The notes below the pieces were generated by a model. It made no database searches and was not told the DNA's origin. It saw only the letters and a list, made by a program, of their open reading frames with translations. Made by a program: the position numbers and the translations under genes. A stretch of 64,000 nt of DNA from Sulfuritalea sp. (lineage in GTDB: Bacteria > Pseudomonadota > Gammaproteobacteria > Burkholderiales > Rhodocyclaceae): the NCBI GenBank assembly GCA_022842325.1, contig JALHPU010000004.1, positions 62,001 to 126,000 of the forward strand, read 5' to 3'. How positions within the stretch are numbered: the first letter of the stretch is position 1; each line of letters begins with the position of its first letter. This document shows, piece after piece, positions 1 through 64,000 of this stretch.

Positions 1-927
1 TTCCCACTCCGCTTCGCTCGGCAGGCGGCGGCCGGCCCAGCGGCACCAGGCTTCGGCTTCATGCGCCGTGAGGTGGATCGCGGCCTGGTCGGGTGCCAGA
101 TCGACCCAGTCGGCAAAGCGTCGTTGCTGCCAGCGGCCCGCTTCGCGGCGCCAGTAGCGCGGCATGGTTTGCCCGGTGCGTGCCAGCCAAGCCAGTCCGT
201 CGGGCGACCACCAGTGCGCCTGGTGGTAGCCATCCGCCTCGACGAAGGCGAGGTAGTCCGAATTCCGGGTCGGTGTGGCGGCAATCGCGAATTCGGCGAC
301 GCGTTGCCGATGGGCCCACTTCTCGTTGTCGAAGACAAAGCCCTTGCCCGCCGGCGAGCTGCCCATGAGGAACTCGCCGCCGTCGAGCGCGACGTCTGCG
401 GCGGCAGGCAACCCGGCCAGTCCGTCGCGCGCCGGCCAGCCCAGGGTCTGTCGCGTGTAGCGAAAGGCTTCGGCGTGCATGTCCTCGTGGAACAGCGCGA
501 GGCGGTGAAAGTAGAGCGCGGCATCGGTGTCCGGCAGCGTGCGCAGGGCTTCCAGCGCGGCCGCGAGCGTGTCATCCAGGTAGCGCCGGGTGCCGGCCCA
601 GTCCGGCAGGTCGAGCCGCCAGCGGCTGCCATGCGGCACCTGGCGCGAGTCGTACCAGCGGTCGGCGTCGGCGAGGCGGGAGGGCAACGGCGCCGATGTC
701 GCTCCCCGATAGCGCTGACACCAGTACTCCGTGAACCAGGCGACATGGCCAAGTTCCCACAGCGGCGGGTTGATGATGTCGAGGCAGGGCACATGCCGCG
801 GGTCGGGTGCGGCGCCAGCCGGCCAGGCGGCCCAGTCGTCGAGCAGGCTGATCGTATAATCGCGTGCATCCTGCAGCGCCCCGGCGAGCGGGCTTTTCCC
901 GGCAGTCCTCAGATCAGGCATGTCCAT
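1..927 (-). CDS. senA: selenoneine synthase SenA (EgtB-like), C-terminus outside window
   Basis: 309 codons are visible, open to the window edge. An N-terminal DinB-like domain (about residues 15-175) carries the iron-ligand histidines expected in EgtB-type sulfoxide synthases: H61 in ELGHVAWF and H147/H151 in FHEDMHAE (HxxxHxE). A formylglycine-generating-enzyme-like domain begins near residue 185 (GGEFLMGSS) and runs off the window. The family uses nonheme iron and oxygen to join a sulfur or selenium donor to hercynine. Assignment to SenA (selenosugar plus hercynine) rather than EgtB rests on the adjacent senB and selD, so it is inferred from context. The start at 927 is preceded by a strong GGAGG-type ribosome site that lies inside senB; a second ATG is at 921. 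The start region overlaps the divergent senB start. Confidence 0.85.
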   Translation of the reverse strand, partial: MDMPDLRTAGKSPLAGALQDARDYTISLLDDWAAWPAGAAPDPRHVPCLDIINPPLWELGHVAWFTEYWCQRYRGATSAPLPSRLADADRWYDSRQVPHGSRWRLDLPDWAGTRRYLDDTLAAALEALRTLPDTDAALYFHRLALFHEDMHAEAFRYTRQTLGWPARDGLAGLPAAADVALDGGEFLMGSSPAGKGFVFDNEKWAHRQRVAEFAIAATPTRNSDYLAFVEADGYHQAHWWSPDGLAWLARTGQTMPRYWRREAGRWQQRRFADWVDLAPDQAAIHLTAHEAEAWCRWAGRRLPSEAEWE

Positions 928-1888
928 TCCATCTCCTCCCTCCGTCGCCATTATCAGCCCGGCATTGGCCAGTGCCAATAACGGCAACTGGCATACCGCG
1001 CGGCGCTGGGCGCATTGCCTGGCGTCGCGGGTGCAGGTGCGGATCGAACAGGAGTGGCGTGGCGCCAGCGCCGACTTTCTGATTGCGCTGCATGCCCGCC
1101 GCTCGGCGCCGTCGATCGCGGCCTTCGCCGAGCGCCATCCCGATCGTCCGCTGGTGGTGGTGCTGACCGGGACCGATCTCTATCGCGACATCGCCACCGA
1201 TGCCGCGGCGCAGCGATCGCTGGCGCTGGCCAGCCGGCTGGTGGTGCTGCAGGCGGAAGGCCTGCGGGCCTTGCCGTCCGGGTATGCGGCGAAGACCACG
1301 GTGATCTACCAGTCGGCGCGCCCCCTGCTGCCGGGGCGGCACAGCCGGCGCCATTTCGACCTGGCGCTGATCGGCCACATGCGCCCCGAGAAGGATCCGC
1401 TGACCGCATTGCGCGCGCTGCGCCTGTTGCCGGCCGATCTGCCGGTGCGGCTGTTCCATATCGGCGGCGAGCTCGATCCGGCACTGGCCGCCGAGGTGCG
1501 CGCCCTGGGCGCGGCCGACTCGCGCTATTGCTGGCTGGGGCCGCTGTCGCAGGCGGAAACGCGCCAGCGCCTGAAGCGCTGCCACCTGCTGCTGCTGCCT
1601 TCGCTGATGGAGGGCGGCGCCAACGTGCTGATCGAGGCGGTGACCAGCGGCGTTCCGGTGCTGGGCAGCGACATTGCCGGAAATCGCGGCATGCTCGGCG
1701 CGGACTATCCCGGCTGGTTTGCGGCGGGCGACGCAGAAGGCCTGGCCGGACTGATCCGCCGCGCCGCGAGCGATCCTGATTACTACGCGAGCCTGTCCCG
1801 CCGTTGCGCGGAGCGGGTATCCTTGTTCTCCCCGGCGCAGGAATGCGCCGCCGTTTGCAGTCTTCTTGAATTGACAAGACAACCATGA
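920..1888 (+). CDS. senB: selenosugar synthase SenB (TIGR04348-type glycosyltransferase)
   Basis: 322 residues with a GT-B (GT4-like) fold. The N-terminal signature NNGNWHTARRWA replaces the usual glycosyltransferase start and is typical of the TIGR04348 family. A nucleotide-sugar binding half follows (LIGHMRPEKDP near residue 150; PSLMEGGANVLIEA near 230). Characterised SenB proteins form a carbon-selenium bond between selenophosphate and a UDP-sugar, giving a selenosugar for SenA. The ATG at 920 is the only start that keeps the N-terminal signature; no clear ribosome site precedes it. The gene overlaps senA divergently by 8 bp and overlaps selD by ATGA, which suggests translational coupling of senB and selD. 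It contains one copy of the dispersed motif at 1064. Confidence 0.88.
   Translation: MSIPSPPSVAIISPALASANNGNWHTARRWAHCLASRVQVRIEQEWRGASADFLIALHARRSAPSIAAFAERHPDRPLVVVLTGTDLYRDIATDAAAQRSLALASRLVVLQAEGLRALPSGYAAKTTVIYQSARPLLPGRHSRRHFDLALIGHMRPEKDPLTALRALRLLPADLPVRLFHIGGELDPALAAEVRALGAADSRYCWLGPLSQAETRQRLKRCHLLLLPSLMEGGANVLIEAVTSGVPVLGSDIAGNRGMLGADYPGWFAAGDAEGLAGLIRRAASDPDYYASLSRRCAERVSLFSPAQECAAVCSLLELTRQP
1064..1076 (+). repeat. dispersed motif copy 1 (inside senB)
   Basis: Exact GCCAGCGCCGACT core preceded by GGCGTGGC, one base off the GCCGT half. It is read in frame as ASAD within SenB. Confidence 0.6.
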
Positions 1889-2949
1889 ATTCCCCCAACA
1901 CCCCCGTTGCTCCGGTCCGCTTGACCTCATTCAGTCATGGTGGCGGCTGCGGCTGCAAGGTAGCCCCCGGCCTGCTCTCCGAAATCCTGCGCGGCGTGCG
2001 CAACTTTCCGGTACCCAAGGAACTGCTGGTCGGCATCGAAACCGCCGACGACGCCGCGGTGTACCGCCTCAACGACGAACAGGCGCTGATCGCCACGACG
2101 GACTTCTTCATGCCCATCGTCGACGACCCCTACGACTTCGGCCGCATCGCCGCGACCAACGCGATCAGCGACGTGTATGCCATGGGCGGCACGCCGATCA
2201 TGGCGCTGGCGCTGGTCGGCATGCCGATCGACAAGCTGCCGCTGGAGGTGATCGGCAAGATCCTCGAAGGCGGCGAAAGCGTTTGCGCCGCGGCCGGGAT
2301 TCCGATTGCCGGCGGCCACACCATCGATTCGGTGGAGCCGATCTATGGCCTGGTGGTGATGGGCCTGGTGCATCCGGACAAGGTCAAGACCAATGCCGGC
2401 GCCCGCGCCGGCGACGTGCTGATCCTCGGCAAGCCGCTCGGCGTCGGCGTGATGTCGGCCGCGCTGAAGAAGGGCGCGCTCGATGCCGCCGGCTATGCGG
2501 CGATGATCGCCAGCACCACCCAGCTCAACACGCCGGGCCGGCATCTGGCGCATCTCGATGGCGTGCATGCGCTGACCGACATTACCGGCTTCGGCCTGCT
2601 CGGCCACCTGCTGGAGGTTTGCCGTGGGGCCAAGCTGACGGGCGTGCTCGAGATGGGATCGGTGCCCCTGTTGGCCGACGTGGCACGCCTGGCCACGGCC
2701 GGCTACATCACCGGCGCCTCGGCGCGCAACTGGATGGCCTACGGCGACGACGTTGCGCTGGACGCCGCGATCAGCGACATGCAGCGCGCGCTTCTCACCG
2801 ATCCGCAGACCAGCGGGGGGCTGCTGGTGGCCTGTGAGCCGTCGGCCGTCGATGAAGTGCTGAAGGTGTTCCGCAGCGAAGGCTTTGCCGCAGCAGCGGT
2901 GGTCGGCCGACTGGAATCCGGGCCGGCTCGGGTGCGCGTCTCGGCCTGA
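1885..2949 (+). CDS. selD: selenide, water dikinase (selenophosphate synthetase, SelD/SenC)
   Basis: 354 residues, full length and closely similar to E. coli SelD throughout. It makes selenophosphate from selenide and ATP. The catalytic loop GGGCGCK has Cys22 in the position of E. coli Cys17, and Lys25; it is a Cys form rather than selenocysteine. Other family blocks are present: TTDFFMPIVD, DFGRIAATNAISD, AGGHTIDS, DITGFGLLGH and LLTDPQTSGGLL. The ATGA overlap with senB indicates that they are cotranscribed. Position after senB matches SenC of selenoneine clusters; the protein may also supply selenophosphate for selenocysteine or 2-selenouridine, whose genes are not in this window. The last 211 bp overlap the reading frame of convergent egtD. 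Confidence 0.93.
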   Translation: MNSPNTPVAPVRLTSFSHGGGCGCKVAPGLLSEILRGVRNFPVPKELLVGIETADDAAVYRLNDEQALIATTDFFMPIVDDPYDFGRIAATNAISDVYAMGGTPIMALALVGMPIDKLPLEVIGKILEGGESVCAAAGIPIAGGHTIDSVEPIYGLVVMGLVHPDKVKTNAGARAGDVLILGKPLGVGVMSAALKKGALDAAGYAAMIASTTQLNTPGRHLAHLDGVHALTDITGFGLLGHLLEVCRGAKLTGVLEMGSVPLLADVARLATAGYITGASARNWMAYGDDVALDAAISDMQRALLTDPQTSGGLLVACEPSAVDEVLKVFRSEGFAAAAVVGRLESGPARVRVSA

Positions 2950-3926
2950 CGGGCAAAGAACAGCGCGAACCAGCCGCGGGAGTCGGTCCACATCCGGATT
3001 TCGCCAAATCCGGCCGAGATCAGGAGTGCCTTGAACCCCTCCGGCGAATACTTGTAGGAATTCTCGGTGTGGATCCGCTCGCCGGCGGCGAAGTGCCGGA
3101 CGCGGCGGCCGGCGCCCTCCGGCCAGCCGGCATCGACAGCGCGGAGTGCTTCGAGATGCATTTCGATGCGCGACTCGGCTGCGTTGAAGAAGGCCACATG
3201 CCGCCAGTCGCCGATGTCGAAATCGGCATCGAGCCGGGCATTGATGTGGCGCAGCAGGTTGCGGTTGAAGGCGGCGGTGACGCCGAGGGCGTCGTCGTAG
3301 GCCGCATCGAGCAGCGATTTTTCCTTGACCAGATCGACCCCGATCAGCAGGCCGCCGGAGGCATCCATCTGCGCGGCCAGTTGGCTTAGGAAGCGGCACG
3401 CGACGGCCGGGCTGAAGTTGCCGATGCTGGAACCGGGATAGAAGAATACGCGCCGCTGCAGCGGCAGGTCGTCGGGCAGGCGCACTTCGTCGGTGAAATC
3501 GAGTCCGATTCCGGTCATGTCGATCGCCGGCAGCTCGCGCTGCAGATGCTGCAGCGATTCGCGCAGGAACTCGACCGAGATATCGACGGCCAGGTAGCGG
3601 GCGGGCAGGGCGCCGGCATGGAACAGCCGGCCGGCCTTCTCGCAGCTGCCGCAGCCCAGGTCGATCAGCGTGAAATCGGTGCCCAGCGCCGCGCGGATGG
3701 CCGGCATGTGCTCGCGGAAGATCGCTGCCTCGGTGCGGGTCGGGTAGTACTCGGGCAGTTCGGTTATGGCTTCGAACAGCCGTGAGCCGAGCCGATCGTA
3801 GAAGAACTTGGGCGCGATGCCGGCCTGCGGCTGCAACAGGCCGGCCGCCAGTTCGGCACGCAATTCGGCCTTCTGCCGCGGCGAATCCCAGTCGAACAGT
3901 TGAAGCAGCCTGACCTCGGGCGTCAT
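2739..3926 (-). CDS. egtD: L-histidine N(alpha)-methyltransferase EgtD, with unusual antisense C-terminal tail
   Basis: Converts histidine to hercynine with three S-adenosylmethionine, supplying the acceptor for SenA. Family features are IAPKFFYDRLGSRLFEAI near residue 37, the SAM-binding LIDLGCGSCEKA near 88, FYPGSSIGNF near 165 and the histidine-site block NLLRHINARLDADFD near 225. EgtD proteins are usually about 320 residues and end near the segment GWFALFFAR, reached here at residue 325. There is no stop there: the frame stays open for about 70 more residues antisense to selD (2739-2949). The tail is Ser/Thr/Pro-rich and resembles no EgtD sequence. Either the protein really carries it or the original stop was lost. 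The gene starts one base after the stop of the RsmI-like gene, so it is transcribed with it rather than with senB-selD. Confidence 0.9.
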   Translation of the reverse strand: MTPEVRLLQLFDWDSPRQKAELRAELAAGLLQPQAGIAPKFFYDRLGSRLFEAITELPEYYPTRTEAAIFREHMPAIRAALGTDFTLIDLGCGSCEKAGRLFHAGALPARYLAVDISVEFLRESLQHLQRELPAIDMTGIGLDFTDEVRLPDDLPLQRRVFFYPGSSIGNFSPAVACRFLSQLAAQMDASGGLLIGVDLVKEKSLLDAAYDDALGVTAAFNRNLLRHINARLDADFDIGDWRHVAFFNAAESRIEMHLEALRAVDAGWPEGAGRRVRHFAAGERIHTENSYKYSPEGFKALLISAGFGEIRMWTDSRGWFALFFARQAETRTRAGPDSSRPTTAAAAKPSLRNTFSTSSTADGSQATSSPPLVCGSVRSARCMSLIAASSATSSP

Positions 3927-3927
3927 C

Positions 3928-4638
3928 TCAGTCGGCCAGCAGCAGGAAAACGGTGGGACGCTTGTCCAGATCCGGTGCCGCAGCGGCCTTCCAGTCTGCG
4001 ACGCGTCGCGTGGCTATCGTTTCGCTGGACAGGGTCAGGTCGGTCGCCAGGCACAAGCGGGTTTTCGGCCGGCAGGCCTGCAGCAGTGCCGCAAACAGGG
4101 CGTGGTTGCGGTAGGGCGTCTCGATGAAGATCTGGGTCTGGCGCTGGCGGGCGGATTCGCCTTCCAGCTCCGCGATGCGGCGGCTGCGTTCGGGTTCGCG
4201 CGCCGGCAGGTAGCCGTGGAAGGCAAAGCGCTGGACGTCGAGGCCGGAAGCCATCAGCGCCAGCAGCAGCGAGGACGGTCCCACCAGCGGCCTGACCGCG
4301 AGCCCCAGTTCGTGGGCGCGGCGTACCAGCAGGGCGCCGGGGTCGGCTACGGCCGGACAACCGGCCTCGGACATCAGGCCGAGATCGTGACCTGCCGCCA
4401 GCGGGGCGAGCAGGCGTTCGATGTCGGCCGGTGTCGGTGCCTCAGGCAGTTGTTCGATCGCCAGTTCGCGCAGGGGCAATGGATGGCCGATGCGCTTGAG
4501 TTCGGCGCGCGCCGTTTTGGCGTTTTCGGCGACAAAATGCGTGAGGCGGCAGGCGGCCTCGCGCGTGGCGGCCGGCAAACAGCTTTCCCAGGGGGTGTCG
4601 CCGAGGGCGACGGGCAACAGCCAGAGCGTGCAGGACAT
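3928..4638 (-). CDS. RsmI-like SAM-dependent tetrapyrrole methylase family protein
   Basis: 236 residues of the tetrapyrrole (corrin/porphyrin) methylase fold, resembling RsmI, the 16S rRNA C1402 2'-O-methyltransferase. Seen are the N-terminal LLPVALGDTPWES, the central MSEAGCPAVADPGALLVRRAH (about residues 95-115), GPSSLLLALMASG, and FIETPYRNH near 175, all RsmI hallmarks. It is shorter than RsmI and has a divergent N-terminus, so it is probably the second, uncharacterised RsmI-type paralog seen next to maf in betaproteobacteria. Its substrate cannot be stated. Downstream egtD follows after one base; upstream yceF is separated by an inverted-repeat element. Confidence 0.8.
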   Translation of the reverse strand: MSCTLWLLPVALGDTPWESCLPAATREAACRLTHFVAENAKTARAELKRIGHPLPLRELAIEQLPEAPTPADIERLLAPLAAGHDLGLMSEAGCPAVADPGALLVRRAHELGLAVRPLVGPSSLLLALMASGLDVQRFAFHGYLPAREPERSRRIAELEGESARQRQTQIFIETPYRNHALFAALLQACRPKTRLCLATDLTLSSETIATRRVADWKAAAAPDLDKRPTVFLLLAD

Positions 4639-4643
4639 GGGTT

Positions 4644-4795
4644 CTCAGAACTTGTGAAGAAATCGTAGCGAGCGGGCCGCAGCGGGGTGCGGCCGGAGCG
4701 CAGCTACCGGAACATATGTCGTTATATGTGAGGATAGCGAGCACCGCCCAAGCCCCGATCCGGCACGCGCAGTAGATTTATTCACAAGTTCTCAG
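4644..4795. repeat. 152-bp intergenic element bounded by 15-bp inverted repeats
   Basis: CTCAGAACTTGTGAA at 4644-4658 is matched by its reverse complement at 4781-4795 with one mismatch; the similarity continues inward (gAAATC / GATTTa). Inside are GC-rich hairpins (GGCCGCA/TGCGGCC near 4675-4694) and an AT-rich stretch near 4712-4731 with an ATATGTCGTTATATG core. The element exactly fills the gap between the RsmI-like gene and the yceF stop. It could be a small non-autonomous mobile element or a structured RNA; neither can be shown from one copy. Confidence 0.5.
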
Positions 4796-4796
4796 T

Positions 4797-5378
4797 TCAC
4801 GGCAGGGCCACGCCTTCGGCGCGCAGCATGTCGCACAGGGCAATCAGCGGCAGGCCGACCAGCGCATTGGGGTCGTTGCCGCGCAGGTAGCTGAGCAGGG
4901 ATATCCCGAGACCTTCCGACTTGGCGCTGCCGGCGCAGTTGAGCGCGTCTTCCTTGTCCAGGTAAGAATCGATTTCGGCATCGCTGAGGTCGCGAAATCC
5001 GACATGGGTGTCGATGCAGCAGACCTGAGCCCTGCCGGTGGCAGTGTTGAGGAGGCAGAGTCCGGTGTGGAAGACCACCTCTTTTCCTCGCATCAGGCGC
5101 AGCTGGGCGATGGCATTCTCGCGCCTCCCCGGTTTGCCGAAACGTTCGCTGCCGTTGGCCGCAACCTGATCGGAGCCGATGATCAGGGCGCCCGGATAGC
5201 GTTGGGCCACGGCCAGAGCCTTGGCTTCGGCGAGGCGCTCGGCGGTAGCAGCGGGACTTTCCCCGGGCAGGGCGGATTCGTCGGTTTCCGGCGCGGCAGT
5301 GTCGAAGGGGATCTGCAGGCGCGCCAGAAGTTCGCGGCGGAAAGGCGAGGTCGAGGCAAGAACGAGGCGGCGAGCCAT
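4797..5378 (-). CDS. yceF: Maf-family nucleotide pyrophosphatase, YceF type
   Basis: 193 residues from the chosen start. Maf/YceF proteins hydrolyse noncanonical nucleotides, YceF acting on m7GTP as a house-cleaning enzyme. The start [14 protein letters not shown], the [10 protein letters not shown] segment, the catalytic block [11 protein letters not shown], and the C-terminal KSEGLGISL and [11 protein letters not shown] blocks follow E. coli YceF closely. The start at 5378 (MARRLVLAS) was preferred over an in-frame one 39 bp upstream because it matches the family N-terminus. It is divergent from yceD with about 46 bp between them. Confidence 0.9.
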
Positions 5379-5424
5379 GATTCGGGCTTGAAAAAGGGGG
5401 GCTGGGCATGATAACATTCAACGT

Positions 5425-5943
5425 TTGTGTCGCGAGCACCTGTCCTTGTCTGATTCGATTGCCGGAACAGTTATCGACTGTCTTGAGTTCGCGCGTAGTG
5501 GTGGTGTGCTGGAGCGTAGCGTTGGCCTGGATGAATTGCCGCGTCTGGCAGACCTGCTGGTGACCAAGACCGGGGTATTGACGGTCCGGGTCGAAGGAAG
5601 GCGCGACGACCAAGGCAAGTCCTGGTTGCAGCTGGAAGTAAGCGGCGAGCCGGAGCTGTGTTGTCAGCGTTGCCTGCAGGGCGTGAAGTTTCCGCTGGGT
5701 ATAAGGAGCCGGTTGCAGTTGATTGGGCCGGGGGAGGAGTGGCCGGACGACGATCTGGTCGATGACAGCGCAGATGCCATCGCAGCCGATAAAGCGCTGG
5801 CCGTGCTGTCACTGGTTGAGGAAGAAGTGTTGCTGGCGCTGCCTATCGCGCCGCGACACGAGCAGTGCGAATCGCCCTCGGCGACCGTAATTGAACATGG
5901 ATCATCGCCGTTCGCGGCGTTGGCCGCTTTGAAGAAGCATTGA
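5425..5943 (+). CDS. yceD: YceD/DUF177 family protein (23S rRNA accumulation)
   Basis: Up to 172 residues. YceD is needed for normal 23S rRNA accumulation and is conserved upstream of rpmF; its molecular activity is unclear. Visible are IDCLEFARSGGVLE near residue 18, a paired-cysteine block CCQRC near 79, and a C-terminal FAALAAL segment typical of the family. The start is uncertain: the frame allows TTG at 5425 or TTG at 5446, and a TTGAAA box at 5388 with GATAAC near 5410 would place transcription very close to 5425. It is followed 18 bp later by rpmF, so the two are cotranscribed. Confidence 0.85.
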   Translation: MCREHLSLSDSIAGTVIDCLEFARSGGVLERSVGLDELPRLADLLVTKTGVLTVRVEGRRDDQGKSWLQLEVSGEPELCCQRCLQGVKFPLGIRSRLQLIGPGEEWPDDDLVDDSADAIAADKALAVLSLVEEEVLLALPIAPRHEQCESPSATVIEHGSSPFAALAALKKH

Positions 5944-5961
5944 AACGCAAGGAGTAGCGAA

Positions 5962-6141
5962 ATGGCTGTACAACAGAACAAGAAGTCCCCGTCCAAGCGC
6001 GGCATGCATCGTGCGCATGATTTTCTGACCAACCCGCCGCTGGCCGTAGAGCCGACCACGGGCGAGGTGCACCTGCGCCACCATATTTCGCCGTCCGGCG
6101 TGTATCGCGGCAAAAAGGTTGTGAAGGCCAAGGGCGAATAA
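5962..6141 (+). CDS. rpmF: 50S ribosomal protein L32
   Basis: 59 residues beginning [20 protein letters not shown] and ending in a basic tail ([10 protein letters not shown]), an unmistakable bacterial L32. It lacks the zinc-binding cysteine pairs found in some L32 proteins. A clean ribosome site (AAGGAG at 5949-5954) precedes the ATG. It follows yceD as in many proteobacteria, but the usual plsX-fab genes do not come next; a terminator and a repeat element do. That suggests a rearrangement, or at least a break in the usual block. Confidence 0.97.
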
Positions 6142-6156
6142 TCCACCTTGCTGAAA

Positions 6157-6191
6157 CCGGCCGGATGCGTGTTGCGCATCCGGCCGTTTTT
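6157..6191 (+). terminator. intrinsic terminator after rpmF
   Basis: A perfect 12-bp stem (CGGCCGGATGCG at 6158-6169 with its complement at 6175-6186), a 5-base loop and a run of five T. It ends the yceD-rpmF transcript. Confidence 0.9.
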
Positions 6192-6207
6192 ACATAAAGA
6201 GCCCAAG

Positions 6208-6474
6208 AGCCTATTCCAGTAGGAATCATGCCCCGCGTTGAGACCAGGATCGGATGGATGCAAGGCGCAGTGCGCGGCCAATGGTTGTTCCATTGGCAAG
6301 CGCTGCAACGCCGCAGACGCCGATCCTGGTCTCAACCCGAAGGGCCGCCGGGCGTTGGGCGCGCTGCCACGTTGTCGGTCGTTTGCATGGAGGGACCATG
6401 CGGCACTTCCTCCGCCTCGCATCGCATCCCAACGCCCGACGGCGCGGGGCACGATTCCTACTGAGATAGACTCC
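6208..6474. repeat. nested inverted-repeat intergenic element (MITE-like)
   Basis: Outer arms AGTAGGAATCATGCCCCGCG (6218-6237) and its reverse complement (6443-6462) differ at one base of 20, with weaker pairing outwards to about 6208 and 6474. Inside is a perfect 16-bp pair TTGAGACCAGGATCGG (6238-6253) and complement (6320-6335), and inside that a 7-bp pair CCAATGG/CCATTGG around 6278-6296. No convincing protein is encoded. Apart from the rpmF terminator, it fills the gap between rpmF and ompR, so the ompR promoter must lie in or near it. Confidence 0.7.
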
Positions 6475-6480
6475 TAGCCC

Positions 6481-7209
6481 ATGAACGAAACCAAAGCCAA
6501 GATCCTGGTCGTCGACGACGATCTGCGCCTGCGCCAGTTGCTCGAGCGCTATCTCTCCGAGCAGGGCTTTACGGTCAAGGCCGTGCCCGATGCGCCGGGC
6601 ATGGACCGCGCGCTGGAACGCGAGCTCTACGACCTGATCGTGCTCGACCTGATGCTGCCCGGCGAGGATGGCCTCGCCATCTGCCGCCGCCTGCGCGGCA
6701 GCGCCAATCCCGTCAGCATCATCATGCTGACGGCCAAGGGCGACGAGGTGGATCGCATCGTCGGGCTCGAGATCGGCGCCGACGACTACCTGCCCAAGCC
6801 CTTCAATCCGCGCGAACTGGTGGCACGCATCCACGCCGTGCTGCGCCGCCGCGCCGCACCGCCGCCGCCCGGCGCCCCGGCGATCACCGAAGAGACGGTG
6901 AGCTTCGGCAGAGTGCGGATCAACCTGGCGACGCGGGAACTCGAGCGCGACCAGGAGACCACGCTGCTGACCTCGGGCGAGTTCGGCCTGCTGCGGGTGC
7001 TGCTCGAGCATCCGCGCCAGCCGATGAGCCGCGACAAGCTGATGGAACTGGCGCGCGGCCGCGAGTATGAAGTATTCGACCGCGCCATCGACGTGCAGAT
7101 CTCGCGGCTGCGCAAACTCGTCGAGGAAGATCCCGGCAAGCCGCGCTACATCCAGACCGTCTGGGGTTTTGGCTACGTCTTCGTTCCTGACGGAAAAAAA
7201 CACGAATGA
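6481..7209 (+). CDS. ompR: OmpR-family response regulator
   Basis: 242 residues: receiver domain (about 7-120) with acidic pair D13/D14, phospho-acceptor D56 in LIVLDLMLPGEDG, the T/K switch residues in MLTAKGD and DYLPKPFNP, then a winged-helix DNA-binding domain (about 140-237, ending YIQTVWGFGYVF). The linker and C-terminus match OmpR more than PhoB or KdpE. It overlaps envZ by ATGA, so the pair is translationally coupled. No obvious ribosome site precedes the ATG, which follows the inverted-repeat element by a few bases. The regulated genes cannot be read from the sequence. Confidence 0.92.
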   Translation: MNETKAKILVVDDDLRLRQLLERYLSEQGFTVKAVPDAPGMDRALERELYDLIVLDLMLPGEDGLAICRRLRGSANPVSIIMLTAKGDEVDRIVGLEIGADDYLPKPFNPRELVARIHAVLRRRAAPPPPGAPAITEETVSFGRVRINLATRELERDQETTLLTSGEFGLLRVLLEHPRQPMSRDKLMELARGREYEVFDRAIDVQISRLRKLVEEDPGKPRYIQTVWGFGYVFVPDGKKHE

Positions 7210-8555
7210 AGCTGCTGCCGCGCTCGCTGCTGTGGCGCACCTTTCTGTTCGTGGCCCTGCTGATGCTGCTCTCGGTAGCCGCCTGGTTCGCCATTTTCAG
7301 GGCTTACGAGCGCGAACCGCGCGCCCGCCAACTGGCGCAGACCCTGGTCAGCGTCGCCAACTTGACACGCGCCGCGCTGATTTCCGCGCGGCCCGAGGCG
7401 CGTCGCGCACTGTTACGCGAATTGTCCGATCGCGAAGGCATTCGCATCTATCCGGCGGATGCGAAGGACCGCATCGCGCCGCTGCCCGACCGCGCCTTTT
7501 TGCACCTGGTGGAAGAACAGGTCCGGGAGCAACTGGGGCCGACCACCCGCCTGAGTCTGGAGCGAGAAGGCGAACGTGCCCTGTTCGTCAATTTTCGCAT
7601 CGACGACAACGATGACGACAGCTACTGGCTGGCCCTGCCGCGCGAACGCATCGAGCGCGTGTTTCCGCTGGGCTGGCTGGGCTGGGGCGTAGCCGCACTG
7701 CTGCTCTCGCTGCTCGGCGCCTGGCTCATCGTGTTTCGCATCACCCGCCCGCTCAAGGCCCTGCAGCAGGCGGCACGCAAAGTCGGCGCGGGCGAGACGC
7801 CGGCGCGGCTCGACGAATCCGGCCCGACCGAACTGGCGACCGTCGCCCGCGCCTTCAACCAGATGAGTTCCGATCTGGCGCAGATCGATCAGGACCGCGC
7901 GCTGATCCTGGCCGGCGTGTCGCACGACCTGCGCACGCCGCTGACCCGCCTGCGCATGGGCATCGAGATGTCCGCTGACGAAAGCCTGCGCGAAGGCATG
8001 ACGGCCGACATCGAGGAAATGGACAAGACCATCGGCCAGTTCCTCGACTTCGCCCGCTCCGAAGGAGGCGAAACGCCGCAGGCGGTGGATCTCGCCGCCC
8101 TGCTGGACGATCTCGCCAGCCAGTACCGGCGCCGCGGCTTCACGGTAGCGCTGGCCGCGCCCGTCGCCGGCGCCGCGCCAGCGCCGACTTTTGACCTGCG
8201 GCCACAGGCCCTGCGCCGCGCCGTCAGCAACCTGATCGACAACGCGCTGCGCCATGCCGGCCGCGACAACCCGGTCGAGCTCGGCCTGAGCGCTGCCGCC
8301 GGCGAGATCGTGATCGAGGTAGCGGATCGCGGCCCCGGCATTCCGCCGCAGGACGTGGAGCGCATCAAGCGTCCCTTCGCCCGGCTCGAGGCCGCGCGCA
8401 GCAATACCGCCGGCGCCGGACTGGGACTGGCCATCGTCGAGCGTATCGCGCGTTCCCACAACGGCCGTCTGGAACTGCTGCCGCGCGACGGCGGCGGCCT
8501 GGTCGCCCGCCTGGCATTGCGCCCACTGATTCCACAACCCGCCACCGCACCATGA
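7206..8555 (+). CDS. envZ: EnvZ-like osmosensor histidine kinase
   Basis: 449 residues. Membrane segment 1 is about residues 8-30, a periplasmic region runs to about 155, membrane segment 2 is about 156-178, HAMP about 179-232, a dimerisation/phosphoacceptor domain with H240 in GVSHDLRTPLTRLRMGIE (the EnvZ H-box), and a HATPase domain with NLIDNALRHA, DRGPGIP and GAGLGLAIVERI boxes. It phosphorylates OmpR. It overlaps ompR by 4 bp and the next gene, a truncated globin, by 4 bp; the three form one operon. One copy of the dispersed motif lies in the linker before the ATPase domain (APVAGAAPAPTFD). Confidence 0.92.
   Translation: MKLLPRSLLWRTFLFVALLMLLSVAAWFAIFRAYEREPRARQLAQTLVSVANLTRAALISARPEARRALLRELSDREGIRIYPADAKDRIAPLPDRAFLHLVEEQVREQLGPTTRLSLEREGERALFVNFRIDDNDDDSYWLALPRERIERVFPLGWLGWGVAALLLSLLGAWLIVFRITRPLKALQQAARKVGAGETPARLDESGPTELATVARAFNQMSSDLAQIDQDRALILAGVSHDLRTPLTRLRMGIEMSADESLREGMTADIEEMDKTIGQFLDFARSEGGETPQAVDLAALLDDLASQYRRRGFTVALAAPVAGAAPAPTFDLRPQALRRAVSNLIDNALRHAGRDNPVELGLSAAAGEIVIEVADRGPGIPPQDVERIKRPFARLEAARSNTAGAGLGLAIVERIARSHNGRLELLPRDGGGLVARLALRPLIPQPATAP
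8177..8189 (+). repeat. dispersed motif copy 2 (inside envZ)
   Basis: Exact GCCAGCGCCGACT core, read in frame as APAPT. The upstream GCCGT half is degenerate. Confidence 0.5.
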
Positions 8556-8959
8556 ACCAGACTATTAGTGCCAGCCCGTTTTCCCGGATCGGCGGCGAGC
8601 CAGCCGTGCGCCGCCTCGTCAAGCGTTTCTACGAACTCATGGATACCCTGCCCGAGGCCTACGGCATCCGCAAGCTGCATCAGCCGGATCTGTCCGGCGC
8701 CGAGGAAAAACTGTTCATGTACCTCTGCGGCTGGCTCGGCGGCCCGCAACTGTATGTCGAGAAATTCGGCCACCCCAAACTGCGCGCGCGCCACCTGCCG
8801 TTTCCGATCGCCAGCGACGAAGCCGAACAGTGGATGCTCTGCATGCGCACCGCCATGGCAGAGACGATCGAAGACGCCGCGCTGCGCGCTGCGCTGGACA
8901 AGTCGCTCAACGATCTGGCCTACCACATGCGCAACCGCAACGATCCGCCTGCGGCCTGA
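8552..8959 (+). CDS. group II truncated hemoglobin (TrHbO type)
   Basis: 135 residues of the 2-over-2 globin family. The N-terminal FSRIGGEPAVRRLVKRFYELMDT, the proximal histidine H81 in RARHLPFPI, and W94 (G8 position) in EQWMLCM define group II. Such globins bind oxygen, CO or NO, and some act in oxygen or redox chemistry. The gene starts inside the envZ stop (ATGA), so it is translationally coupled to a two-component system. This context suggests that its level is set together with OmpR/EnvZ; the physiological role is not visible. Confidence 0.92.
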   Translation: MNQTISASPFSRIGGEPAVRRLVKRFYELMDTLPEAYGIRKLHQPDLSGAEEKLFMYLCGWLGGPQLYVEKFGHPKLRARHLPFPIASDEAEQWMLCMRTAMAETIEDAALRAALDKSLNDLAYHMRNRNDPPAA

Positions 8960-8969
8960 CGCGGCCGCC

Positions 8970-10112
8970 CTAGAGGTCGCTGCTCGCCTGTTGCCGGCGC
9001 AGAAATCGGGCATGCCGATGGCGTGCCATCAGGCGCGGATCGGTGACGATCAGGCCGATGGTTTCGCCGATCACCATGACCACGCCCAGTACCGGCAACA
9101 CCAGCATCAGTCCGGGGATGCCGGCCACCGCGCCGCCGACGAAAATCATCAGCACCGTCACCAGCGGGTGAAGTTCCAGGCTCTTGCCGATGGTCAGCGG
9201 CATGTAGAGGAAATCGTCGAGCAGGCGCACCATGACGAACAGGCCGATGGCCCAGTAGGCCATGGACGGCGCATCCGGAAAGTCGGTGGCGGCCACCAGC
9301 ACCACCAGCAGGCCGCCGAGGATCGAGCCGACATAGGGCACCCAGGCCAGCACTGCGCAGATCAGGCCCAGCGCCAGCGGCCCGGGAATGCCCAGCAGCC
9401 AGAGGCCGGCCGCCAGGGTCAGCGTATCCAGCAAGGTGAGGTTGATCAGGCCCTGGAAATAGGCGCGCGAAGTGCGGTCGATCTCGTGCAGCAGGAACAG
9501 CGTCTTCTCGAAAAACGCATTGGGTACCGCCGCGCTCAGAAAACGCTCGAAACGATGCCCGTCGCGCAGGAAGAAGAAAGCCAGGAACGGCGCCAGCAAG
9601 AGCGAAGGCGTCCAGGCCATGACGCCGATCGCGATCGGCTCCAGGTGGTCGGTGACACTGCCGGCGCCCTGCGCCAGCCGCGCCGCGACCGTGTCGGCGA
9701 GCCGGGCGCGGGCCAGCGTGGACCAGCTGGCTTCGAGCGCACGCAGGGACGAATCGAGCAGTTGCATGCCGCCCTGCGCATAGCGCGTCACGGTGTCCTG
9801 CCAATCCGCCAGTTGCCGCGCCACCCACGGCGTCATGCCGATCCCGACCACGCACAGCAGGACGAGAAATACCACGATGACCAGACTCGCCGCGGCATCG
9901 CGGCTCATGCCGCGATAGATCAGCGCCCTGACCAGCGGATACAGGAAGTAATACAGAATCAGGGCCAGCAGAAACGGCACCACCAGCCACAGCATTTTCT
10001 GGAATACCAGCAGCAGCAGGCAGGTGGTGGCAATGATTGCGGCCCAAACCACGGGTCCGGAGCCATTGTGCGCAGGGCGCGGCAGCGCTGCCTCGATCGA
10101 TGGTGCGCTCAC
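8970..10112 (-). CDS. AI-2E family transporter (PerM/YdgG-like permease)
   Basis: 380 residues with about seven or eight hydrophobic segments: three in the first 100 residues, a long amphipathic region (about 100-170), then LLAPFLAFFFLRDGHRF near 172, the conserved YFQGLINLTLLDT region, GIPGPLALGLICAVLAWVPYVGSILGG, and two terminal helices. The family was named for TqsA, an autoinducer-2 exporter, but includes ion antiporters, so the substrate is unknown. It lies 9 bp downstream of the cNMP-binding gene and converges on the globin gene with an 10-bp gap. Confidence 0.88.
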   Translation of the reverse strand: MSAPSIEAALPRPAHNGSGPVVWAAIIATTCLLLLVFQKMLWLVVPFLLALILYYFLYPLVRALIYRGMSRDAAASLVIVVFLVLLCVVGIGMTPWVARQLADWQDTVTRYAQGGMQLLDSSLRALEASWSTLARARLADTVAARLAQGAGSVTDHLEPIAIGVMAWTPSLLLAPFLAFFFLRDGHRFERFLSAAVPNAFFEKTLFLLHEIDRTSRAYFQGLINLTLLDTLTLAAGLWLLGIPGPLALGLICAVLAWVPYVGSILGGLLVVLVAATDFPDAPSMAYWAIGLFVMVRLLDDFLYMPLTIGKSLELHPLVTVLMIFVGGAVAGIPGLMLVLPVLGVVMVIGETIGLIVTDPRLMARHRHARFLRRQQASSDL

Positions 10113-10121
10113 GGCTCGCCG

Positions 10122-10736
10122 CTACACCAGATGCTGATGGGCGCTGATTGACAGCGCCATGTTGCGCATGCGCGCGCCGAGGTGGCAGGCCAGCTGCCGC
10201 GAGATCTTCGAGGCGATGCGGGCGTGCGTATCGAGCAGGCCGACGAAGTCGTCGCGGAAAAACACGATCAGCTGGCACGGTGCGGCGGCGCGGGCCTGCG
10301 CCGAGCGCGGCGAATTGTCCAGCAGCGCCAGTTCGCCGAAGAAGGTGCCCGGACCAAGCTGCGCCACGAGACCGGTATCCCCCTGCCGTCGCCGCGGATG
10401 GAAACCGGTTTGCTCATTCGCGCCGGCTTGCGCCGCCCGACCGGGATCCGCCTGTTCCTGGCGGGAAATCAGCACTTGGCCGGCAGCGACGATGTAGATG
10501 GCCTGCCCTTCCTCGCCCTCGTCGAAAATCACCTCGCCTTCGAGATAGCTGCGTTCATGCAGCAGGCCATCGACGATCTGCAACTCGGCCGGCGTGAGAT
10601 GCACGAACAGGCTGAGGCCATGCAGGCGTTCCAGGCGCGGGCTGGTTTTTTTCGGGCGAAACAGATTGACCACGGTATCGGCTCCAACAACAGGATGCGG
10701 CAAAGTCTCGTTCAGGTCGGGCGCGCCCGCCAGCAA
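10122..10736 (-). CDS. cyclic-nucleotide-binding domain protein
   Basis: 204 residues: a linker of about 30 residues (LFRPKK), then one cNMP-binding fold (about 40-175) with GEVIFDEGEEGQAIYIV near 67 and the phosphate-binding cassette GTFFGELALLDNSPRSAQARA. There is no DNA-binding domain, so it is not a Crp-type regulator. A hydrophilic insertion (about 98-122, with HPRRRQGD) interrupts the fold between the two conserved blocks. It is cotranscribed with the AI-2E permease 9 bp downstream and may regulate it; this is inference from position. The start at 10736 is tentative. Confidence 0.8.
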   Translation of the reverse strand: MLAGAPDLNETLPHPVVGADTVVNLFRPKKTSPRLERLHGLSLFVHLTPAELQIVDGLLHERSYLEGEVIFDEGEEGQAIYIVAAGQVLISRQEQADPGRAAQAGANEQTGFHPRRRQGDTGLVAQLGPGTFFGELALLDNSPRSAQARAAAPCQLIVFFRDDFVGLLDTHARIASKISRQLACHLGARMRNMALSISAHQHLV

Positions 10737-10751
10737 TGACGGGATTCTAAT

Positions 10752-11306
10752 TCAATCAGCGTCCGCTTCGACGAGCGAAAAGCCGGCCAGGGTCTTGTAG
10801 CTCGCCGCGGACGGATGCAGGTGAGTCTCGACCAGGGCGAACTCGTCAACGCGCCAGCGCACCGGCGTCTCCAGCCGCGGCAGCGATGCGCAGCGGATGC
10901 GGCGCGCCAGGGTGACGTGTGCCACCTGCGCCGCCCCGGTGCGATGGTCGATGGCGAAGCCGGCCTCGCGCAGCGCGGCGGCCAGCCGCTCGGACAGTGC
11001 GCGCAAGGCGGGCGGCAGCGTGCTGCAACCGGCCCACAGGATGCCGCGTTGCGGCCAGAAGCCGAGGCGGTCGAGGCTCAGATCGAAGGCGGGGGCGCGT
11101 ATCGCGGCGGCAATCCGCTCGAGTTCGGCAAGCCGGGTCGGCGTTACCGAACCGATGAAGGCCAGCGTCAGATGCAGCGTGGCCGGGCGCATCAGCCGTC
11201 CGCCGCCGTTGCCCGCCAGGCTGTGCGCCAGCGCCGCCAGGTGGCCTGCGGCTTCCTGGTCCGGCCACAACGCGAAGAACACGCGGTGCGAGCGCGCCTC
11301 GGTCAT
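10752..11306 (-). CDS. thpR: RNA 2',3'-cyclic phosphodiesterase (2'-5' RNA ligase family)
   Basis: 184 residues with the two HxTx motifs of the 2H phosphoesterase family, HLTLAF near residue 46 and HVTLAR near 128. The family opens 2',3'-cyclic phosphates to 2'-phosphates and can ligate tRNA halves in vitro. The start was set at 11306 ([15 protein letters not shown]) because it overlaps the ispF stop as ATGA and begins the fold; a longer frame upstream is only the reverse of ispF. It is translationally coupled to ispF. Confidence 0.88.
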
Positions 11307-11794
11307 GCCGCCGCGTGGATCAGCAGCGCGACGGCCATCGACGCAATGCCTTCGCCACGCCCGGTGAAGCCCAGGCGCTCGGTGGTCTTGCCCTTGATAT
11401 TGACGGCATCGGCGGCGATCCCGAGATCGGCGGCGATGTTGGCGCACATCGCCGCGACATGCGGCGAGACGCGCGGCGCCTGGGCGATGATCGTGGCGTC
11501 GATGTTGCCCACCTGCCAGCCGGACTCGCGCACTGCCGCCATCGCGCCGCGCAGCAGGCGCCGACTGTCGGCCCCGGCCCATTGCGGGTCGCTGTCGGGA
11601 AACATGCGGCCGATGTCGCCCAGCCCGGCCGCGCCCAGAATCGCATCGGTGATGGCGTGCAGCAGTACGTCCGCATCCGAATGCCCGAGCAGGCCCCGGG
11701 CGTGGGAAATCTCCACCCCGCCCAGAATCAGCTTGCGCCCCGGGGTCAGCGCATGCACGTCATAGCCCTGACCGACACGAAATGGAATGTTCAT
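11303..11794 (-). CDS. ispF: 2-C-methyl-D-erythritol 2,4-cyclodiphosphate synthase
   Basis: 163 residues. It cyclises the CDP-methylerythritol phosphate intermediate in the MEP isoprenoid pathway. Family blocks: GQGYDVHAL near the N-terminus (zinc ligands D and H), [29 protein letters not shown] (second metal/substrate block), FPDSDPQW, and [21 protein letters not shown]. The ATG at 11794 was chosen over a GTG six codons upstream because it gives the standard [12 protein letters not shown] start with an AAAAGG site before it. ispD, its usual neighbour, lies 2.4 kb away beyond a kinase and two thioredoxin-fold genes. Confidence 0.95.
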
Positions 11795-12057
11795 TGCAAA
11801 AGGCCTTTTCACGACAGCGACGAAGACTGAAAGGTATCAGTTTAGCGTCCATTGGCAAGGCATCTAGCCTCGGAGCACGGGACAGCCGGGCCAAAGGACG
11901 TTGCCGCCATTCGATTCGGCCGGCAATGCGTGTACACTTGGGCCCCCATCAGCGATCGTCAGGGCCATGGCAGGCCAAGCCGGCCGGGCGACGGCACCCA
12001 ATCGGATAGAAAATGTTTCGCCGCGCCGGCGACGGCGCGGTGGCAGGGAGTGTTTGC

Positions 12058-13329
12058 GTGATACATCAGATAGGCAAGTTTCAACTGCGCCGGGTCCTCG
12101 GCAAAGGGGCGTCGGCGACGGTCTACCTCGCGCTGGATACGTTCTCCGGGAAGGACGTGGCGCTGAAGGTACTCGATTCCGCGGTGGTGAACAGCCCCGA
12201 TTTCAGTCGCACCGATGCCGCCCAGTTCATGAACGAGGCCTCGCTCGCGGGCAAGCTGAATCATCCGCATATCGCCTCGATCCTGGAAGCGGCGGTCACG
12301 GAAAACGAGGGCCACATCGCACTCGAATACGTTCCCGGCGGCGATCTTTCGCAGTACACCAAGCCCGGCTGCCTGCTTTCGCCGGACAATGCGATCCAGG
12401 TCGCGTTCAAGTGCTGCGGCGCACTCGATTACGCATTTCGCCAGGGCATCGTGCATCGCGACATCAAGCCGGCGAACATCCTGGTGGTGAGCGGCACCAA
12501 CATCAAGGTCGCCGACTTCGGCGCCGCCTACCTGTGCAAGACGCCGGAAAAGCAGATCGCCGAGATCGGCTCGCCCTACTACATGTCGCCCGAGCAGGCA
12601 CGCGGCGAAACGCTCGACCACCACAGCGACATGTTCTCGCTCGGCGTGGTGCTCTATCAGCTGTTCTCGGGGCATCGGCCATTCGAAGCGGCGACCATCG
12701 AGGCGCTGTTCGCCAAGATCATCGGCGAGACGCCGCTCGCACCGAGTTCCTATCGGCCGGAGATCGGCAGCAGCATCGACCGCATCATCCTGCAGATGAT
12801 GGCGAAGACACGGCGGGAACGTTACCCGTCCTGGGCCGAACTGGCACTCGACATCGCCAGGATCGGGCGTCTCAGCGTCTATCAGAGCGCGATCCCGGAC
12901 AGCGACAAGTTCGTCGCCCTGAAAGCGGTGAAACTGCTCGGCCGCCTCGACGATGCCGAGTTGTGGGAACTGGTGCATATCGGCAAATGGACGCGGGTGC
13001 CGGCGCGCACGGTGATCGTGCGCGAGGGCGACAGCGGCCGCAGCCTGTACTTCCTCGGCAGCGGCAAGGTCAAGGTGACCAAGCACGGCCGCCTGCTGAA
13101 CCTGCTCGACGCCGGCGAATCCGTGGGCGAGATGTCTTACGTCAAGGAGGGCGGCATCACCCGCCAGGCCACCGTGGAATCCATGACCGACGTTCTGGTA
13201 GCCGAGTTCGAGCAGGAAGGCATGGACAATGTCAGCCTGAGATGTCGCTACCAGTTTTCACTGGCGTTGATGCACTCGCTGGTGGACCGCCTGGCGCTCG
13301 CCGACGAGCGCCTGGTGCAGACTGGATGA
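12058..13329 (+). CDS. serine/threonine protein kinase with C-terminal cNMP-binding domain
   Basis: 423 residues from a GTG start. A Hanks-type kinase domain (about 5-270) has LGKGASATVYLA, ATP-binding K37, the catalytic loop HRDIKPAN with D135, DFG with D153, and MSPEQARGE. A cNMP-binding domain follows (about 295-410: PARTVIVREGDSGRSLYFL, GESVGEMSYV). No membrane segment is seen, so the kinase is cytoplasmic. An upstream ATG at 12013 is in frame, but the GTG at 12058 has a GGGAG site 7 bases before it and starts the domain directly. The gene points against its neighbours, with a 245-bp divergent gap to ispF. Its substrates are unknown; control by a cyclic nucleotide or analogous ligand is inferred from architecture. 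Confidence 0.88.
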   Translation: MIHQIGKFQLRRVLGKGASATVYLALDTFSGKDVALKVLDSAVVNSPDFSRTDAAQFMNEASLAGKLNHPHIASILEAAVTENEGHIALEYVPGGDLSQYTKPGCLLSPDNAIQVAFKCCGALDYAFRQGIVHRDIKPANILVVSGTNIKVADFGAAYLCKTPEKQIAEIGSPYYMSPEQARGETLDHHSDMFSLGVVLYQLFSGHRPFEAATIEALFAKIIGETPLAPSSYRPEIGSSIDRIILQMMAKTRRERYPSWAELALDIARIGRLSVYQSAIPDSDKFVALKAVKLLGRLDDAELWELVHIGKWTRVPARTVIVREGDSGRSLYFLGSGKVKVTKHGRLLNLLDAGESVGEMSYVKEGGITRQATVESMTDVLVAEFEQEGMDNVSLRCRYQFSLALMHSLVDRLALADERLVQTG

Positions 13330-13333
13330 ACGC

Positions 13334-13663
13334 TCACACCGAATCGATCTGTGCCAGCGCCTGTTCGATCAGCGCGGCATCGGCGGGGCGCACCAGGCGC
13401 GCGACTTCCCGCCCCTGACGCAGGAACACCAGCGTCGGCCAGAGCTTGACGCGGAAGGAGCGCCCCAGCCGGCGCCCGGGACCATCTTCGACCTTGACGT
13501 GGCGCGCAGCCGGATGGCATGCGAGCGCTTGCGCAATCAGCGGCTGGGCCGCGTGACAGTGTCCGCAATGGGCGGCACCGAATTCAAGCACGGTGGGTTC
13601 GGCAAGGGCGTCGATTTCCTCGCGCGATGGTTCCGTAACGCCATTCATCGGCTGCGTCTGCAT
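13334..13663 (-). CDS. thioredoxin-family protein
   Basis: 109 residues, a single thioredoxin fold with active site CGHC (FGAAHCGHCHAA near residue 33) and the cis-proline region KLWPTLVFLRQGRE. No signal peptide, so it is probably cytoplasmic. Thioredoxin-fold proteins with this active site act as disulfide reductants. It lies 4 bases downstream of the tlpA-like gene and converges on the kinase gene with a 4-bp gap. Confidence 0.85.
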   Translation of the reverse strand: MQTQPMNGVTEPSREEIDALAEPTVLEFGAAHCGHCHAAQPLIAQALACHPAARHVKVEDGPGRRLGRSFRVKLWPTLVFLRQGREVARLVRPADAALIEQALAQIDSV

Positions 13664-13667
13664 GGCC

Positions 13668-14186
13668 CTACCTGGCGGGCAGCCGGATGCCGAAGGCCTT
13701 GCCGATCACCGCCCGCGCCTCGGCGCTGTCCCAGTCCTTGGCGCCGTAGTACTTGCCGACCACGCGTCCCTGCGCATCGACCAGCACGGTCAACGGCAGC
13801 CGGTTGGCGCCCAGCATGTTTTCGAGCATCAGCTTGCTGTCGATGAAGTGGGCGAAACTCGTCGGCGATTTTTGCAGGAAGGCCTTGGCCTTTTCGGGAT
13901 AGTCGTCAGTGGAAATGCCGATCATCGCGAACTGCTTGCCTTCGTAGCGCCAGAAGAGCGCTTCCAGCGAACCCATTTCGGACCGGCAGGGCGCGCACCA
14001 GCTGGCCCACACATTGATGATCAGCGGCTTGCCGCGGTATTCCGACAGCTTGCGCGAAGGCCCCGACAAGCCCTGCATGGTCGCCTCGCGCAAGCTGCCG
14101 CCGATCTCGACTTCGCCCGGGGTATTGGCCCGCGAAGGCAGCGCGACGCCGAGCAGCAGCAGGATCAGGGCCAGAACGCCTTTCAT
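13668..14186 (-). CDS. TlpA/ResA-like periplasmic thiol-disulfide oxidoreductase
   Basis: 172 residues. A signal sequence (residues 1-20, hydrophobic ALILLLLGVAL) is followed by an AhpC/TSA-Redoxin-like thioredoxin fold with active site WCAPC (VWASWCAPCRSEM near residue 60), the GISTDD segment and cis-proline in NRLPLTVLVD. Such proteins reduce periplasmic disulfides, often for cytochrome c maturation; no cytochrome genes are nearby. Its ATG overlaps the ispD stop as ATGA, so it is coupled to ispD. Confidence 0.88.
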   Translation of the reverse strand: MKGVLALILLLLGVALPSRANTPGEVEIGGSLREATMQGLSGPSRKLSEYRGKPLIINVWASWCAPCRSEMGSLEALFWRYEGKQFAMIGISTDDYPEKAKAFLQKSPTSFAHFIDSKLMLENMLGANRLPLTVLVDAQGRVVGKYYGAKDWDSAEARAVIGKAFGIRLPAR

Positions 14187-14908
14187 CGACGGCTTCCCTT
14201 ATCGCGGTTTTCCAGTATCCACTCGGCGAGCTGCAGATCCAGCGGCCAGGTGACCTTGAGATTGCTGGCATCGGCCGCCACCAGGCGCGGCGCCAGCCGC
14301 AGCGTCTCGATCGCGCTGGCCTCGTCGGTGACCTGCGGCGCGAAATCGAGGGCATCGAGCAGCAGGCGATGGCGGAACATCTGCGGCGTTTGCGCCTGCC
14401 ACAGGCCGTCGCGCGAAACCGTCTGGCGCACGCGGCCGTTTTCGTCGGCGCGCTTCAGGGTGTCGGCCACCGGCACCGCCAGCAGGCCGCCGGCATCGTC
14501 CTCGCCGACCTCGGCGATCAGGTTTTCGACCATCGCAACGGTCAGGCAGGGCCGCGCCGCGTCATGTACCAGCACCCAGTCGTTGCCGATGTCGGACTGG
14601 CCGCCGAGTTCGCCGGCCATGGCGCGCAGGCCGTTGGCGACGCTGTGCGCACGCGTATCGCCGCCGCAGCGCAAGACATGCAGTTTCGGGCCAAGCGTGG
14701 CCATCGCGGTTGCCGGCCACAGCGTATCGTCCGGCGCCAGCACCACGAACACATGCGCTATCGCCGGAGTGGCGCACAATGTCGCCAGGGCATGCCGGAT
14801 CATCGGCTGGCCGGCCAGCGGCAGGTATTGCTTGGGTACGGCGCGCCCCGTAAGCGCGCCCATGCGCGAACCCGAGCCCGCGGCGGGAACCAGTGCGTGA
14901 TAAGTCAT
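14183..14908 (-). CDS. ispD: 2-C-methyl-D-erythritol 4-phosphate cytidylyltransferase
   Basis: 241 residues. It makes CDP-methylerythritol in the MEP pathway. Evident blocks: the CTP-binding loop HALVPAAGSGSRMG with PKQYLPLAGQPM, VLVHDAARPCLT near residue 112, and DEASAIE near 190 before the C-terminal segment. Transcription continues into tlpA and thioredoxin genes. A TATAGA box lies within about 15 bases upstream of the ATG, so the leader may be very short. Confidence 0.95.
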   Translation of the reverse strand: MTYHALVPAAGSGSRMGALTGRAVPKQYLPLAGQPMIRHALATLCATPAIAHVFVVLAPDDTLWPATAMATLGPKLHVLRCGGDTRAHSVANGLRAMAGELGGQSDIGNDWVLVHDAARPCLTVAMVENLIAEVGEDDAGGLLAVPVADTLKRADENGRVRQTVSRDGLWQAQTPQMFRHRLLLDALDFAPQVTDEASAIETLRLAPRLVAADASNLKVTWPLDLQLAEWILENRDKGSRR

Positions 14909-14956
14909 GTGCCAATTCTATACAATCGCCTTACGGGAATTCATGCGAGAGATCAT

Positions 14957-16213
14957 ATGTTCGCTGCAGAAGCCGGATATGAAGCCTTGCAGGCCTTTGC
15001 CACCAGCATCGGCATCGGGCTGCTGATCGGCCTCGAGCGCGAACGCCAGTCGGACCTCAAGGCCGGTTTGCGCACCTTCGCCCTGGTCGGGCTGCTGGGC
15101 TGCATCAGCGCCCTGCTGGCGCAGATCACCGATAGCGGCTGGATCCTCGCCGCCGGCCTGCTGGCCATCGCCGCGATGATGATCGCGGCCCACGTCTCCG
15201 ACCCGCTGGATACCGGCGATCCGGGCACCACCTCGGTGGTGGCGCTGATGGTCTGCTATGCGCTGGGTGCCATGGTCTGGTACGGCTACAGTTCGACCGC
15301 CGTCATGCTCGCCATCGCCACCACGGTGCTGCTCTACTTCAAGACCGAATTGCACGGCATTTCGAAAAGCCTGACCCATGTCGACCTGCTGTCGATCCTG
15401 CAGTTCGGCGTGCTGTCTCTGGTGATCCTGCCGATCCTGCCCGACAGGAATTTCGGTCCCTACCAGGCATTGAATCCGCAAAACATCTGGTGGATGGTGG
15501 TGCTGATCTCCGGCGTTTCGCTGGCCGGCTACGCGGCGCTACGCGTGACCGGCGCACGGCACGGCGCGGCGCTGATCGGCCTGTTCGGCGGCCTGGTTTC
15601 ATCCACTGCAACCACCATGATCTTCTCGCGCCATGCGCGGGCCGACGTCAATCTGGTGCGTACCGCGATGCTGGTGGTCCTGCTCGCCAATGTCGTCGTC
15701 CTCATCCGCTTGGGCGTGGTCACCTTCGTCGTGGCGCCGACGATTTTTGTCCCGCTGGCCGGCGTGCTGGGCTTCGGCCTGGTGCTGGGCCTGGCCGTGG
15801 CATTCTGGGGCTGGCGCCAGCTCGAGAACGGTGCGGCCGTGCCCATGCCACAGATCAGCAATCCGACCGAAATCAGGACCGCGCTGACCTTCGGCGCCCT
15901 CTACGCGCTGGTGCTGGTGCTGTCGGCCTGGCTGCAGGACGTGGCCGGCAACCGCGGCCTCTACCTGCTGGCGCTGGCCTCGGGACTGACCGACGTCGAT
16001 GCGATCACGCTGTCCTCGCTGCGCATGTTCAGCATGGAGAAGCTGACGGCCGCACAAACCATCACCGCGATAACCCTTGCCACACTTTCCAACCTCGCCT
16101 TCAAGACCGGGCTGGTGGTGGTGATCGGCGGGGCGGCGCTGGCGCGCCGCACGCTGCCGGGATTTGCCGCCATTGCCGCAGGCCTCGTCGGCGGCCTACT
16201 GCTGATGAGATGA
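14957..16213 (+). CDS. MgtC/SapB N-terminal domain and DUF4010 membrane protein
   Basis: 418 residues with about twelve hydrophobic helices. The N-terminal 130 residues are MgtC/SapB-like (GIGLLIGLERERQ, LRTFALVGLLG); the rest is DUF4010 (GLFGGLVSSTATTMIFS near 215, LASGLTDVDAITLS near 345). The family is predicted to be a transporter or channel; its substrate is unknown. The start at 14957 is the first ATG giving the MgtC N-terminus. It is translationally coupled by ATGA to the AmrB-AmrA gene, so the three genes to 18692 form one operon. Confidence 0.85.
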   Translation: MFAAEAGYEALQAFATSIGIGLLIGLERERQSDLKAGLRTFALVGLLGCISALLAQITDSGWILAAGLLAIAAMMIAAHVSDPLDTGDPGTTSVVALMVCYALGAMVWYGYSSTAVMLAIATTVLLYFKTELHGISKSLTHVDLLSILQFGVLSLVILPILPDRNFGPYQALNPQNIWWMVVLISGVSLAGYAALRVTGARHGAALIGLFGGLVSSTATTMIFSRHARADVNLVRTAMLVVLLANVVVLIRLGVVTFVVAPTIFVPLAGVLGFGLVLGLAVAFWGWRQLENGAAVPMPQISNPTEIRTALTFGALYALVLVLSAWLQDVAGNRGLYLLALASGLTDVDAITLSSLRMFSMEKLTAAQTITAITLATLSNLAFKTGLVVVIGGAALARRTLPGFAAIAAGLVGGLLLMR

Positions 16214-17594
16214 TCATGATTGCCGCCACCGCCACCCGTCCGCCGGCCGTTGCCGGCATGTTCTATCCCGGCGACGTCGCCAGCCTGCAGGACGAGCTCG
16301 CGACCTGCCTCGCCGTTGCCGTCCCGCGAAGCGGCGTCCCAGGCATGCAGAGCCAGCCAGCGCCGACTCCTGACGCCGAAGCTGCCGGCCTGCTCAAGGC
16401 GATCATCGTGCCCCACGCCGGCTACGTCTATTCCGGCGGCACCGCCGGCAAGGCCTACGCCATGCTCGCGCCGCTGGCCGCACGCATCCGCCGCGTGGTG
16501 CTGCTCGGCCCCTGCCATCGCGTCGCCGTGCGCGGACTGGCGGCGCCCACGGTACAGGCTTTCGCCACGCCGCTGGGCAGCATCCCGCTCGATCGCACCG
16601 CGCTCGATGCGCTGGCCGACCTGCCGCAGATCGTCGCCTCCGATGCCGCCCACGCCCAGGAACATTCGCTGGAAGTGCAACTGCCCTTCCTGCAGACCGT
16701 GCTCGGCGAATTCACGCTGGTACCGCTGGCGGTCGGCCAGACCGGCGCCGCCGAGGTGGCTCAGGTCATCGCCCGGCTCTGGGGCGGGCCGGAAACGCTG
16801 ATCGTGATCAGCTCCGACCTCTCGCATTTCCATACTTACCGCGAAGCGCAGCAGATCGACCACGCCACGGCCGACCACATCCTGGCGCTGGAACAGCTCA
16901 CCAGCTTCGAGCAGGCCTGCGGCGCGCTGCCGATCAACGGCCTGATCACCGTAGCGCGCCAGCGCGGCTTGCGCATCGAACGCATCGCGCAATGCAACTC
17001 GGGCGACACCGCCGGCGACAAATCGCGCGTGGTCGGCTATGCCTCCTTCGCGCTTTATGAATCGGTCGGCGCGGATCTCGGCCCGGCCCTGCTGGTGCGC
17101 GCGCGCAATGCCATCGCCGCCCAGCTCAAACAGGCGACGCGTGCCGAGCCGGCGCATCCCGCACTGAACCAGCCCGGCGCTTGTTTCGTCACGCTGACCC
17201 AGAACGGCGCATTGCGCGGCTGCATCGGCTCGCTCGAAGCGCATCGTCCGCTCGACCAGGACGTGCGCGCCAATGCCGTCGCCGCCGCCTTCCGCGATCC
17301 GCGCTTTGCGCCGCTCAAAGCCGAGGAACTGCCGCGCACCCGCGTCGAAGTCTCGCTGCTGACCGCGCCGCAACCGATGAGCTTCACCGACGAGGCCGAC
17401 GCCCTGCGCCAGTTGCGGCCCAACATCGACGGCATCATCTTCATCGCAGGACAGAAAAGAAGCACCTTCCTGCCGCAAGTCTGGGAACAGTTGCCGGAAC
17501 CGCGCGTCTTCATGGCCCATCTAAAACAGAAGGCCGGCCTGCCGGCCGACTACTGGTCATCCGAAGTGCAGCTGCAACGCTACGAGGTGCAGAA

Positions 17595-17619
<25 letters not shown>
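16210..17619 (+). CDS. amrB-amrA: fused AmmeMemoRadiSam proteins B and A (MEMO1-AMMECR1)
   Basis: 469 residues. Residues about 8-283 are a MEMO1/AmrB domain (PPAVAGMFYPGD, IVPHAGYVYSGGTAGKAY, the metal-site-like SSDLSHFHTY and CNSGDT blocks); residues about 285-469 are an AMMECR1/AmrA domain (GACFVTLTQNGALRGCIGS, FRDPRFAPL, VEVSLLT). In other genomes these are separate proteins encoded with a radical SAM enzyme; the fusion supports a physical complex. The function is unknown. A low-complexity insertion of about 20 residues (44-60) in the MEMO domain contains a copy of the dispersed motif. The start overlaps the membrane-protein stop; an ATG at 16216 is an alternative. Confidence 0.9.
16356..16370 (+). 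repeat. dispersed motif copy 3 (inside amrB-amrA)
   Basis: GCCAGCGCCGACTCC exact core, read in frame as PAPT within a low-complexity insertion of the MEMO domain. Confidence 0.55.
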
Positions 17620-18692
<1,073 letters not shown>

Positions 18693-18995
18693 TCCAAATC
18701 GCCGTACTGCCAGCGCCGACTCCCATTGGCGCAGCCGGCACAGGGTATACCGTCTGTATGGCGCCACTTCCGGCCGTTCGAGGTAGCCGTCCAATTTCGA
18801 TAGCCAGAATGTCCTCTGGCTGGGTTGAACGTCAAGTTTCGGCAGCCAAGTTGGCATCTACACCGCCCCGACTCCGCCATGACCGGATTATCGTCATTAC
18901 ATTTGAACTATGAGAGGCAGGTCAAGGCACACTGCCGTACAAATGATGGACCTGAGCGGAATAAAATCATCGCTCGACCATGTAGGGAGCCCGGT
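18693..18995. other. gene-poor stretch with dispersed motif, before the nucleoside phosphorylase
   Basis: No protein with a ribosome site or recognisable similarity was found. It contains motif copy 4 at 18701 and a GCCAAGTTGGC palindrome at 18845-18855; the similar GCCAAGCTGGCC occurs near 19842 on the other side of the next gene. The base composition is lower in GC than neighbouring genes. Confidence 0.6.
18701..18723 (+). repeat. dispersed motif copy 4 (intergenic)
   Basis: Full bipartite form GCCGT-ACT-GCCAGCGCCGACTCC, 9 bp after the amrS stop. Confidence 0.75.
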
Positions 18996-19799
18996 ATGCC
19001 AGTTCCACTGTTGCAGCACAAGAAGTACGCTGAACCCAGTGCATTTACGCCGGAATCCTTGCTTCGAGAAGCGCGCCGGCAAAAGCGCCTTCCTGTCGCA
19101 GCCGTTCCGGAGGTGTGCGTGCTTGATCCCGATGGAGATTTAGTGCGCCAGCTAAGGAATGACGGGCGAGCGCGCATCGATCATTCGTGGGCCTGCTATC
19201 ACACCGATCTCTATCGTGTGTCCTTCAATGGACTTGAGTTTGGGCTGCTTGGGTGCGCCGTTGGAGCTTCTTACGCCGTCCTGGTTGCAGAGGAGCTGTT
19301 CGCATCCGGTTGCCAATTGCTCATAAGCATCACGTCAGCAGGACGGCTCGTCGAATTGCGCGATCCACCTTACTTTGTCCTGATCGAGAAGGCGTTGCGT
19401 GATGAAGGCACCAGCTACCACTACATGCCGGCCTCCGAATTCAGCGCGGCTGATCCGGCGCTTTTGTCGCGTCTTGATGGGGAATTCGAGAACATCGGAG
19501 TCCATGTCGAGCGCGGCGCGACTTGGACAACGGACGCTCCGTTTCGAGAGACCGATGATGCCATTAACGCGATGCGGGCGATGGGTTTGCTGGCGGTGGA
19601 GATGGAAGCTGCTGCTCTCTATGCGTTCGCCAGCGCGCGGGGTAGATCAGTCGTATGTTTTGCGCATGTCACGAATCAGATGGGGCGCATCGAGCAAGAT
19701 TTCGAGAAAGGCGAGGCTGACGGCAGTGTGAGTTCCCTTGCCGTGATCCTAAGAGTGGCTTTGGTTCTTCGGTCAGGAGTAACGGGAATCCCGGCTTGA
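18996..19799 (+). CDS. nucleoside phosphorylase family protein
   Basis: 267 residues of the PNP/UDP phosphorylase fold: FGLLGCAVGASYAVLVAEEL near residue 80, ISITSAGRL near 108 (phosphate/base site region), and the ribose-site signature VEMEAAALYAFA near 202. The family cleaves nucleosides with phosphate; whether the substrate is a purine or pyrimidine nucleoside is not clear. The start at 18996 has a GGGAG site 6 bases upstream. The gene is visibly less GC-rich than its neighbours and uses codons such as TTT, ATA and CTA-type more often, which suggests horizontal acquisition. It stands alone between two direct copies of the dispersed motif (18701 and 19905). Confidence 0.85.
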   Translation: MPVPLLQHKKYAEPSAFTPESLLREARRQKRLPVAAVPEVCVLDPDGDLVRQLRNDGRARIDHSWACYHTDLYRVSFNGLEFGLLGCAVGASYAVLVAEELFASGCQLLISITSAGRLVELRDPPYFVLIEKALRDEGTSYHYMPASEFSAADPALLSRLDGEFENIGVHVERGATWTTDAPFRETDDAINAMRAMGLLAVEMEAAALYAFASARGRSVVCFAHVTNQMGRIEQDFEKGEADGSVSSLAVILRVALVLRSGVTGIPA

Positions 19800-20286
19800 A
19801 CAAACGTCAGACTTAGAGAGGGCGTGATGCCCGGTATGGGCGCCAAGCTGGCCTTCACAATTATCGGATCATCGCCACATCGGCAGGTGTTCTGACTCGC
19901 AGTTGCCGTGTCGCCAGCGCCGACTCCGGATCTGGGATGGCGAGATCATTTGATTCATGACGCTACCGATCAGGCCAGGATACTTTGGTAAAGTCCGTTT
20001 TTTCGGCGGATGGATTGCTTTGCCATGTCCCTGCGACGACCTTTTGGTAGAAGCCTGATCAACAGCTTCGCGGCGCTGCACTTTGATGCTTGCGTCAATA
20101 TCCATAAGTTCGGCCACACGGATGACTGCGCGGACTTTTCTGAAATCGTCCGCAACCGGCTGAATCGCATGAAGTCTACGCAATAGGGCCGGTGGAAGGC
20201 ACAATGTCGCGCCGGCCCCGATTCGAACGAGTGGCCGGAGTACCCAGTCTGAGGAAGGTCGCAAGCAATCGGAAAGCCATACCCGC
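19800..20286. other. 487-bp stretch with motif copy 5 and no convincing gene
   Basis: A 53-codon frame on the plus strand (about 20025-20186) has no recognisable similarity or ribosome site, and a longer minus-strand frame crossing the region looks no better. It may be remains of a decayed gene. Composition is AT-richer than the rest of the window, like the preceding phosphorylase gene. Confidence 0.5.
19905..19927 (+). repeat. dispersed motif copy 5 (intergenic)
   Basis: Full form GCCGT-GTC-GCCAGCGCCGACTCC, identical over 23 bp to the copy at 47918. Confidence 0.8.
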
Positions 20287-21798
20287 ATGAAGACGATCCT
20301 GAAGGAATTTCCCCTGTTCTCCCAACTCGCCGAGGAAAGCCTCGCCGAGCTGACACGGACGGCGCGGACCAGCACGTTTCACCGGGAACAGGCCATCTAC
20401 CGGGTCGGCGATCCGGTCAGCGAAATGCACATTCTGGTGTCGGGCCAGGTGAAGCTCGCGTTGTCGTGCACTCGCGGCACCGAACTGATCATCGATCTGG
20501 TGGAGGCCGGGCGCTCATTCGGCGAAGCCGAACTGTTTGGCAGCGACCCCTACCTGGCGAATGCGATCGCGACCAAACCATCGCAGGTGCTGAGCATTGC
20601 CCGGGAAACGCTGTATCAGGTAATGGCCCTGGATCCGAGCGTTGCGCTGGGCGTCATGAAGCTGCTGGCGCAGCGGCAAATCGAACTGGAGACCGAACTC
20701 GCTGCACGGCACTCGTTTTCCAGCAGCCACCGCTTGCTGGATTATTTCCTCAGACTGGCGGGACCCTACCGCGATCCGCAGGGGGAAAGCCTGGTGACGC
20801 TCGGCATCAGCAAGCAACTGCTGGCTGCCCGCTGCAGCATGCAACCGGAATCGCTGTCGCGGACCCTGCGGGCGCTGATCGAAGCCGGCCTGATCGCTGT
20901 CGATGGTCGCCGGATCCGGCTGATGAACATCGCGATCGATCGCTATCTCGCCGACAACGCCACCGCCCAGGCATTCGCCCCCCCCGGCTACGCCATGGCA
21001 GCAGCGACACGCAGCGGCCTGGCGAGCGGCGAACCCCGCTCGCTGTGCGAATTGATCAACCAGGCCGGACGACAACGCATGTTGTCGCAACGCATGGCGA
21101 AGTCCTGGCTGATGCTGCAACGCGGCGTCCTGCCGCGACGCTCACGCGTGATCCTGCGCCAGTCCATGGCGCTGTTCGACAGCAACCTGAAGGAACTGGA
21201 CGGGCTGGCGAGCAACGCCGGGATCGGTTCGGTGCAGGCCGAACTGGCCGAGCTATGGCGCCCCTACCAGCGCCTGCTGGAAGCCGAGCCCACGCGCCGG
21301 ACCGCCCGCGAGCTGTTCGGCATCAGCGAAGAAGTGCTGGCCGCGGCGGACAAGCTGACCCTGAGGTTCGAAAGGATCGATGGCACGCATCAGGGAAAAC
21401 TGGTCAACCTGGCCGGGCGCGAGCGCATGCTTTCGCAGCGCATGGCCAAGCTCTACATGTTCCGCCAAATGGGCATGGAGTTGTCGAAATGCCGGCTGGA
21501 AATGGACAAGGGCAACCGTGATTTCTCGAAGAACCTCAGCCAGCTTTCAGCGGTAACCGGGGACGAGCCGGCGATCGTGGCCGAACTGGAACGGGTGGCG
21601 AAGTACTGGGATGCCTTGCGCTCGGTGCTGGCCATCGACGATGGGGCGAACTTTACCGCCGCCGCCGTCCAGGTGTTCACCGCCAGCGAAGACCTGCTGC
21701 GGCACACGGACAACGCCGTCGCCTTGTACGCGATGCGGCCTGTTGCCGGCAGCCACGATCCGCGCCATCCGCGTCAGCGGGCGTTCGGGCCGACTTAG
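20287..21798 (+). CDS. Crp/Fnr-type regulator with two C-terminal PilJ/NarX-like boxes
   Basis: 503 residues. Residues about 5-120 are a cNMP-binding fold (FHREQAIYRVGDPVSEMHIL, GRSFGEAELFG) and about 155-220 a winged helix (GISKQLLAARCSMQPESLSRTLRALIEAGLI), so the N-terminal half is a DNA-binding regulator. The rest holds two repeats of a helical sensor domain like the PilJ/NarX N-terminal domain, each with a P-box-like signature: NQAGRQRMLSQRMAKSW near 258 and NLAGRERMLSQRMAKLY near 374. In NarX this segment binds nitrate. There is no signal peptide or membrane helix, so the whole protein is cytoplasmic. The ligand is inferred at most to be an oxyanion. The four cysteines of Fnr are absent. 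Confidence 0.85.
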   Translation: MKTILKEFPLFSQLAEESLAELTRTARTSTFHREQAIYRVGDPVSEMHILVSGQVKLALSCTRGTELIIDLVEAGRSFGEAELFGSDPYLANAIATKPSQVLSIARETLYQVMALDPSVALGVMKLLAQRQIELETELAARHSFSSSHRLLDYFLRLAGPYRDPQGESLVTLGISKQLLAARCSMQPESLSRTLRALIEAGLIAVDGRRIRLMNIAIDRYLADNATAQAFAPPGYAMAAATRSGLASGEPRSLCELINQAGRQRMLSQRMAKSWLMLQRGVLPRRSRVILRQSMALFDSNLKELDGLASNAGIGSVQAELAELWRPYQRLLEAEPTRRTARELFGISEEVLAAADKLTLRFERIDGTHQGKLVNLAGRERMLSQRMAKLYMFRQMGMELSKCRLEMDKGNRDFSKNLSQLSAVTGDEPAIVAELERVAKYWDALRSVLAIDDGANFTAAAVQVFTASEDLLRHTDNAVALYAMRPVAGSHDPRHPRQRAFGPT

Positions 21799-21802
21799 CC
21801 AA

Positions 21803-21824
21803 GAGTCGGCGCCGGTGCCACGGC
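21803..21824 (-). repeat. dispersed motif copy 6 (upstream of mfd)
   Basis: On the minus strand it reads GCCGT-GGC-ACCGGCGCCGACTC, two bases off the core. It lies 6 bases upstream of the TATAAT box of mfd (21831-21836), across the expected -35 region. Confidence 0.65.
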
Positions 21825-21830
21825 GCTGCG

Positions 21831-21836
21831 TATAAT
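21831..21836 (+). promoter_or_regulatory. probable -10 box of mfd
   Basis: Perfect TATAAT 38 bases before the mfd ATG. No good -35 hexamer is present at 16-18 bp; that position is occupied by motif copy 6. Confidence 0.5.
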
Positions 21837-21873
21837 TCGCGGCCTTTCCGCAAACCGCGGCAACGTGCATTCC

Positions 21874-24800
21874 ATGAAGTCCCTGCTGTCCCTGCCCGTA
21901 CTACCGAAACCCGGTCAACGCCTCGATCTGCCGCCGCTGGCGGCCTCCGCCGACGCGCTGGCGCTGGCGCAGCTCGCCCGACCCGGCATGCTGCTGGCGG
22001 TGGTGACGGCGAGCCCGCTCGAAGCCCAGCGCCTGGCCGAGGAAATCGTCTGGTTTCAGCCCGATCTGCGTGTGCATCTGTTGCCGGACTGGGAAACCCT
22101 GCCCTACGACAGCTTCTCGCCGCACCAGGACCTGATCTCGGAGCGGCTGGCGACGCTCTATGCCGTTTCGCGCAACGAATGCGAAGTGCTGATCGCGGCC
22201 GCCTCGACCGCCGTCACGCGCCTGGCGCCGCCGGCCTTCCTCGCCGGCCACACCTTCTTCATGAAGAAGGGCGAGCGGCTGGACATGGGCAAGCTGCGCG
22301 CGCAGTTGACCGTCGCCGGCTACCAGCATGTCACCCAGGTGGTCGCCGCTGGCGAATACAGCGTGCGCGGCGGCCTGGTGGACCTGTTCCCGATGGGCAC
22401 GCAACTACCCTACCGCATCGAACTGTTCGACGACGAAGTGGAAACCATCCGCAGCTTCGACGTCGATTCGCAGCGCACGCTCTACCCGGTGCCGGAAATC
22501 CGCCTTTTGCCGGCGCGCGAATTCCCTGCCGGCGAGGCCGGCCGCACCACTTTCCGCCAGCGCTTCCGCGAAGCCTTCGAAGGCGATGCCTCGCGCGTCA
22601 GTCTCTACAAGGACGTCTCGAACGGAATACTCCCCGCCGGCATCGAGTACTACCTGCCGCTGTTCTTCGAGAGCACGGCGACGCTGTTCGACTACCTGCC
22701 CGAACACGCCACGCTGCTGCTGCACGGCGACGTGCCCGCCGCGATTGCCGAGTTCTGGACCGACCTGCAGGGCCGCTACAAGATGCTCGGCGGCGACCGC
22801 TCGCGGCCGGTGCTGCCGCCGGGCGAGCTGTTCCTGCGCGACGAGGAATTCTTCGTCGCCGCCAAGCCGCTGGGACAACTCGGACTCAAACCGACAGTCG
22901 GCGCTGGCGGTACGGCGGCGCTGCCGATCCTGGCGGTCAACCGCAAGGCCGACGACCCGCTCGCCGCGCTGCGCGGCTTCCTCGGCCTGCATGGCGGCCG
23001 CGTGCTGCTGCTGGCCGAATCGCCGGGCCGACGCCAGACCCTGGCCGACTACCTCGCCGAATACGGCCTCGTACCCGCGTCCTGCGCCGACTTCGCCGAG
23101 TTTCTCGCCAGCGCCGAGGCCTTCATGCTCGGCGTCGGCCCGCTCTCGGGCGGCTTCCTCCTTCTCCCTCCCCTTCAAGGGGAGGGCCGGGGTGGGGATG
23201 GGGTGGGCATCGCGGTCGTCACCGAAAACGAGCTCTACGCCGCCACGGCCCGCCCGCGCGGACGGCGCACCGATGCCCGCCGCGCCAACCTCGAAGGCTG
23301 GCTGCGCGACCTGTCCGAGCTCAAGGTCGGCGACCCGGTGGTGCATGAGAGCCACGGCATCGGCCGCTACCTCGGCCTGCTGCACATGGATTTCGGCGAG
23401 GGCGACACGGAATTCCTCCATCTCGAATATGCCAATGGCGCCAAGCTCTACGTGCCGGTGGCGCAACTGCAGGTCATCTCGCGCTACAGCGGCGCCGACC
23501 CGGAAGCCATCCAGCTGCATACGCTGGGCTCCGGCCAGTGGGAGAAGGCCAAGAAGAAAGCTGCAGAGCAGGTGCATGACACCGCTGCCGAACTGCTCGA
23601 CCTGTATGCGCGGCGCGCCCTGCGCGAAGGCCATCCCTTCGTGTTCAAGCAGCATGACCTGGAAGCCTTCGCCGACGGCTTCGGCTTCGAGGAAACCCCG
23701 GACCAGCAGACCGCGATCAATGCCGTGATCGAGGACATGAAATCCGGCAAGCCGATGGACCGGCTGGTCTGCGGCGACGTCGGCTTCGGCAAGACCGAAG
23801 TCGCGATGCGCGCCGCCTTCGTCGCCGTGGCCGACGGCAAGCAGGTCGCGATCCTGTGTCCGACCACGCTGCTGGCCGAGCAGCACTACCAGAACTTCAG
23901 CGACCGCTTCGCCAACTGGCCGATCAGGATCGCCGAGATCTCGCGCTTCAAGTCGGCGAAAGAGCAGGACGAAGCCGTGGCACTGCTGGCGCAGGGCAAG
24001 ATCGACATCCTGATCGGCACCCATCGCTTGCTGCAGAAGGACGTCAGGTTCGAGCGCCTCGGCCTGATCATCATCGACGAAGAACACCGCTTCGGCGTGC
24101 GCCAGAAGGAAGCACTGAAGGCGCTGCGCGCACAGGTCGACGTGCTGACCCTGACCGCGACGCCGATCCCGCGCACCCTGGGCCTGTCGCTCGAAGGCCT
24201 GCGCGATTTTTCGGTGATCGCCACGCCGCCGCAGAAGCGCCTGGCGATCAAGACCTTCGTTACCAAGTGGTCCAACGGCCAGGTGCGCGAAGCCTGTTTG
24301 CGCGAATTCAAGCGTGGCGGCCAGGTGTACTTCCTGCACAACGAGGTCGACACCATAGAGAACATGCAGGAACGCCTGCACACCCTGCTGCCCGAGGCGC
24401 GCATCGTGGTCGGCCACGGCCAGTTGCCGGAGCGCGAACTGGAACGCGTGATGCGCGAATTCACCCAGCAAAAGCACAACCTGCTGCTGTGCTCGACCAT
24501 CATCGAGACCGGCATCGACAACCCGCACGCCAACACCATCGTCATCAACCGCGCCGACAAGTTCGGCCTGGCGCAGCTGCACCAGTTGCGCGGCCGCGTC
24601 GGGCGCTCGCACCACCAGGCCTATGCCTACCTGCTGACTCACGAGGACGCCAAGCCAACGGCCCAGGCCAAGCGCCGCCTCGAAGCCATCCAGGCCATGG
24701 AAGAACTCGGCTCCGGCTTCTTCCTCGCCATGCACGACCTGGAGATCCGCGGCGCCGGCGAAGTGCTGGGCGAATCGCAAAGCGGCGAGATCCACGAAAT

Positions 24801-25326
24801 CGGCTTCGCCATGTACACCAACATGCTCAACGCCGCCGTGCGCGCGCTGAAGGCCGGCGAGAAGGTGCCCGACCTGACCCAGCCGCTGTCGATCACCTCG
24901 GAAATCAACCTGCGCGTGCCGGCGCTGCTGACCAACGACTATTGCCCCGACGTGCATGAACGCCTGACGCTCTACAAGCGCCTGGCCAATTGCGATAGTG
25001 AAAACGATCTGCGCGACATGCAGGAGGAACTGATCGACCGCTACGGCGAAATGCCGGCGCAGACCCAGGCTCTGATGGAAACCCACCGCCTGCGCCTGGC
25101 CGGCCGCGCGCTGGGCCTGGCCAAGCTGGATGCCGGCCCGGCCGCGATACAATTGCAATTTGTGCCGAACCCTCCGATCGACCCCGCGAAAATCATCCGG
25201 CTGCTCCAGAGCGACCGCAGCTTCAAGCTGGCCGGCCAGGACAGGCTGCTCTGGCAAAGGCCCACGGCGAACCTGAAGGAACGCGTTGGCGCGGTAAAAG
25301 AACTCTTCAACAAGTTGAAACCCTGA
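21874..25326 (+). CDS. mfd: transcription-repair coupling factor Mfd
   Basis: 1150 residues. It releases stalled RNA polymerase from DNA lesions and recruits UvrA. Order: UvrB-like N-terminal module (LLPDWETLPYDSFSPHQD near 75), RNA polymerase interaction domain (about 470-550, VHESHGIGRYLGL), helicase motifs (GDVGFGKTEVAMRAAF near 634, DEEHRFGVRQKE, TATPIPRTL, TGIDNPHANT, QLRGRVGRS) and the C-terminal TRCF domain. Two segments look inserted: a dispersed-motif copy at 22896 (TVGAGG) and a palindromic G-rich block (about residues 428-446) just before the polymerase-binding domain. The ATG at 21874 was preferred over a GTG at 21865. The stop overlaps the aroG start (TGATG). Confidence 0.97.
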   Translation: MKSLLSLPVLPKPGQRLDLPPLAASADALALAQLARPGMLLAVVTASPLEAQRLAEEIVWFQPDLRVHLLPDWETLPYDSFSPHQDLISERLATLYAVSRNECEVLIAAASTAVTRLAPPAFLAGHTFFMKKGERLDMGKLRAQLTVAGYQHVTQVVAAGEYSVRGGLVDLFPMGTQLPYRIELFDDEVETIRSFDVDSQRTLYPVPEIRLLPAREFPAGEAGRTTFRQRFREAFEGDASRVSLYKDVSNGILPAGIEYYLPLFFESTATLFDYLPEHATLLLHGDVPAAIAEFWTDLQGRYKMLGGDRSRPVLPPGELFLRDEEFFVAAKPLGQLGLKPTVGAGGTAALPILAVNRKADDPLAALRGFLGLHGGRVLLLAESPGRRQTLADYLAEYGLVPASCADFAEFLASAEAFMLGVGPLSGGFLLLPPLQGEGRGGDGVGIAVVTENELYAATARPRGRRTDARRANLEGWLRDLSELKVGDPVVHESHGIGRYLGLLHMDFGEGDTEFLHLEYANGAKLYVPVAQLQVISRYSGADPEAIQLHTLGSGQWEKAKKKAAEQVHDTAAELLDLYARRALREGHPFVFKQHDLEAFADGFGFEETPDQQTAINAVIEDMKSGKPMDRLVCGDVGFGKTEVAMRAAFVAVADGKQVAILCPTTLLAEQHYQNFSDRFANWPIRIAEISRFKSAKEQDEAVALLAQGKIDILIGTHRLLQKDVRFERLGLIIIDEEHRFGVRQKEALKALRAQVDVLTLTATPIPRTLGLSLEGLRDFSVIATPPQKRLAIKTFVTKWSNGQVREACLREFKRGGQVYFLHNEVDTIENMQERLHTLLPEARIVVGHGQLPERELERVMREFTQQKHNLLLCSTIIETGIDNPHANTIVINRADKFGLAQLHQLRGRVGRSHHQAYAYLLTHEDAKPTAQAKRRLEAIQAMEELGSGFFLAMHDLEIRGAGEVLGESQSGEIHEIGFAMYTNMLNAAVRALKAGEKVPDLTQPLSITSEINLRVPALLTNDYCPDVHERLTLYKRLANCDSENDLRDMQEELIDRYGEMPAQTQALMETHRLRLAGRALGLAKLDAGPAAIQLQFVPNPPIDPAKIIRLLQSDRSFKLAGQDRLLWQRPTANLKERVGAVKELFNKLKP
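22896..22916 (-). repeat. dispersed motif copy 7 (inside mfd)
   Basis: On the minus strand GCCGT-ACC-GCCAGCGCCGACT, all fixed positions conserved; antisense to mfd, which reads it as TVGAGGTA. Confidence 0.75.
23155..23207 (+). repeat. palindromic G-rich element inserted in frame in mfd
   Basis: A perfect 10-bp inverted repeat with one central base (CCCTCCCCTT-C-AAGGGGAGGG, 23166-23186) is followed by a tail rich in GGGG (GCCGGGGTGGGGATGGGG). It adds about 18 residues (GGFLLLPPLQGEGRGGDG) to Mfd without breaking the frame. It resembles REP-type elements that can sit inside genes. Confidence 0.65.
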
Positions 25327-26402
25327 TGCAGATCACTGAAAACCTGAATATCGAAGCCTTCGAACCGATGCCGACGCCGGAGGAGATCCATTCCCGCGTG
25401 CCGCTGTCGGATGCCGCCGCAGAGTCGGTGCTGGCGGGACGGCGCACGCTGGAGCGCATCCTCGACGGCAAGGACCCGCGCATTTTCGTCGTGGTCGGCC
25501 CCTGCTCCATCCACGATCCGGTGGCCGGACTCGATTACGCGCGACGCCTGAAAAAGCTGGCGGACGAAGTCGCCGGCACCATGCTGCTGGTGATGCGGGT
25601 GTATTTCGAGAAGCCGCGCACGGCGACGGGATGGAAGGGCTACATCAACGATCCGCGCATGGACGACTCCTTCCACATCGAGGAAGGCATGCAGAAGGCG
25701 CGCGAATTCCTGCTCGCCGTGAATGAAATCGGCCTGCCGGCCGGCACCGAGGCGTTGGACCCGATCGCCCCGCAATACCTCGGCGACCTGATCGGCTGGG
25801 CCGCAATCGGCGCGCGCACCTCGGAGTCGCAAACCCATCGCGAGATGTCCTCGGGCCTCTCGGCCCCGGTCGGCTTCAAGAACGGCACCGACGGCTCGCT
25901 CGACGCCGCGATCAACGCCATCATTTCCGCGTCCAGCCCGCACAGCTTTCTCGGCATCAACATGCAGGGCCGCTCCAGCGTGGTGCGCACCGCCGGCAAC
26001 CGCTACGGCCACCTGGTGCTGCGCGGCGGCGGCGGGCGGCCGAACTACGACACGGTCAGCGTCGCGCTGGCCGAGGCGGCGCTGGCCAAGGCCAAGCTGC
26101 CGCACAACATCGTGGTCGACTGCTCGCACGCCAACAGCTACAAGAAACCCGAGTTGCAACCTCTGGTGATGCAGGATTGCATCAACCAGATCTGCGCCCA
26201 GCGCAAGGCCGGCCATCGTTCCATCGTCGGCCTGATGATCGAGAGCTTCATCGAGGCCGGCAATCAGCCGATTCCCGACGACCTGTCACAGTTGAAATAT
26301 GGCTGCTCGGTCACCGACGCCTGCGTCGATTGGCCGACCACCGAGAAAATGATCCGCGACGCCGATGCCGCGCTGCGCGGCCTGCCCGCCTTCCCTGCCT
26401 GA
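25326..26402 (+). CDS. aroG: 3-deoxy-7-phosphoheptulonate synthase, class I
   Basis: 358 residues. First step of the shikimate pathway: phosphoenolpyruvate plus erythrose 4-phosphate. It is the AroF/G/H type: VVVGPCSIHDPVAGLDYARRL near residue 57, MRVYFEKPRTATGWKGYIND near 89, GARTSESQTHREMSSGLS near 160, and HNIVVDCSHANSYK near 260 with the metal-binding cysteine and histidine region. Which aromatic amino acid inhibits it cannot be decided by eye. It overlaps the mfd stop by one base and is followed after 8 bases by a DUF1015 gene. Confidence 0.95.
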   Translation: MQITENLNIEAFEPMPTPEEIHSRVPLSDAAAESVLAGRRTLERILDGKDPRIFVVVGPCSIHDPVAGLDYARRLKKLADEVAGTMLLVMRVYFEKPRTATGWKGYINDPRMDDSFHIEEGMQKAREFLLAVNEIGLPAGTEALDPIAPQYLGDLIGWAAIGARTSESQTHREMSSGLSAPVGFKNGTDGSLDAAINAIISASSPHSFLGINMQGRSSVVRTAGNRYGHLVLRGGGGRPNYDTVSVALAEAALAKAKLPHNIVVDCSHANSYKKPELQPLVMQDCINQICAQRKAGHRSIVGLMIESFIEAGNQPIPDDLSQLKYGCSVTDACVDWPTTEKMIRDADAALRGLPAFPA

Positions 26403-26410
26403 GAGTGCAC

Positions 26411-27649
26411 ATGAGCCTGATTCGAGCCTTCCGCGGCCTGCGCCCGGCCCCCGGCCAGGCCGGCGCCATCGCCGCGCCGCCCTACGATGTCCTGTCCAGC
26501 GAAGAAGCGCGCCAGCGTGCGGCAGGCAAGCCCTGGTCCTTCCTGCATATCTCGAAGCCGGAAATCGACCTGCCACGCGAGATCGATCCCTATGCCCCCG
26601 AGGTGTATGCCAAGGCCGCCGAAAACCTGCAGAAGATGCTCGCCGCGGGCGTCCTGCTGCGCGACGACGCGCCCTGCTACTACGCCTATCGCCTGACCAT
26701 GCCCGGCGAAGGCGGAGACCATGTGCAGACCGGACTGGTGGCCGCCGCGAACGTGGCCGACTACGACAGCAACCGCATCCGCAAGCACGAGTTCACCCGG
26801 CCCGACAAGGAAGACGACCGCGTGCGCCAGATCGAGGCGCTCAACGCGCAGACCGGCCCGGTGCTGCTCGCCTATCCTTCGTCAGCCACCGCCGATGCGC
26901 AGATCGCCGCCATCGCGCAAGGCATTCCGGCCGCCGACGTCACCGCCGACGATGGCATTCGCCATCAGATCTGGGTCCTGACCGACGCCGCGCAGATCGA
27001 GGCGATCACCAGGACCTTCGACGCCATGAAGGCGCTGTACATCGCCGACGGCCACCACCGTTCGGCCGCCGCCTCGCGCGTGGCCGCCGCCCGCCACCAG
27101 CAGGGCCGCGAAATCTCGGCCGACTGCTTCCTGTCGGTGATCTTCCCCGATCACCAGATGAAAATCCTCGACTACAACCGCGTCGTCAAGGATCTCAACG
27201 GCCTCGAGGAGTCGGCGCTGGTGGCACGCCTCGCCACCGCCTTCACGGTCGAAGACAGCGCCGGGCGCGCGCAGCCGGCCCGCCCCGGCGAGTTCGGCAT
27301 GTATCTCGCCGGGCGCTGGCGCAGGCTGCACATCAAGCCGGAAATGATTCCCGACGATCCGGTGGAAAGCCTCGACGTATCGCTGCTTTCGAATCACCTG
27401 CTGGGCCCCTTGCTGGGCATCGCCGACCTGCGCCGCGACAAGCGCATCGATTTCGTCGGCGGCATCCGCGGCCTGGCCGAACTGGAGAGGCGCGTCGACT
27501 CGGGCGAAATGGCGATCGCCTTCGCCCTGCATCCGACCAGCATGAATCAATTGATGGCCGTGGCCGACAGCAACGACGTCATGCCGCCGAAATCGACATG
27601 GTTCGAGCCCAAGCTGGCCGACGGCCTGGTATCGCACGTACTGGATTGA
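26411..27649 (+). CDS. DUF1015 family protein (SerK-like)
   Basis: 412 residues of the DUF1015 family. Characteristic blocks: IRAFRGLRPAPG and APPYDVLSSEEAR at the N-terminus, FLHISKPEIDLP, the EFTRPDKEDDRVRQIEALN region near 130, and YIADGHHRSAAAS near 215, which looks like a catalytic motif. Some archaeal relatives are ADP-dependent serine kinases; the bacterial role is not established. Start at 26411, 8 bases after aroG. It ends the mfd-aroG operon at a strong terminator. Confidence 0.88.
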   Translation: MSLIRAFRGLRPAPGQAGAIAAPPYDVLSSEEARQRAAGKPWSFLHISKPEIDLPREIDPYAPEVYAKAAENLQKMLAAGVLLRDDAPCYYAYRLTMPGEGGDHVQTGLVAAANVADYDSNRIRKHEFTRPDKEDDRVRQIEALNAQTGPVLLAYPSSATADAQIAAIAQGIPAADVTADDGIRHQIWVLTDAAQIEAITRTFDAMKALYIADGHHRSAAASRVAAARHQQGREISADCFLSVIFPDHQMKILDYNRVVKDLNGLEESALVARLATAFTVEDSAGRAQPARPGEFGMYLAGRWRRLHIKPEMIPDDPVESLDVSLLSNHLLGPLLGIADLRRDKRIDFVGGIRGLAELERRVDSGEMAIAFALHPTSMNQLMAVADSNDVMPPKSTWFEPKLADGLVSHVLD

Positions 27650-27678
27650 ACGACGCCCGCCCAAGGGGAACGGACAAA

Positions 27679-27712
27679 ACAAAGGGCAACCCGCGGGTTG
27701 CCCTTTGTTTTT
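27679..27712. terminator. bidirectional intrinsic terminator between DUF1015 gene and HU gene
   Basis: A perfect palindrome of about 30 bp (core AAAGGGCAACCCG and its complement, 27681-27706) is flanked by AAAAC on the left and GTTTTT on the right, giving a T-run for transcripts from both converging genes. Confidence 0.92.
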
Positions 27713-27740
27713 CCCCGAGGGGACTTTGCAGCGCGCCGGC

Positions 27741-28109
27741 TTACTTCTTCTTGGCGGCGGGCTTCTTCGCGGCAGCCGGCTTCTTTGCAGCAGCGGGCTT
27801 CTTCGCCGCGGCAGGCTTCTTCGCTACGGGCTTCTTGCCGGCAACGGCGGCCTTCAGGCCAGCGCCAGCGGAAAACTTCGGTACGGCCTTGGCGGCGATC
27901 TTCAGCGGCGCGCCGGTCTTCGGGTTCTTGCCGGTGCGTGCGGCGCGGTTAACCGACTTGAAGGTACCGAATCCGATCAGGGCCACTGGGTTGCCTTTGG
28001 ATATTACTGAAGTGATGATTTCGGTCATCGCGTCGATGGCCTTGTTGACGGCTGCCTTGGAAAGCTCGGCACGCTCGGCCACTGCTTCGATCAGTTCGCT
28101 CTTGTTCAT
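27741..28109 (-). CDS. HU-family DNA-binding protein with lysine-rich C-terminal tail
   Basis: 122 residues. Residues 1-90 are a normal HU/IHF fold (MNKSELIEAVAERAELSKA, GFGTFKSVNRAARTGKNPKTG with the DNA-clasping arm, IAAKAVPKFSAG). Residues about 92-122 are a tail of five KKP(A)n repeats ending KKK, like eukaryotic H1 or mycobacterial HupB tails. Most proteobacterial HU proteins stop near residue 90. The tail should add nonspecific DNA binding and is a possible site of lysine modification. A good promoter lies upstream (28138-28167). It may be the second HU of this organism. Confidence 0.93.
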   Translation of the reverse strand: MNKSELIEAVAERAELSKAAVNKAIDAMTEIITSVISKGNPVALIGFGTFKSVNRAARTGKNPKTGAPLKIAAKAVPKFSAGAGLKAAVAGKKPVAKKPAAAKKPAAAKKPAAAKKPAAKKK

Positions 28110-28137
28110 CGATTACCCCTTTGGTTTGGAAAGCCGC

Positions 28138-28167
28138 ATTGTTCCACTAATTTCGCGCTGCTTGCAA
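28138..28167 (-). promoter_or_regulatory. promoter of the HU gene
   Basis: On the minus strand, TTGCAA (28162-28167), an 18-base spacer and AACAAT (28138-28143), followed about 28 bases later by the ATG. A strong AAAGGGG ribosome site lies between. Confidence 0.6.
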
Positions 28168-28255
28168 GCCCCGCAAGCGACTTCGACGAAATATCTGTAG
28201 CGAAAAACCATCGGCCGACGCGGCTGCCGATCAGGCGTCACTGCCCAAACGCCAG

Positions 28256-28801
28256 CTACAAACCCTTGACCGCGTAGACCGCCGGCAGGTTGCGCCATGC
28301 GCCCTTGACGTCCATGCCATAACCAAAGACATAGCGGTTCGGCAAATGAATGCCGACGAAGTCGGCCGCGACCGGCTTGGCGCGGCCAAGGTTCTTGTCG
28401 GCAAACACGGCGCTCAGCACCTCGCTGGCGCCTTGCTGGCGCAGGCGGCGGACCACCTCGGCCATGGTCACGCCTTCGTCGAGGATGTCGTCCACCACTA
28501 GAACCACACGCCCCGCGACGTCAGACCGCGGCTTGACGATCCACTCCAGCTGGCCGCCGGTGGTGACGTCGCCGTAGCGCGTGACATGCAGGTAATCGAA
28601 ATCCAGCGGGAAGACCAGTTGCGGCAGCAGCTGGCCGGTGAATACCACGGCACCGCCCATCACCGCCAGCACCAGCGGATTGGCGTCGGCCAGGCGCGCC
28701 GTGATCTCGCCGGCAACGCGCCGTACCGCCAGCGCCGACTCTTCGGCCGAACACAGCAGATCGGCCTGCTCAAAAATCTTTCTGGCTTCCTGCGGACTCA
28801 T
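28256..28801 (-). CDS. hpt: hypoxanthine-guanine phosphoribosyltransferase
   Basis: 181 residues. Purine salvage: converts hypoxanthine or guanine to nucleotides with PRPP. The PRPP-binding motif VVLVVDDILDEGVTMAE is near residue 98, with VLAVMGGAVVF near 43 (PP loop) and FVGIHLPNRYVFGYGMD near 147. The N-terminal segment EESALAVRR contains dispersed motif copy 8. The stop is 43 bp from the start of the galU 3' end on the other side, and both genes share the minus strand, so hpt is read after galU. Confidence 0.92.
   Translation of the reverse strand: MSPQEARKIFEQADLLCSAEESALAVRRVAGEITARLADANPLVLAVMGGAVVFTGQLLPQLVFPLDFDYLHVTRYGDVTTGGQLEWIVKPRSDVAGRVVLVVDDILDEGVTMAEVVRRLRQQGASEVLSAVFADKNLGRAKPVAADFVGIHLPNRYVFGYGMDVKGAWRNLPAVYAVKGL
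28720..28741 (+). repeat. dispersed motif copy 8 (inside hpt)
   Basis: GCCGT-ACC-GCCAGCGCCGACTC, full consensus, antisense to hpt, which reads it as ESALAV. Confidence 0.75.
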
Positions 28802-28844
28802 TGGACTACCCTCCTCCCAGCCACCTGCCCAAGACAGGGGGCGC

Positions 28845-29689
28845 TCATGTCATGCGTTTCAGGCTGGCGGCAAAGTCCCGGCCGACTTCGGGATGGCGCA
28901 GGCCGAAGGCCACGGTCGCTTCGAGGTAGCCCAGCTTGGAGCCGCAGTCGTAGCGGGTGCCCTTATAGCGATAGGCCAGCACCTGCTCCTCTGCCAGCAG
29001 CGCGGCAATGCCGTCGGTGAGCTGGATCTCGCCGCCGGAACCCTTGCCGATGTTGGCCAGGTGATGAAAGATGCGCGGCGTCAGCACGTAGCGGCCGACC
29101 ACGGCCAGCGTCGACGGCGCATCCTCGGGCTTGGGCTTTTCGACGATGCGCAGGATCTGCTCCAGCGATTCGCTCATCGGCTTGCTGTCCACGATGCCGT
29201 AGCTGCGGGTGTCTTCGCGCGCCACCTGCTGCACGCCGATCACCGAGGTGCGATAGTAGTCATAGACGTCCACCATCTGCCTCATCACCGGCGGCTCGCC
29301 ATCCAGCAGGTCGTCGGCCAGCAGCACGGCGAAGGGCTCGTCGCCCACCGCCGGATAGGCGCAGAGCACCGCGTGGCCGAGACCCAGCGCCTCGGGCTGG
29401 CGGATATAGATGCAGTTGATGTTCTTCGGAATCATGTTGCGCACGAAGTCCAGCAGCTCGGTCTTGCCGCGCTGCTCGAGCTCGCTTTCGAGTTCATAGG
29501 CCTTGTCGAAATGGTCCTCGATGGCGCGCTTGGAACGGCCGGTGACGAAGATCATGTCGGTGATGCCGGCAGCCACCGCCTCCTCCACCGCATACTGGAT
29601 CAGCGGTTTGTCCACGATCGGCATCATTTCCTTGGGGCTGGCCTTGGTCGCCGGCAGGAAGCGCGTGCCGAGGCCGGCGACGGGAAAGA

Positions 29690-29711
<22 letters not shown>
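28845..29711 (-). CDS. galU: UTP-glucose-1-phosphate uridylyltransferase
   Basis: 288 residues. Makes UDP-glucose for surface polysaccharides and, in this window, a possible sugar donor for SenB. It has the nucleotidyltransferase start [23 protein letters not shown], the GHAVLCAYP and [10 protein letters not shown] blocks, and [19 protein letters not shown] near residue 190. The ATG at 29711 has an AAGGAA site; an ATG at 29717 is in frame. The first 22 bases are duplicated exactly 116 bp upstream, forming a 39-codon reading frame whose stop overlaps this start. galU originally probably overlapped the ligA stop directly. Confidence 0.95.
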
Positions 29712-33044
<3,333 letters not shown>

Positions 33045-33119
33045 GTTCAAGCCACCTCTTGGTTATGGCCGCCGCACCTGCCGTCGATGCCACCGGCGCC
33101 GGCCGCCACTGAAACTTCG

Positions 33120-36100
33120 CTACGCTGCGTTCTGCTCGACGGCGAGACGCAGCGCCTCTTCGATATCGACTTCCACCACGCGCGACACGCCCTGCTCCTG
33201 CATGGTCACGCCGATCAGCTGCTGCGCCATTTCCATCGCGATCTTGTTGTGCGAAATGAAGACGAACTGGGTATGCACCGACATGCGCTTGACCATTTCG
33301 CAGAAGCGCACGGTGTTCGAATCGTCGAGCGGCGCATCGACCTCGTCGAGCATGCAGAACGGGGCCGGATTCAGGTTGAAGATCGCGAACACCAGCGCGA
33401 TCGCCGTCAACGCCTTTTCACCACCCGACAGAAGGTGGATCGTGGTGTTCTTCTTGCCCGGCGGCTGCGCCATGATCTGGATGCCGGAATCGAGGATCTC
33501 GTCGCCGGTGAGGATCAGCCGCGCCTCGCCGCCACCGAACAGCTGCGGGAACAGCGTGCCGAAATGCATGTTGACGGTGTTGTAGGTTTCCTGCAGCTGC
33601 TCGCGCGTTTCGCGGTCGATGCGGCGAATGGCATCCTCCAGCGTGCCGATGGCCTCGTTGAGGTCGAGTGACTGCGCATCGAGGAAGCCCTTGCGCTCGG
33701 ATGCCGTAGCGAGTTCTTCCAGCGCCGCGAGATTCACCGGGCCCAGCGCTTCGACTTCGGCCGTCAGGCTGGCAATCTCGGCCTGCAGCACGTTGTCCCT
33801 GAGCTTGCCGGCGGCGAGCTCGTCGGCGAAGGGCGCTTCGTCTTCCTCGGTCAGCACATGCACCTCGGCCAGGCGTTCGCGGAACTGCTCCTCGTTGAGC
33901 TGGGCGGCCTGCGCCTTGAGCCGCAGATCGTTGATGCGGTCGCGCAGCGGGACCAGGCCCTGCTCCAGCTTCAGGCGTTGTTCATCGAGGCTGCGCAGCT
34001 CGCCGGCCGCCGTTTCCAGCACGTTGCGCCGTTCCGCCAGCGCCGACTCCTTGCCCTGTTTCGCATCCAGTGCCGCATGCAGCTGTTCCAGCAGCACCGC
34101 ATCGCTGATGCCGGCGATTTCCGTACCCGCCGCCGCGGTTTCGGCTTCGATGCGTTGCAGCTGGCTGCTCGCGGTAGTCGCGGCGCGCGCATTGTCTTCC
34201 AGCTTCGACAGGCATTCGCGCTCGGAGAAGCCGGCTTCCTGCGCCTCGCGTCCGAGCTGGATTTCCAGCGCACGCGCCTCGCGCAGCGCCGCATCCTTCT
34301 GGCGATGGACTTCCAGTGTTTGTTCGAGACGCTGGCGCACTTCGCCGAGGCGCTCGCGCTGCAGCTCGCCTTCGTTCTCGGCACGCTCGCGTCGCGCCTG
34401 CTCCATTTCGTCCTGACGCTGCAGTTCGGCCAGGTCGCGGTCGATCTGCGCCGAGCGTTCCTCGAAGCGGGTCTGCGCCTGCGACAGCTTGAGCGCCTCG
34501 ACCTGCGCCGTGTGGAAGGCCTGCTGCGCCTCCTGCATGGCGCGGCGGCCGGTGCCGAGCTGGGCCTGGCAATCGGCCAGTTGCTGCTCGGCGCTGCGCT
34601 GGACCTCGCGCGCCGCCTCTTCGGCCGCGGCACGGGTGGTCAGCAGGGCGGCCAGTTCGTCGATCTCGCGCTGGCGTTCGATGACGCCGTGGGTCTTCGC
34701 GTCCGGCACGTACAGCGTGAGGCCGGCAGGCGTCAGCAGATGGCCGGCGCGCGACACGCGCTGGCCGGCGTTCAGCGGCAATTGCGCGGCGAGATCGTCG
34801 GCGATGGCAACGCCGGCCAGCCATTCGTCGAGCACGCCCGACCAGCGCGCATCGTCGCAGCGCACCTTGCTGCGCAGGCTGTCGGCCGCCGGTATATTCG
34901 AGCGCAGCGAGCCGCCGTCACCCCCTTCCGCGGGAAGGGGGCTGGGGGGAAGGTCGTTTACATGGCGATCTTTGAGCGCAAGCGAAATGATCGCCGGCGG
35001 CGGCGCCGCGACAGCCGCACGCAGGGTTTCCGCGTCGGCGGCCAGCGCCGAGAAGCGTTCGCGCAGCACGGCTTCGACCGCGGTTTCCCAGCCGGCCTCG
35101 ACCTGGATCGACTGCCACAACGGTTTGGCATCGGCCAGGCCATGCGCCTTGAGCCAGTCGCCGATCTCACCGCTCTGCGCGACCTTGGCCTGCAGGTGTG
35201 CCAGCGCATCGTGGCGGGCGCGGGTTTCGGTCAGGCCGCGATGGGCGGACTGCAGGGCTTCGCGTGCGCTGCGCAATTGCGCTTCGGCAGTCGGCACGGC
35301 GGCCTGCAGCGTCGCCAGCCTTTCCTGCGCCACGGCCAGCGCCGCTTCGGCGCGCTGTTCGGCTTCTTCGGATGCCGCCAGCAAGGCCGGATCGGGCGCG
35401 CCGAGTGCCTGGCGGTCCTGCTCCAGGCGGCTGCGATGCTGCGCCAGGTTTTCCAGCGCGCGCTGGGCATGGCCGCGGTCGGCCTCGGCCAGGCGCAAGG
35501 CCTGCTCGGCCTCGCTCAGGCTGCGGCGTGCTTCGGTGACTTCGCCGCCGGCGGACTGCACTGCATCTTCGGCATCGGGCAGCCGCGCCGCGGCTTCTTC
35601 GTGGCGCGCGGCGGCGGTTGCGGCGCGGGTACGCGAGTTCTCCAGCAGCACGTTCCAGCGCGCGGCGTCCTCCGCCAGCTGGTCCTGTTGTCCGCGCCAA
35701 TGGCTGTCCTCGGCGCCGAGCTGGGCGAGGCGCGCTTCGAGCCGCGAGCGCGAATCGCGCATGTGGCCGATTTCGGATTCGAGGCGATTGACTTCGGTGG
35801 TGGCCGCATACATCTCGGCCTGCGTCGCATGCAGCGCATCCGACGCCGAAAAATGGCTCTCGCGCGCATGCTCGACGCGCGCCTCGATTTCGCGCAACTG
35901 CGCGGTTTCGCCTTCGACCCGGTTGATCGCTTCGTCCACCTGGCGCGTCAGGCGCTGGGCGTCGTTGCGCGCATCGTTGCGCTTCTTCAGCCAGAGCAGG
36001 GTCTGCTTGCGCGAGACCTGCTCGTGCAGGCCGCGATACTGCTGGGCCACGGTGGCCTGTGCCTGCAGGTGCGTGACCTGGGTTTCCAGTTCGTTGCGGA

Positions 36101-36689
36101 TGTCATCGACGCGGGCGATGTTCTCGCGCGCATCCTCGAGGCGGTGCTCGGTTTCCTTGCGCCGTTCCTTGTACTTGGTGACGCCGGCGGCTTCTTCCAG
36201 GTAGAAGCGCAGCTCTTCCGGCTTGGCCTCGACGATGCGCGAGATCATGCCCTGGCCGATGATGGCGTAGGCGCGCGGCCCGAGGCCGGTGCCGAGGAAC
36301 AGGTCGATCACGTCGCGCCGGCGCACGTGCAGGTTGTTGATGTAGTAGCTGGAATTGCCTTCGCGGTCGAGCAGGCGCTTGACCGTGATTTCGGCGTACT
36401 GGCTCCACTGCCCGGCGGCGCGGCCCTGGGCGTTGTCGAAATACAGCTCGACGCTGGCACGGCTGACTTCCTTGCGGTTGCCGGAGCCCTTGAAGATCAC
36501 GTCCTGGATCGATTCGCCGCGCAGTTCCGAGGCTTTCGACTCGCCGAGCACCCAGCGCACGGCGTCGATGATGTTGGATTTGCCGCAACCATTGGGACCG
36601 ACCACGCCCGCCAGCTGGCCGGGGAAAAGCACGGTGGTGGGCTCGACAAAGGACTTGAAGCCCGAAAGTTTCAGCTTGTTTAAACGCAC
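33120..36689 (-). CDS. smc: chromosome segregation protein SMC
   Basis: 1189 residues. The N-terminal ATPase half has Walker A GPNGCGKSNIIDAVRWV (about 32-48) and RAYAIIGQGMISRI; long coiled coils flank a hinge (about 510-650); the C-terminal half has the ABC signature LSGGEKALTAIAL and Walker B FCMLDEVDAPLDDSN. SMC compacts and helps segregate chromosomes with ScpA and ScpB. Two inserted-looking segments occur: a palindromic block inside the hinge (about residues 578-600) and a dispersed-motif copy in the C-terminal coiled coil (KESALAERR). It is divergent from queF. Confidence 0.96.
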   Translation of the reverse strand: MRLNKLKLSGFKSFVEPTTVLFPGQLAGVVGPNGCGKSNIIDAVRWVLGESKASELRGESIQDVIFKGSGNRKEVSRASVELYFDNAQGRAAGQWSQYAEITVKRLLDREGNSSYYINNLHVRRRDVIDLFLGTGLGPRAYAIIGQGMISRIVEAKPEELRFYLEEAAGVTKYKERRKETEHRLEDARENIARVDDIRNELETQVTHLQAQATVAQQYRGLHEQVSRKQTLLWLKKRNDARNDAQRLTRQVDEAINRVEGETAQLREIEARVEHARESHFSASDALHATQAEMYAATTEVNRLESEIGHMRDSRSRLEARLAQLGAEDSHWRGQQDQLAEDAARWNVLLENSRTRAATAAARHEEAAARLPDAEDAVQSAGGEVTEARRSLSEAEQALRLAEADRGHAQRALENLAQHRSRLEQDRQALGAPDPALLAASEEAEQRAEAALAVAQERLATLQAAVPTAEAQLRSAREALQSAHRGLTETRARHDALAHLQAKVAQSGEIGDWLKAHGLADAKPLWQSIQVEAGWETAVEAVLRERFSALAADAETLRAAVAAPPPAIISLALKDRHVNDLPPSPLPAEGGDGGSLRSNIPAADSLRSKVRCDDARWSGVLDEWLAGVAIADDLAAQLPLNAGQRVSRAGHLLTPAGLTLYVPDAKTHGVIERQREIDELAALLTTRAAAEEAAREVQRSAEQQLADCQAQLGTGRRAMQEAQQAFHTAQVEALKLSQAQTRFEERSAQIDRDLAELQRQDEMEQARRERAENEGELQRERLGEVRQRLEQTLEVHRQKDAALREARALEIQLGREAQEAGFSERECLSKLEDNARAATTASSQLQRIEAETAAAGTEIAGISDAVLLEQLHAALDAKQGKESALAERRNVLETAAGELRSLDEQRLKLEQGLVPLRDRINDLRLKAQAAQLNEEQFRERLAEVHVLTEEDEAPFADELAAGKLRDNVLQAEIASLTAEVEALGPVNLAALEELATASERKGFLDAQSLDLNEAIGTLEDAIRRIDRETREQLQETYNTVNMHFGTLFPQLFGGGEARLILTGDEILDSGIQIMAQPPGKKNTTIHLLSGGEKALTAIALVFAIFNLNPAPFCMLDEVDAPLDDSNTVRFCEMVKRMSVHTQFVFISHNKIAMEMAQQLIGVTMQEQGVSRVVEVDIEEALRLAVEQNAA
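34028..34050 (+). repeat. dispersed motif copy 9 (inside smc)
   Basis: GCCGT-TCC-GCCAGCGCCGACTCC, full consensus, antisense to smc, which reads it as ESALAE in a coiled coil. Confidence 0.75.
34907..34957 (-). repeat. palindromic G/C-rich element inserted in frame in smc
   Basis: A perfect 9-bp inverted repeat (CCCCCTTCC-GCG-GGAAGGGGG, 34921-34941) followed by GCTGGGGGGAAGG. It encodes a segment such as DLPPSPLPAEGGDGG in the SMC hinge, unlike usual hinge sequence. It resembles the element in mfd. Confidence 0.6.
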
Positions 36690-36743
36690 GTGGGATTAAA
36701 CCGGAAAAATGATCGCAAAAATGCCACTTGGCAGGCGCGCCAT

Positions 36744-36749
36744 TATAAT
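36744..36749 (+). promoter_or_regulatory. probable -10 box of queF
   Basis: Perfect TATAAT 32 bases before the queF ATG in the 92-bp divergent gap with smc. The -35 region is weak. Confidence 0.5.
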
Positions 36750-36781
36750 CTGTCCCGCCCCTCTTACTGCGGCCACCACGC

Positions 36782-37213
36782 ATGCCACGCCCAGCCCCCC
36801 CGAACCGCACCAAGGCCCTCGAGACCTTCGCCAACCCCGCGCCGCACCGGGATTACCAGATCCACATGGAAATCCCCGAATTCACCTGTCTCTGCCCCAA
36901 AACCGGGCAGCCTGACTTCGCGGTGCTGACGCTGGATTACATTCCCGACCGGGTTTGCGTCGAGCTCAAGAGCCTCAAGCTCTACATCTGGAGTTTCCGC
37001 GACGAAGGGCATTTCCACGAGGACGTCACCAATCGCATCCTCGACGATCTGGTCAAGGCCACCAAGCCGCGCTTCATGCGCCTCACGGCGCGCTTTTACG
37101 TGCGTGGCGGCGTGTTCACCAATGTCGTCGCCGAACACCGCAAGAAGGGCTGGAAACCCGTTGCCAGGATCGAACTGGCCGAGTTCCCGGCGCAGTCGAA
37201 CACGCGCGGCTGA
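36782..37213 (+). CDS. queF: NADPH-dependent 7-cyano-7-deazaguanine reductase
   Basis: 143 residues, the short unimodular type. It reduces preQ0 to preQ1 in queuosine synthesis. The catalytic cysteine lies in [14 protein letters not shown], with the substrate block [21 protein letters not shown] and [12 protein letters not shown]. The first ATG at 36782 matches the family N-terminus. It is followed 38 bp later by the beta-CASP gene. Confidence 0.95.
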
Positions 37214-37251
37214 GGCCGGCACGGCTCAGGCCCTGACGGGAGGAGCAAGCA

Positions 37252-38661
37252 ATGCGGATCGGCTTTTTCGGAGCAGCGGGAGAAGTGACCGGCTCATGCA
37301 CGCTGGTCGAAACCGGAGCGTGCCGTTTTCTGGTCGACTGCGGCATGTTCCAGGGCGGACGCGAGGCGCGGTCCAAGAACCTCAATGCCCTGAAGTTCGG
37401 CTGCGACGTGCGCTCCATCGATTTCGTTTTGCTGACGCACGCGCACATCGACCACTCCGGTCTGCTGCCGCTGCTGTCGGTCCTCGGCTATCGCGGCCCG
37501 GTGTACGCCACGCCGGCGACGATCGATCTGCTGCAGGTGCTGTTGCGCGACAGCGCGCACATCCAGGAGAAGGAATCGGAATGGCAACTGCGCCATCAGC
37601 GGCGCCGCGGCCAGGGCAGCAGCATCCAGCCGCCGCTGTATACGGTGGCGCAAGCCGAAGCCGCGCTCAAACTGCTGCGTCCGGTGCCCTATCGGCAGCC
37701 GATCCGCCCGGCCGAAGCCATAGCGGCGTCCTTCCATGACGCCGGCCACATTCTCGGTTCATCGTGGCTGGAGGTATCGGTCACCGACGAGGGCCGACCG
37801 CGCCGACTGGTGTTTTCCGGCGACCTCGGCATGTGCGACCGGCCGGTACTGCATGACCCCGAACCGCCGGTTCCCGCCGCCGACGTGCTGCTTATCGAAT
37901 CGACCTATGGCGACCGCCTGCACCGTCCGCTTGCGGAAACCGAGGACGAACTGGTCGCCGCCATCGAGCGGACGCTGCATACCGGAGGCAACCTGATCAT
38001 CCCCGCCTTCGCCGTCGGCCGGACCCAGGAGGTCGTCTATATGCTGGCCGACCTGGTGCGCCGCGAACGGCTTGCGCCGCTCAGGATCTACGTCGATTCG
38101 CCGATGGCCACGGCCGCCACGCACATCACGCTGAAGCATCCCGACCTGGTCGACAGCCACACCCGCGATTTGATCGACTGGATGCAGCAGCATCCGCGGA
38201 AATTCAAGCTGGAGTTCGTCGCGGATGTCGAACGCTCACGCGCGCTGAATGAAGTTCGCAGCGGCGCCATCATCATCTCGGCCAGCGGCATGTGCGAAGC
38301 CGGCCGCATCAAGTACCACCTGCGCGAAAACCTGCCGCGCAGCGAATGCAGCATCCTGATCACCGGGTTCCAGGCAGCCGGAACGCTCGGTCGCCGGCTG
38401 GTCGACGGCGCGCGCCTGGTGCATATCTTCGGCAAACCCGTGGCGGTCAGGGCCAGAATCCATACCGTGGGCGGCCTGTCCGCGCATGCCGATCAAACCG
38501 GCTTGCTCGACTGGCTGCGCGGTTTCCGGGCGCCGCCAAAGCATGTATTCATCGTGCATGGCGAGGCCGGTGCTTCGGCAATTTTCGCCCAGGCAATCCA
38601 GGACACGCTGGGCTGGCCCAAGCCGCACCTGCCTCAGCTGGGCGAGCGCATCACTCTTTAG
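37252..38661 (+). CDS. metallo-beta-lactamase fold beta-CASP ribonuclease
   Basis: 469 residues. The MBL zinc motif HAHIDHSG is near residue 63, with FHDAGHILGSSW near 162 and the third-strand aspartate in FSGDLG near 186; the beta-CASP domain runs from about 195 to 380 (LLIESTYGDR, PAFAVGRTQEVVY, ISASGMCEAGRIKYHL), and an RMMBL segment ends it (VGGLSAHADQTGLLDWL). The family includes CPSF-like RNA endonucleases and exonucleases. The ribosome site GGGAGGAG is 6 bases upstream. It is read with queF. Confidence 0.9.
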   Translation: MRIGFFGAAGEVTGSCTLVETGACRFLVDCGMFQGGREARSKNLNALKFGCDVRSIDFVLLTHAHIDHSGLLPLLSVLGYRGPVYATPATIDLLQVLLRDSAHIQEKESEWQLRHQRRRGQGSSIQPPLYTVAQAEAALKLLRPVPYRQPIRPAEAIAASFHDAGHILGSSWLEVSVTDEGRPRRLVFSGDLGMCDRPVLHDPEPPVPAADVLLIESTYGDRLHRPLAETEDELVAAIERTLHTGGNLIIPAFAVGRTQEVVYMLADLVRRERLAPLRIYVDSPMATAATHITLKHPDLVDSHTRDLIDWMQQHPRKFKLEFVADVERSRALNEVRSGAIIISASGMCEAGRIKYHLRENLPRSECSILITGFQAAGTLGRRLVDGARLVHIFGKPVAVRARIHTVGGLSAHADQTGLLDWLRGFRAPPKHVFIVHGEAGASAIFAQAIQDTLGWPKPHLPQLGERITL

Positions 38662-38791
38662 CAACCGGTCATCACCCAGCGAGTGATTTTCCGCGTCCGA
38701 GTAACGCTTTTGGCTTTCCTCGGTGTTCCCTGTGTCACTGTGGTTCAACCGGGTTTTATAGCTTGAAAACGGCATAAGGCGCCGCACCAAG

Positions 38792-38828
38792 CATTCGACC
38801 CCGCCGCTTCATGCGGCAGGGTCGAATG
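38792..38828. other. strong hairpin downstream of a solute-binding protein gene
   Basis: CATTCGACCC-cGCCGC pairs with GCGGCa-GGGTCGAATG over about 15 bp. It follows the end of the minus-strand binding-protein gene. There is no T-run, so it may stabilise the mRNA end rather than terminate on its own. Confidence 0.55.
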
Positions 38829-38870
38829 TGGGTGAAAGCGGCAAGCTATCCGCCGCGCTTCAGCCCTGTC

Positions 38871-40010
38871 TTACTTGAGGATCTTCCAGTCGCCGTTTTC
38901 GACCGTGGCCATGATCGCGGCACGACCGTCGAAACCGTTGTGGTCCTTGGGCGACATGTTGAACACGCCGTGCACGCCGGGCAGTTCCTTGACGTTTTCC
39001 AGTGCATCGCGCAGGGCGACGCGGAACTCGGCGGTACCGGGCTTGGCCTTCTTCAGCGCCTCGGGCACGGCGCGGTTGAGCAGCAGGTAGGCATCCCAGC
39101 CGTGGCCGCCGAAAGTGGACCGGCTGTTGGCACCGTGCGCAGCTTCATAGATCTTGATGTACTCGAGCGCCGCCTTCTTCGACGGATGGCTGTCGGGCAG
39201 TTGCTCGGCCAGCAGCATCGGGCCGACCGGGAACAGCGTGCCTTCGACGTTCTTGCCGCCGACGCGCAGGAAATCGCGATTGGCGATGCCGTGCGTCTGG
39301 TAGAACTTGCCCTTGTAGCCGCGTTCGATCAGGGTTGCCTGCGGCAGCACCGCCGGCGTGCCGGACCCGGCGATCAGGATCGCATCCGGATTGGCCGCGA
39401 TCAGCTTGAGCGCCTGTCCGGTGACGCTGGTGTCATTGCGCTGATAGGCCTCCGAGACGCTGATCTTGATGCCCTTGGCGTCGGCGGCTCCCTGCATCGC
39501 CTTCAGCCAGAGCTGGCCGTAGGGATCGGCGTAACCGATGAAACCGATGGTCTTGACCTTGTTGGCGGCCATGTGGTCGGCAATCGCGATGGCCATCTGG
39601 GTGAAGTTCTGCGGCGTGGTGAACACCCAGGGCGCCTTGTCGCCGGCAGGCGGCAGCGGCGCCATGGCGATCTGCGGCGTCTTGGTCTCGAACGCGACTT
39701 CGAGGATCGCCATCGAGGTCGGCGTTGCGGTCGAGGCGATCAGCGCATCGACCTTGTCTTCGCCGGTGAGCTTGCGCGCGTTCTTTACCGCCGTGCTGGG
39801 ATCGGTGGCATCGTCGAGCACGATGTACTTGACCTTCTGGCCGCCGACCGTCTGCGGCAGCAGGGCAAAGGTGTTCTTCTCGGGGATGCCCAGCGAGGCC
39901 GCCGGACCGGTGGCCGAAACGCTGACGCCGATGGTGATGTCGGCCCAGGCCGAACCTGCTGCCAGAGCCAGCGCCAGCGCTGATGCCAATGCAAGTGTCT
40001 TCACGTTCAT
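38871..40010 (-). CDS. branched-chain amino acid-type ABC substrate-binding protein
   Basis: 379 residues with a signal peptide (residues 1-23, ALASALALALAAGSAWA) and the type I periplasmic-binding fold of the LivJ family (ITIGVSVSATGPAASLGIPE, VLDDATDPSTAVKNARKL, FIGYADPYGQLWLKAM). No permease or ATPase gene is beside it, so it may use the livHMGF system at 51.6-56.2 kb or another one. The ATG at 40010 has a perfect AGGAGGAG site; a longer frame upstream would bury it. A consensus promoter lies 62-89 bases upstream. Confidence 0.9.
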   Translation of the reverse strand: MNVKTLALASALALALAAGSAWADITIGVSVSATGPAASLGIPEKNTFALLPQTVGGQKVKYIVLDDATDPSTAVKNARKLTGEDKVDALIASTATPTSMAILEVAFETKTPQIAMAPLPPAGDKAPWVFTTPQNFTQMAIAIADHMAANKVKTIGFIGYADPYGQLWLKAMQGAADAKGIKISVSEAYQRNDTSVTGQALKLIAANPDAILIAGSGTPAVLPQATLIERGYKGKFYQTHGIANRDFLRVGGKNVEGTLFPVGPMLLAEQLPDSHPSKKAALEYIKIYEAAHGANSRSTFGGHGWDAYLLLNRAVPEALKKAKPGTAEFRVALRDALENVKELPGVHGVFNMSPKDHNGFDGRAAIMATVENGDWKILK

Positions 40011-40062
40011 GTCTCCTCCTGTTTTTTGATATGGTGTGCGCCCGCCTCTGGTTACCCGAAGC

Positions 40063-40109
40063 GTCGAACGGATTGTAGGCGAGGTTTGTTCGATGTCAAC
40101 CTGTTCGAC
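40063..40109 (-). promoter_or_regulatory. sigma-70 promoter of the binding-protein gene, with operator-like repeats
   Basis: On the minus strand TTGACA (40094-40099), a 16-base spacer and TACAAT (40072-40077), close to consensus. GTCGAAC (40063-40069) and GTTCGAC (40103-40109) form an inverted pair around the promoter, and a GTTCGAT lies at 40088-40094 over the -35 box. These look like binding sites for a regulator. Confidence 0.7.
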
Positions 40110-40264
40110 TAACACCTACGTGGCAAACTTGCCGCCACCACTTTACCCGCAATCACCCGCCGTCAGCTGCAAAGTCTCGCTCCCGGATCGCCCAAGCCTC
40201 CGGTTCCGGCCTCTGTGGGCAGTACGTCCCGCCCCCGGCGATCCGCTCCGGCGCCTGCAAAGCA

Positions 40265-40287
40265 GGAGTCGGCGCCGGCGCTACGGC
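40265..40287 (-). repeat. dispersed motif copy 10 (intergenic)
   Basis: On the minus strand GCCGT-AGC-GCCGGCGCCGACTCC, one base off the core. Confidence 0.65.
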
Positions 40288-40360
40288 AATTCCGCAGTTC
40301 CGCCAGCGCAGTCAGCCGGGACGGGAGGATCAGCCGCGGCTGCGCCTCCGCCGTCGGGCA

Positions 40361-42946
40361 TCAAATGGGGATGAAGGACGTGCTCTTCGGCTGGCTTTCG
40401 CCTTCCGGCCGGATAACCTGGGCGTTCACCCAGGTCGTGCCGAAATTGCTCTCGGTGACCGGCTTGCCGAAACGGAAGCCCTGCAGGATGTCGCAATCCT
40501 GCGCCATCAGGAAGGACCATTGCTCGTCGGTCTCGACTCCCTCGGCGATGATCTGCAATCCCAGCGCCTGGGCCATGCGCACCGCGGCGATGACCAGGGC
40601 GCGGTCGCTGCGATCCCCGGAAACGTCGTGGATGAAGCTGCGGTCGATTTTCACGGTATGGAAAGGAAACTCGCGCAGATAACTCAGCGACGAATAGCCG
40701 GTACCGAAGTCGTCCATCGACAGCCGCACGCCAAGCGCGTGAAGTTCCTCGAGGATCACCCTGACCTCGCCCTGATTGCGCAACAGCAAGCCTTCGGTAA
40801 TTTCGATCTCGAGTTGCTGCGGCGGCACCTGGAATTCGGCAAGGCACTGCTTGACCATGGCGACGAAACCGCTGGTCTTGAACTGGCGCGGCGATACATT
40901 CACCGCCATGACGAAACCCGGCTGCCGCTCCCGCCAGCGCGCGAGCGTGGCACAGGCTTCGCGCAGCACCCAGCGCCCGAGATCGACAATCAGCCCGTTC
41001 TGCTCGGCGACCGGGATGAACGTGGCCGGCTGCACTTCGCCGAGCTCCGGGCTGTTCCAGCGCAACAACGCTTCGGCGCCGATGATGCAGCCGCTGTCGG
41101 CACGCACCAGCGGGTGGTAGACCACGTGCAGTTCCTGGCGCTCCAGCGCACCGCGCAGGCAGCGTCCGATCTCCAGTCGCTGCAATGACAGGTCGTGGAT
41201 CGAACGGTTGTAGAAGCGGTACATGTTGCGGCCCGAGTCCTTGGCTTCGTACATCGCCAGATCGGCATTGCGCAGCAGCACCATGGGCTCGGTACCGTCG
41301 TCCGGATAGACCGCGATGCCGATGCTGGGCGAGGTGGTGATTTCGCGTTCATCCACGTTGAACGCCTCGGCGAACGTCGCGATGATCTTTTCCGCGATGG
41401 CGGCGGCTTCGTCGCCGTGATCGAGTCCGCCGGCGACAATCAGGAACTCGTCGCCACCCAGACGTGCCACGATGTCATCGCCGCGCACCGAGCCTACCAG
41501 TCGCTGCGCCACCTGGCGCAGCAGGGTATCGCCGACGGCATGGCCCAGTGTGTCATTGACTTCCTTGAAGTTGTCGAGATCGAGAAACATCGCGCCGACC
41601 TTGCCGCCGTCGCGCCGGGCGCGGCTGACTGCCTGCACCAGGCGATCGTTGGCCAGCACCCGATTGGGCAGGCCGGTCAGCAGATCGTAGTGCGCCTGGT
41701 AGGTGATTTTTTCCATCTGCTGCCGCTGTTCGGTGATGTCCTCGCGCGACAGCAGCAGGTGGGTCGCGCGTCCGCTCTCGTCATGCACGGCGCCAAGCCG
41801 CAGGCGCTCCCAGTAGGCGCCGTCGCCGCGCCGGCTGGGCTGCTCGAGTTCCCAGATGGCGCCGCTGGTTGCCACCCGCAAGGCATTGTCGGCATCGAGC
41901 GGATCCGCCGTATGCATCACCTCGATCAGCGGCTGTTCGATCGTCTCGTCCGGCGACCGGCCGGTAATCCGGCAATAGGCCGGATTGACGAACTCCACCA
42001 GGCCGCCGATACGCGCGATCAGGATGCCTACCGGATTCTGCTCGACTACCTGCGAGAAGCGCACCAGACGACGATTGGCGCTCTTCAGATCGGCAGTACG
42101 CTCGTTGACGCGGTGCTCGAGTTCGAGCTGCGCGGCACGCAGGGCCGTCTCCCGCGACAATACCTGCTGTCGCATGGTGCCGAAGGCTTCGGCCAGATCG
42201 CCGATTTCGTCGAATCGGGCGATCGCGATGTGGCCGCTTTCCTCTCCTGTCGCCAACTTTCGCGCATGGTTGTGCAGGATCCCGATACGGCGTACCACCG
42301 TCTGCCCGGAATAGGCCAGCCCAAGGAAAATCACCAGACCGCCGGCCAGGACCAGCCAGAGGAAGTCGCGCCGCTGCTTCAGTTGTTCCTCCATGGCGAG
42401 CTGATAGGCTGCATCTGCGGCAGCCTCGGTCTGCTCGGCGACCTCGGCGAGCAGCACCTGGATCGACAGGTAGGGAATGTGGGATCCGGAGGACGTTATT
42501 CCCCGCACCGCCGCAAGATTCATCTCGCTTGCCAGCCGTGCCTGCTCGTTCAGGCGGGCACGATAGTCGCGCCAGTGGCCCGACAGGCGCTGCGCCTCGC
42601 TCGGGGATGCTGTGCCAAGCGTCAATGAGAACTTGCCAATGTCACGGTCGAGAATGGCAATTTCGCCTCTAAGCCGGGTAATCTGCGATTGCAGGGCGAA
42701 GACGTCCTCCAGATGCCCGAGTTCCAGTTCGAGATTGCGCAGGTTGCCGACCCGCGCCTGCAGCGTGTGCAAACGCGCCAATGGCCGGACATGGCGCTCC
42801 AGCGCATTGACCAGACGCTCCGAGGACTTTTCCAGCATCTGATTGCCGGCAAACAGCAGGACAGCCATCAGCAGGCCGGCACCGGCAAAGCCGAGCAGCA
42901 ACTGCGGCAGAAGCCCGAAGCGGGTGGGCAGTTTGATCAATGCCAT
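40361..42946 (-). CDS. membrane GGDEF-EAL protein with periplasmic, HAMP and PAS domains
   Basis: 861 residues. Membrane helix 1 about 12-33, a helical periplasmic domain about 34-195, helix 2 about 196-218, HAMP to about 275, a PAS domain about 295-415 (FVNPAYCRITGRSPDE), GGDEF about 425-585 with intact RLGGDEF, and EAL about 600-850 with EALLRW, NVSPRQF, EITEGLL, DDFGTGYSS, KIDRSF and AEGVE. Both catalytic motifs look intact, so it could make or break c-di-GMP. It begins directly after the stop of a periplasmic binding-protein gene, with no spacer, and no transport genes are present. By analogy with the Vibrio NspS-MbaA pair, the binding protein may control it; that is inference. Confidence 0.92.
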   Translation of the reverse strand: MALIKLPTRFGLLPQLLLGFAGAGLLMAVLLFAGNQMLEKSSERLVNALERHVRPLARLHTLQARVGNLRNLELELGHLEDVFALQSQITRLRGEIAILDRDIGKFSLTLGTASPSEAQRLSGHWRDYRARLNEQARLASEMNLAAVRGITSSGSHIPYLSIQVLLAEVAEQTEAAADAAYQLAMEEQLKQRRDFLWLVLAGGLVIFLGLAYSGQTVVRRIGILHNHARKLATGEESGHIAIARFDEIGDLAEAFGTMRQQVLSRETALRAAQLELEHRVNERTADLKSANRRLVRFSQVVEQNPVGILIARIGGLVEFVNPAYCRITGRSPDETIEQPLIEVMHTADPLDADNALRVATSGAIWELEQPSRRGDGAYWERLRLGAVHDESGRATHLLLSREDITEQRQQMEKITYQAHYDLLTGLPNRVLANDRLVQAVSRARRDGGKVGAMFLDLDNFKEVNDTLGHAVGDTLLRQVAQRLVGSVRGDDIVARLGGDEFLIVAGGLDHGDEAAAIAEKIIATFAEAFNVDEREITTSPSIGIAVYPDDGTEPMVLLRNADLAMYEAKDSGRNMYRFYNRSIHDLSLQRLEIGRCLRGALERQELHVVYHPLVRADSGCIIGAEALLRWNSPELGEVQPATFIPVAEQNGLIVDLGRWVLREACATLARWRERQPGFVMAVNVSPRQFKTSGFVAMVKQCLAEFQVPPQQLEIEITEGLLLRNQGEVRVILEELHALGVRLSMDDFGTGYSSLSYLREFPFHTVKIDRSFIHDVSGDRSDRALVIAAVRMAQALGLQIIAEGVETDEQWSFLMAQDCDILQGFRFGKPVTESNFGTTWVNAQVIRPEGESQPKSTSFIPI

Positions 42947-44425
42947 CTATCGCGACGCCGACTCGCCCGGCTCTCCGCCGCCAAATCCGGCATGGAAAGT
43001 CCTGAGCCACGGCAACTGTCGCTCGCGGCCCCGTTGCTGGGTAATTTTCTCCCAGTCCTGCGCCGTACGCCGCATCGCTTCCCTGGCGGAAATCTTGCTG
43101 CGGGCTGCCAGCGAAAGATTGTTATCGAGCGCGTCGAGATATTCGCCGTCGCCTGGCAAACCTGTTCCGGGCGGCAGGGCCATCAGCCATTCGGAACGGA
43201 ATACCTCGAGCGCCTGCGGCGTGTAGAGCTCCTTGATGCGGGAATCCACCAGGTGGTGCCAGCGATACGGATCGGTAAAGCCACCGGTAACGCCGACCGT
43301 GCGCACCGAGTTGTCCGGATCGGTCAGCCACATGGTGAACAGGAATGCGAGCTTGCGTTGCTTGCCGCGACTGGACACCACCAGGTTGTTGCCATAGATG
43401 GGCATGTTGTGGCGCACGATGCCGCTGCCGAGCCGATTGCCCGGGATCGGAATCGCAATGAATTTTCCGCGCACCGCCGACGTCGGGGCATTGAACAGCT
43501 TGGCGGCGGATATGGTGCCGCCGATCGCAAACACCTTGCCCTGCATGAAAAGGGGAAAGGTGTAGCTGTAATCCTTGCCGTCGGCCAGAATTTCCGGGGG
43601 TGAATAACGCACCGTGCGCACATAGCTCTCGGTCGCCGCAACTCCCGCAGGGGAATCAATCAGCGGCTTCAGGTTGTCGTCGAACAGATTGCGGTGCGGT
43701 TCGCTCTGCGCGAAATAGCGCGGCAGCCAGTACATCCAGCCGCCGGACGGATCGCGTTCCTCGGCGGTACCGTAAAGCCCCTTTTCCGGCCGATGAAAGA
43801 ACTTGATCAGCTGATCGTAATCCTGCCAGGTCCTGGGTATCGCCAAATCACGGCCGTAGGCCTTGCGAAAGGCGGCCCTTTCCGCCGGATCCTCAAGCAG
43901 ATCGCGCCGCAGATAATAGATCGTCACATCGCCATCGGCTGGAATTGCCACTACCTTGTCGCCGAAAAACCCCTGCAGGCGCGGGCGCACGAAGCCCTGC
44001 GGCGGCACGCTTTCGATGCGGAAGCCGTATTCCTTGAGCAGCGGCGCCAGATCCTCGACCAATCCCTGCTCCAGCAGATCGGGAAATTCATGGGTACGCG
44101 CCACCGTCAGATCGGTATCCGGATGCGCCTTGAGATTGGTGAGAGCAGCCTGTTGTGGAATCACGCGTGCGGCAATCACGATGCCGCTGCGTTGCTCCCA
44201 CTCTTTTTGCAGTTCGAGCTCGGGACCCAGCAGCGCTGCAATATTTCCCGATTTGAACGCGACCTTGATGGTAGCGTCGCGGCGGACCTCACCCGAGGCA
44301 ACCATCTGTTTTACCGCTGCCAGCGCCCGCTCTGCCTGTTCTCCTGCGCTCACCGTAGCGGAGCCGCAAACGACCGCAAGGCCAAGCAAGCCCGCCATTG
44401 CACGATACCATCCCGGTCCAGCCAT
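42947..44425 (-). CDS. extracellular solute-binding protein (family 1 type) paired with a GGDEF-EAL protein
   Basis: 492 residues. A signal peptide (to about residue 27, ending ATVSAG) is followed by a maltose-binding-protein-like two-lobe fold (VIPQQAALTNLKAHPDTDLTVARTHEF, VAIPADGDVTIYYLRRDLLEDP, FPLFMQGKVFAIGG). The ligand is not clear. The start at 44425 has GGGGAG upstream; an earlier in-frame ATG at 44449 is less likely. It is immediately followed by the GGDEF-EAL gene and no ABC transporter gene lies nearby, which argues for a sensing role. Confidence 0.85.
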   Translation of the reverse strand: MAGPGWYRAMAGLLGLAVVCGSATVSAGEQAERALAAVKQMVASGEVRRDATIKVAFKSGNIAALLGPELELQKEWEQRSGIVIAARVIPQQAALTNLKAHPDTDLTVARTHEFPDLLEQGLVEDLAPLLKEYGFRIESVPPQGFVRPRLQGFFGDKVVAIPADGDVTIYYLRRDLLEDPAERAAFRKAYGRDLAIPRTWQDYDQLIKFFHRPEKGLYGTAEERDPSGGWMYWLPRYFAQSEPHRNLFDDNLKPLIDSPAGVAATESYVRTVRYSPPEILADGKDYSYTFPLFMQGKVFAIGGTISAAKLFNAPTSAVRGKFIAIPIPGNRLGSGIVRHNMPIYGNNLVVSSRGKQRKLAFLFTMWLTDPDNSVRTVGVTGGFTDPYRWHHLVDSRIKELYTPQALEVFRSEWLMALPPGTGLPGDGEYLDALDNNLSLAARSKISAREAMRRTAQDWEKITQQRGRERQLPWLRTFHAGFGGGEPGESASR

Positions 44426-44526
44426 CGCCTGTTCTCCCCTTCCCGGCATTCCGGGATCAGCTTTTCAAGTTTAATACCAAGGTTCGCATAAAGCCTTTTC
44501 AAGCAAAAATCGCGCCGAAAAGGTCG

Positions 44527-45159
44527 CTAGCGACCCGTGGTAGCGAGGTGCAAGGCGAGACCAAAGAAAATCATCGCGGCGCAGCGATCGAGCCACACCG
44601 CAAGCCGTGGCTGCTGCTGCAGGCGCGCGCCGACGCTGCCGGCAAACCAGCCGAGGCTGCCGAAGATCAGCACCGTCTGCGCCGCGAACAGGGCACCCAG
44701 CAGCAGCATCTGACCCCAGACGGCACCGCGCGCCGGATCGACGAACTGCGGCAGGAAGGCGATGAAGAACAGCGCCACCTTGGGATTGATCACGTTGGCG
44801 ATGAAGCCCCGGCGCACATGCGCGGCAAGCGGTTCGGCGCTGCCGTCATCGAGTTTGATCAATGCCATCTTTCCCGCATCGCGCCAAGCCTGGACGCCGA
44901 TATAGACCAGGTAGGCGGCGCCCGCCATCTTCAGCGTGGTGAAAGTGGCCTCCGAGGCCAGCACCACGGCACCGATGCCCAGCGTTGCCCACAGCGTATG
45001 CGTGAAGCAGCCCAGGGCGCAGCCCAGGCCAAAGCCGATTCCGGCCGAACGGCCGCGGCTGATCCCGACGGACAGCACCATCAGGTTGTCCGGCCCCGGC
45101 GCGATGGTGATCAGCGCAGACGCCGCAAGAAATGCGAGCAGGACTTCGAGAGAGATCAT
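44527..45159 (-). CDS. LysE/RhtB family amino acid exporter
   Basis: 210 residues with six hydrophobic helices. The signature APGPDNLMVLSVGISRGRSAGIGFGLGCA is near the N-terminus, and GFIANVINPKVALFFIAFLPQF near residue 117. Family members export amino acids such as threonine, homoserine, lysine or leucine. The start follows the MFS gene stop directly, so they are cotranscribed. Substrate unknown. Confidence 0.92.
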   Translation of the reverse strand: MISLEVLLAFLAASALITIAPGPDNLMVLSVGISRGRSAGIGFGLGCALGCFTHTLWATLGIGAVVLASEATFTTLKMAGAAYLVYIGVQAWRDAGKMALIKLDDGSAEPLAAHVRRGFIANVINPKVALFFIAFLPQFVDPARGAVWGQMLLLGALFAAQTVLIFGSLGWFAGSVGARLQQQPRLAVWLDRCAAMIFFGLALHLATTGR

Positions 45160-46380
45160 TCAGGGATTCCTTATGGATTGGCGCAGGCGTCCGGCGCGCA
45201 GCAGCAGCCAGACAACGGCCGCGCCGAGTATCGCAGATTCGCCGAGCAAGGTGGCAGGGGCGCCGGCCAGCGCGGCAATGCCGCCGGCAATCAGGCCACC
45301 GATGGCATCGAGGCCGAAACGGATGCTGGAGAAGAAGGAAACGACCCGGCCGCGCAGGCGGTCGGGCGCAATCGTCTGCATTACCGTATTGATGCCGACG
45401 TTGGCCCCCGAGATGCCGAAGCCCAGCGCCGCCAGTGCCGGCAGGGCGATCGCCAGATCCGCGCTGAGCGGAAATGCCAGCAGCGCAAGTGCCGCCAGGA
45501 CCACGCAGAAGATCGCCAGATTAAGGCTGCCGCGCACCGATTGCCGTGTCGCCAGCGCCAGCGTCGCGGCGAAGGCACCACAGCCGGCGGCGCCCCACAG
45601 CAGGCCCAGGGTGCGCGCATCGCCGTGGAATACCTCGCTGGCGAATACCGGCAGCAGCACGGCGTAGGCCGAGGCGGTCAGGTTGAGCAGGGCCAGCACG
45701 ATCAGCAGGGTACGTATCGGCCAGGTATCCAAGGCATAGCGCACGCCCTCCTTGAACACATGGCCAACGCTGCCGCCGGCCCGGACGTTCGCCGTCAGGC
45801 GCATGGCCGCTACGCCCCACAGCAGCGCCAGGTAGGAAAACGCATTGAGCACAAAACAGGCCGCCTCAGACATGAAACCCAGCATCAGGCCGGCAATCGG
45901 CGGGCCGATGAAGCGGCCGAGGTTGAACAGCATCGCATTCAGCGCCAGCGCGTTCGGCAAATCGTCGCGACCGCCGACCATGACCGGAATCAGCGACTGG
46001 CGCAGCGGCGTGTCGAAGGCATTGAGCACACCGAGCGACAGGGACATCAGGATGATCAGGCCCGGTCCGATCAGTTCGAACCAGGTCAGGGCCGCCAGCA
46101 CGCCGGCCTGGATAAACAGCAGGACCTGCACCTGCATCAGCAGCCGGCGCCGGTCATGGCGATCGATCCAGGCGCCGGCCAGCGGTCCCACCACCAGGAT
46201 AGGCGCCAGTGCGGCGAAGGCCGCGAGACCCAGCAGTGCGGCCGAACCGGTCAGCCGATACACCAGCCAGGCCAGCGCCACCTGCTGGATCCAGGAGCCG
46301 AGGATCGAAACCGCCTGACCGAAAAAGTAAAGCCGGAACGGGCGATGCGCCAGCGCCCGCATCGACGCCGGGAGTTTCAC
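45160..46380 (-). CDS. MFS transporter (EntS-like)
   Basis: 406 residues, 12 hydrophobic helices. FRLYFFGQAVSILGSWIQQVALAWLVY near the N-terminus, the RHDRRR loop between helices 2 and 3, and FDTPLRQSLIPVMVGGRDDLPNAL near 120 are typical of the MFS_3/EntS group, which contains siderophore and drug exporters. It follows gabD by 18 bp and precedes lysE with no gap, so all three may be one unit. A partial copy of the dispersed motif is at 45543. Substrate unknown. Confidence 0.88.
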   Translation of the reverse strand: MKLPASMRALAHRPFRLYFFGQAVSILGSWIQQVALAWLVYRLTGSAALLGLAAFAALAPILVVGPLAGAWIDRHDRRRLLMQVQVLLFIQAGVLAALTWFELIGPGLIILMSLSLGVLNAFDTPLRQSLIPVMVGGRDDLPNALALNAMLFNLGRFIGPPIAGLMLGFMSEAACFVLNAFSYLALLWGVAAMRLTANVRAGGSVGHVFKEGVRYALDTWPIRTLLIVLALLNLTASAYAVLLPVFASEVFHGDARTLGLLWGAAGCGAFAATLALATRQSVRGSLNLAIFCVVLAALALLAFPLSADLAIALPALAALGFGISGANVGINTVMQTIAPDRLRGRVVSFFSSIRFGLDAIGGLIAGGIAALAGAPATLLGESAILGAAVVWLLLRAGRLRQSIRNP

Positions 46381-46398
46381 GACGCGGTCAAAGCGTGA

Positions 46399-47841
46399 TC
46401 ACAGGCCGGCCATGGCCAGGTACTTGATCTCCAGGTATTCCTCGATGCCGTGACGCGAACCTTCGCGGCCCAGGCCCGACTGCTTGACGCCGCCGAAGGG
46501 TGCGACCTCATTGGAAATCACGCCGGCATTGATGCCGACCATGCCGTAATCCAGCGCCTCGCCGACGCGCCAGGCGCGCGCGATGTCGCGGCTGTAGAAA
46601 TACGCGGCAAGGCCGAACTCGGTATCGTTGGCCAGGCGCACCGCCTCGGCTTCATCCTTGAAGCTGAAGATCGGCGCCACCGGGCCGAAGATCTCCTCGC
46701 GCGCCAGGCGCATCGCCGGTGTCGCGCCGGTCAGCACCGTCGGCTCGAAGAAGGTGCCGCCGCGCGCATGGCGCTGGCCGCCGCAGAGCACTTTCGCACC
46801 CTGCGCCACCGCATCCGCCAGCAATTCCTCGACCTTGGCCAGCCCGGCGCCATCGATCAGCGGGCCTTGCGTGACGCCCTCCTCCAGTCCGCTGCCGACC
46901 TTGAGCCCGGCCACCGCGGCCGCCAGTTTCTGCGCAAACGCATCGCGCACGCCTTCCTGCACCAGGAAGCGATTGGTGCAAACGCAGGTCTGCCCCGTGT
47001 TGCGGTATTTCGAGGCCATCGCCCCGGCCACCGCGGCGTCGAGGTCGGCGTCGTCGAAGACGATGAAGGGTGCATTGCCGCCGAGTTCCAGCGACATTTT
47101 CTTGATCGTCGGCGCGCACTGCGCCATCAAGAGCCGCCCGACCTCGGTCGAGCCGGTGAAGGACAGCTTCAGCACTTTCGGATTCGAGGTCAGTTCGCCG
47201 CCGATCGGCACCGGTTCGCCGGTCACGATGTTGAGCACGCCGGGCGGAATGCCCGCCTGCGCCCCGAGCCAGGCCAGCGCCAGCGCGGAAAGCGGCGTCT
47301 GCTCGGCCGGCTTGACCACCATGGTGCAGCCGGCGGCCAGGGCCGGCGCCACCTTGCGCGTGATCATCGCCGCCGGGAAATTCCACGGCGTGATCGCCGC
47401 GCAGACGCCGACCGGCTGCTTCAGCACGATCAGGCGGCGATCCGGCAGCGGCGAAGGAATGACTTCGCCATACACACGGCGCGCCTCCTCGGCGAACCAC
47501 TCGATGAAAGAGGCCGCGTAGGCGATCTCGCCGCGCGCCTCGGCCAGCGGCTTGCCCTGCTCCAGAGTCATCAGCCGTGCCAGGTCTTCCTGGTTTTCCA
47601 TCATCAGTTCGAACCAGCGCTTGAGTATCTTGGCCCGCTCCGCCGCCGTCTTCGCCCGCCACGGATGAAAGGCGGCCTGCGCGGCATCGATCGCGCGACG
47701 GGTTTCGGCGGCGCCGAAACTCGGCACCGAGCCCACCAGTTCGCCCGTGGCCGGGTTGCGGACTTCGAGGCTGGCGCCGGTGGCAGTCAACCATTCACCA
47801 TCGATCAGGCAGGCATTGCGCAGGAGTTCAGGATTCTTCAT
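46399..47841 (-). CDS. gabD: NAD(P)-dependent succinate-semialdehyde dehydrogenase
   Basis: 480 residues of the aldehyde dehydrogenase superfamily. TPWNFPAAMITRKVAPALAAG near residue 154, FTGSTEVGR near 230, the catalytic glutamate in LELGGNAPFIVFDDAD and the catalytic cysteine in NTGQTCVC near 283, EEIFGPVAP. Closest to GabD. Just upstream is hpaI, whose product succinic semialdehyde would be its substrate. The pair makes a sensible end of an aromatic-acid degradation route. Confidence 0.92.
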   Translation of the reverse strand: MKNPELLRNACLIDGEWLTATGASLEVRNPATGELVGSVPSFGAAETRRAIDAAQAAFHPWRAKTAAERAKILKRWFELMMENQEDLARLMTLEQGKPLAEARGEIAYAASFIEWFAEEARRVYGEVIPSPLPDRRLIVLKQPVGVCAAITPWNFPAAMITRKVAPALAAGCTMVVKPAEQTPLSALALAWLGAQAGIPPGVLNIVTGEPVPIGGELTSNPKVLKLSFTGSTEVGRLLMAQCAPTIKKMSLELGGNAPFIVFDDADLDAAVAGAMASKYRNTGQTCVCTNRFLVQEGVRDAFAQKLAAAVAGLKVGSGLEEGVTQGPLIDGAGLAKVEELLADAVAQGAKVLCGGQRHARGGTFFEPTVLTGATPAMRLAREEIFGPVAPIFSFKDEAEAVRLANDTEFGLAAYFYSRDIARAWRVGEALDYGMVGINAGVISNEVAPFGGVKQSGLGREGSRHGIEEYLEIKYLAMAGL

Positions 47842-47917
47842 GGGGTGCTTTCGATATCAAAGTTAAAGTTTAGCCGGACTGCGCCGAAAGGCGGGGGCCG
47901 ATCCCATGCCAGCACCC

Positions 47918-47940
47918 GCCGTGTCGCCAGCGCCGACTCC
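47918..47940 (+). repeat. dispersed motif copy 11 (between hpaI and gabD)
   Basis: GCCGT-GTC-GCCAGCGCCGACTCC in the 101-bp gap, ending 2 bases before the hpaI stop codon. Same 23 bp as copy 5. Confidence 0.8.
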
Positions 47941-47942
47941 TG

Positions 47943-48737
47943 TCAGTTCGCTGCGTCGGGTTCGGCCTTGCCGTCGCGAAAAGACCCGGCCAGCTTGACC
48001 GCGGCGCTGCGCAACAGCGTGGTATCGCCGCCGACGGCGATGAAGCTGGCGCCGCAGTTGCGGTAATGCCGGGCCAGCCCCGGTTCGGTGACGAAAACAC
48101 CGGCCGCCTTGCCGCTTGCCGCGATGCGCGCCAGGGCAGCCTCGATCGCCGCCCTCACCTCGGGATGCCCGGCATCGCCGAGGTGCCCGAGCGAAGCGGC
48201 GAGATCGGCCGGACCGATGAATACCGCATCGACACCGTCCACGGCCAGTATGGCGTCGAGATTTTCCAGCCCCTGGCGGGTTTCGACCTGAACCACCAGG
48301 CAGACCTCCGCGTTGGCATGCTTTACGTAATCCTTGATGCCGGTCCACTGCGCGGCGCGGGCCAGCGAGGCCGCGACGCCGCGGATGCCCTCGGGCGGGT
48401 AGCGCACCGCGCGTACCAGTTGCCGAGCCTGTTCGGCGTCGTCGACCAGCGGCAGCAGCAGGGTCTGCGCGCCGGCGTCGAGATACTGCTTGATCAGCGC
48501 CGGATCGTGGCTCATCGGCCGCACCAGCAGCTGCACCGGGTAAGGCGCCGCGGCCTGCAGCTGCGCCAGCACGCTGGCGGGATTGTTGGGCGAATGCTCG
48601 GCATCGATCACCAGCCAGTCGAAGCCGGCGCCGGCGAGAATCTCCATGCTGTAGGAGCTGGCCAGGCCGACGAACAGGCCGACCTGCCACTGCCCCTGCC
48701 GCAGCTTTTGCTTGAAGATGTTTTTCGGCATGTCCAT
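47943..48737 (-). CDS. hpaI: HpcH/HpaI family aldolase
   Basis: 264 residues. FDWLVIDAEHSPNN near residue 40, LLVRPMSHDPALIKQYLDAGAQTLLLPLVDDAEQA and VQVETRQGLENLDAI near 150 with the metal-binding glutamate and aspartate (DAVFIGPADLAASLG). The family cleaves 4-hydroxy-2-oxo acids; HpaI of the homoprotocatechuate pathway gives pyruvate and succinic semialdehyde, which matches gabD downstream. Which hydroxy-oxoacid is used cannot be decided. It starts 7 bases after the LysR gene. Confidence 0.9.
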   Translation of the reverse strand: MDMPKNIFKQKLRQGQWQVGLFVGLASSYSMEILAGAGFDWLVIDAEHSPNNPASVLAQLQAAAPYPVQLLVRPMSHDPALIKQYLDAGAQTLLLPLVDDAEQARQLVRAVRYPPEGIRGVAASLARAAQWTGIKDYVKHANAEVCLVVQVETRQGLENLDAILAVDGVDAVFIGPADLAASLGHLGDAGHPEVRAAIEAALARIAASGKAAGVFVTEPGLARHYRNCGASFIAVGGDTTLLRSAAVKLAGSFRDGKAEPDAAN

Positions 48738-48744
48738 GAGGGTG

Positions 48745-49659
48745 TTACTCCAATGGCAAGCCCTGGTCCCAGTAAGGCTCGGGACCCAGGCGCGCAGCCA
48801 GAAAATCGACGAAGGCGCGCACCCGCTGCGGTACGAAGCGGGTGCCCGGAAACACGGCGAACATGTCGAGTACCGGGATCGGAAACTTCCTCAGGATCGG
48901 CACCAGCTTTCCCTCGCGGATAGCCTCGGCGGCGATGAAGGTCGGCTGGAAGACGATGCCCATGCCCTGGATTGCGGCTTCCTGCAGTGCATTCCCGTTA
49001 TTGGCGGTGATCGGCCCGCTGATCTCCACCGCATGCGGAATGCCGTCGACCAGGAAGGTCCAACTGCTGCGCGACGTCAGGGAATAGGCAAGGCACGCCC
49101 GTTGCGCCAGCTCGTCCGGATGCTTGGGCTCGCCATGCAGCTTCAGGTAGTCCGGCGACGCCAGAACCACCGAGCGGCAGGTGGTCAGACGCCGCGCCAC
49201 GGTAGTCTCGGGCAGGCGCCGGGTAATTCGCAGTCCGAGGTCCATGCCCTCCTCGATCAGGTTTACCCGCCGATCGTTGAAATCGAGGTCGATATGGATG
49301 TCGGGGTGCGTTTTGGAAAACTCCATGATCAGCGGCGTCAGGTGCAGCAGGCCGAAGGTCAGCGGTACCGTGGCGCGAATCGCGCCGCGCAGGGTCTGCC
49401 GCTCGCCCGCCAGCCCGCCCTCGGCCTCCGCGATGCGATCGAGGATGTCGCGGCACTGTTCGAGATAGGTCGCGCCGGCCGAGGTCAGCGACAGCCGGCG
49501 CGTGCTGCGGGCCATCAGCTTCACTCCGAGATGCGCTTCCAGCGCGGCGATCTGGCGTGTCACCGCCGAGCGCGCGACGTTCAGCTGGTCCGCCACGGCG
49601 GTAAAACTGCCCGCCTCGGCCACCCGCACGAAGGTCTGCATCGCCGCCAATCGATCCAT
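48745..49659 (-). CDS. LysR-type transcriptional regulator
   Basis: 304 residues from the ATG at 49659 (MDRLAAMQTFVRVAEAGSF), which has a GGAGGT site. N-terminal winged helix (SFTAVADQLNVARSAVTRQIAALEAHLGVKL) and a periplasmic-binding-like effector domain (about 90-295). It is read with hpaI and gabD and probably regulates them. An inverted pair ATTGTA-N15-TACAAT lies upstream in the divergent gap with dsbA. Confidence 0.93.
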   Translation of the reverse strand: MDRLAAMQTFVRVAEAGSFTAVADQLNVARSAVTRQIAALEAHLGVKLMARSTRRLSLTSAGATYLEQCRDILDRIAEAEGGLAGERQTLRGAIRATVPLTFGLLHLTPLIMEFSKTHPDIHIDLDFNDRRVNLIEEGMDLGLRITRRLPETTVARRLTTCRSVVLASPDYLKLHGEPKHPDELAQRACLAYSLTSRSSWTFLVDGIPHAVEISGPITANNGNALQEAAIQGMGIVFQPTFIAAEAIREGKLVPILRKFPIPVLDMFAVFPGTRFVPQRVRAFVDFLAARLGPEPYWDQGLPLE

Positions 49660-49696
49660 GAGTGACCTCCTCGGTGAAAAATATCGTTCTTCGATC

Positions 49697-49723
49697 ATTG
49701 TATGGGGAACGCTGTCTTACAAT
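49697..49723. promoter_or_regulatory. operator-like inverted repeat between LysR gene and dsbA
   Basis: ATTGTA at 49697-49702 and TACAAT at 49718-49723, a palindrome with a 15-base centre. LysR-type regulators bind interrupted palindromes of this size; each half can also serve as a -10 or -35 box for the divergent transcripts. Confidence 0.5.
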
Positions 49724-49755
49724 TCCACTCCAATCGCCTTTCCACGGAGATTTTC

Positions 49756-50400
49756 ATGAAGCGAGTATTTGCCCTGCTGTTTGCCACCCTCCTGTCCGCG
49801 CTGGCCATGTCCGGCCCGAGCCTTGCCGCCGAACCCCAGGCTGGCCGTGAATACAAAGTCATCAGCCCGCCGCTGGCGGGGCCGAAGGACAAGATCGAAG
49901 TCATCGAATTCTTTTCCTATGGCTGTCCGCATTGCAGCGATTTTCATCCCGTGATCAGCAAATGGGCCGCCAGCCTGCCCAAGGACGTGAGCTTCCGCCG
50001 CATTCCGGTGAGTTTCAGCCGTGCCGAGTGGGCCCGCCTGTCACGCCTGTACTACGCACTGGAAGCCACCGGCGACCTGGCCAAGCTGGATACCGCCGTG
50101 TTCCTCGCCCTGCATGAGCAGCGCGTTTCGTTCAAGACCGATGAAGCCGTGGTCGCCTGGGCCGCAGGCAAGGGCGTCGATGCCAAGAAATTCGGCGATG
50201 CGCTCGGCGCCTTTTCGATGCAGAGCAAGGTGCAGCGTGCCGATGCGGACGCCACCGCCGCGCGCATCGGCGGCGTACCTGCGCTGGCCGTCGACGGCAA
50301 GTTCCTGATCAACAACGAAGTCGCCAACAACTACGAGCACCTGCTGCAGATCACCGACACCGTCATCGTCAAGGCCCGCCAGGATCGCAAGGGTAAATAA
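49756..50400 (+). CDS. dsbA: thiol-disulfide interchange protein DsbA
   Basis: 214 residues, start at the ATG with GGAGA 7 bases before it. Signal peptide (residues 1-24, ending SLAAEPQ), thioredoxin fold with active site CPHC (FFSYGCPHCSDFHP near residue 54) and cis-proline in GGVPALAVDGKF near 176. It oxidises cysteines of exported proteins and is reoxidised by DsbB, encoded next (3-bp gap). Confidence 0.94.
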   Translation: MKRVFALLFATLLSALAMSGPSLAAEPQAGREYKVISPPLAGPKDKIEVIEFFSYGCPHCSDFHPVISKWAASLPKDVSFRRIPVSFSRAEWARLSRLYYALEATGDLAKLDTAVFLALHEQRVSFKTDEAVVAWAAGKGVDAKKFGDALGAFSMQSKVQRADADATAARIGGVPALAVDGKFLINNEVANNYEHLLQITDTVIVKARQDRKGK

Positions 50401-50403
50401 GCC

Positions 50404-50919
50404 ATGTCGCTGTTGCGCCCGCTCATGGCACCGCGCGGGCTGATTGCCGCCACCGGCCTTGCCGCTGCCGGTCTGGTCGGGGGCGGCCTGATCCTGGCGC
50501 ATACCCTGAATCTCGCCGCCTGCCCGTTGTGCATTCTGCAGCGCATGCTCTACCTGTTGCTGACGCTCGAAGCGGCGACGATCCTGACCCTGGCCGGATC
50601 GCCTCGGGCGCGGCGCCTCGGCGCCGCGGTGATGGCTGCCACGACGCTGACCGGTGCCGGCATCGCGGCCTACCAGACCTGGTTGCAGCGCTTCGCCAGG
50701 GGCGTCAGCTGTACCGCGGATCAGCCGTGGTGGGAGCACCTCGTGAATTGGGCCGGCAGCGTCTGGCCGCTGATGTTCGAAGCCTCCGGCCTGTGCTCCG
50801 AGGCCGGCTGGAAGTTTCTCGGCCTGTCGATCGCCGAATGGTCGCTGATCGCCTTCAGCTCGATGACCATCGCGATGCTGTCGGTGATCCTGCGCCCTGC
50901 GGAACGCAGCGCGCGATAG
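50404..50919 (+). CDS. dsbB: disulfide bond formation protein DsbB
   Basis: 171 residues, four membrane helices. Cysteine pair 1 is in AACPLCILQRM near residue 40; pair 2 is formed by VSCTAD near 100 and GLCSEAG near 130. DsbB reoxidises DsbA with quinones. It is cotranscribed with dsbA and converges with the next gene. Confidence 0.93.
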   Translation: MSLLRPLMAPRGLIAATGLAAAGLVGGGLILAHTLNLAACPLCILQRMLYLLLTLEAATILTLAGSPRARRLGAAVMAATTLTGAGIAAYQTWLQRFARGVSCTADQPWWEHLVNWAGSVWPLMFEASGLCSEAGWKFLGLSIAEWSLIAFSSMTIAMLSVILRPAERSAR

Positions 50920-50945
50920 TCGAAGGCGTACTGCGCCAAAGCTGT

Positions 50946-51581
50946 CTAGTGCTGTTCGCGGTCGCTCATCAGGGCCGCAGCTTCCGTCGCCGTCAGAAAC
51001 TTCCAGGGCAGCGGAATCAGCCCGGGCACCTTCGCCATGTACCTGCGATAGGTCTCGCCATAGCCGGCAATGAGCTTGCCCTCCTCCAGCTTCGAGCCGA
51101 CCATCAGGTATGCCGTGATCATCAGCGCCGAAACCAGCAGCGGCCCGTTCATGTCGCGGCTCCAGATCAGCACCAGCCCGATGCAGTACCAGGGATGGCG
51201 GACAAAGCGATGGATGAATGACACTTTGAAGCTCTCCGGGTCTTCGTTGCCTTGTGTCCGCAACTGGCGCAGGCCGAGGAACTCGCCCATGTCGTAACTG
51301 CGACCGGTGGCGAGAAAACCCAGAACGGCCGCCAGCGCAAAGCCGTTGGCCAGCCAGCCCCAGGCGCCGCGCCACTGCCAGAGCCAGTCGCTCTCGGCGG
51401 CATAGACCAGCCAGAGTACCGGCAGCAGCGTCACCGTCGCAAGTGAATTGAAGGCCAGGCGGTAGCCGGGCATGGCTTGCGGCCAGCGACCGGCAATCCA
51501 GGCCTTGAAGCTCGATGCGGCCAGCATCGAATGCAACACGAAATAGACCAGCCAGGCCAGGGCAATCGCAGCCAGTTGCAT
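50946..51581 (-). CDS. NnrU/isoprenylcysteine methyltransferase-like membrane protein
   Basis: 211 residues with five or six hydrophobic helices. The C-terminal half has the phospholipid/isoprenylcysteine methyltransferase pattern FVRHPWYCIGLVLIWSRD near residue 125 and GYGETYRRYMAKVPGLIP near 173; the N-terminal part resembles NnrU. Substrate unknown. It is 15 bp downstream of livM but may be independent. Confidence 0.75.
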   Translation of the reverse strand: MQLAAIALAWLVYFVLHSMLAASSFKAWIAGRWPQAMPGYRLAFNSLATVTLLPVLWLVYAAESDWLWQWRGAWGWLANGFALAAVLGFLATGRSYDMGEFLGLRQLRTQGNEDPESFKVSFIHRFVRHPWYCIGLVLIWSRDMNGPLLVSALMITAYLMVGSKLEEGKLIAGYGETYRRYMAKVPGLIPLPWKFLTATEAAALMSDREQH

Positions 51582-51596
51582 GACGATGCGGAGCTC

Positions 51597-52535
51597 TCAG
51601 CCCGGCTTCTGCCCGATCATTCGCTGGTAGAGCGCCAGCGATTCGCCGACGATGCCGCGGCGGAAGGCCAGCACGCAGATCACGAAAATCGCGCCCATGA
51701 TCACGGTCACCAGCGAGCCGACCTTGTCGGCCAGTTCGTTCTGCAGGGTGATGATCACCGTAGCGCCGACCACCGGGCCGAACACCGTGCCCATGCCGCC
51801 CAGCAGCGTCATCAGCACCACCTCGCCCGAGGTGTGCCAGTGGGCGTCGGTCAGCGTGGCGAACTTGAACACCAGGGTCTTGGTCGCACCGGCCAGGCCG
51901 GCGAGTCCGGCCGAGAGCACGAAGGCCAGCAACTTGTACTTGGCCACGTCGTAGCCCAGCGAGATCGCCCGCGGCTCGTTCTCGCGGATGGCCTTGAGGA
52001 TCTGCCCGAAAGGCGAATGGATGGTGCGCTGGATCAGCCAGAAGGAGCCGACGAAGATCGCCAGCACGAGATAGTAGAGGTTGATGTCATTGGCCAGGTC
52101 AAGGCCGAACAGGGTGCCGCGCGGGACGCCCTGCAGGCCGTCCTCGCCGCCGGTGAACGGCGCCTGGAGGAAGAAGAAAAATACCATCTGCGCCAGCGCC
52201 AGCGTCACCATGGCGAAGTAGATGCCCTGGCGGCGGATGGCAAGGCTGCCGATGACCCAGCCCAGCAGCGTCGCCGCGCCGGTGCCGGCGAGCAGGCCGA
52301 GCAGCGTCGGCAGTTCCCATACCTTCAGTGCGTGGCCGGTCACATAGGCCGCGCTGCCGAGGAACACCGCATGGCCGAAGGACAAGAGGCCGGTGTAGCC
52401 CAGCAGCAGGTTGAAGGCGCAGGCGAACAGCGCAAAGCACAGCACCTTCATGACCAGGATCGGGTAGATGAACATCGGCGCCAGCAGCAGCAGGCCGAGG
52501 CCGATCAGGTAGGCGACAGTGACGCGGCGGCTCAT
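51597..52535 (-). CDS. livM: branched-chain amino acid ABC transporter permease LivM
   Basis: 312 residues, about nine helices. Typical SFGHAVFLGSAAYVTGHAL near residue 52 and the EEA-like loop AIRENEPRAISLGYDV near 195. The start at 52535 overlaps the livH stop (ATGA). Part of the livGF-SBP-livHM operon. Confidence 0.93.
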   Translation of the reverse strand: MSRRVTVAYLIGLGLLLLAPMFIYPILVMKVLCFALFACAFNLLLGYTGLLSFGHAVFLGSAAYVTGHALKVWELPTLLGLLAGTGAATLLGWVIGSLAIRRQGIYFAMVTLALAQMVFFFFLQAPFTGGEDGLQGVPRGTLFGLDLANDINLYYLVLAIFVGSFWLIQRTIHSPFGQILKAIRENEPRAISLGYDVAKYKLLAFVLSAGLAGLAGATKTLVFKFATLTDAHWHTSGEVVLMTLLGGMGTVFGPVVGATVIITLQNELADKVGSLVTVIMGAIFVICVLAFRRGIVGESLALYQRMIGQKPG

Positions 52536-53419
52536 TTCTCTCTCCCGAACAGGCCGGCCGGCCGGATCATCAGCACCACCGCCATGATCATGAACACCAC
52601 CGTGGCACTGGCCTCGGGCCAGAACACTTTTGTCATGCCTTCGATGATGCCGAGCCCGAGGCCCGTCACCACCGAACCGAGGATCGAGCCCATGCCACCG
52701 ATCACGACGACGGCGAACACGATGATGATCAGGTTGGAGCCCATCAGCGGACCGACCTGGGACGCCGGGGCGGCGAGCACACCGGCAAAGCCGGCCAGGC
52801 CGACGCCGAAACCGTAGGTCAGCATCACCATCAGCGGCACGTTGATGCCGAAGGCCTGGGTCAGTTTCGGGTTCTCGGTGGCCGCGCGCAGATAGGCACC
52901 CAGCCGCGTCTTCTCGATCACGTACCAGGTGGCGAGGCACACCGACAATGAGGCGACAATGATCCAGGCGCGGTACTTGGGCAGGAACATGAAGCCGAGG
53001 TTGAAGGCGCCCGAAAGCTCCTCCGGAATCGAATACGGTTGGCCGGCGACGCCGTACAGGTCGCGAAACAGGCCCTCGATCATCAGCGCCAGGCCGAAGG
53101 TCAGCAGCAGGCCGTAGAGGTGGTCGAGCTTGTAGAGCCATTGCAGCATCAGGCGTTCGATGGCGATGCCGATGATGCCGACGCTGATCGGCGCCAGCAC
53201 CAGCGCCCACCAATAGCCGATGCCAAGATACTCGAGGCCGATCCAGGTCAGCATGGCGCCCGTCATATAAAGGGCGCCATGGGCGAAGTTGATGATGTTC
53301 AGCATGCCGAAGATCACGGCAAGCCCCAGGCTCAGAACGGCGTAGAAGGACCCATTGACCAGCCCCAGCATGAGCTGGCCCATCAGGGCCTGAACCGGTA
53401 CGCCGAAAATCTCCGTCAT
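52532..53419 (-). CDS. livH: branched-chain amino acid ABC transporter permease LivH
   Basis: 295 residues, about eight helices: GLVNGSFYAVLSLGLAVIFGMLNIINFAHGALYM near the N-terminus and GINVPLMVMLTYGFGVGLAGFAGVLAAP near 200. It is the first of the two permease subunits and coupled to livM. It follows the binding-protein gene by 29 bp. Confidence 0.94.
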   Translation of the reverse strand: MTEIFGVPVQALMGQLMLGLVNGSFYAVLSLGLAVIFGMLNIINFAHGALYMTGAMLTWIGLEYLGIGYWWALVLAPISVGIIGIAIERLMLQWLYKLDHLYGLLLTFGLALMIEGLFRDLYGVAGQPYSIPEELSGAFNLGFMFLPKYRAWIIVASLSVCLATWYVIEKTRLGAYLRAATENPKLTQAFGINVPLMVMLTYGFGVGLAGFAGVLAAPASQVGPLMGSNLIIIVFAVVVIGGMGSILGSVVTGLGLGIIEGMTKVFWPEASATVVFMIMAVVLMIRPAGLFGREK

Positions 53420-53448
53420 GCGAACATCTCCTGCAGGAACAGCGCTAC

Positions 53449-54678
53449 TTACTTCTTGGCTACAGCAGCGCAGCGCGAAGCCGACATCGGCTGAAAGGCC
53501 TCGTTACCAGGGATCACCTGTTTCACATGGTAGTAGTCCCACGGCTCTGTCGATTCGCCCGGCTTCTTGACTTCGACCAGGTACATGTCATGGACCATGC
53601 GGCCGTCCTCGCGAATCTTGCCGCCCTTGGCGAAGGCGTCATTGATCGGCGTGGCCTTCATCTGCTTCATCACCGCCGCCGTGTCATCCGTTCCGGCAGC
53701 CTGTACCGCCTTCAGGTAATGCAGCACCGCTGAATAGGTGCCGGCCGGCAGCATGTTCGGCATGGCTTTGTGCTTGCTGAAGAAACGGCGACTGAATTCG
53801 CGCGTTTCCTTGTTCAGGTTCCAGTAGAAACCCTCGGTAAACATCATGCCTTGCGTAGTCTGCAAACCCAGGGCGTGAATGTCGACCACCGTAGTAAGCA
53901 GGCCGACCAGAGTCTGGCCCTTGGTGATGCCGAACTCGTTGGCCGCCTTGATCGAATTGATGGTGTCGCCGCCGGCGTTGGCCAGACCGATCACCTTGGC
54001 CTTAGACGCCTGCGCCTGGAGCAGGAAGGACGAGAAGTCCGACGCATTCAGCGGATGGCGCACGGCGCCGAGCACCTTGCCGCCGTTGGCCTTCACCGCC
54101 TCCATGGTGTCCTTTTCCAGCGAATGGCCAAAGGCATAGTCGGCGGTCAGGAAGAACCAGCTGTCCTTGCCCTGCTTGGTCACGGCCTTGCCCGGACCGT
54201 TGGCCAGCGCGTAGGTGTCATAGACGTAATGCACGACGTTGTTCGGCGCGCAATCCTCGTTGGTCAGGCGCGTTGACGCGGCGCCGGTGTTGAGCATGAT
54301 CTTGTTCTTTTCCGTCGTCACCTTGGCCACGGCGATGGCCACACCGGAATTCAGCACGTCGGTGACCATGTCCACGCCTTGCGTGTCGTACCACTCGCGC
54401 ACCTTGTTGGAGCCCACGTCGGCCTTGTTCTGGTGATCGGCGGAGACCAGCTCGATCTTGAACTTGGGCTTGAACTGCGCCTTGAAATCCTCGATCGCCA
54501 TCTCGGCGCCGATCACCGAGCCCTTGCCGCCGAGGGCGGAATACACGCCGGACATGTCGGTCAGCACGGCGATCTTGACCACATCGCCGGAGATCTTGCC
54601 CGCCTGGGCCAGCGCGGTTCCGGCCACCGGCATGAGCATCGTGGAAAGGGCCAGGGCCAACAGTTTGCGTTTCATCAT
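53449..54678 (-). CDS. branched-chain amino acid-type ABC substrate-binding protein
   Basis: 409 residues, signal peptide residues 1-24 (LLALALSTMLMPVAGTALAQA). LivK/AmiC-like type I binding fold (VKIAVLTDMSGVYSALGGKG, ADYAFGHSLEKDTMEAV). Lacks close similarity to the other binding protein at 38871. The start at 54678 follows GGAGACACC; upstream of it the longer frame is not needed. Central member of the liv operon; ligand probably an amino or other organic acid. Confidence 0.92.
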   Translation of the reverse strand: MMKRKLLALALSTMLMPVAGTALAQAGKISGDVVKIAVLTDMSGVYSALGGKGSVIGAEMAIEDFKAQFKPKFKIELVSADHQNKADVGSNKVREWYDTQGVDMVTDVLNSGVAIAVAKVTTEKNKIMLNTGAASTRLTNEDCAPNNVVHYVYDTYALANGPGKAVTKQGKDSWFFLTADYAFGHSLEKDTMEAVKANGGKVLGAVRHPLNASDFSSFLLQAQASKAKVIGLANAGGDTINSIKAANEFGITKGQTLVGLLTTVVDIHALGLQTTQGMMFTEGFYWNLNKETREFSRRFFSKHKAMPNMLPAGTYSAVLHYLKAVQAAGTDDTAAVMKQMKATPINDAFAKGGKIREDGRMVHDMYLVEVKKPGESTEPWDYYHVKQVIPGNEAFQPMSASRCAAVAKK

Positions 54679-54718
54679 GGTGTCTCCTCCTTGGTAAAAA
54701 TTGACGGGGTCGGAAGCT

Positions 54719-55426
54719 TCAGACCCCGAGGTACTCCTGCAGCAAATGCTGCTTTTCGCTGATTTCGTGCTGCGCAATTTCCTCCATTACCTGCCCATGT
54801 TCGACGATGAACATGCGGTCGGCCAATGGTGCGGCGAAGCGGAAGTTCTGCTCCACCAGAATGATGGTGTAATCGCGCTGCTTGAGCATCCTGATCACCT
54901 CGCCCAGCTTTTGCACGATCACCGGGGCCAGACCCTCGGACACCTCGTCGAGCAGCAGCAGCTTGGCCCCGGTGCGCAGGATACGCGCCATGGCCAGCAT
55001 CTGCTGTTCGCCACCCGAGAGCCGCGTGCCCTGGCTGTTGCGGCGTTCCTTGAGGTTCGGGAAGATGTCGTACAACTCGTCCAGACTCATGCCGCCGCTG
55101 CCCACCTGCGGCGGCAGCAGCAGGTTTTCCTCGCAGCTGAGGCTGGCGTAGATGCCGCGCTCCTCCGGGCAGTAGCCGACACCCAGCTGGGCGATACGGT
55201 GCGAAGGCATGTCGATGACTTCGCGACCGTTGAGCATGATCGACCCGGTGCGACGCCCGGTCAGGCCGAGAATCGCGCGCAAGGTCGTGGTGCGCCCCGC
55301 GCCGTTGCGCCCCAGCAGGGAAATGCACTCGCCGCGCCGCACCGTGAAATCCATGCCATGCAGCACATGCGATTCGCCGTAGAAAGCATGGAGGTCGGAA
55401 ACGCGGAGAAATTCCGTCGCGCTCAT
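54719..55426 (-). CDS. livF: branched-chain amino acid ABC transporter ATP-binding protein LivF, Walker A lysine replaced
   Basis: 235 residues. Signature LSGGEQQMLAMARIL near residue 136, Walker B LLLDEVSEGLAP near 158 and the LivF-specific IILVEQNFRFA. The Walker A loop reads GRNGAGRT (residues 39-46), with arginine R45 where lysine is invariant in most ABC ATPases; the codon is CGC. This may be a LivF subfamily trait or a change that lowers ATP use. It starts one base from the livG stop. Confidence 0.92.
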   Translation of the reverse strand: MSATEFLRVSDLHAFYGESHVLHGMDFTVRRGECISLLGRNGAGRTTTLRAILGLTGRRTGSIMLNGREVIDMPSHRIAQLGVGYCPEERGIYASLSCEENLLLPPQVGSGGMSLDELYDIFPNLKERRNSQGTRLSGGEQQMLAMARILRTGAKLLLLDEVSEGLAPVIVQKLGEVIRMLKQRDYTIILVEQNFRFAAPLADRMFIVEHGQVMEEIAQHEISEKQHLLQEYLGV

Positions 55427-55427
55427 T

Positions 55428-56207
55428 TCAGTGTCCCGCCGGCGAAGCCAGTTCGGCGACCTCGGTACCCATGTAGGCTTCGATCACCAGCGGGTTGGCC
55501 GCCACTTCGGCATACGGCCCTTCGGCCAGCACCGAGCCGCGGGCAAGCACCGTCAGCGTGTCGGAAATGCCGGCCACCACTTTCATGTTGTGTTCGACCA
55601 TGAGGATGGTGCGGTTGGCCGACACCTGCTTGATCAGTTGCATGACCCGATCGACGTCTTCGTGGCCCATGCCCTGGGTCGGCTCGTCGAGCAGCATCAA
55701 CTCCGGATCGAGCGCCAGGGTGGTGGCGATTTCCAGTGCACGCTTGCGCCCGTAGGGCATTTCCACGGTCACCATGTCGGCGTAGGTTTCGAGGCCGACC
55801 GAGGTCAGCAGTTCCATGGCACGGTCGTTGAGCAGATTGAGGCTGCGGTCCGACTTCCAGAAATGGAAGCTGGTGCCCAGCTTGCGCTGCAGCGCAATGC
55901 GCACGTTTTCCATCACGGTCAGATGGGGAAATACCGCCGAGATCTGGAAGGAGCGCACGATTCCGCGCCGGGCGATCCGCTCGGGTGCCTCACGGGTAAT
56001 GTCCACACCGTTGAAGCGGATTTCGCCGCGTGTCGGTTCGAGAAACTTGGTCAGCAGATTGAAGCAGGTGGTCTTGCCCGCCCCATTAGGCCCGATCAGC
56101 GCATGGATATGACCGCGCCTGACTTTCAGGTCCACGCCATTCACCGCAACGAAGCCACGGAATTCCTTGACGAGACCGCTGGTCTCGAGAATGCAATCTT
56201 CGGCCAT
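55428..56207 (-). CDS. livG: branched-chain amino acid ABC transporter ATP-binding protein LivG
   Basis: 259 residues from MAEDCILETSGL at 56207, which has a GAG site; longer in-frame starts lie upstream. Walker A GPNGAGKTTCFNLLTKF is near residue 38, Walker B MLLDEPTQGMGHED near 168, with the LivG-type insertion between them (GTSFHFWKSDRSL). The ABC signature is a variant, YGRKRALEIATTLALDP, as often seen in LivG. It is first in the liv operon, with a good promoter at 56269-56297. Confidence 0.93.
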   Translation of the reverse strand: MAEDCILETSGLVKEFRGFVAVNGVDLKVRRGHIHALIGPNGAGKTTCFNLLTKFLEPTRGEIRFNGVDITREAPERIARRGIVRSFQISAVFPHLTVMENVRIALQRKLGTSFHFWKSDRSLNLLNDRAMELLTSVGLETYADMVTVEMPYGRKRALEIATTLALDPELMLLDEPTQGMGHEDVDRVMQLIKQVSANRTILMVEHNMKVVAGISDTLTVLARGSVLAEGPYAEVAANPLVIEAYMGTEVAELASPAGH

Positions 56208-56268
56208 CAAGCTCTTTTCTTTGTTGGCAGGGCATCGACCATCGACACCGCCGTCTCTGTTGCGGCTG

Positions 56269-56297
56269 ATTATGCTGTGAGCCTCCGGTTTGTGCAA
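56269..56297 (-). promoter_or_regulatory. promoter of the liv operon
   Basis: On the minus strand TTGCAC (56292-56297), a 17-base spacer and CATAAT (56269-56274), about 62 bases before the livG ATG. Confidence 0.7.
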
Positions 56298-56378
56298 GCA
56301 AGCAGGGAATCAGTGACAGCGGAATAACCACTTGCACGAGCAGTTGCATAGTTAACATCCTGCCATTAGGCTGCAAGC

Positions 56379-59300
56379 ATGCAGCCGGATGACACTACCG
56401 AGAAGAACCAGCCGCAGGCATCCGGCGCAGGCCGAATGCAGCGGCAGGCAAGCGGCGCACCGCCGTTGCTGATCGCCGGCACGGTGCTGGTGATCGGGCT
56501 GCTGCTCAGCTACGCGCTATCGCGTCAAGCGGAAAGCAACTTCACCAGCGAGACGCAGGCGCGCTTCGAAGCCGGTTCCAGCCTGGCACTGGCCGGCGTC
56601 CAGCGCCGCATCGACGAATTTCAGGCGGTGCTGCTTGGCATGCAGGGCCTGTTCATCGCCTCCGAGCACATCGATCGTCGCGAATTCCAGCGTTATGAGC
56701 AGAACCTTCGCGGGCAATTGCGCGTGCCCGGCATCAGGGCGCTGCATTTCACCCGCCGGGTGCCCGCGACGGACAAGGCGGCGTTCATGGCCGCCGTGCG
56801 CAATGACCGAAGCCTCGACGCAAGCGGATTTCCCGACTTCGCGATCCACCCCGAGACAAACCGCGCCGAGCACTTCGTCATCGAATACATCGAACCCTTC
56901 GCCGCCAACCGGCGCGCCTTCGGCCTCGATGCCGGCAGCCAGCCGGTCAATCTGGAGTCGTTCATTGCGGCTCGCGATACGGGCAGGATCCGCTTCACGC
57001 CGCCATTTCAGTTGATCCAGTCGTCATTGGGAGAGCGCGGTCTGGTCATGCGCGCGCCGGTGTATCGCTACGGTGCGCAACTCACCTCGATCGACGGACG
57101 CCGCGACGCCTTTATCGGCCTGGTCGGGATCACGATCGACGCCGGAGAAATATTCAACGACATCTTCGTCGAGCCTTTTCTCGCCGGGCATTGCGTCGCA
57201 ATCCATGATCTCGATTCCAGCGCAGTCGGCCCGAATCCTGCCCCGGTACTGCGATTGCTCGCCGAGAACTGTACCGGTGAGCAACTGGTCACAAACCGGG
57301 GCGCCGGACTGACCAGCGCCACCATCATCCCGGCCGGCGGCCGTCTCTGGCAGATTCACGTCAGCGCCAGACAGGATTGGCTCGCCCGCCAGCAGGGCCG
57401 CCAAACCCCAACCCTGATTCTGGCTGCCGGGATCGTCATCAGCCTGCTGCTGGCCGCGCTTTACCTTGCCCTGGCGCGCTCGCGCAGCAGCGCCGAGCAA
57501 CTGGCAGCGCAAATGACCCGCAATCTGCGTCAAAGCGAACAACGCTTTCGCACCATGGCCGAGATGTCCACGGACTGGTTCTGGGAACAGGACAGCGAGG
57601 GACGTTTCACCAGCATCGTCGGCGCGGGGTCCGACAGCGGCAGCAAGATGCCGCTGCCGCTCGACCGGATCAGAGGCAAGACCCGCTGGGAAATGTTCCC
57701 GCAGGCGCTGACGCCCGAGCAATGGGCGGCGCATCGCCGCCAGCTCATGGCGCGCGAAGCCTACGAGCTGGAGTACCCGATGCTCGACGCGGATGGCGAG
57801 GAACGCTGGCTCAAGGTATGGGGTGCGCCGCGCTACGACGCTGACGGCATGTTCCTCGGCTATCACGGCACCGCGCACGACGTCACGGTGCGCAAGCGGG
57901 CCGAGGTCGAAATGGCGCGCAAAACCCGGGTGCTGCAGGCGACGCTCGACAACATGTCGCAAGGCATCAGCGTAGTCGATGGCGATCTGCAGATGATCGC
58001 GCTCAACCGGAGATTCTGCGAGATCCTGGATTTTCCGCCGGAGATGGGGCACGAAGGCGCGACTTTCGAGAGCTTCATCCGCTACAACGCCGAACGCGGC
58101 GAGTATGGCCCCTGCGATGTCGATGCCAAGGTCGCGGAAATGATCGAGCGCGCCAGGAACGCGCAAGCGCACCGCTTCAAGCGCACGCGGCCAAACGGCC
58201 GCATCGTCGAGGTGGTCGGCAATCCCCTGCCCGGCGGCGGCTTCGTCACCACCTACACCGACATCACCGAGCAGGAACTGGCCGAGCAGGCCATCCGCGT
58301 CAGCGAAGCCCGCTTGAAGCGCGCGGAACTCGCCTCCGGATCGGGTAACTGGGAATTCCACCTGGATTCCCAGGTCGTGATCGCATCCGATGGTGCGGCG
58401 AAGTTGTATGGCATCGAAAATGTCCAGTTCGACATGGCGGCCATCCGATCGATTCCGCTGCCGGAGTACCGCCCGATGCTAGACACGGCGCTGAAGAATC
58501 TGGTCGATGACGATCGCGCCTATGACGTGGAATTCAGGATCAAGACCGCGGATACCGGAGCAATCAGGGATATCCATTCCATGGCCCGCTACGACAGGGA
58601 AAATCGGGTGGTGTTCGGCGTGATCCAGGACATCACCGAGCGCAAGCAGGCCGAGGCCACCCTGCTGCGCTCGGAAGAGCGCTTCTCCAAGGCATTTCAT
58701 TCAAGCCCGCTGATGGTCTCGATCGCCCGCGCCAGCGACGGCCGCTTCATCGATGTCAACCGGAACTACGAACGGGACTTTGGCTGGAAGCGCGAGGAAC
58801 TGATCGGCCGCACTTCGCTTGACGTCAGACTCTGGCCCGACGAGGAAACCCGCCGGCCATGGGCCGCCACGCTTCTGCGCGACGGAAGGGTGGTCAACTG
58901 GGAAACCACCTGGCGCCACAGGAATGGCGAACCCCGCTGGGTCAGCATCTCGGCTGAAACCGTCGACATGAACGGCGAACAGTGCATCCTGGCTTTCGTC
59001 ATGGACATCACCGGGCGCAGGCAGGCGGCGGAGAAGCTGCAGCTCGCGGCGAGCGTGTTCACCCATGCCCGCGAGGGCATCGCCATCACCGACGATGCCG
59101 GCGTCGTGATCGAGATCAATGCCACATTTACCGACATCACCGGCTACCGCCGCGAGGAGGCCGTCGGCCGCAACATGCGGATGCTCAAGTCCGGACGCCA
59201 CGGCCCGGAGTTCTATGCCGCGATGTGGCACGAGCTGGCCGCCGGCGGCCAATGGTACGGCGAGATCTGGAACCGCCGCAGCAACGGCGAGATCTATCCC

Positions 59301-61088
59301 GAAATGCTGACCATCAGCGCCGTGCGCGACGCCGGCGGGAAGACGCAGAACTATGTCGCCTTGTTCACCGATATCACGGCCATCAAGGAACACCAGCAGC
59401 AGCTCGAACACATCGCCCATTACGATTCGCTGACCGGCCTGCCCAATCGCGTGCTGCTGGCCGACCGCCTGCAGCTTGCCATGGCCCAGAGCCTGCGGCG
59501 CAACCAGTCGCTGGCCGTGGTCTATCTCGACCTGGACGGATTCAAGCCGGTCAACGACGTGCACGGCCATGAAGTCGGCGACGAATTGCTGATACTCGTT
59601 TCGCAGCGCATGAAAGCCGTGCTGCGCGAAGGCGATACGCTGGGCCGGCTGGGCGGCGACGAGTTCGTCGCCGTGCTGGTGGATCTGGAGCAGGCGCAAG
59701 ACTGCGAGCCGGTGCTGGCCCGCCTGCTGCTCGCGGCAGCGGCACCGGCGACGATCGGCAAGCTGGTGCTGCGCGTCTCCGCCAGCGTCGGCGTGACGCT
59801 GTATCCGCAGGACAAATCCGATGCCGACCAGTTGCTGCGCCATGCCGATCTGGCCATGTACCAGGCCAAGCAGGCCGGCAAGAACCGCTACCACCTGTTC
59901 GACCTGGTGCAGGACGCCGCGGTAAGAAGTCAGCGCGAGAGCCTCGAGCACATCCGCCACGCCCTCGAGCAGCGCCAGTTCGTGCTCCATTACCAGCCCA
60001 AGGTGAATATGTGCAGCGGCGTGGTGATCGGCGCCGAAGCCCTGATCCGCTGGCAGCACCCCGAGCGCGGCCTGCTGTCGCCGGCCACCTTTCTGCCGAT
60101 CACGGAGAACGACCCTGTCAGCGTCGACATCGGCGAGTGGGTGATCGACACGGCGCTGGCGCAGATGTCCCGCTGGCGCGCCGAAGGACTGGATATTCCG
60201 GTCAGCGTAAATGTCGGCGCCCGCCAATTGCAGCAGGCCGATTTCGTGTCGCGACTGTCCGCGCTGCTTGCCGCACATCCCGATATTCCGCCCGGCCACC
60301 TGGAACTCGAAGTGCTGGAAACCAATGCGCTGGACGACGTGGTGCAGGTCTCCGCAATCATGCACGCCTGTCGCGCGATCGGCGTGCGCTTTGCGCTGGA
60401 CGACTTCGGTACCGGCTATTCGTCCCTGACCTACCTCAAGCGCCTGCCGGCGGATCTGCTCAAGATCGACCAGAGCTTCGTGCGTACCATGCGCGACGAC
60501 CCGGATGACCTGGCCATCGTCGAGGGCGTCATCGGGCTGGCCGCGGCGTTTCGCCGGCAGATCATCGCCGAGGGCGTGGAAACGGTCGCACACGGCGAAC
60601 TGCTGCTGATGCTGGGCTGCGAACTGGGCCAGGGCTACGGCATCGCACGCCCGATGCCGGCAGCCGAGCTGTCCGGGTGGATCGCCGCCTGGCGTCCGGA
60701 TCCGGCATGGACGGCCAGATCCGGCGGCAGCGTGAGCCGCGATGATCTGGCAGTGGTATTTGCCGAGGTGGAACACCGGCACTGGGTGCGCACCATGGAA
60801 ATGTTTCTGGCGCGGGAACGCGATGAACCGGCGTCCCTCGACCCGCATGAGTGCCGCTTCGGCCGCTGGCTGGATACCGGCGGCCAGGCGCGTTATGGCA
60901 ACCATCCGGGTCTCGCGCCGGTGGTCGCGATGCATGAACGCGTCCATTCGCTCGGCCGCGAACTGGTCGGTCTTTTCAGTCACGGACGACATGCCGAAGC
61001 GCAGGCGCGACTCGAAGACCTGCATCGCCGGCGCGACGAACTGATTGCAGGACTGCGCAGCCTGATCTCCGGCAGCGAAACCAGATGA
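56379..61088 (+). CDS. CHASE-PAS-GGDEF-EAL-CZB signalling protein
   Basis: 1569 residues. Membrane helix about 29-48; a periplasmic CHASE domain about 60-290; helix about 343-366; about five PAS-type segments between 385 and 1010 (for example DWFWEQDSEGRFTSIVGAG, RNYERDFGWKREELIGRTS, FTDITGYRREEAVGRNM); GGDEF about 1015-1170 with RLGGDEF; EAL about 1190-1440 with EALIRW, NVGARQ, LEVLE, DDFGTGYSS, KIDQSF, AEGVE; and a C-terminal CZB-type domain about 1460-1530 (HRHWVRTMEMFL, HECRFGRWL, HERVH), a zinc-binding sensor usually found on chemoreceptors or diguanylate cyclases. It probably turns c-di-GMP over in response to an outside ligand, redox or small molecules (PAS) and zinc or hypochlorous acid (CZB). 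Divergent from livG. Confidence 0.9.
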   Translation: MQPDDTTEKNQPQASGAGRMQRQASGAPPLLIAGTVLVIGLLLSYALSRQAESNFTSETQARFEAGSSLALAGVQRRIDEFQAVLLGMQGLFIASEHIDRREFQRYEQNLRGQLRVPGIRALHFTRRVPATDKAAFMAAVRNDRSLDASGFPDFAIHPETNRAEHFVIEYIEPFAANRRAFGLDAGSQPVNLESFIAARDTGRIRFTPPFQLIQSSLGERGLVMRAPVYRYGAQLTSIDGRRDAFIGLVGITIDAGEIFNDIFVEPFLAGHCVAIHDLDSSAVGPNPAPVLRLLAENCTGEQLVTNRGAGLTSATIIPAGGRLWQIHVSARQDWLARQQGRQTPTLILAAGIVISLLLAALYLALARSRSSAEQLAAQMTRNLRQSEQRFRTMAEMSTDWFWEQDSEGRFTSIVGAGSDSGSKMPLPLDRIRGKTRWEMFPQALTPEQWAAHRRQLMAREAYELEYPMLDADGEERWLKVWGAPRYDADGMFLGYHGTAHDVTVRKRAEVEMARKTRVLQATLDNMSQGISVVDGDLQMIALNRRFCEILDFPPEMGHEGATFESFIRYNAERGEYGPCDVDAKVAEMIERARNAQAHRFKRTRPNGRIVEVVGNPLPGGGFVTTYTDITEQELAEQAIRVSEARLKRAELASGSGNWEFHLDSQVVIASDGAAKLYGIENVQFDMAAIRSIPLPEYRPMLDTALKNLVDDDRAYDVEFRIKTADTGAIRDIHSMARYDRENRVVFGVIQDITERKQAEATLLRSEERFSKAFHSSPLMVSIARASDGRFIDVNRNYERDFGWKREELIGRTSLDVRLWPDEETRRPWAATLLRDGRVVNWETTWRHRNGEPRWVSISAETVDMNGEQCILAFVMDITGRRQAAEKLQLAASVFTHAREGIAITDDAGVVIEINATFTDITGYRREEAVGRNMRMLKSGRHGPEFYAAMWHELAAGGQWYGEIWNRRSNGEIYPEMLTISAVRDAGGKTQNYVALFTDITAIKEHQQQLEHIAHYDSLTGLPNRVLLADRLQLAMAQSLRRNQSLAVVYLDLDGFKPVNDVHGHEVGDELLILVSQRMKAVLREGDTLGRLGGDEFVAVLVDLEQAQDCEPVLARLLLAAAAPATIGKLVLRVSASVGVTLYPQDKSDADQLLRHADLAMYQAKQAGKNRYHLFDLVQDAAVRSQRESLEHIRHALEQRQFVLHYQPKVNMCSGVVIGAEALIRWQHPERGLLSPATFLPITENDPVSVDIGEWVIDTALAQMSRWRAEGLDIPVSVNVGARQLQQADFVSRLSALLAAHPDIPPGHLELEVLETNALDDVVQVSAIMHACRAIGVRFALDDFGTGYSSLTYLKRLPADLLKIDQSFVRTMRDDPDDLAIVEGVIGLAAAFRRQIIAEGVETVAHGELLLMLGCELGQGYGIARPMPAAELSGWIAAWRPDPAWTARSGGSVSRDDLAVVFAEVEHRHWVRTMEMFLARERDEPASLDPHECRFGRWLDTGGQARYGNHPGLAPVVAMHERVHSLGRELVGLFSHGRHAEAQARLEDLHRRRDELIAGLRSLISGSETR

Positions 61089-61221
61089 AATCGGCGCAGC
61101 TTTCCGGCGCGGTTTCCCGCGACCATCCCATGCGCTAGACTTGAACTCGATTCCACGGAGATTGCCATGACCAGCGCCAGCAGATGCTCCCTCCAGGCAA
61201 CGCTTCCCCGGTAAGCCGTCG

Positions 61222-61536
61222 ATGTCGGCCCGCCGCATCCGCCCTGTTATCGCCGCGCTCGCGCTGACCGCCAGCGCTTTGGTCTGCGCCCAGCCCGTGA
61301 TACCCGGTTCCACCGCCTTCTGCCTGTATGAAGTGCCGGTGGACGAAGCCGGCAAGCGGCGCTGGATCAACCTCGGCATCGTGCAGTATGTCGAGGCCAC
61401 CCGCAGCGAAGTGCGAATCTCCTACGGTGGTGGCGCCTTCGGTGCCGGCCATGACGTAAAGATTCCGGTCAACAGCACGGAAGAGGCGCACACCATTCTC
61501 GAAAAACTGCGGCGGGTTGCGGCCGCCTGCCGCTGA
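61222..61536 (+). CDS. small secreted protein of unknown function
   Basis: 104 residues. Signal peptide (residues 1-22, ALALTASALVCAQ) then about 80 residues with KRRWINLGIVQYVEATRSEVRISYGG. No family is recognised. A short 15-codon frame (61168-61215) with a GGAGA site lies just upstream and could be a leader. Probably periplasmic. Confidence 0.7.
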   Translation: MSARRIRPVIAALALTASALVCAQPVIPGSTAFCLYEVPVDEAGKRRWINLGIVQYVEATRSEVRISYGGGAFGAGHDVKIPVNSTEEAHTILEKLRRVAAACR

Positions 61537-61554
61537 GACGCTGGCGCTTTAGCC

Positions 61555-61598
61555 GCCGCTTGGACGCCACTTGGACGCCGCTTAGACGCCACTTAGCC
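61555..61598. repeat. four 11-bp tandem repeats at the end of the UMF1-type MFS gene
   Basis: GCCGCTTGGAC, GCCACTTGGAC, GCCGCTTAGAC and GCCACTTAGCC in tandem (61555-61598), alternating. They lie between the small-protein gene and the convergent MFS gene and overlap the last residues and stop of the latter. Confidence 0.65.
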
Positions 61599-62882
61599 GC
61601 GTCTTGCGGCCTCGCGCCCGCGCTGTGCGTCGATGCCGATCAGCAATACCAGTCCGGCGACGAACCAGATGCCGGTAACCCCCAGCGCCAGGCGATGGTT
61701 GCCGCCCGAAAGCCAGGTGGTCAGGCCGTAGGTCATCGGCCCGGCAATCGCCGCCATTTTCATCGCCAGCCCCCACAGGCCGAAGAATTCCGCGCGCCGC
61801 GCCACCGGCGCGAACAGGCCGACCATCGCCCGCGAGGCCGACTGGCTGGAGCCCAGGCACAGCCCGGCGATGTTGGCCGCCACCCAGAACTGCGCGCGCC
61901 CCTCGGAACCCAGTGCGATCGCGGTCATCAGCAGCCAGCCGACCAGGGTCAGCGCGATGGTGCGCACATGGCCGAGACGGTCCTGCAGGTAACCGAAGGC
62001 GAAGGCGCCGATCGCCGCCGTGCCATTGACCACGAAGAACAGCTTGATGTTGTCTTCGGCCGTGAAGCCGATCGCCTCCTGCGCATAGATCGCGGCCAGC
62101 GCGATCGCGGCGAACACGCCGGACTGGTAGCACAGCAGGCAGACCATGAAGCGCGCCATGTCCGGAAAGCGGCTCGCCTCGTGCAGGGTGGTCCGCAGCC
62201 GTTGTGCCAATGCGGAAAACTCGGTGGCGGCCCTGGCCACCGGGCTGGCCTGCACCCGCTCGCGCAGCAGCATGAAAGTCGGCGCTGACGCCACGGCGAA
62301 GAAGGCCGCGGTGATCAGCATGGCCGCCGGCACGAAGCTCTCGGCTCCCTCGCCGCGCCCCTTGGCGGCGACGATCCAGGCCAGGCAAAGGCCGAGGCAG
62401 GCCATGCCGCCCAGATAACCCCAGCTCCAGCCCCAGCCGGACACCTTGCCCAGATCGTCGTCGCCGGCGAGTTCCGGCAGAAAGGCGGCAACGATGTTTT
62501 CGCCGCTGCCGAAAAAGAAACTGGCAATCGCCACCAGGCCCATGGCCAGCAGCACGTCGCCGGGTCCGACCCAGAACAGCGCGGCAGTGCCGGCGACGCA
62601 GCCGACGGTGGTCAGCGCCAGCAGCTTCTTCTTCGCCCCGTGGCGGTCAGCATAGGCGCCGACGCTGGCCGCCGTGAGCATGATGGCGATGCTGGCGACG
62701 GCCTGCGTCGTGGTCCACGCCAGCGTGGCCCAGGTCGCGCCGCCCGCCACCACGGCGACGAAGTAGGCATTGAAAATCGCCGTCACCACCGTCGTGGTGT
62801 AGGCCGAATTGGCGAAGTCGTACATGGCCCAGGCCCAGACCTCGCGCGGCTTGACGCCGTCGGCCAGCGCACTTCGGCTCAT
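61593..62882 (-). CDS. MFS transporter, UMF1/Atg22 family
   Basis: 429 residues, about 12 helices. It has VWAWAMYDFANSAYTTTVVTAIFNAYFV near residue 14, FFFGSGENIVAAFLPELAGDDDLGKVSGWGWSWGYLGG near 118, and GSSQSASRAMVGLFAP near 345, which define the UMF1 group (vacuole Atg22-like). Substrate unknown. The start overlaps the acyltransferase stop as ATGA, so it is coupled to that gene. A dispersed-motif copy is at 62277. Confidence 0.9.
   Translation of the reverse strand: MSRSALADGVKPREVWAWAMYDFANSAYTTTVVTAIFNAYFVAVVAGGATWATLAWTTTQAVASIAIMLTAASVGAYADRHGAKKKLLALTTVGCVAGTAALFWVGPGDVLLAMGLVAIASFFFGSGENIVAAFLPELAGDDDLGKVSGWGWSWGYLGGMACLGLCLAWIVAAKGRGEGAESFVPAAMLITAAFFAVASAPTFMLLRERVQASPVARAATEFSALAQRLRTTLHEASRFPDMARFMVCLLCYQSGVFAAIALAAIYAQEAIGFTAEDNIKLFFVVNGTAAIGAFAFGYLQDRLGHVRTIALTLVGWLLMTAIALGSEGRAQFWVAANIAGLCLGSSQSASRAMVGLFAPVARRAEFFGLWGLAMKMAAIAGPMTYGLTTWLSGGNHRLALGVTGIWFVAGLVLLIGIDAQRGREAARRG
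62277..62297 (-). repeat. dispersed motif copy 12 (inside UMF1-type MFS gene)
   Basis: On the minus strand GCCGT-GGC-GTCAGCGCCGACT, one base off the core. Gene-sense, read as VASAPTF. Confidence 0.7.
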
Positions 62883-64000
62883 GGTGCACCCCCTTCCAGA
62901 TCGGCCTCGCCGCATTCGGCGAGGATCGCCGCCCGCGTTGCGTCGCGCAGTTGCAGCGCGGCCTGCCAACCCTCGCCGCTCGGCGCAATCGGCGCGCCGA
63001 TGCTGACGCGCAGTGCGGCACGCCGCGGCAGCCATGATTCGTCGGGCAACAGCTCGCGGGTGCCGGCCAGGGCCAGCGGCGTCACTGCCAGCCGATTCTG
63101 CACGGCGATCTGGAAGGCGCCGAGGCGGAAGGCGCGCAATCCCCGGTGCCGGGTGAACGTGCCTTCGGCAAAGAACAGCAGCGGCCGTGCGGCATCGACG
63201 GCGCCCAGCCGGCGCACGTCATCCACGCCCTGGCGGGCATCGAAACGTTCGACGAACACGGCCCCCAGGCGCCGCAACAGCGGCCCGGCCAGCGCATGGC
63301 CGGCCAGCTCCTGCTTGGCGACAAAGGCCACCGGCAGCGGCAGCGCCGCCGCCAGCGCGATGCCGTCGACATAACTGGCATGGTTGGCGACCAGCACCGT
63401 CGGCTGTCGCGCGGGGTGATCAATGTGCGTGAGGTGTTCCAGCCCGCTCACGCGCAGCCGGATGCCACACAGCCGCACGCAGGCCCGCGCGATCGCGCCC
63501 ACCAGACGCCAGCGCAAGCCGATACCCGGCAGCAGCAGGATGCCCGTCACGGCCGGAATCATCAGCAGACCAAAGACGCACCAGGCGTAAGCGCCGTAAA
63601 GCAGCTCCACGCCGCGCCGCAGCGCGCCGCGCAAGCCCTGCCCGAATCCCGCGAGGCCGAGGCGCGCCAGCTGGCGCCACGGGGCCTTGCCGCCCGCGCC
63701 GAAACCTGCGCCGCAATACAACTCACGCGTCGCCGCGCGGCGGATCTTGCCGCTGGAGGTTTTCAGCACCGCATGCGGCGGCGCCAGCACCACATCGTCG
63801 GGCGGCGCACCGAGCAGTTCCACACCCAGCGCGTTGATGCGCAGGATCAGTTGCTGGCGGGCCGCCTCGTCCGTCTCGCGGCTTTCGGCCACCACCACCA
63901 GCTTTTCGGTGCCCTGCCCGGCCACCGCCACGCCGAACACCGCGACGCAGCCGCGACGCACGCCGGGAATCGCGCCGACCGCCTCTTCCAGTTCGTAGGG
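62879..64000 (-). CDS. acyl-CoA/acyl-ACP synthetase fused to 1-acyl-glycerol-3-phosphate acyltransferase, N-terminus outside window
   Basis: 373 codons visible, open to the window edge. The first 90 residues are the C-terminal end of an AMP-forming acyl synthetase (PYELEEAVGAI, and the catalytic lysine in LKTSSGKIRRAATREL). After a hydrophobic hinge of two helices comes a PlsC-type acyltransferase: NHASYVDGIALAA (HX4D) and FFAEGTFTRHRG (EGT block). Such fusions activate fatty acids and pass them to a lysophospholipid or glycerol phosphate acceptor, like Aas. It is coupled to the MFS gene by ATGA, which suggests a lipid or acid exporter role for the latter, but this is inference. Confidence 0.85.
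   Translation of the reverse strand, partial: PYELEEAVGAIPGVRRGCVAVFGVAVAGQGTEKLVVVAESRETDEAARQQLILRINALGVELLGAPPDDVVLAPPHAVLKTSSGKIRRAATRELYCGAGFGAGGKAPWRQLARLGLAGFGQGLRGALRRGVELLYGAYAWCVFGLLMIPAVTGILLLPGIGLRWRLVGAIARACVRLCGIRLRVSGLEHLTHIDHPARQPTVLVANHASYVDGIALAAALPLPVAFVAKQELAGHALAGPLLRRLGAVFVERFDARQGVDDVRRLGAVDAARPLLFFAEGTFTRHRGLRAFRLGAFQIAVQNRLAVTPLALAGTRELLPDESWLPRRAALRVSIGAPIAPSGEGWQAALQLRDATRAAILAECGEADLEGGAP

Follow-up and report, generated by a model that had tools for sequence, protein, structure and literature searches.

A MalE-class solute-binding protein adjoining a membrane GGDEF-EAL receptor in Sulfuritalea: a probable two-protein receptor for c-di-GMP control

Results

The window, the whole 64,000-nucleotide stretch of Sulfuritalea sp. 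DNA that was analysed, carries two adjoining genes on its minus strand. The first (42947-44425) encodes a solute-binding protein (SBP) of 492 residues with SBP_bac_8/SBP_bac_1 matches, MalE/TMBP-like by profile; the second (40361-42946) encodes a membrane receptor of 861 residues with the order TM-sensor-TM-HAMP-PAS-GGDEF-EAL. The SBP start was placed at ATG 44425, which has a GGGGAGA-type ribosome site upstream; a further in-frame ATG lies at 44449. The SBP stop codon TAG occupies 42949-42947 and the receptor ATG at 42946 is the very next base, so that, given this start, 0 nt separate the genes. In 11 same-genus GGDEF-EAL relatives, when the receptor start closest to the conserved N-terminus is taken, its distance from the SBP stop is between -4 and +18 nt. 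A preliminary description had already recorded the pair as lacking a spacer; its word 'fused' is better replaced by 'adjacent', as the SBP and receptor are two separate genes. A promoter scan of 39900-44700 placed no site ahead of the SBP and found one elsewhere, against 1.2 expected.

The SBP has a predicted signal peptide (44345-44425, minus strand; residues 1-27, with ATVSA before the cleavage site and GEQ after it), judged by eye from the translation. A cysteine is present without a lipobox, so a soluble periplasmic protein would be expected. Pfam matches are confined to SBP_bac_8 (61.1 bits) and SBP_bac_1 (51.6 bits), with none to the type I (TorT-like) binding-protein class. A profile built from 12 family SBPs and searched against the PDB found MalE3 (2.1e-5) and the trehalose/maltose-binding protein TMBP (1.2e-4) and no PotD or PotF up to E=10; the PotD-like SBP of the same genome (L093), used as positive control, retrieved PotF/PotD relatives down to 1.6e-50. 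The single window SBP searched against the PDB without a profile gave nothing significant (best ABC binding protein, 0.91), and an AlphaFold2 model of it from six sequences is of low confidence (mean pLDDT 42.7). As judged from the family profile, the SBP is of the MalE-like sequence class, that of CUT1-type importer SBPs, in agreement with the maltose-binding-like class first proposed.

Hydropathy places the receptor's membrane segments at about residues 12-34 and 194-213, with some 159 periplasmic residues between them. The intervening sensor (42368-42844, minus strand, as are all the domains; residues 35-193) is the segment kept in paired receptors. It is followed by a HAMP domain (42161-42301; residues 216-262; Pfam 32 bits), a PAS domain (41738-42058; residues 297-403; 40.7 bits), a GGDEF domain (41225-41695; residues 418-574; 164 bits; GGDEF at 497 and I-site RGDD at 488) and an EAL domain (40460-41158; residues 597-829; 244 bits; EAL at 625). 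What we take to be the remaining catalytic motifs of the EAL domain are also present. The preliminary description of a membrane GGDEF-EAL protein with a periplasmic domain is thus borne out by the Pfam matches and by hydropathy. With GGDEF, I-site and EAL motifs intact, as in bifunctional GGDEF-EAL enzymes, the receptor is predicted to possess both activities. I-site and GGDEF occur together in 18/18 family receptors having a GGDEF.

The sensor is predicted to be a periplasmic four-helix bundle, and its model (pLDDT about 79-94 over residues 51-190) looks like one. Its match to the Vc1313 LBD (Z 16.1, rmsd 2.4, 156/157) indicates likeness of fold class only, since the unrelated vinculin reaches 14.9. 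Tar (2lig, 0.084) stands low in the Foldseek list and is absent among the best 50 VIA-align matches, which carries no evidential weight. Pfam 4HB_MCP_1 (PF12729, cut-off 27) does not match the window sensor; G038 (29.3 bits) is the sole scanned family receptor above the cut-off, with G072 at 26.9 and G779 at 19.4. Conservation at the membrane-distal end of the sensor is not significantly higher (p = 0.087).

Close SBPs, defined by an identity of 48% or more, were found at 22 loci, of which 20 are readable downstream; at the other two the contig breaks off within the SBP. In 20/20 readable loci, window included, the close SBP is adjoined by a receptor that carries the same periplasmic sensor; this bears out the conserved adjacency that the preliminary description had proposed as a check and argues that the arrangement is not due to chance. 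These loci do not represent 20 independent events, since 12 of them are the GGDEF-EAL form within one genus. In the reverse search of 101 genomes (including the window's own), the sensor was found in the same 15 that carry a close SBP; further matches were to G021, where the contig starts inside the sensor, and a weak one to G081 (1.9e-4). In the tree the 20 focal SBPs group as a single clade (100/100) that contains no ABC-linked SBP, whilst 13 of the 18 distant SBPs sit with MalFG-type permeases. The focal set includes L143, which has no readable neighbour; L152 (broken SBP frame) and the partial SBPs L041 and L147 were omitted from the tree, and the neighbour check of weak SBP matches covered a subset of them. 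Over 17 pairs the lowest pairwise identity is 47% for the SBP vs 29% for the sensor. The mirror-tree comparison gives r 0.96 between SBP and sensor distances and likewise 0.96 between SBP and GGDEF-EAL distances; it lends no support of its own, as common descent explains the correlation.

Behind the kept SBP and sensor the output is GGDEF-EAL in 18/20 loci, a histidine kinase in one (G007) and a hybrid kinase in one (G311). In G007 a REC-DUF3369-HD-GYP gene (REC match 26.8 bits, below the Pfam cut-off of 30.2) ends 39 nt before the GTG of the SBP, so a c-di-GMP output may run via phosphorelay.

Searching the 20 stretches (3.4-19 kb, and 64 kb for the window) for MalF/MalG-type permeases gave no match, whilst two control loci were positive. 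A whole-genome search of the window's own genome (G000) gave no MalG-type match and no MalF-type match above 48 bits. Its 19 PF00528 matches above cut-off (two genes counted twice) include none close to MalF/MalG-type permeases; one of the 20 permease entries compared, L078, was in the wrong frame, of which the whole-genome MalF/MalG searches are independent. The preliminary description had held that an ABC permease elsewhere, dependent on this SBP, would speak against its reading; no MalF/MalG-type permease was found in this genome. A MalF/MalG-like importer is present in three other carriers of the pair (G001, G016, G027). An SBP gene of its own immediately precedes the MalFG-like pair in both G016 and G027, where the set resembles Ugp. 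Two explanations were rejected on this evidence: that the pair is the remnant of an ABC operon, since all 20 stretches lack a MalFG-type permease, and that the SBP depends on the Ugp-like importer of G001, G016 and G027, as this importer has its own SBP in G016 and G027, the two examined.

Within the window, the pair has no ABC permease or ATPase gene as a neighbour, and ATPase-like matches occur only at 54.7-56.2 kb, within a Liv/Urt-type cluster. The end of a LysE-type exporter gene lies 101 nt ahead of the SBP, with an MFS gene abutting it; downstream, the pair is followed by the gene of another binding protein, of Leu type, and by a beta-CASP nuclease encoded on the opposite strand. The 'no transporter' of the preliminary description therefore stands as regards ABC components (the full 64 kb contains no MalF/MalG-type permease) but not for transporters at large, given the LysE-type exporter and MFS gene close by. 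SSADH and LysE genes precede the pair in 10 of 11 same-genus GGDEF-EAL relatives, three of these 10 also having MFS; in the remaining relative, G009, the contig ends within the SBP. G007, G038, G072 and G311 have no match to these SSADH, LysE or MFS neighbours. At the hybrid-kinase locus L054, a gene for galactarate/altronate dehydratase is found about 1.9 kb past the kinase, with a LapD-like gene in between. Naming the ligand from neighbouring genes was rejected, as the L054 dehydratase and the SSADH/LysE context are too little for this.

Discussion

We propose that the SBP and the receptor form a dedicated two-protein receptor in which the SBP docks on the sensor and shifts c-di-GMP without transport, a reading we regard as probable and in which docking, ligand and sign of response are inferred. 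The SBP would be exported to the periplasm and bind a small molecule; its MalE/TMBP class points to a carbohydrate or a similar polar compound as the likeliest. Once loaded, the SBP would dock on the receptor's four-helix periplasmic sensor, and docking would be relayed through TM2, HAMP and PAS. This would shift the balance between GGDEF (synthesis) and EAL (breakdown) and so change c-di-GMP.

SBPs read by helical-bundle periplasmic sensors have precedents in maltose-binding protein with Tar, which shares the MalE class, and in TorT-TorS. Both differ from the window pair: Tar drives chemotaxis and maltose-binding protein works with an importer as well, and TorT belongs to the type I binding proteins. 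In Vibrio parahaemolyticus ScrB-ScrC likewise joins a putative periplasmic binding protein to a GGDEF-EAL partner, but reads an autoinducer made by ScrA. In CuaD-CuaS of Ruminiclostridium cellulolyticum, signalling to a receptor is reportedly done by a sugar-binding SBP distinct from that of the importer; the output differs, being a two-component system (CuaSR) that controls an importer. In Salmonella the arginine-binding protein ArtI, which is not MalE-like, is required for the membrane diguanylate cyclase STM1987 to answer L-arginine, through a dCACHE sensor and cyclase (PMC8846402). Among the matches listed in a literature search of open-licence papers, mostly at title level, none pairs an SBP of the MalE class with such a GGDEF-EAL receptor.

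The preliminary description compared the pair with NspS-MbaA. In that system of Vibrio cholerae and Sinorhizobium meliloti, the SBP gene lies directly before or overlaps the HAMP-GGDEF-EAL receptor gene and the ligand signal is separate from transport (PMC8967002, PMC9993111). The comparison is apt as a way of working, but the SBP is of a different class: NspS is PotD-like, the window SBP MalE3/TMBP-like by profile with no PotD/PotF match. MbaA is described as having an SGDEF motif, no RxxD I-site and, for S. meliloti, a periplasmic part of about 233 residues, with no mention of a PAS (PMC9993111); the window receptor has GGDEF, RGDD, a PAS and about 159 periplasmic residues by hydropathy. The best reading is that the pair works like NspS-MbaA but is not NspS-MbaA, since its SBP is of another class, its sensor is shorter, its GGDEF is canonical and has an I-site, and a PAS is added. 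A true NspS-MbaA system reading polyamines would account for the gene order, the tight spacing and the combination of SBP with a HAMP-GGDEF-EAL receptor, and SBP_bac_8 is common to the window SBP and the genome's PotD-like SBP; the receptor differences just listed, and the lack of any PotD/PotF match to E=10 with a working control, make it scarcely credible.

Two further explanations concern the role of the SBP. The four-helix sensor might bind ligand directly, as Tar and MCP2201 do, and the SBP, instead of being the obligatory reader, might supply a second input, carry ligand or stabilise. Its fold matches are largely direct-binding sensors: Vc1313 (D-Arg/D-Lys), MCP2201 (citrate/malate), McpS and NarQ. 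Every clear sensor match in the 101 genomes, however, has an adjoining SBP or sits at a contig start, and the SBP is the better conserved partner by lowest pairwise identity; we consider direct binding unlikely. That the SBP serves an ABC importer encoded elsewhere, and adjoins the receptor by chance or to be co-expressed with it, is very improbable. Its kin outside the focal clade are mostly importer SBPs, and three carriers hold a MalF/MalG-like pair, but this pair has its own SBP where its surroundings were examined, none of the 20 stretches has a MalFG-type permease, and no PF00528 match of the window's genome is close to one.

Returning to the dedicated receptor, its SBP and sensor are kept while the output enzyme changes, which looks like a reusable extracellular sensing cassette. 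It is conceivable, at somewhat short of even chances, that this is a portable unit, lacking its own importer, which joins a MalE-class SBP to a four-helix receptor and has been plugged into GGDEF-EAL, a kinase beside an HD-GYP regulator or a hybrid kinase, mostly where no such sugar ABC importer was found, and that its ligand, of carbohydrate type, serves as a signal and nothing else, mainly in the control of c-di-GMP. The natural output swaps offer ready comparisons of one periplasmic input driving a cyclase-phosphodiesterase, a kinase and a hybrid kinase. To our knowledge, the outside signal has been established for few GGDEF-EAL receptors. In this pair, the protein presumed to read the signal is soluble and distinct from the receptor, and ligands for its class are amenable to thermal-shift screening, which could lead straight to the c-di-GMP input. 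In such genomes, the annotation 'sugar ABC transporter substrate-binding protein' need not imply sugar uptake.

Results

The gene for the MalE-like solute-binding protein (SBP; 42947-44425, minus strand) encodes 492 residues with SBP_bac_8 and SBP_bac_1 matches and, judged by eye, a signal peptide. A good ribosome site precedes its start at 44425, and an alternative in-frame ATG lies 24 nt upstream of that start. The SBP gene ends CGA TAG and the ATG of the receptor gene (40361-42946, minus strand; 861 residues) begins at the very next base, so that the gap is 0 nt and the two genes do lie without a spacer, as the preliminary description had it. The receptor has HAMP, PAS, GGDEF and EAL matches, and hydropathy places two membrane segments around about 159 periplasmic residues (the sensor). 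Its EAL motifs are intact; GGDEF and the RxxD I-site are present in 18/18 family GGDEF receptors.

A model of receptor residues 1-270 (mean pLDDT 73.5; about 79-94 over 51-190) gives the sensor as a four-helix bundle with long helices running into the membrane. The top Foldseek match was the Vc1313 ligand-binding domain (9.6e-4). VIA-align Z scores were 16.1 for Vc1313, 14.8 for MCP2201 and 14.7 for the TorS sensor; since unrelated vinculin scores 14.9, only the fold class is supported. Among the family receptors scanned, only that of G038 scored above the cut-off for Pfam 4HB_MCP_1.

The pairing is conserved. In a first set of 101 genomes (the window's own and 100 relatives) any SBP match occurred in 25, with at least 49% identity in 15, and in all 15 of the latter a sensor-bearing gene lies next to the SBP gene. 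SBP searches (E 1e-25) of 369, 399 and 398 genomes at class, order and phylum level contributed six more (G311, G187, G779, G723, G695, G665). The receptor adjoins the SBP in five of these; the G187 contig stops within the SBP, and G723 holds a second, partial SBP, also at a contig edge. Adjacency is thus kept in 20 of 20 readable loci, among 22 in total. Searching the 101 genomes with the sensor only matched 17, namely the same 15, G021, whose contig starts within the sensor, and G081, where the match is weak. For the 11 GGDEF-EAL relatives within the genus, the probable start of the receptor is at -4 to +18 nt relative to the SBP stop.

The output is GGDEF-EAL in 18 receptors, two of them truncated within EAL by contig ends. 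In G007, of the same genus, a sensor-HAMP-PAS-histidine kinase takes its place. A REC-DUF3369-HD-GYP gene there (REC 26.8 bits, under cut-off) ends 39 nt before the SBP GTG, or 48 before the first ATG. G311 has a sensor-HAMP-hybrid kinase with receivers, and a LapD-like gene on the opposite strand, tail to tail. Retention of SBP and sensor while the remainder varies would be expected if the two function together.

The SBP belongs to the maltose-binding-like class, in agreement with the preliminary description. A profile from 12 family SBPs matched MalE3 (2.1e-5) and a trehalose/maltose-binding protein (1.2e-4) in the PDB; two family-1 SBPs (0.015, 0.036), Lin1841 (0.025) and SmoF (0.27) were non-significant, and PotD and PotF were absent up to E=10. 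The window's SBP by itself found no significant PDB match. The control was a PotD-like SBP of the same genome, which as a single sequence found polyamine-binding proteins at 1.6e-50. The 20 focal SBPs form a single clade (100/100) in a tree of 38 rows, and no row of that clade is ABC-linked; 19 have a receptor and the other, L143, is at a contig end. The 18 distant SBPs comprise 13 beside MalFG-type permeases and five beside sensors (L048, L150, L151, L156, L157), the latter outside the focal clade, although several of their branches are long and their placement is unsure.

L048, L150, L156 and L157 adjoin histidine or hybrid kinases in the same or divergent orientation, with MalFG-type permeases absent from the stretches compared. 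In L151 (G318, 5571-11150) a MalE-type SBP and a ribose-type binding protein (Peripla_BP_4) are encoded as one fused gene. Within a few bases comes a receptor whose long periplasmic part looks helical and which also has PAS, GGDEF and EAL; the arrangement is apparently a reader of two ligands. The reading frame of L152 (G134), another distant SBP relative, is interrupted (one TGA, one TAA), and at a distance of about 3 kb a GGDEF-EAL gene is likewise split across two frames.

No MalF/MalG-type permease on which the SBP might depend was found in the window's genome (4.89 Mb, 121 contigs) with MalF- and MalG-type queries. Its 19 PF00528 matches above cut-off, two double-length genes counted twice, reached at most 56 bits and 28% identity against six MalF/MalG-type reference permeases. 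The MalG-type query had no match and the MalF-type query only 47.9 and 27.1 bits, in genes that, by eye, resemble iron- and polyamine-type permeases; the same queries gave best scores of 138-187 bits in two control genomes, self and near-self matches excluded. Both queries run on the 14 genus and family carriers of the pair found a MalFG-like pair in three close kin (G001, G016, G027; 92-97 and 46-55 bits), preceded in G016 and G027 by an SBP gene of its own. The other six carriers (G072, G311, G665, G695, G723, G779), searched with the MalG-type query only, gave at most 38.7 bits. The claim of no transporter at the pair also held for permeases of MalF/MalG type: none was found around the 20 pairs (stretches of 3.4-19 kb; the entire window), whereas the best scores at two control loci were 171 and 471 bits. 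Two of the stretches have ATPase-like matches close to their far ends, and the window has such matches at 54.7-56.2 kb.

Other binding-protein genes were observed. An isolated Leu-type gene (Peripla_BP_6; 38871-40000, minus strand) follows the receptor gene at a distance of 360 nt and has a TTGACA-16-TACAAT site at 40099-40072; among the relatives' stretches compared it has a partial match only in G022 (L034 = L051). Permease and ATPase genes of Liv/Urt type are present at 51.6-56.3 kb. Contig C14 of the window's genome carries seven SBP_bac_8 genes in about 42 kb (26.6-68.8 kb; L096-L100, L102, L103) with one double-length permease gene, binding proteins outnumbering PF00528 permeases. At 46399-48737 (minus strand) an SSADH gene comes after one for an HpaI/GarL-type aldolase, consistent with the making of pyruvate and succinate semialdehyde and with oxidation.

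Discussion

We propose, as the most likely mechanism, that the ligand-loaded SBP would dock onto the four-helix bundle of the receptor, that the signal would pass through TM2, HAMP and PAS, and that the balance of c-di-GMP synthesis and breakdown would shift. In the accounts cited for V. cholerae, norspermidine-loaded NspS increases c-di-GMP synthesis by MbaA, and MbaA without loaded NspS leans to breakdown (PMC8967002, PMC9993111). The likeness to NspS-MbaA drawn earlier stands for this mode of working but fails for three tested features: SBP class; MbaA's SGDEF without an I-site, as PMC9993111 describes it, against GGDEF with an I-site; and a periplasmic part that, from the same source, differs in length.

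Related cases have been described in the sources cited. According to a review on c-di-GMP sensing, ArtI is required for STM1987 arginine sensing, and SBP_bac_3 was the only periplasmic-binding-protein clan member to have been studied in c-di-GMP networks (PMC8846402). A second review states that SBPs activate cyclase/phosphodiesterase receptors, with Vibrio work cited (PMC9602780), and CuaD is a sugar SBP that signals to a kinase (PMC10384115). SBP-to-receptor signalling is therefore already known as a kind, and the pair in the window is a new form of it; no MalE-class SBP with a GGDEF-EAL partner was found in the open-licence literature searched. Because the five sensor-linked distant SBPs lie apart from the focal clade, SBPs of the MalE-like superfamily seem to have been recruited into signalling more than once.
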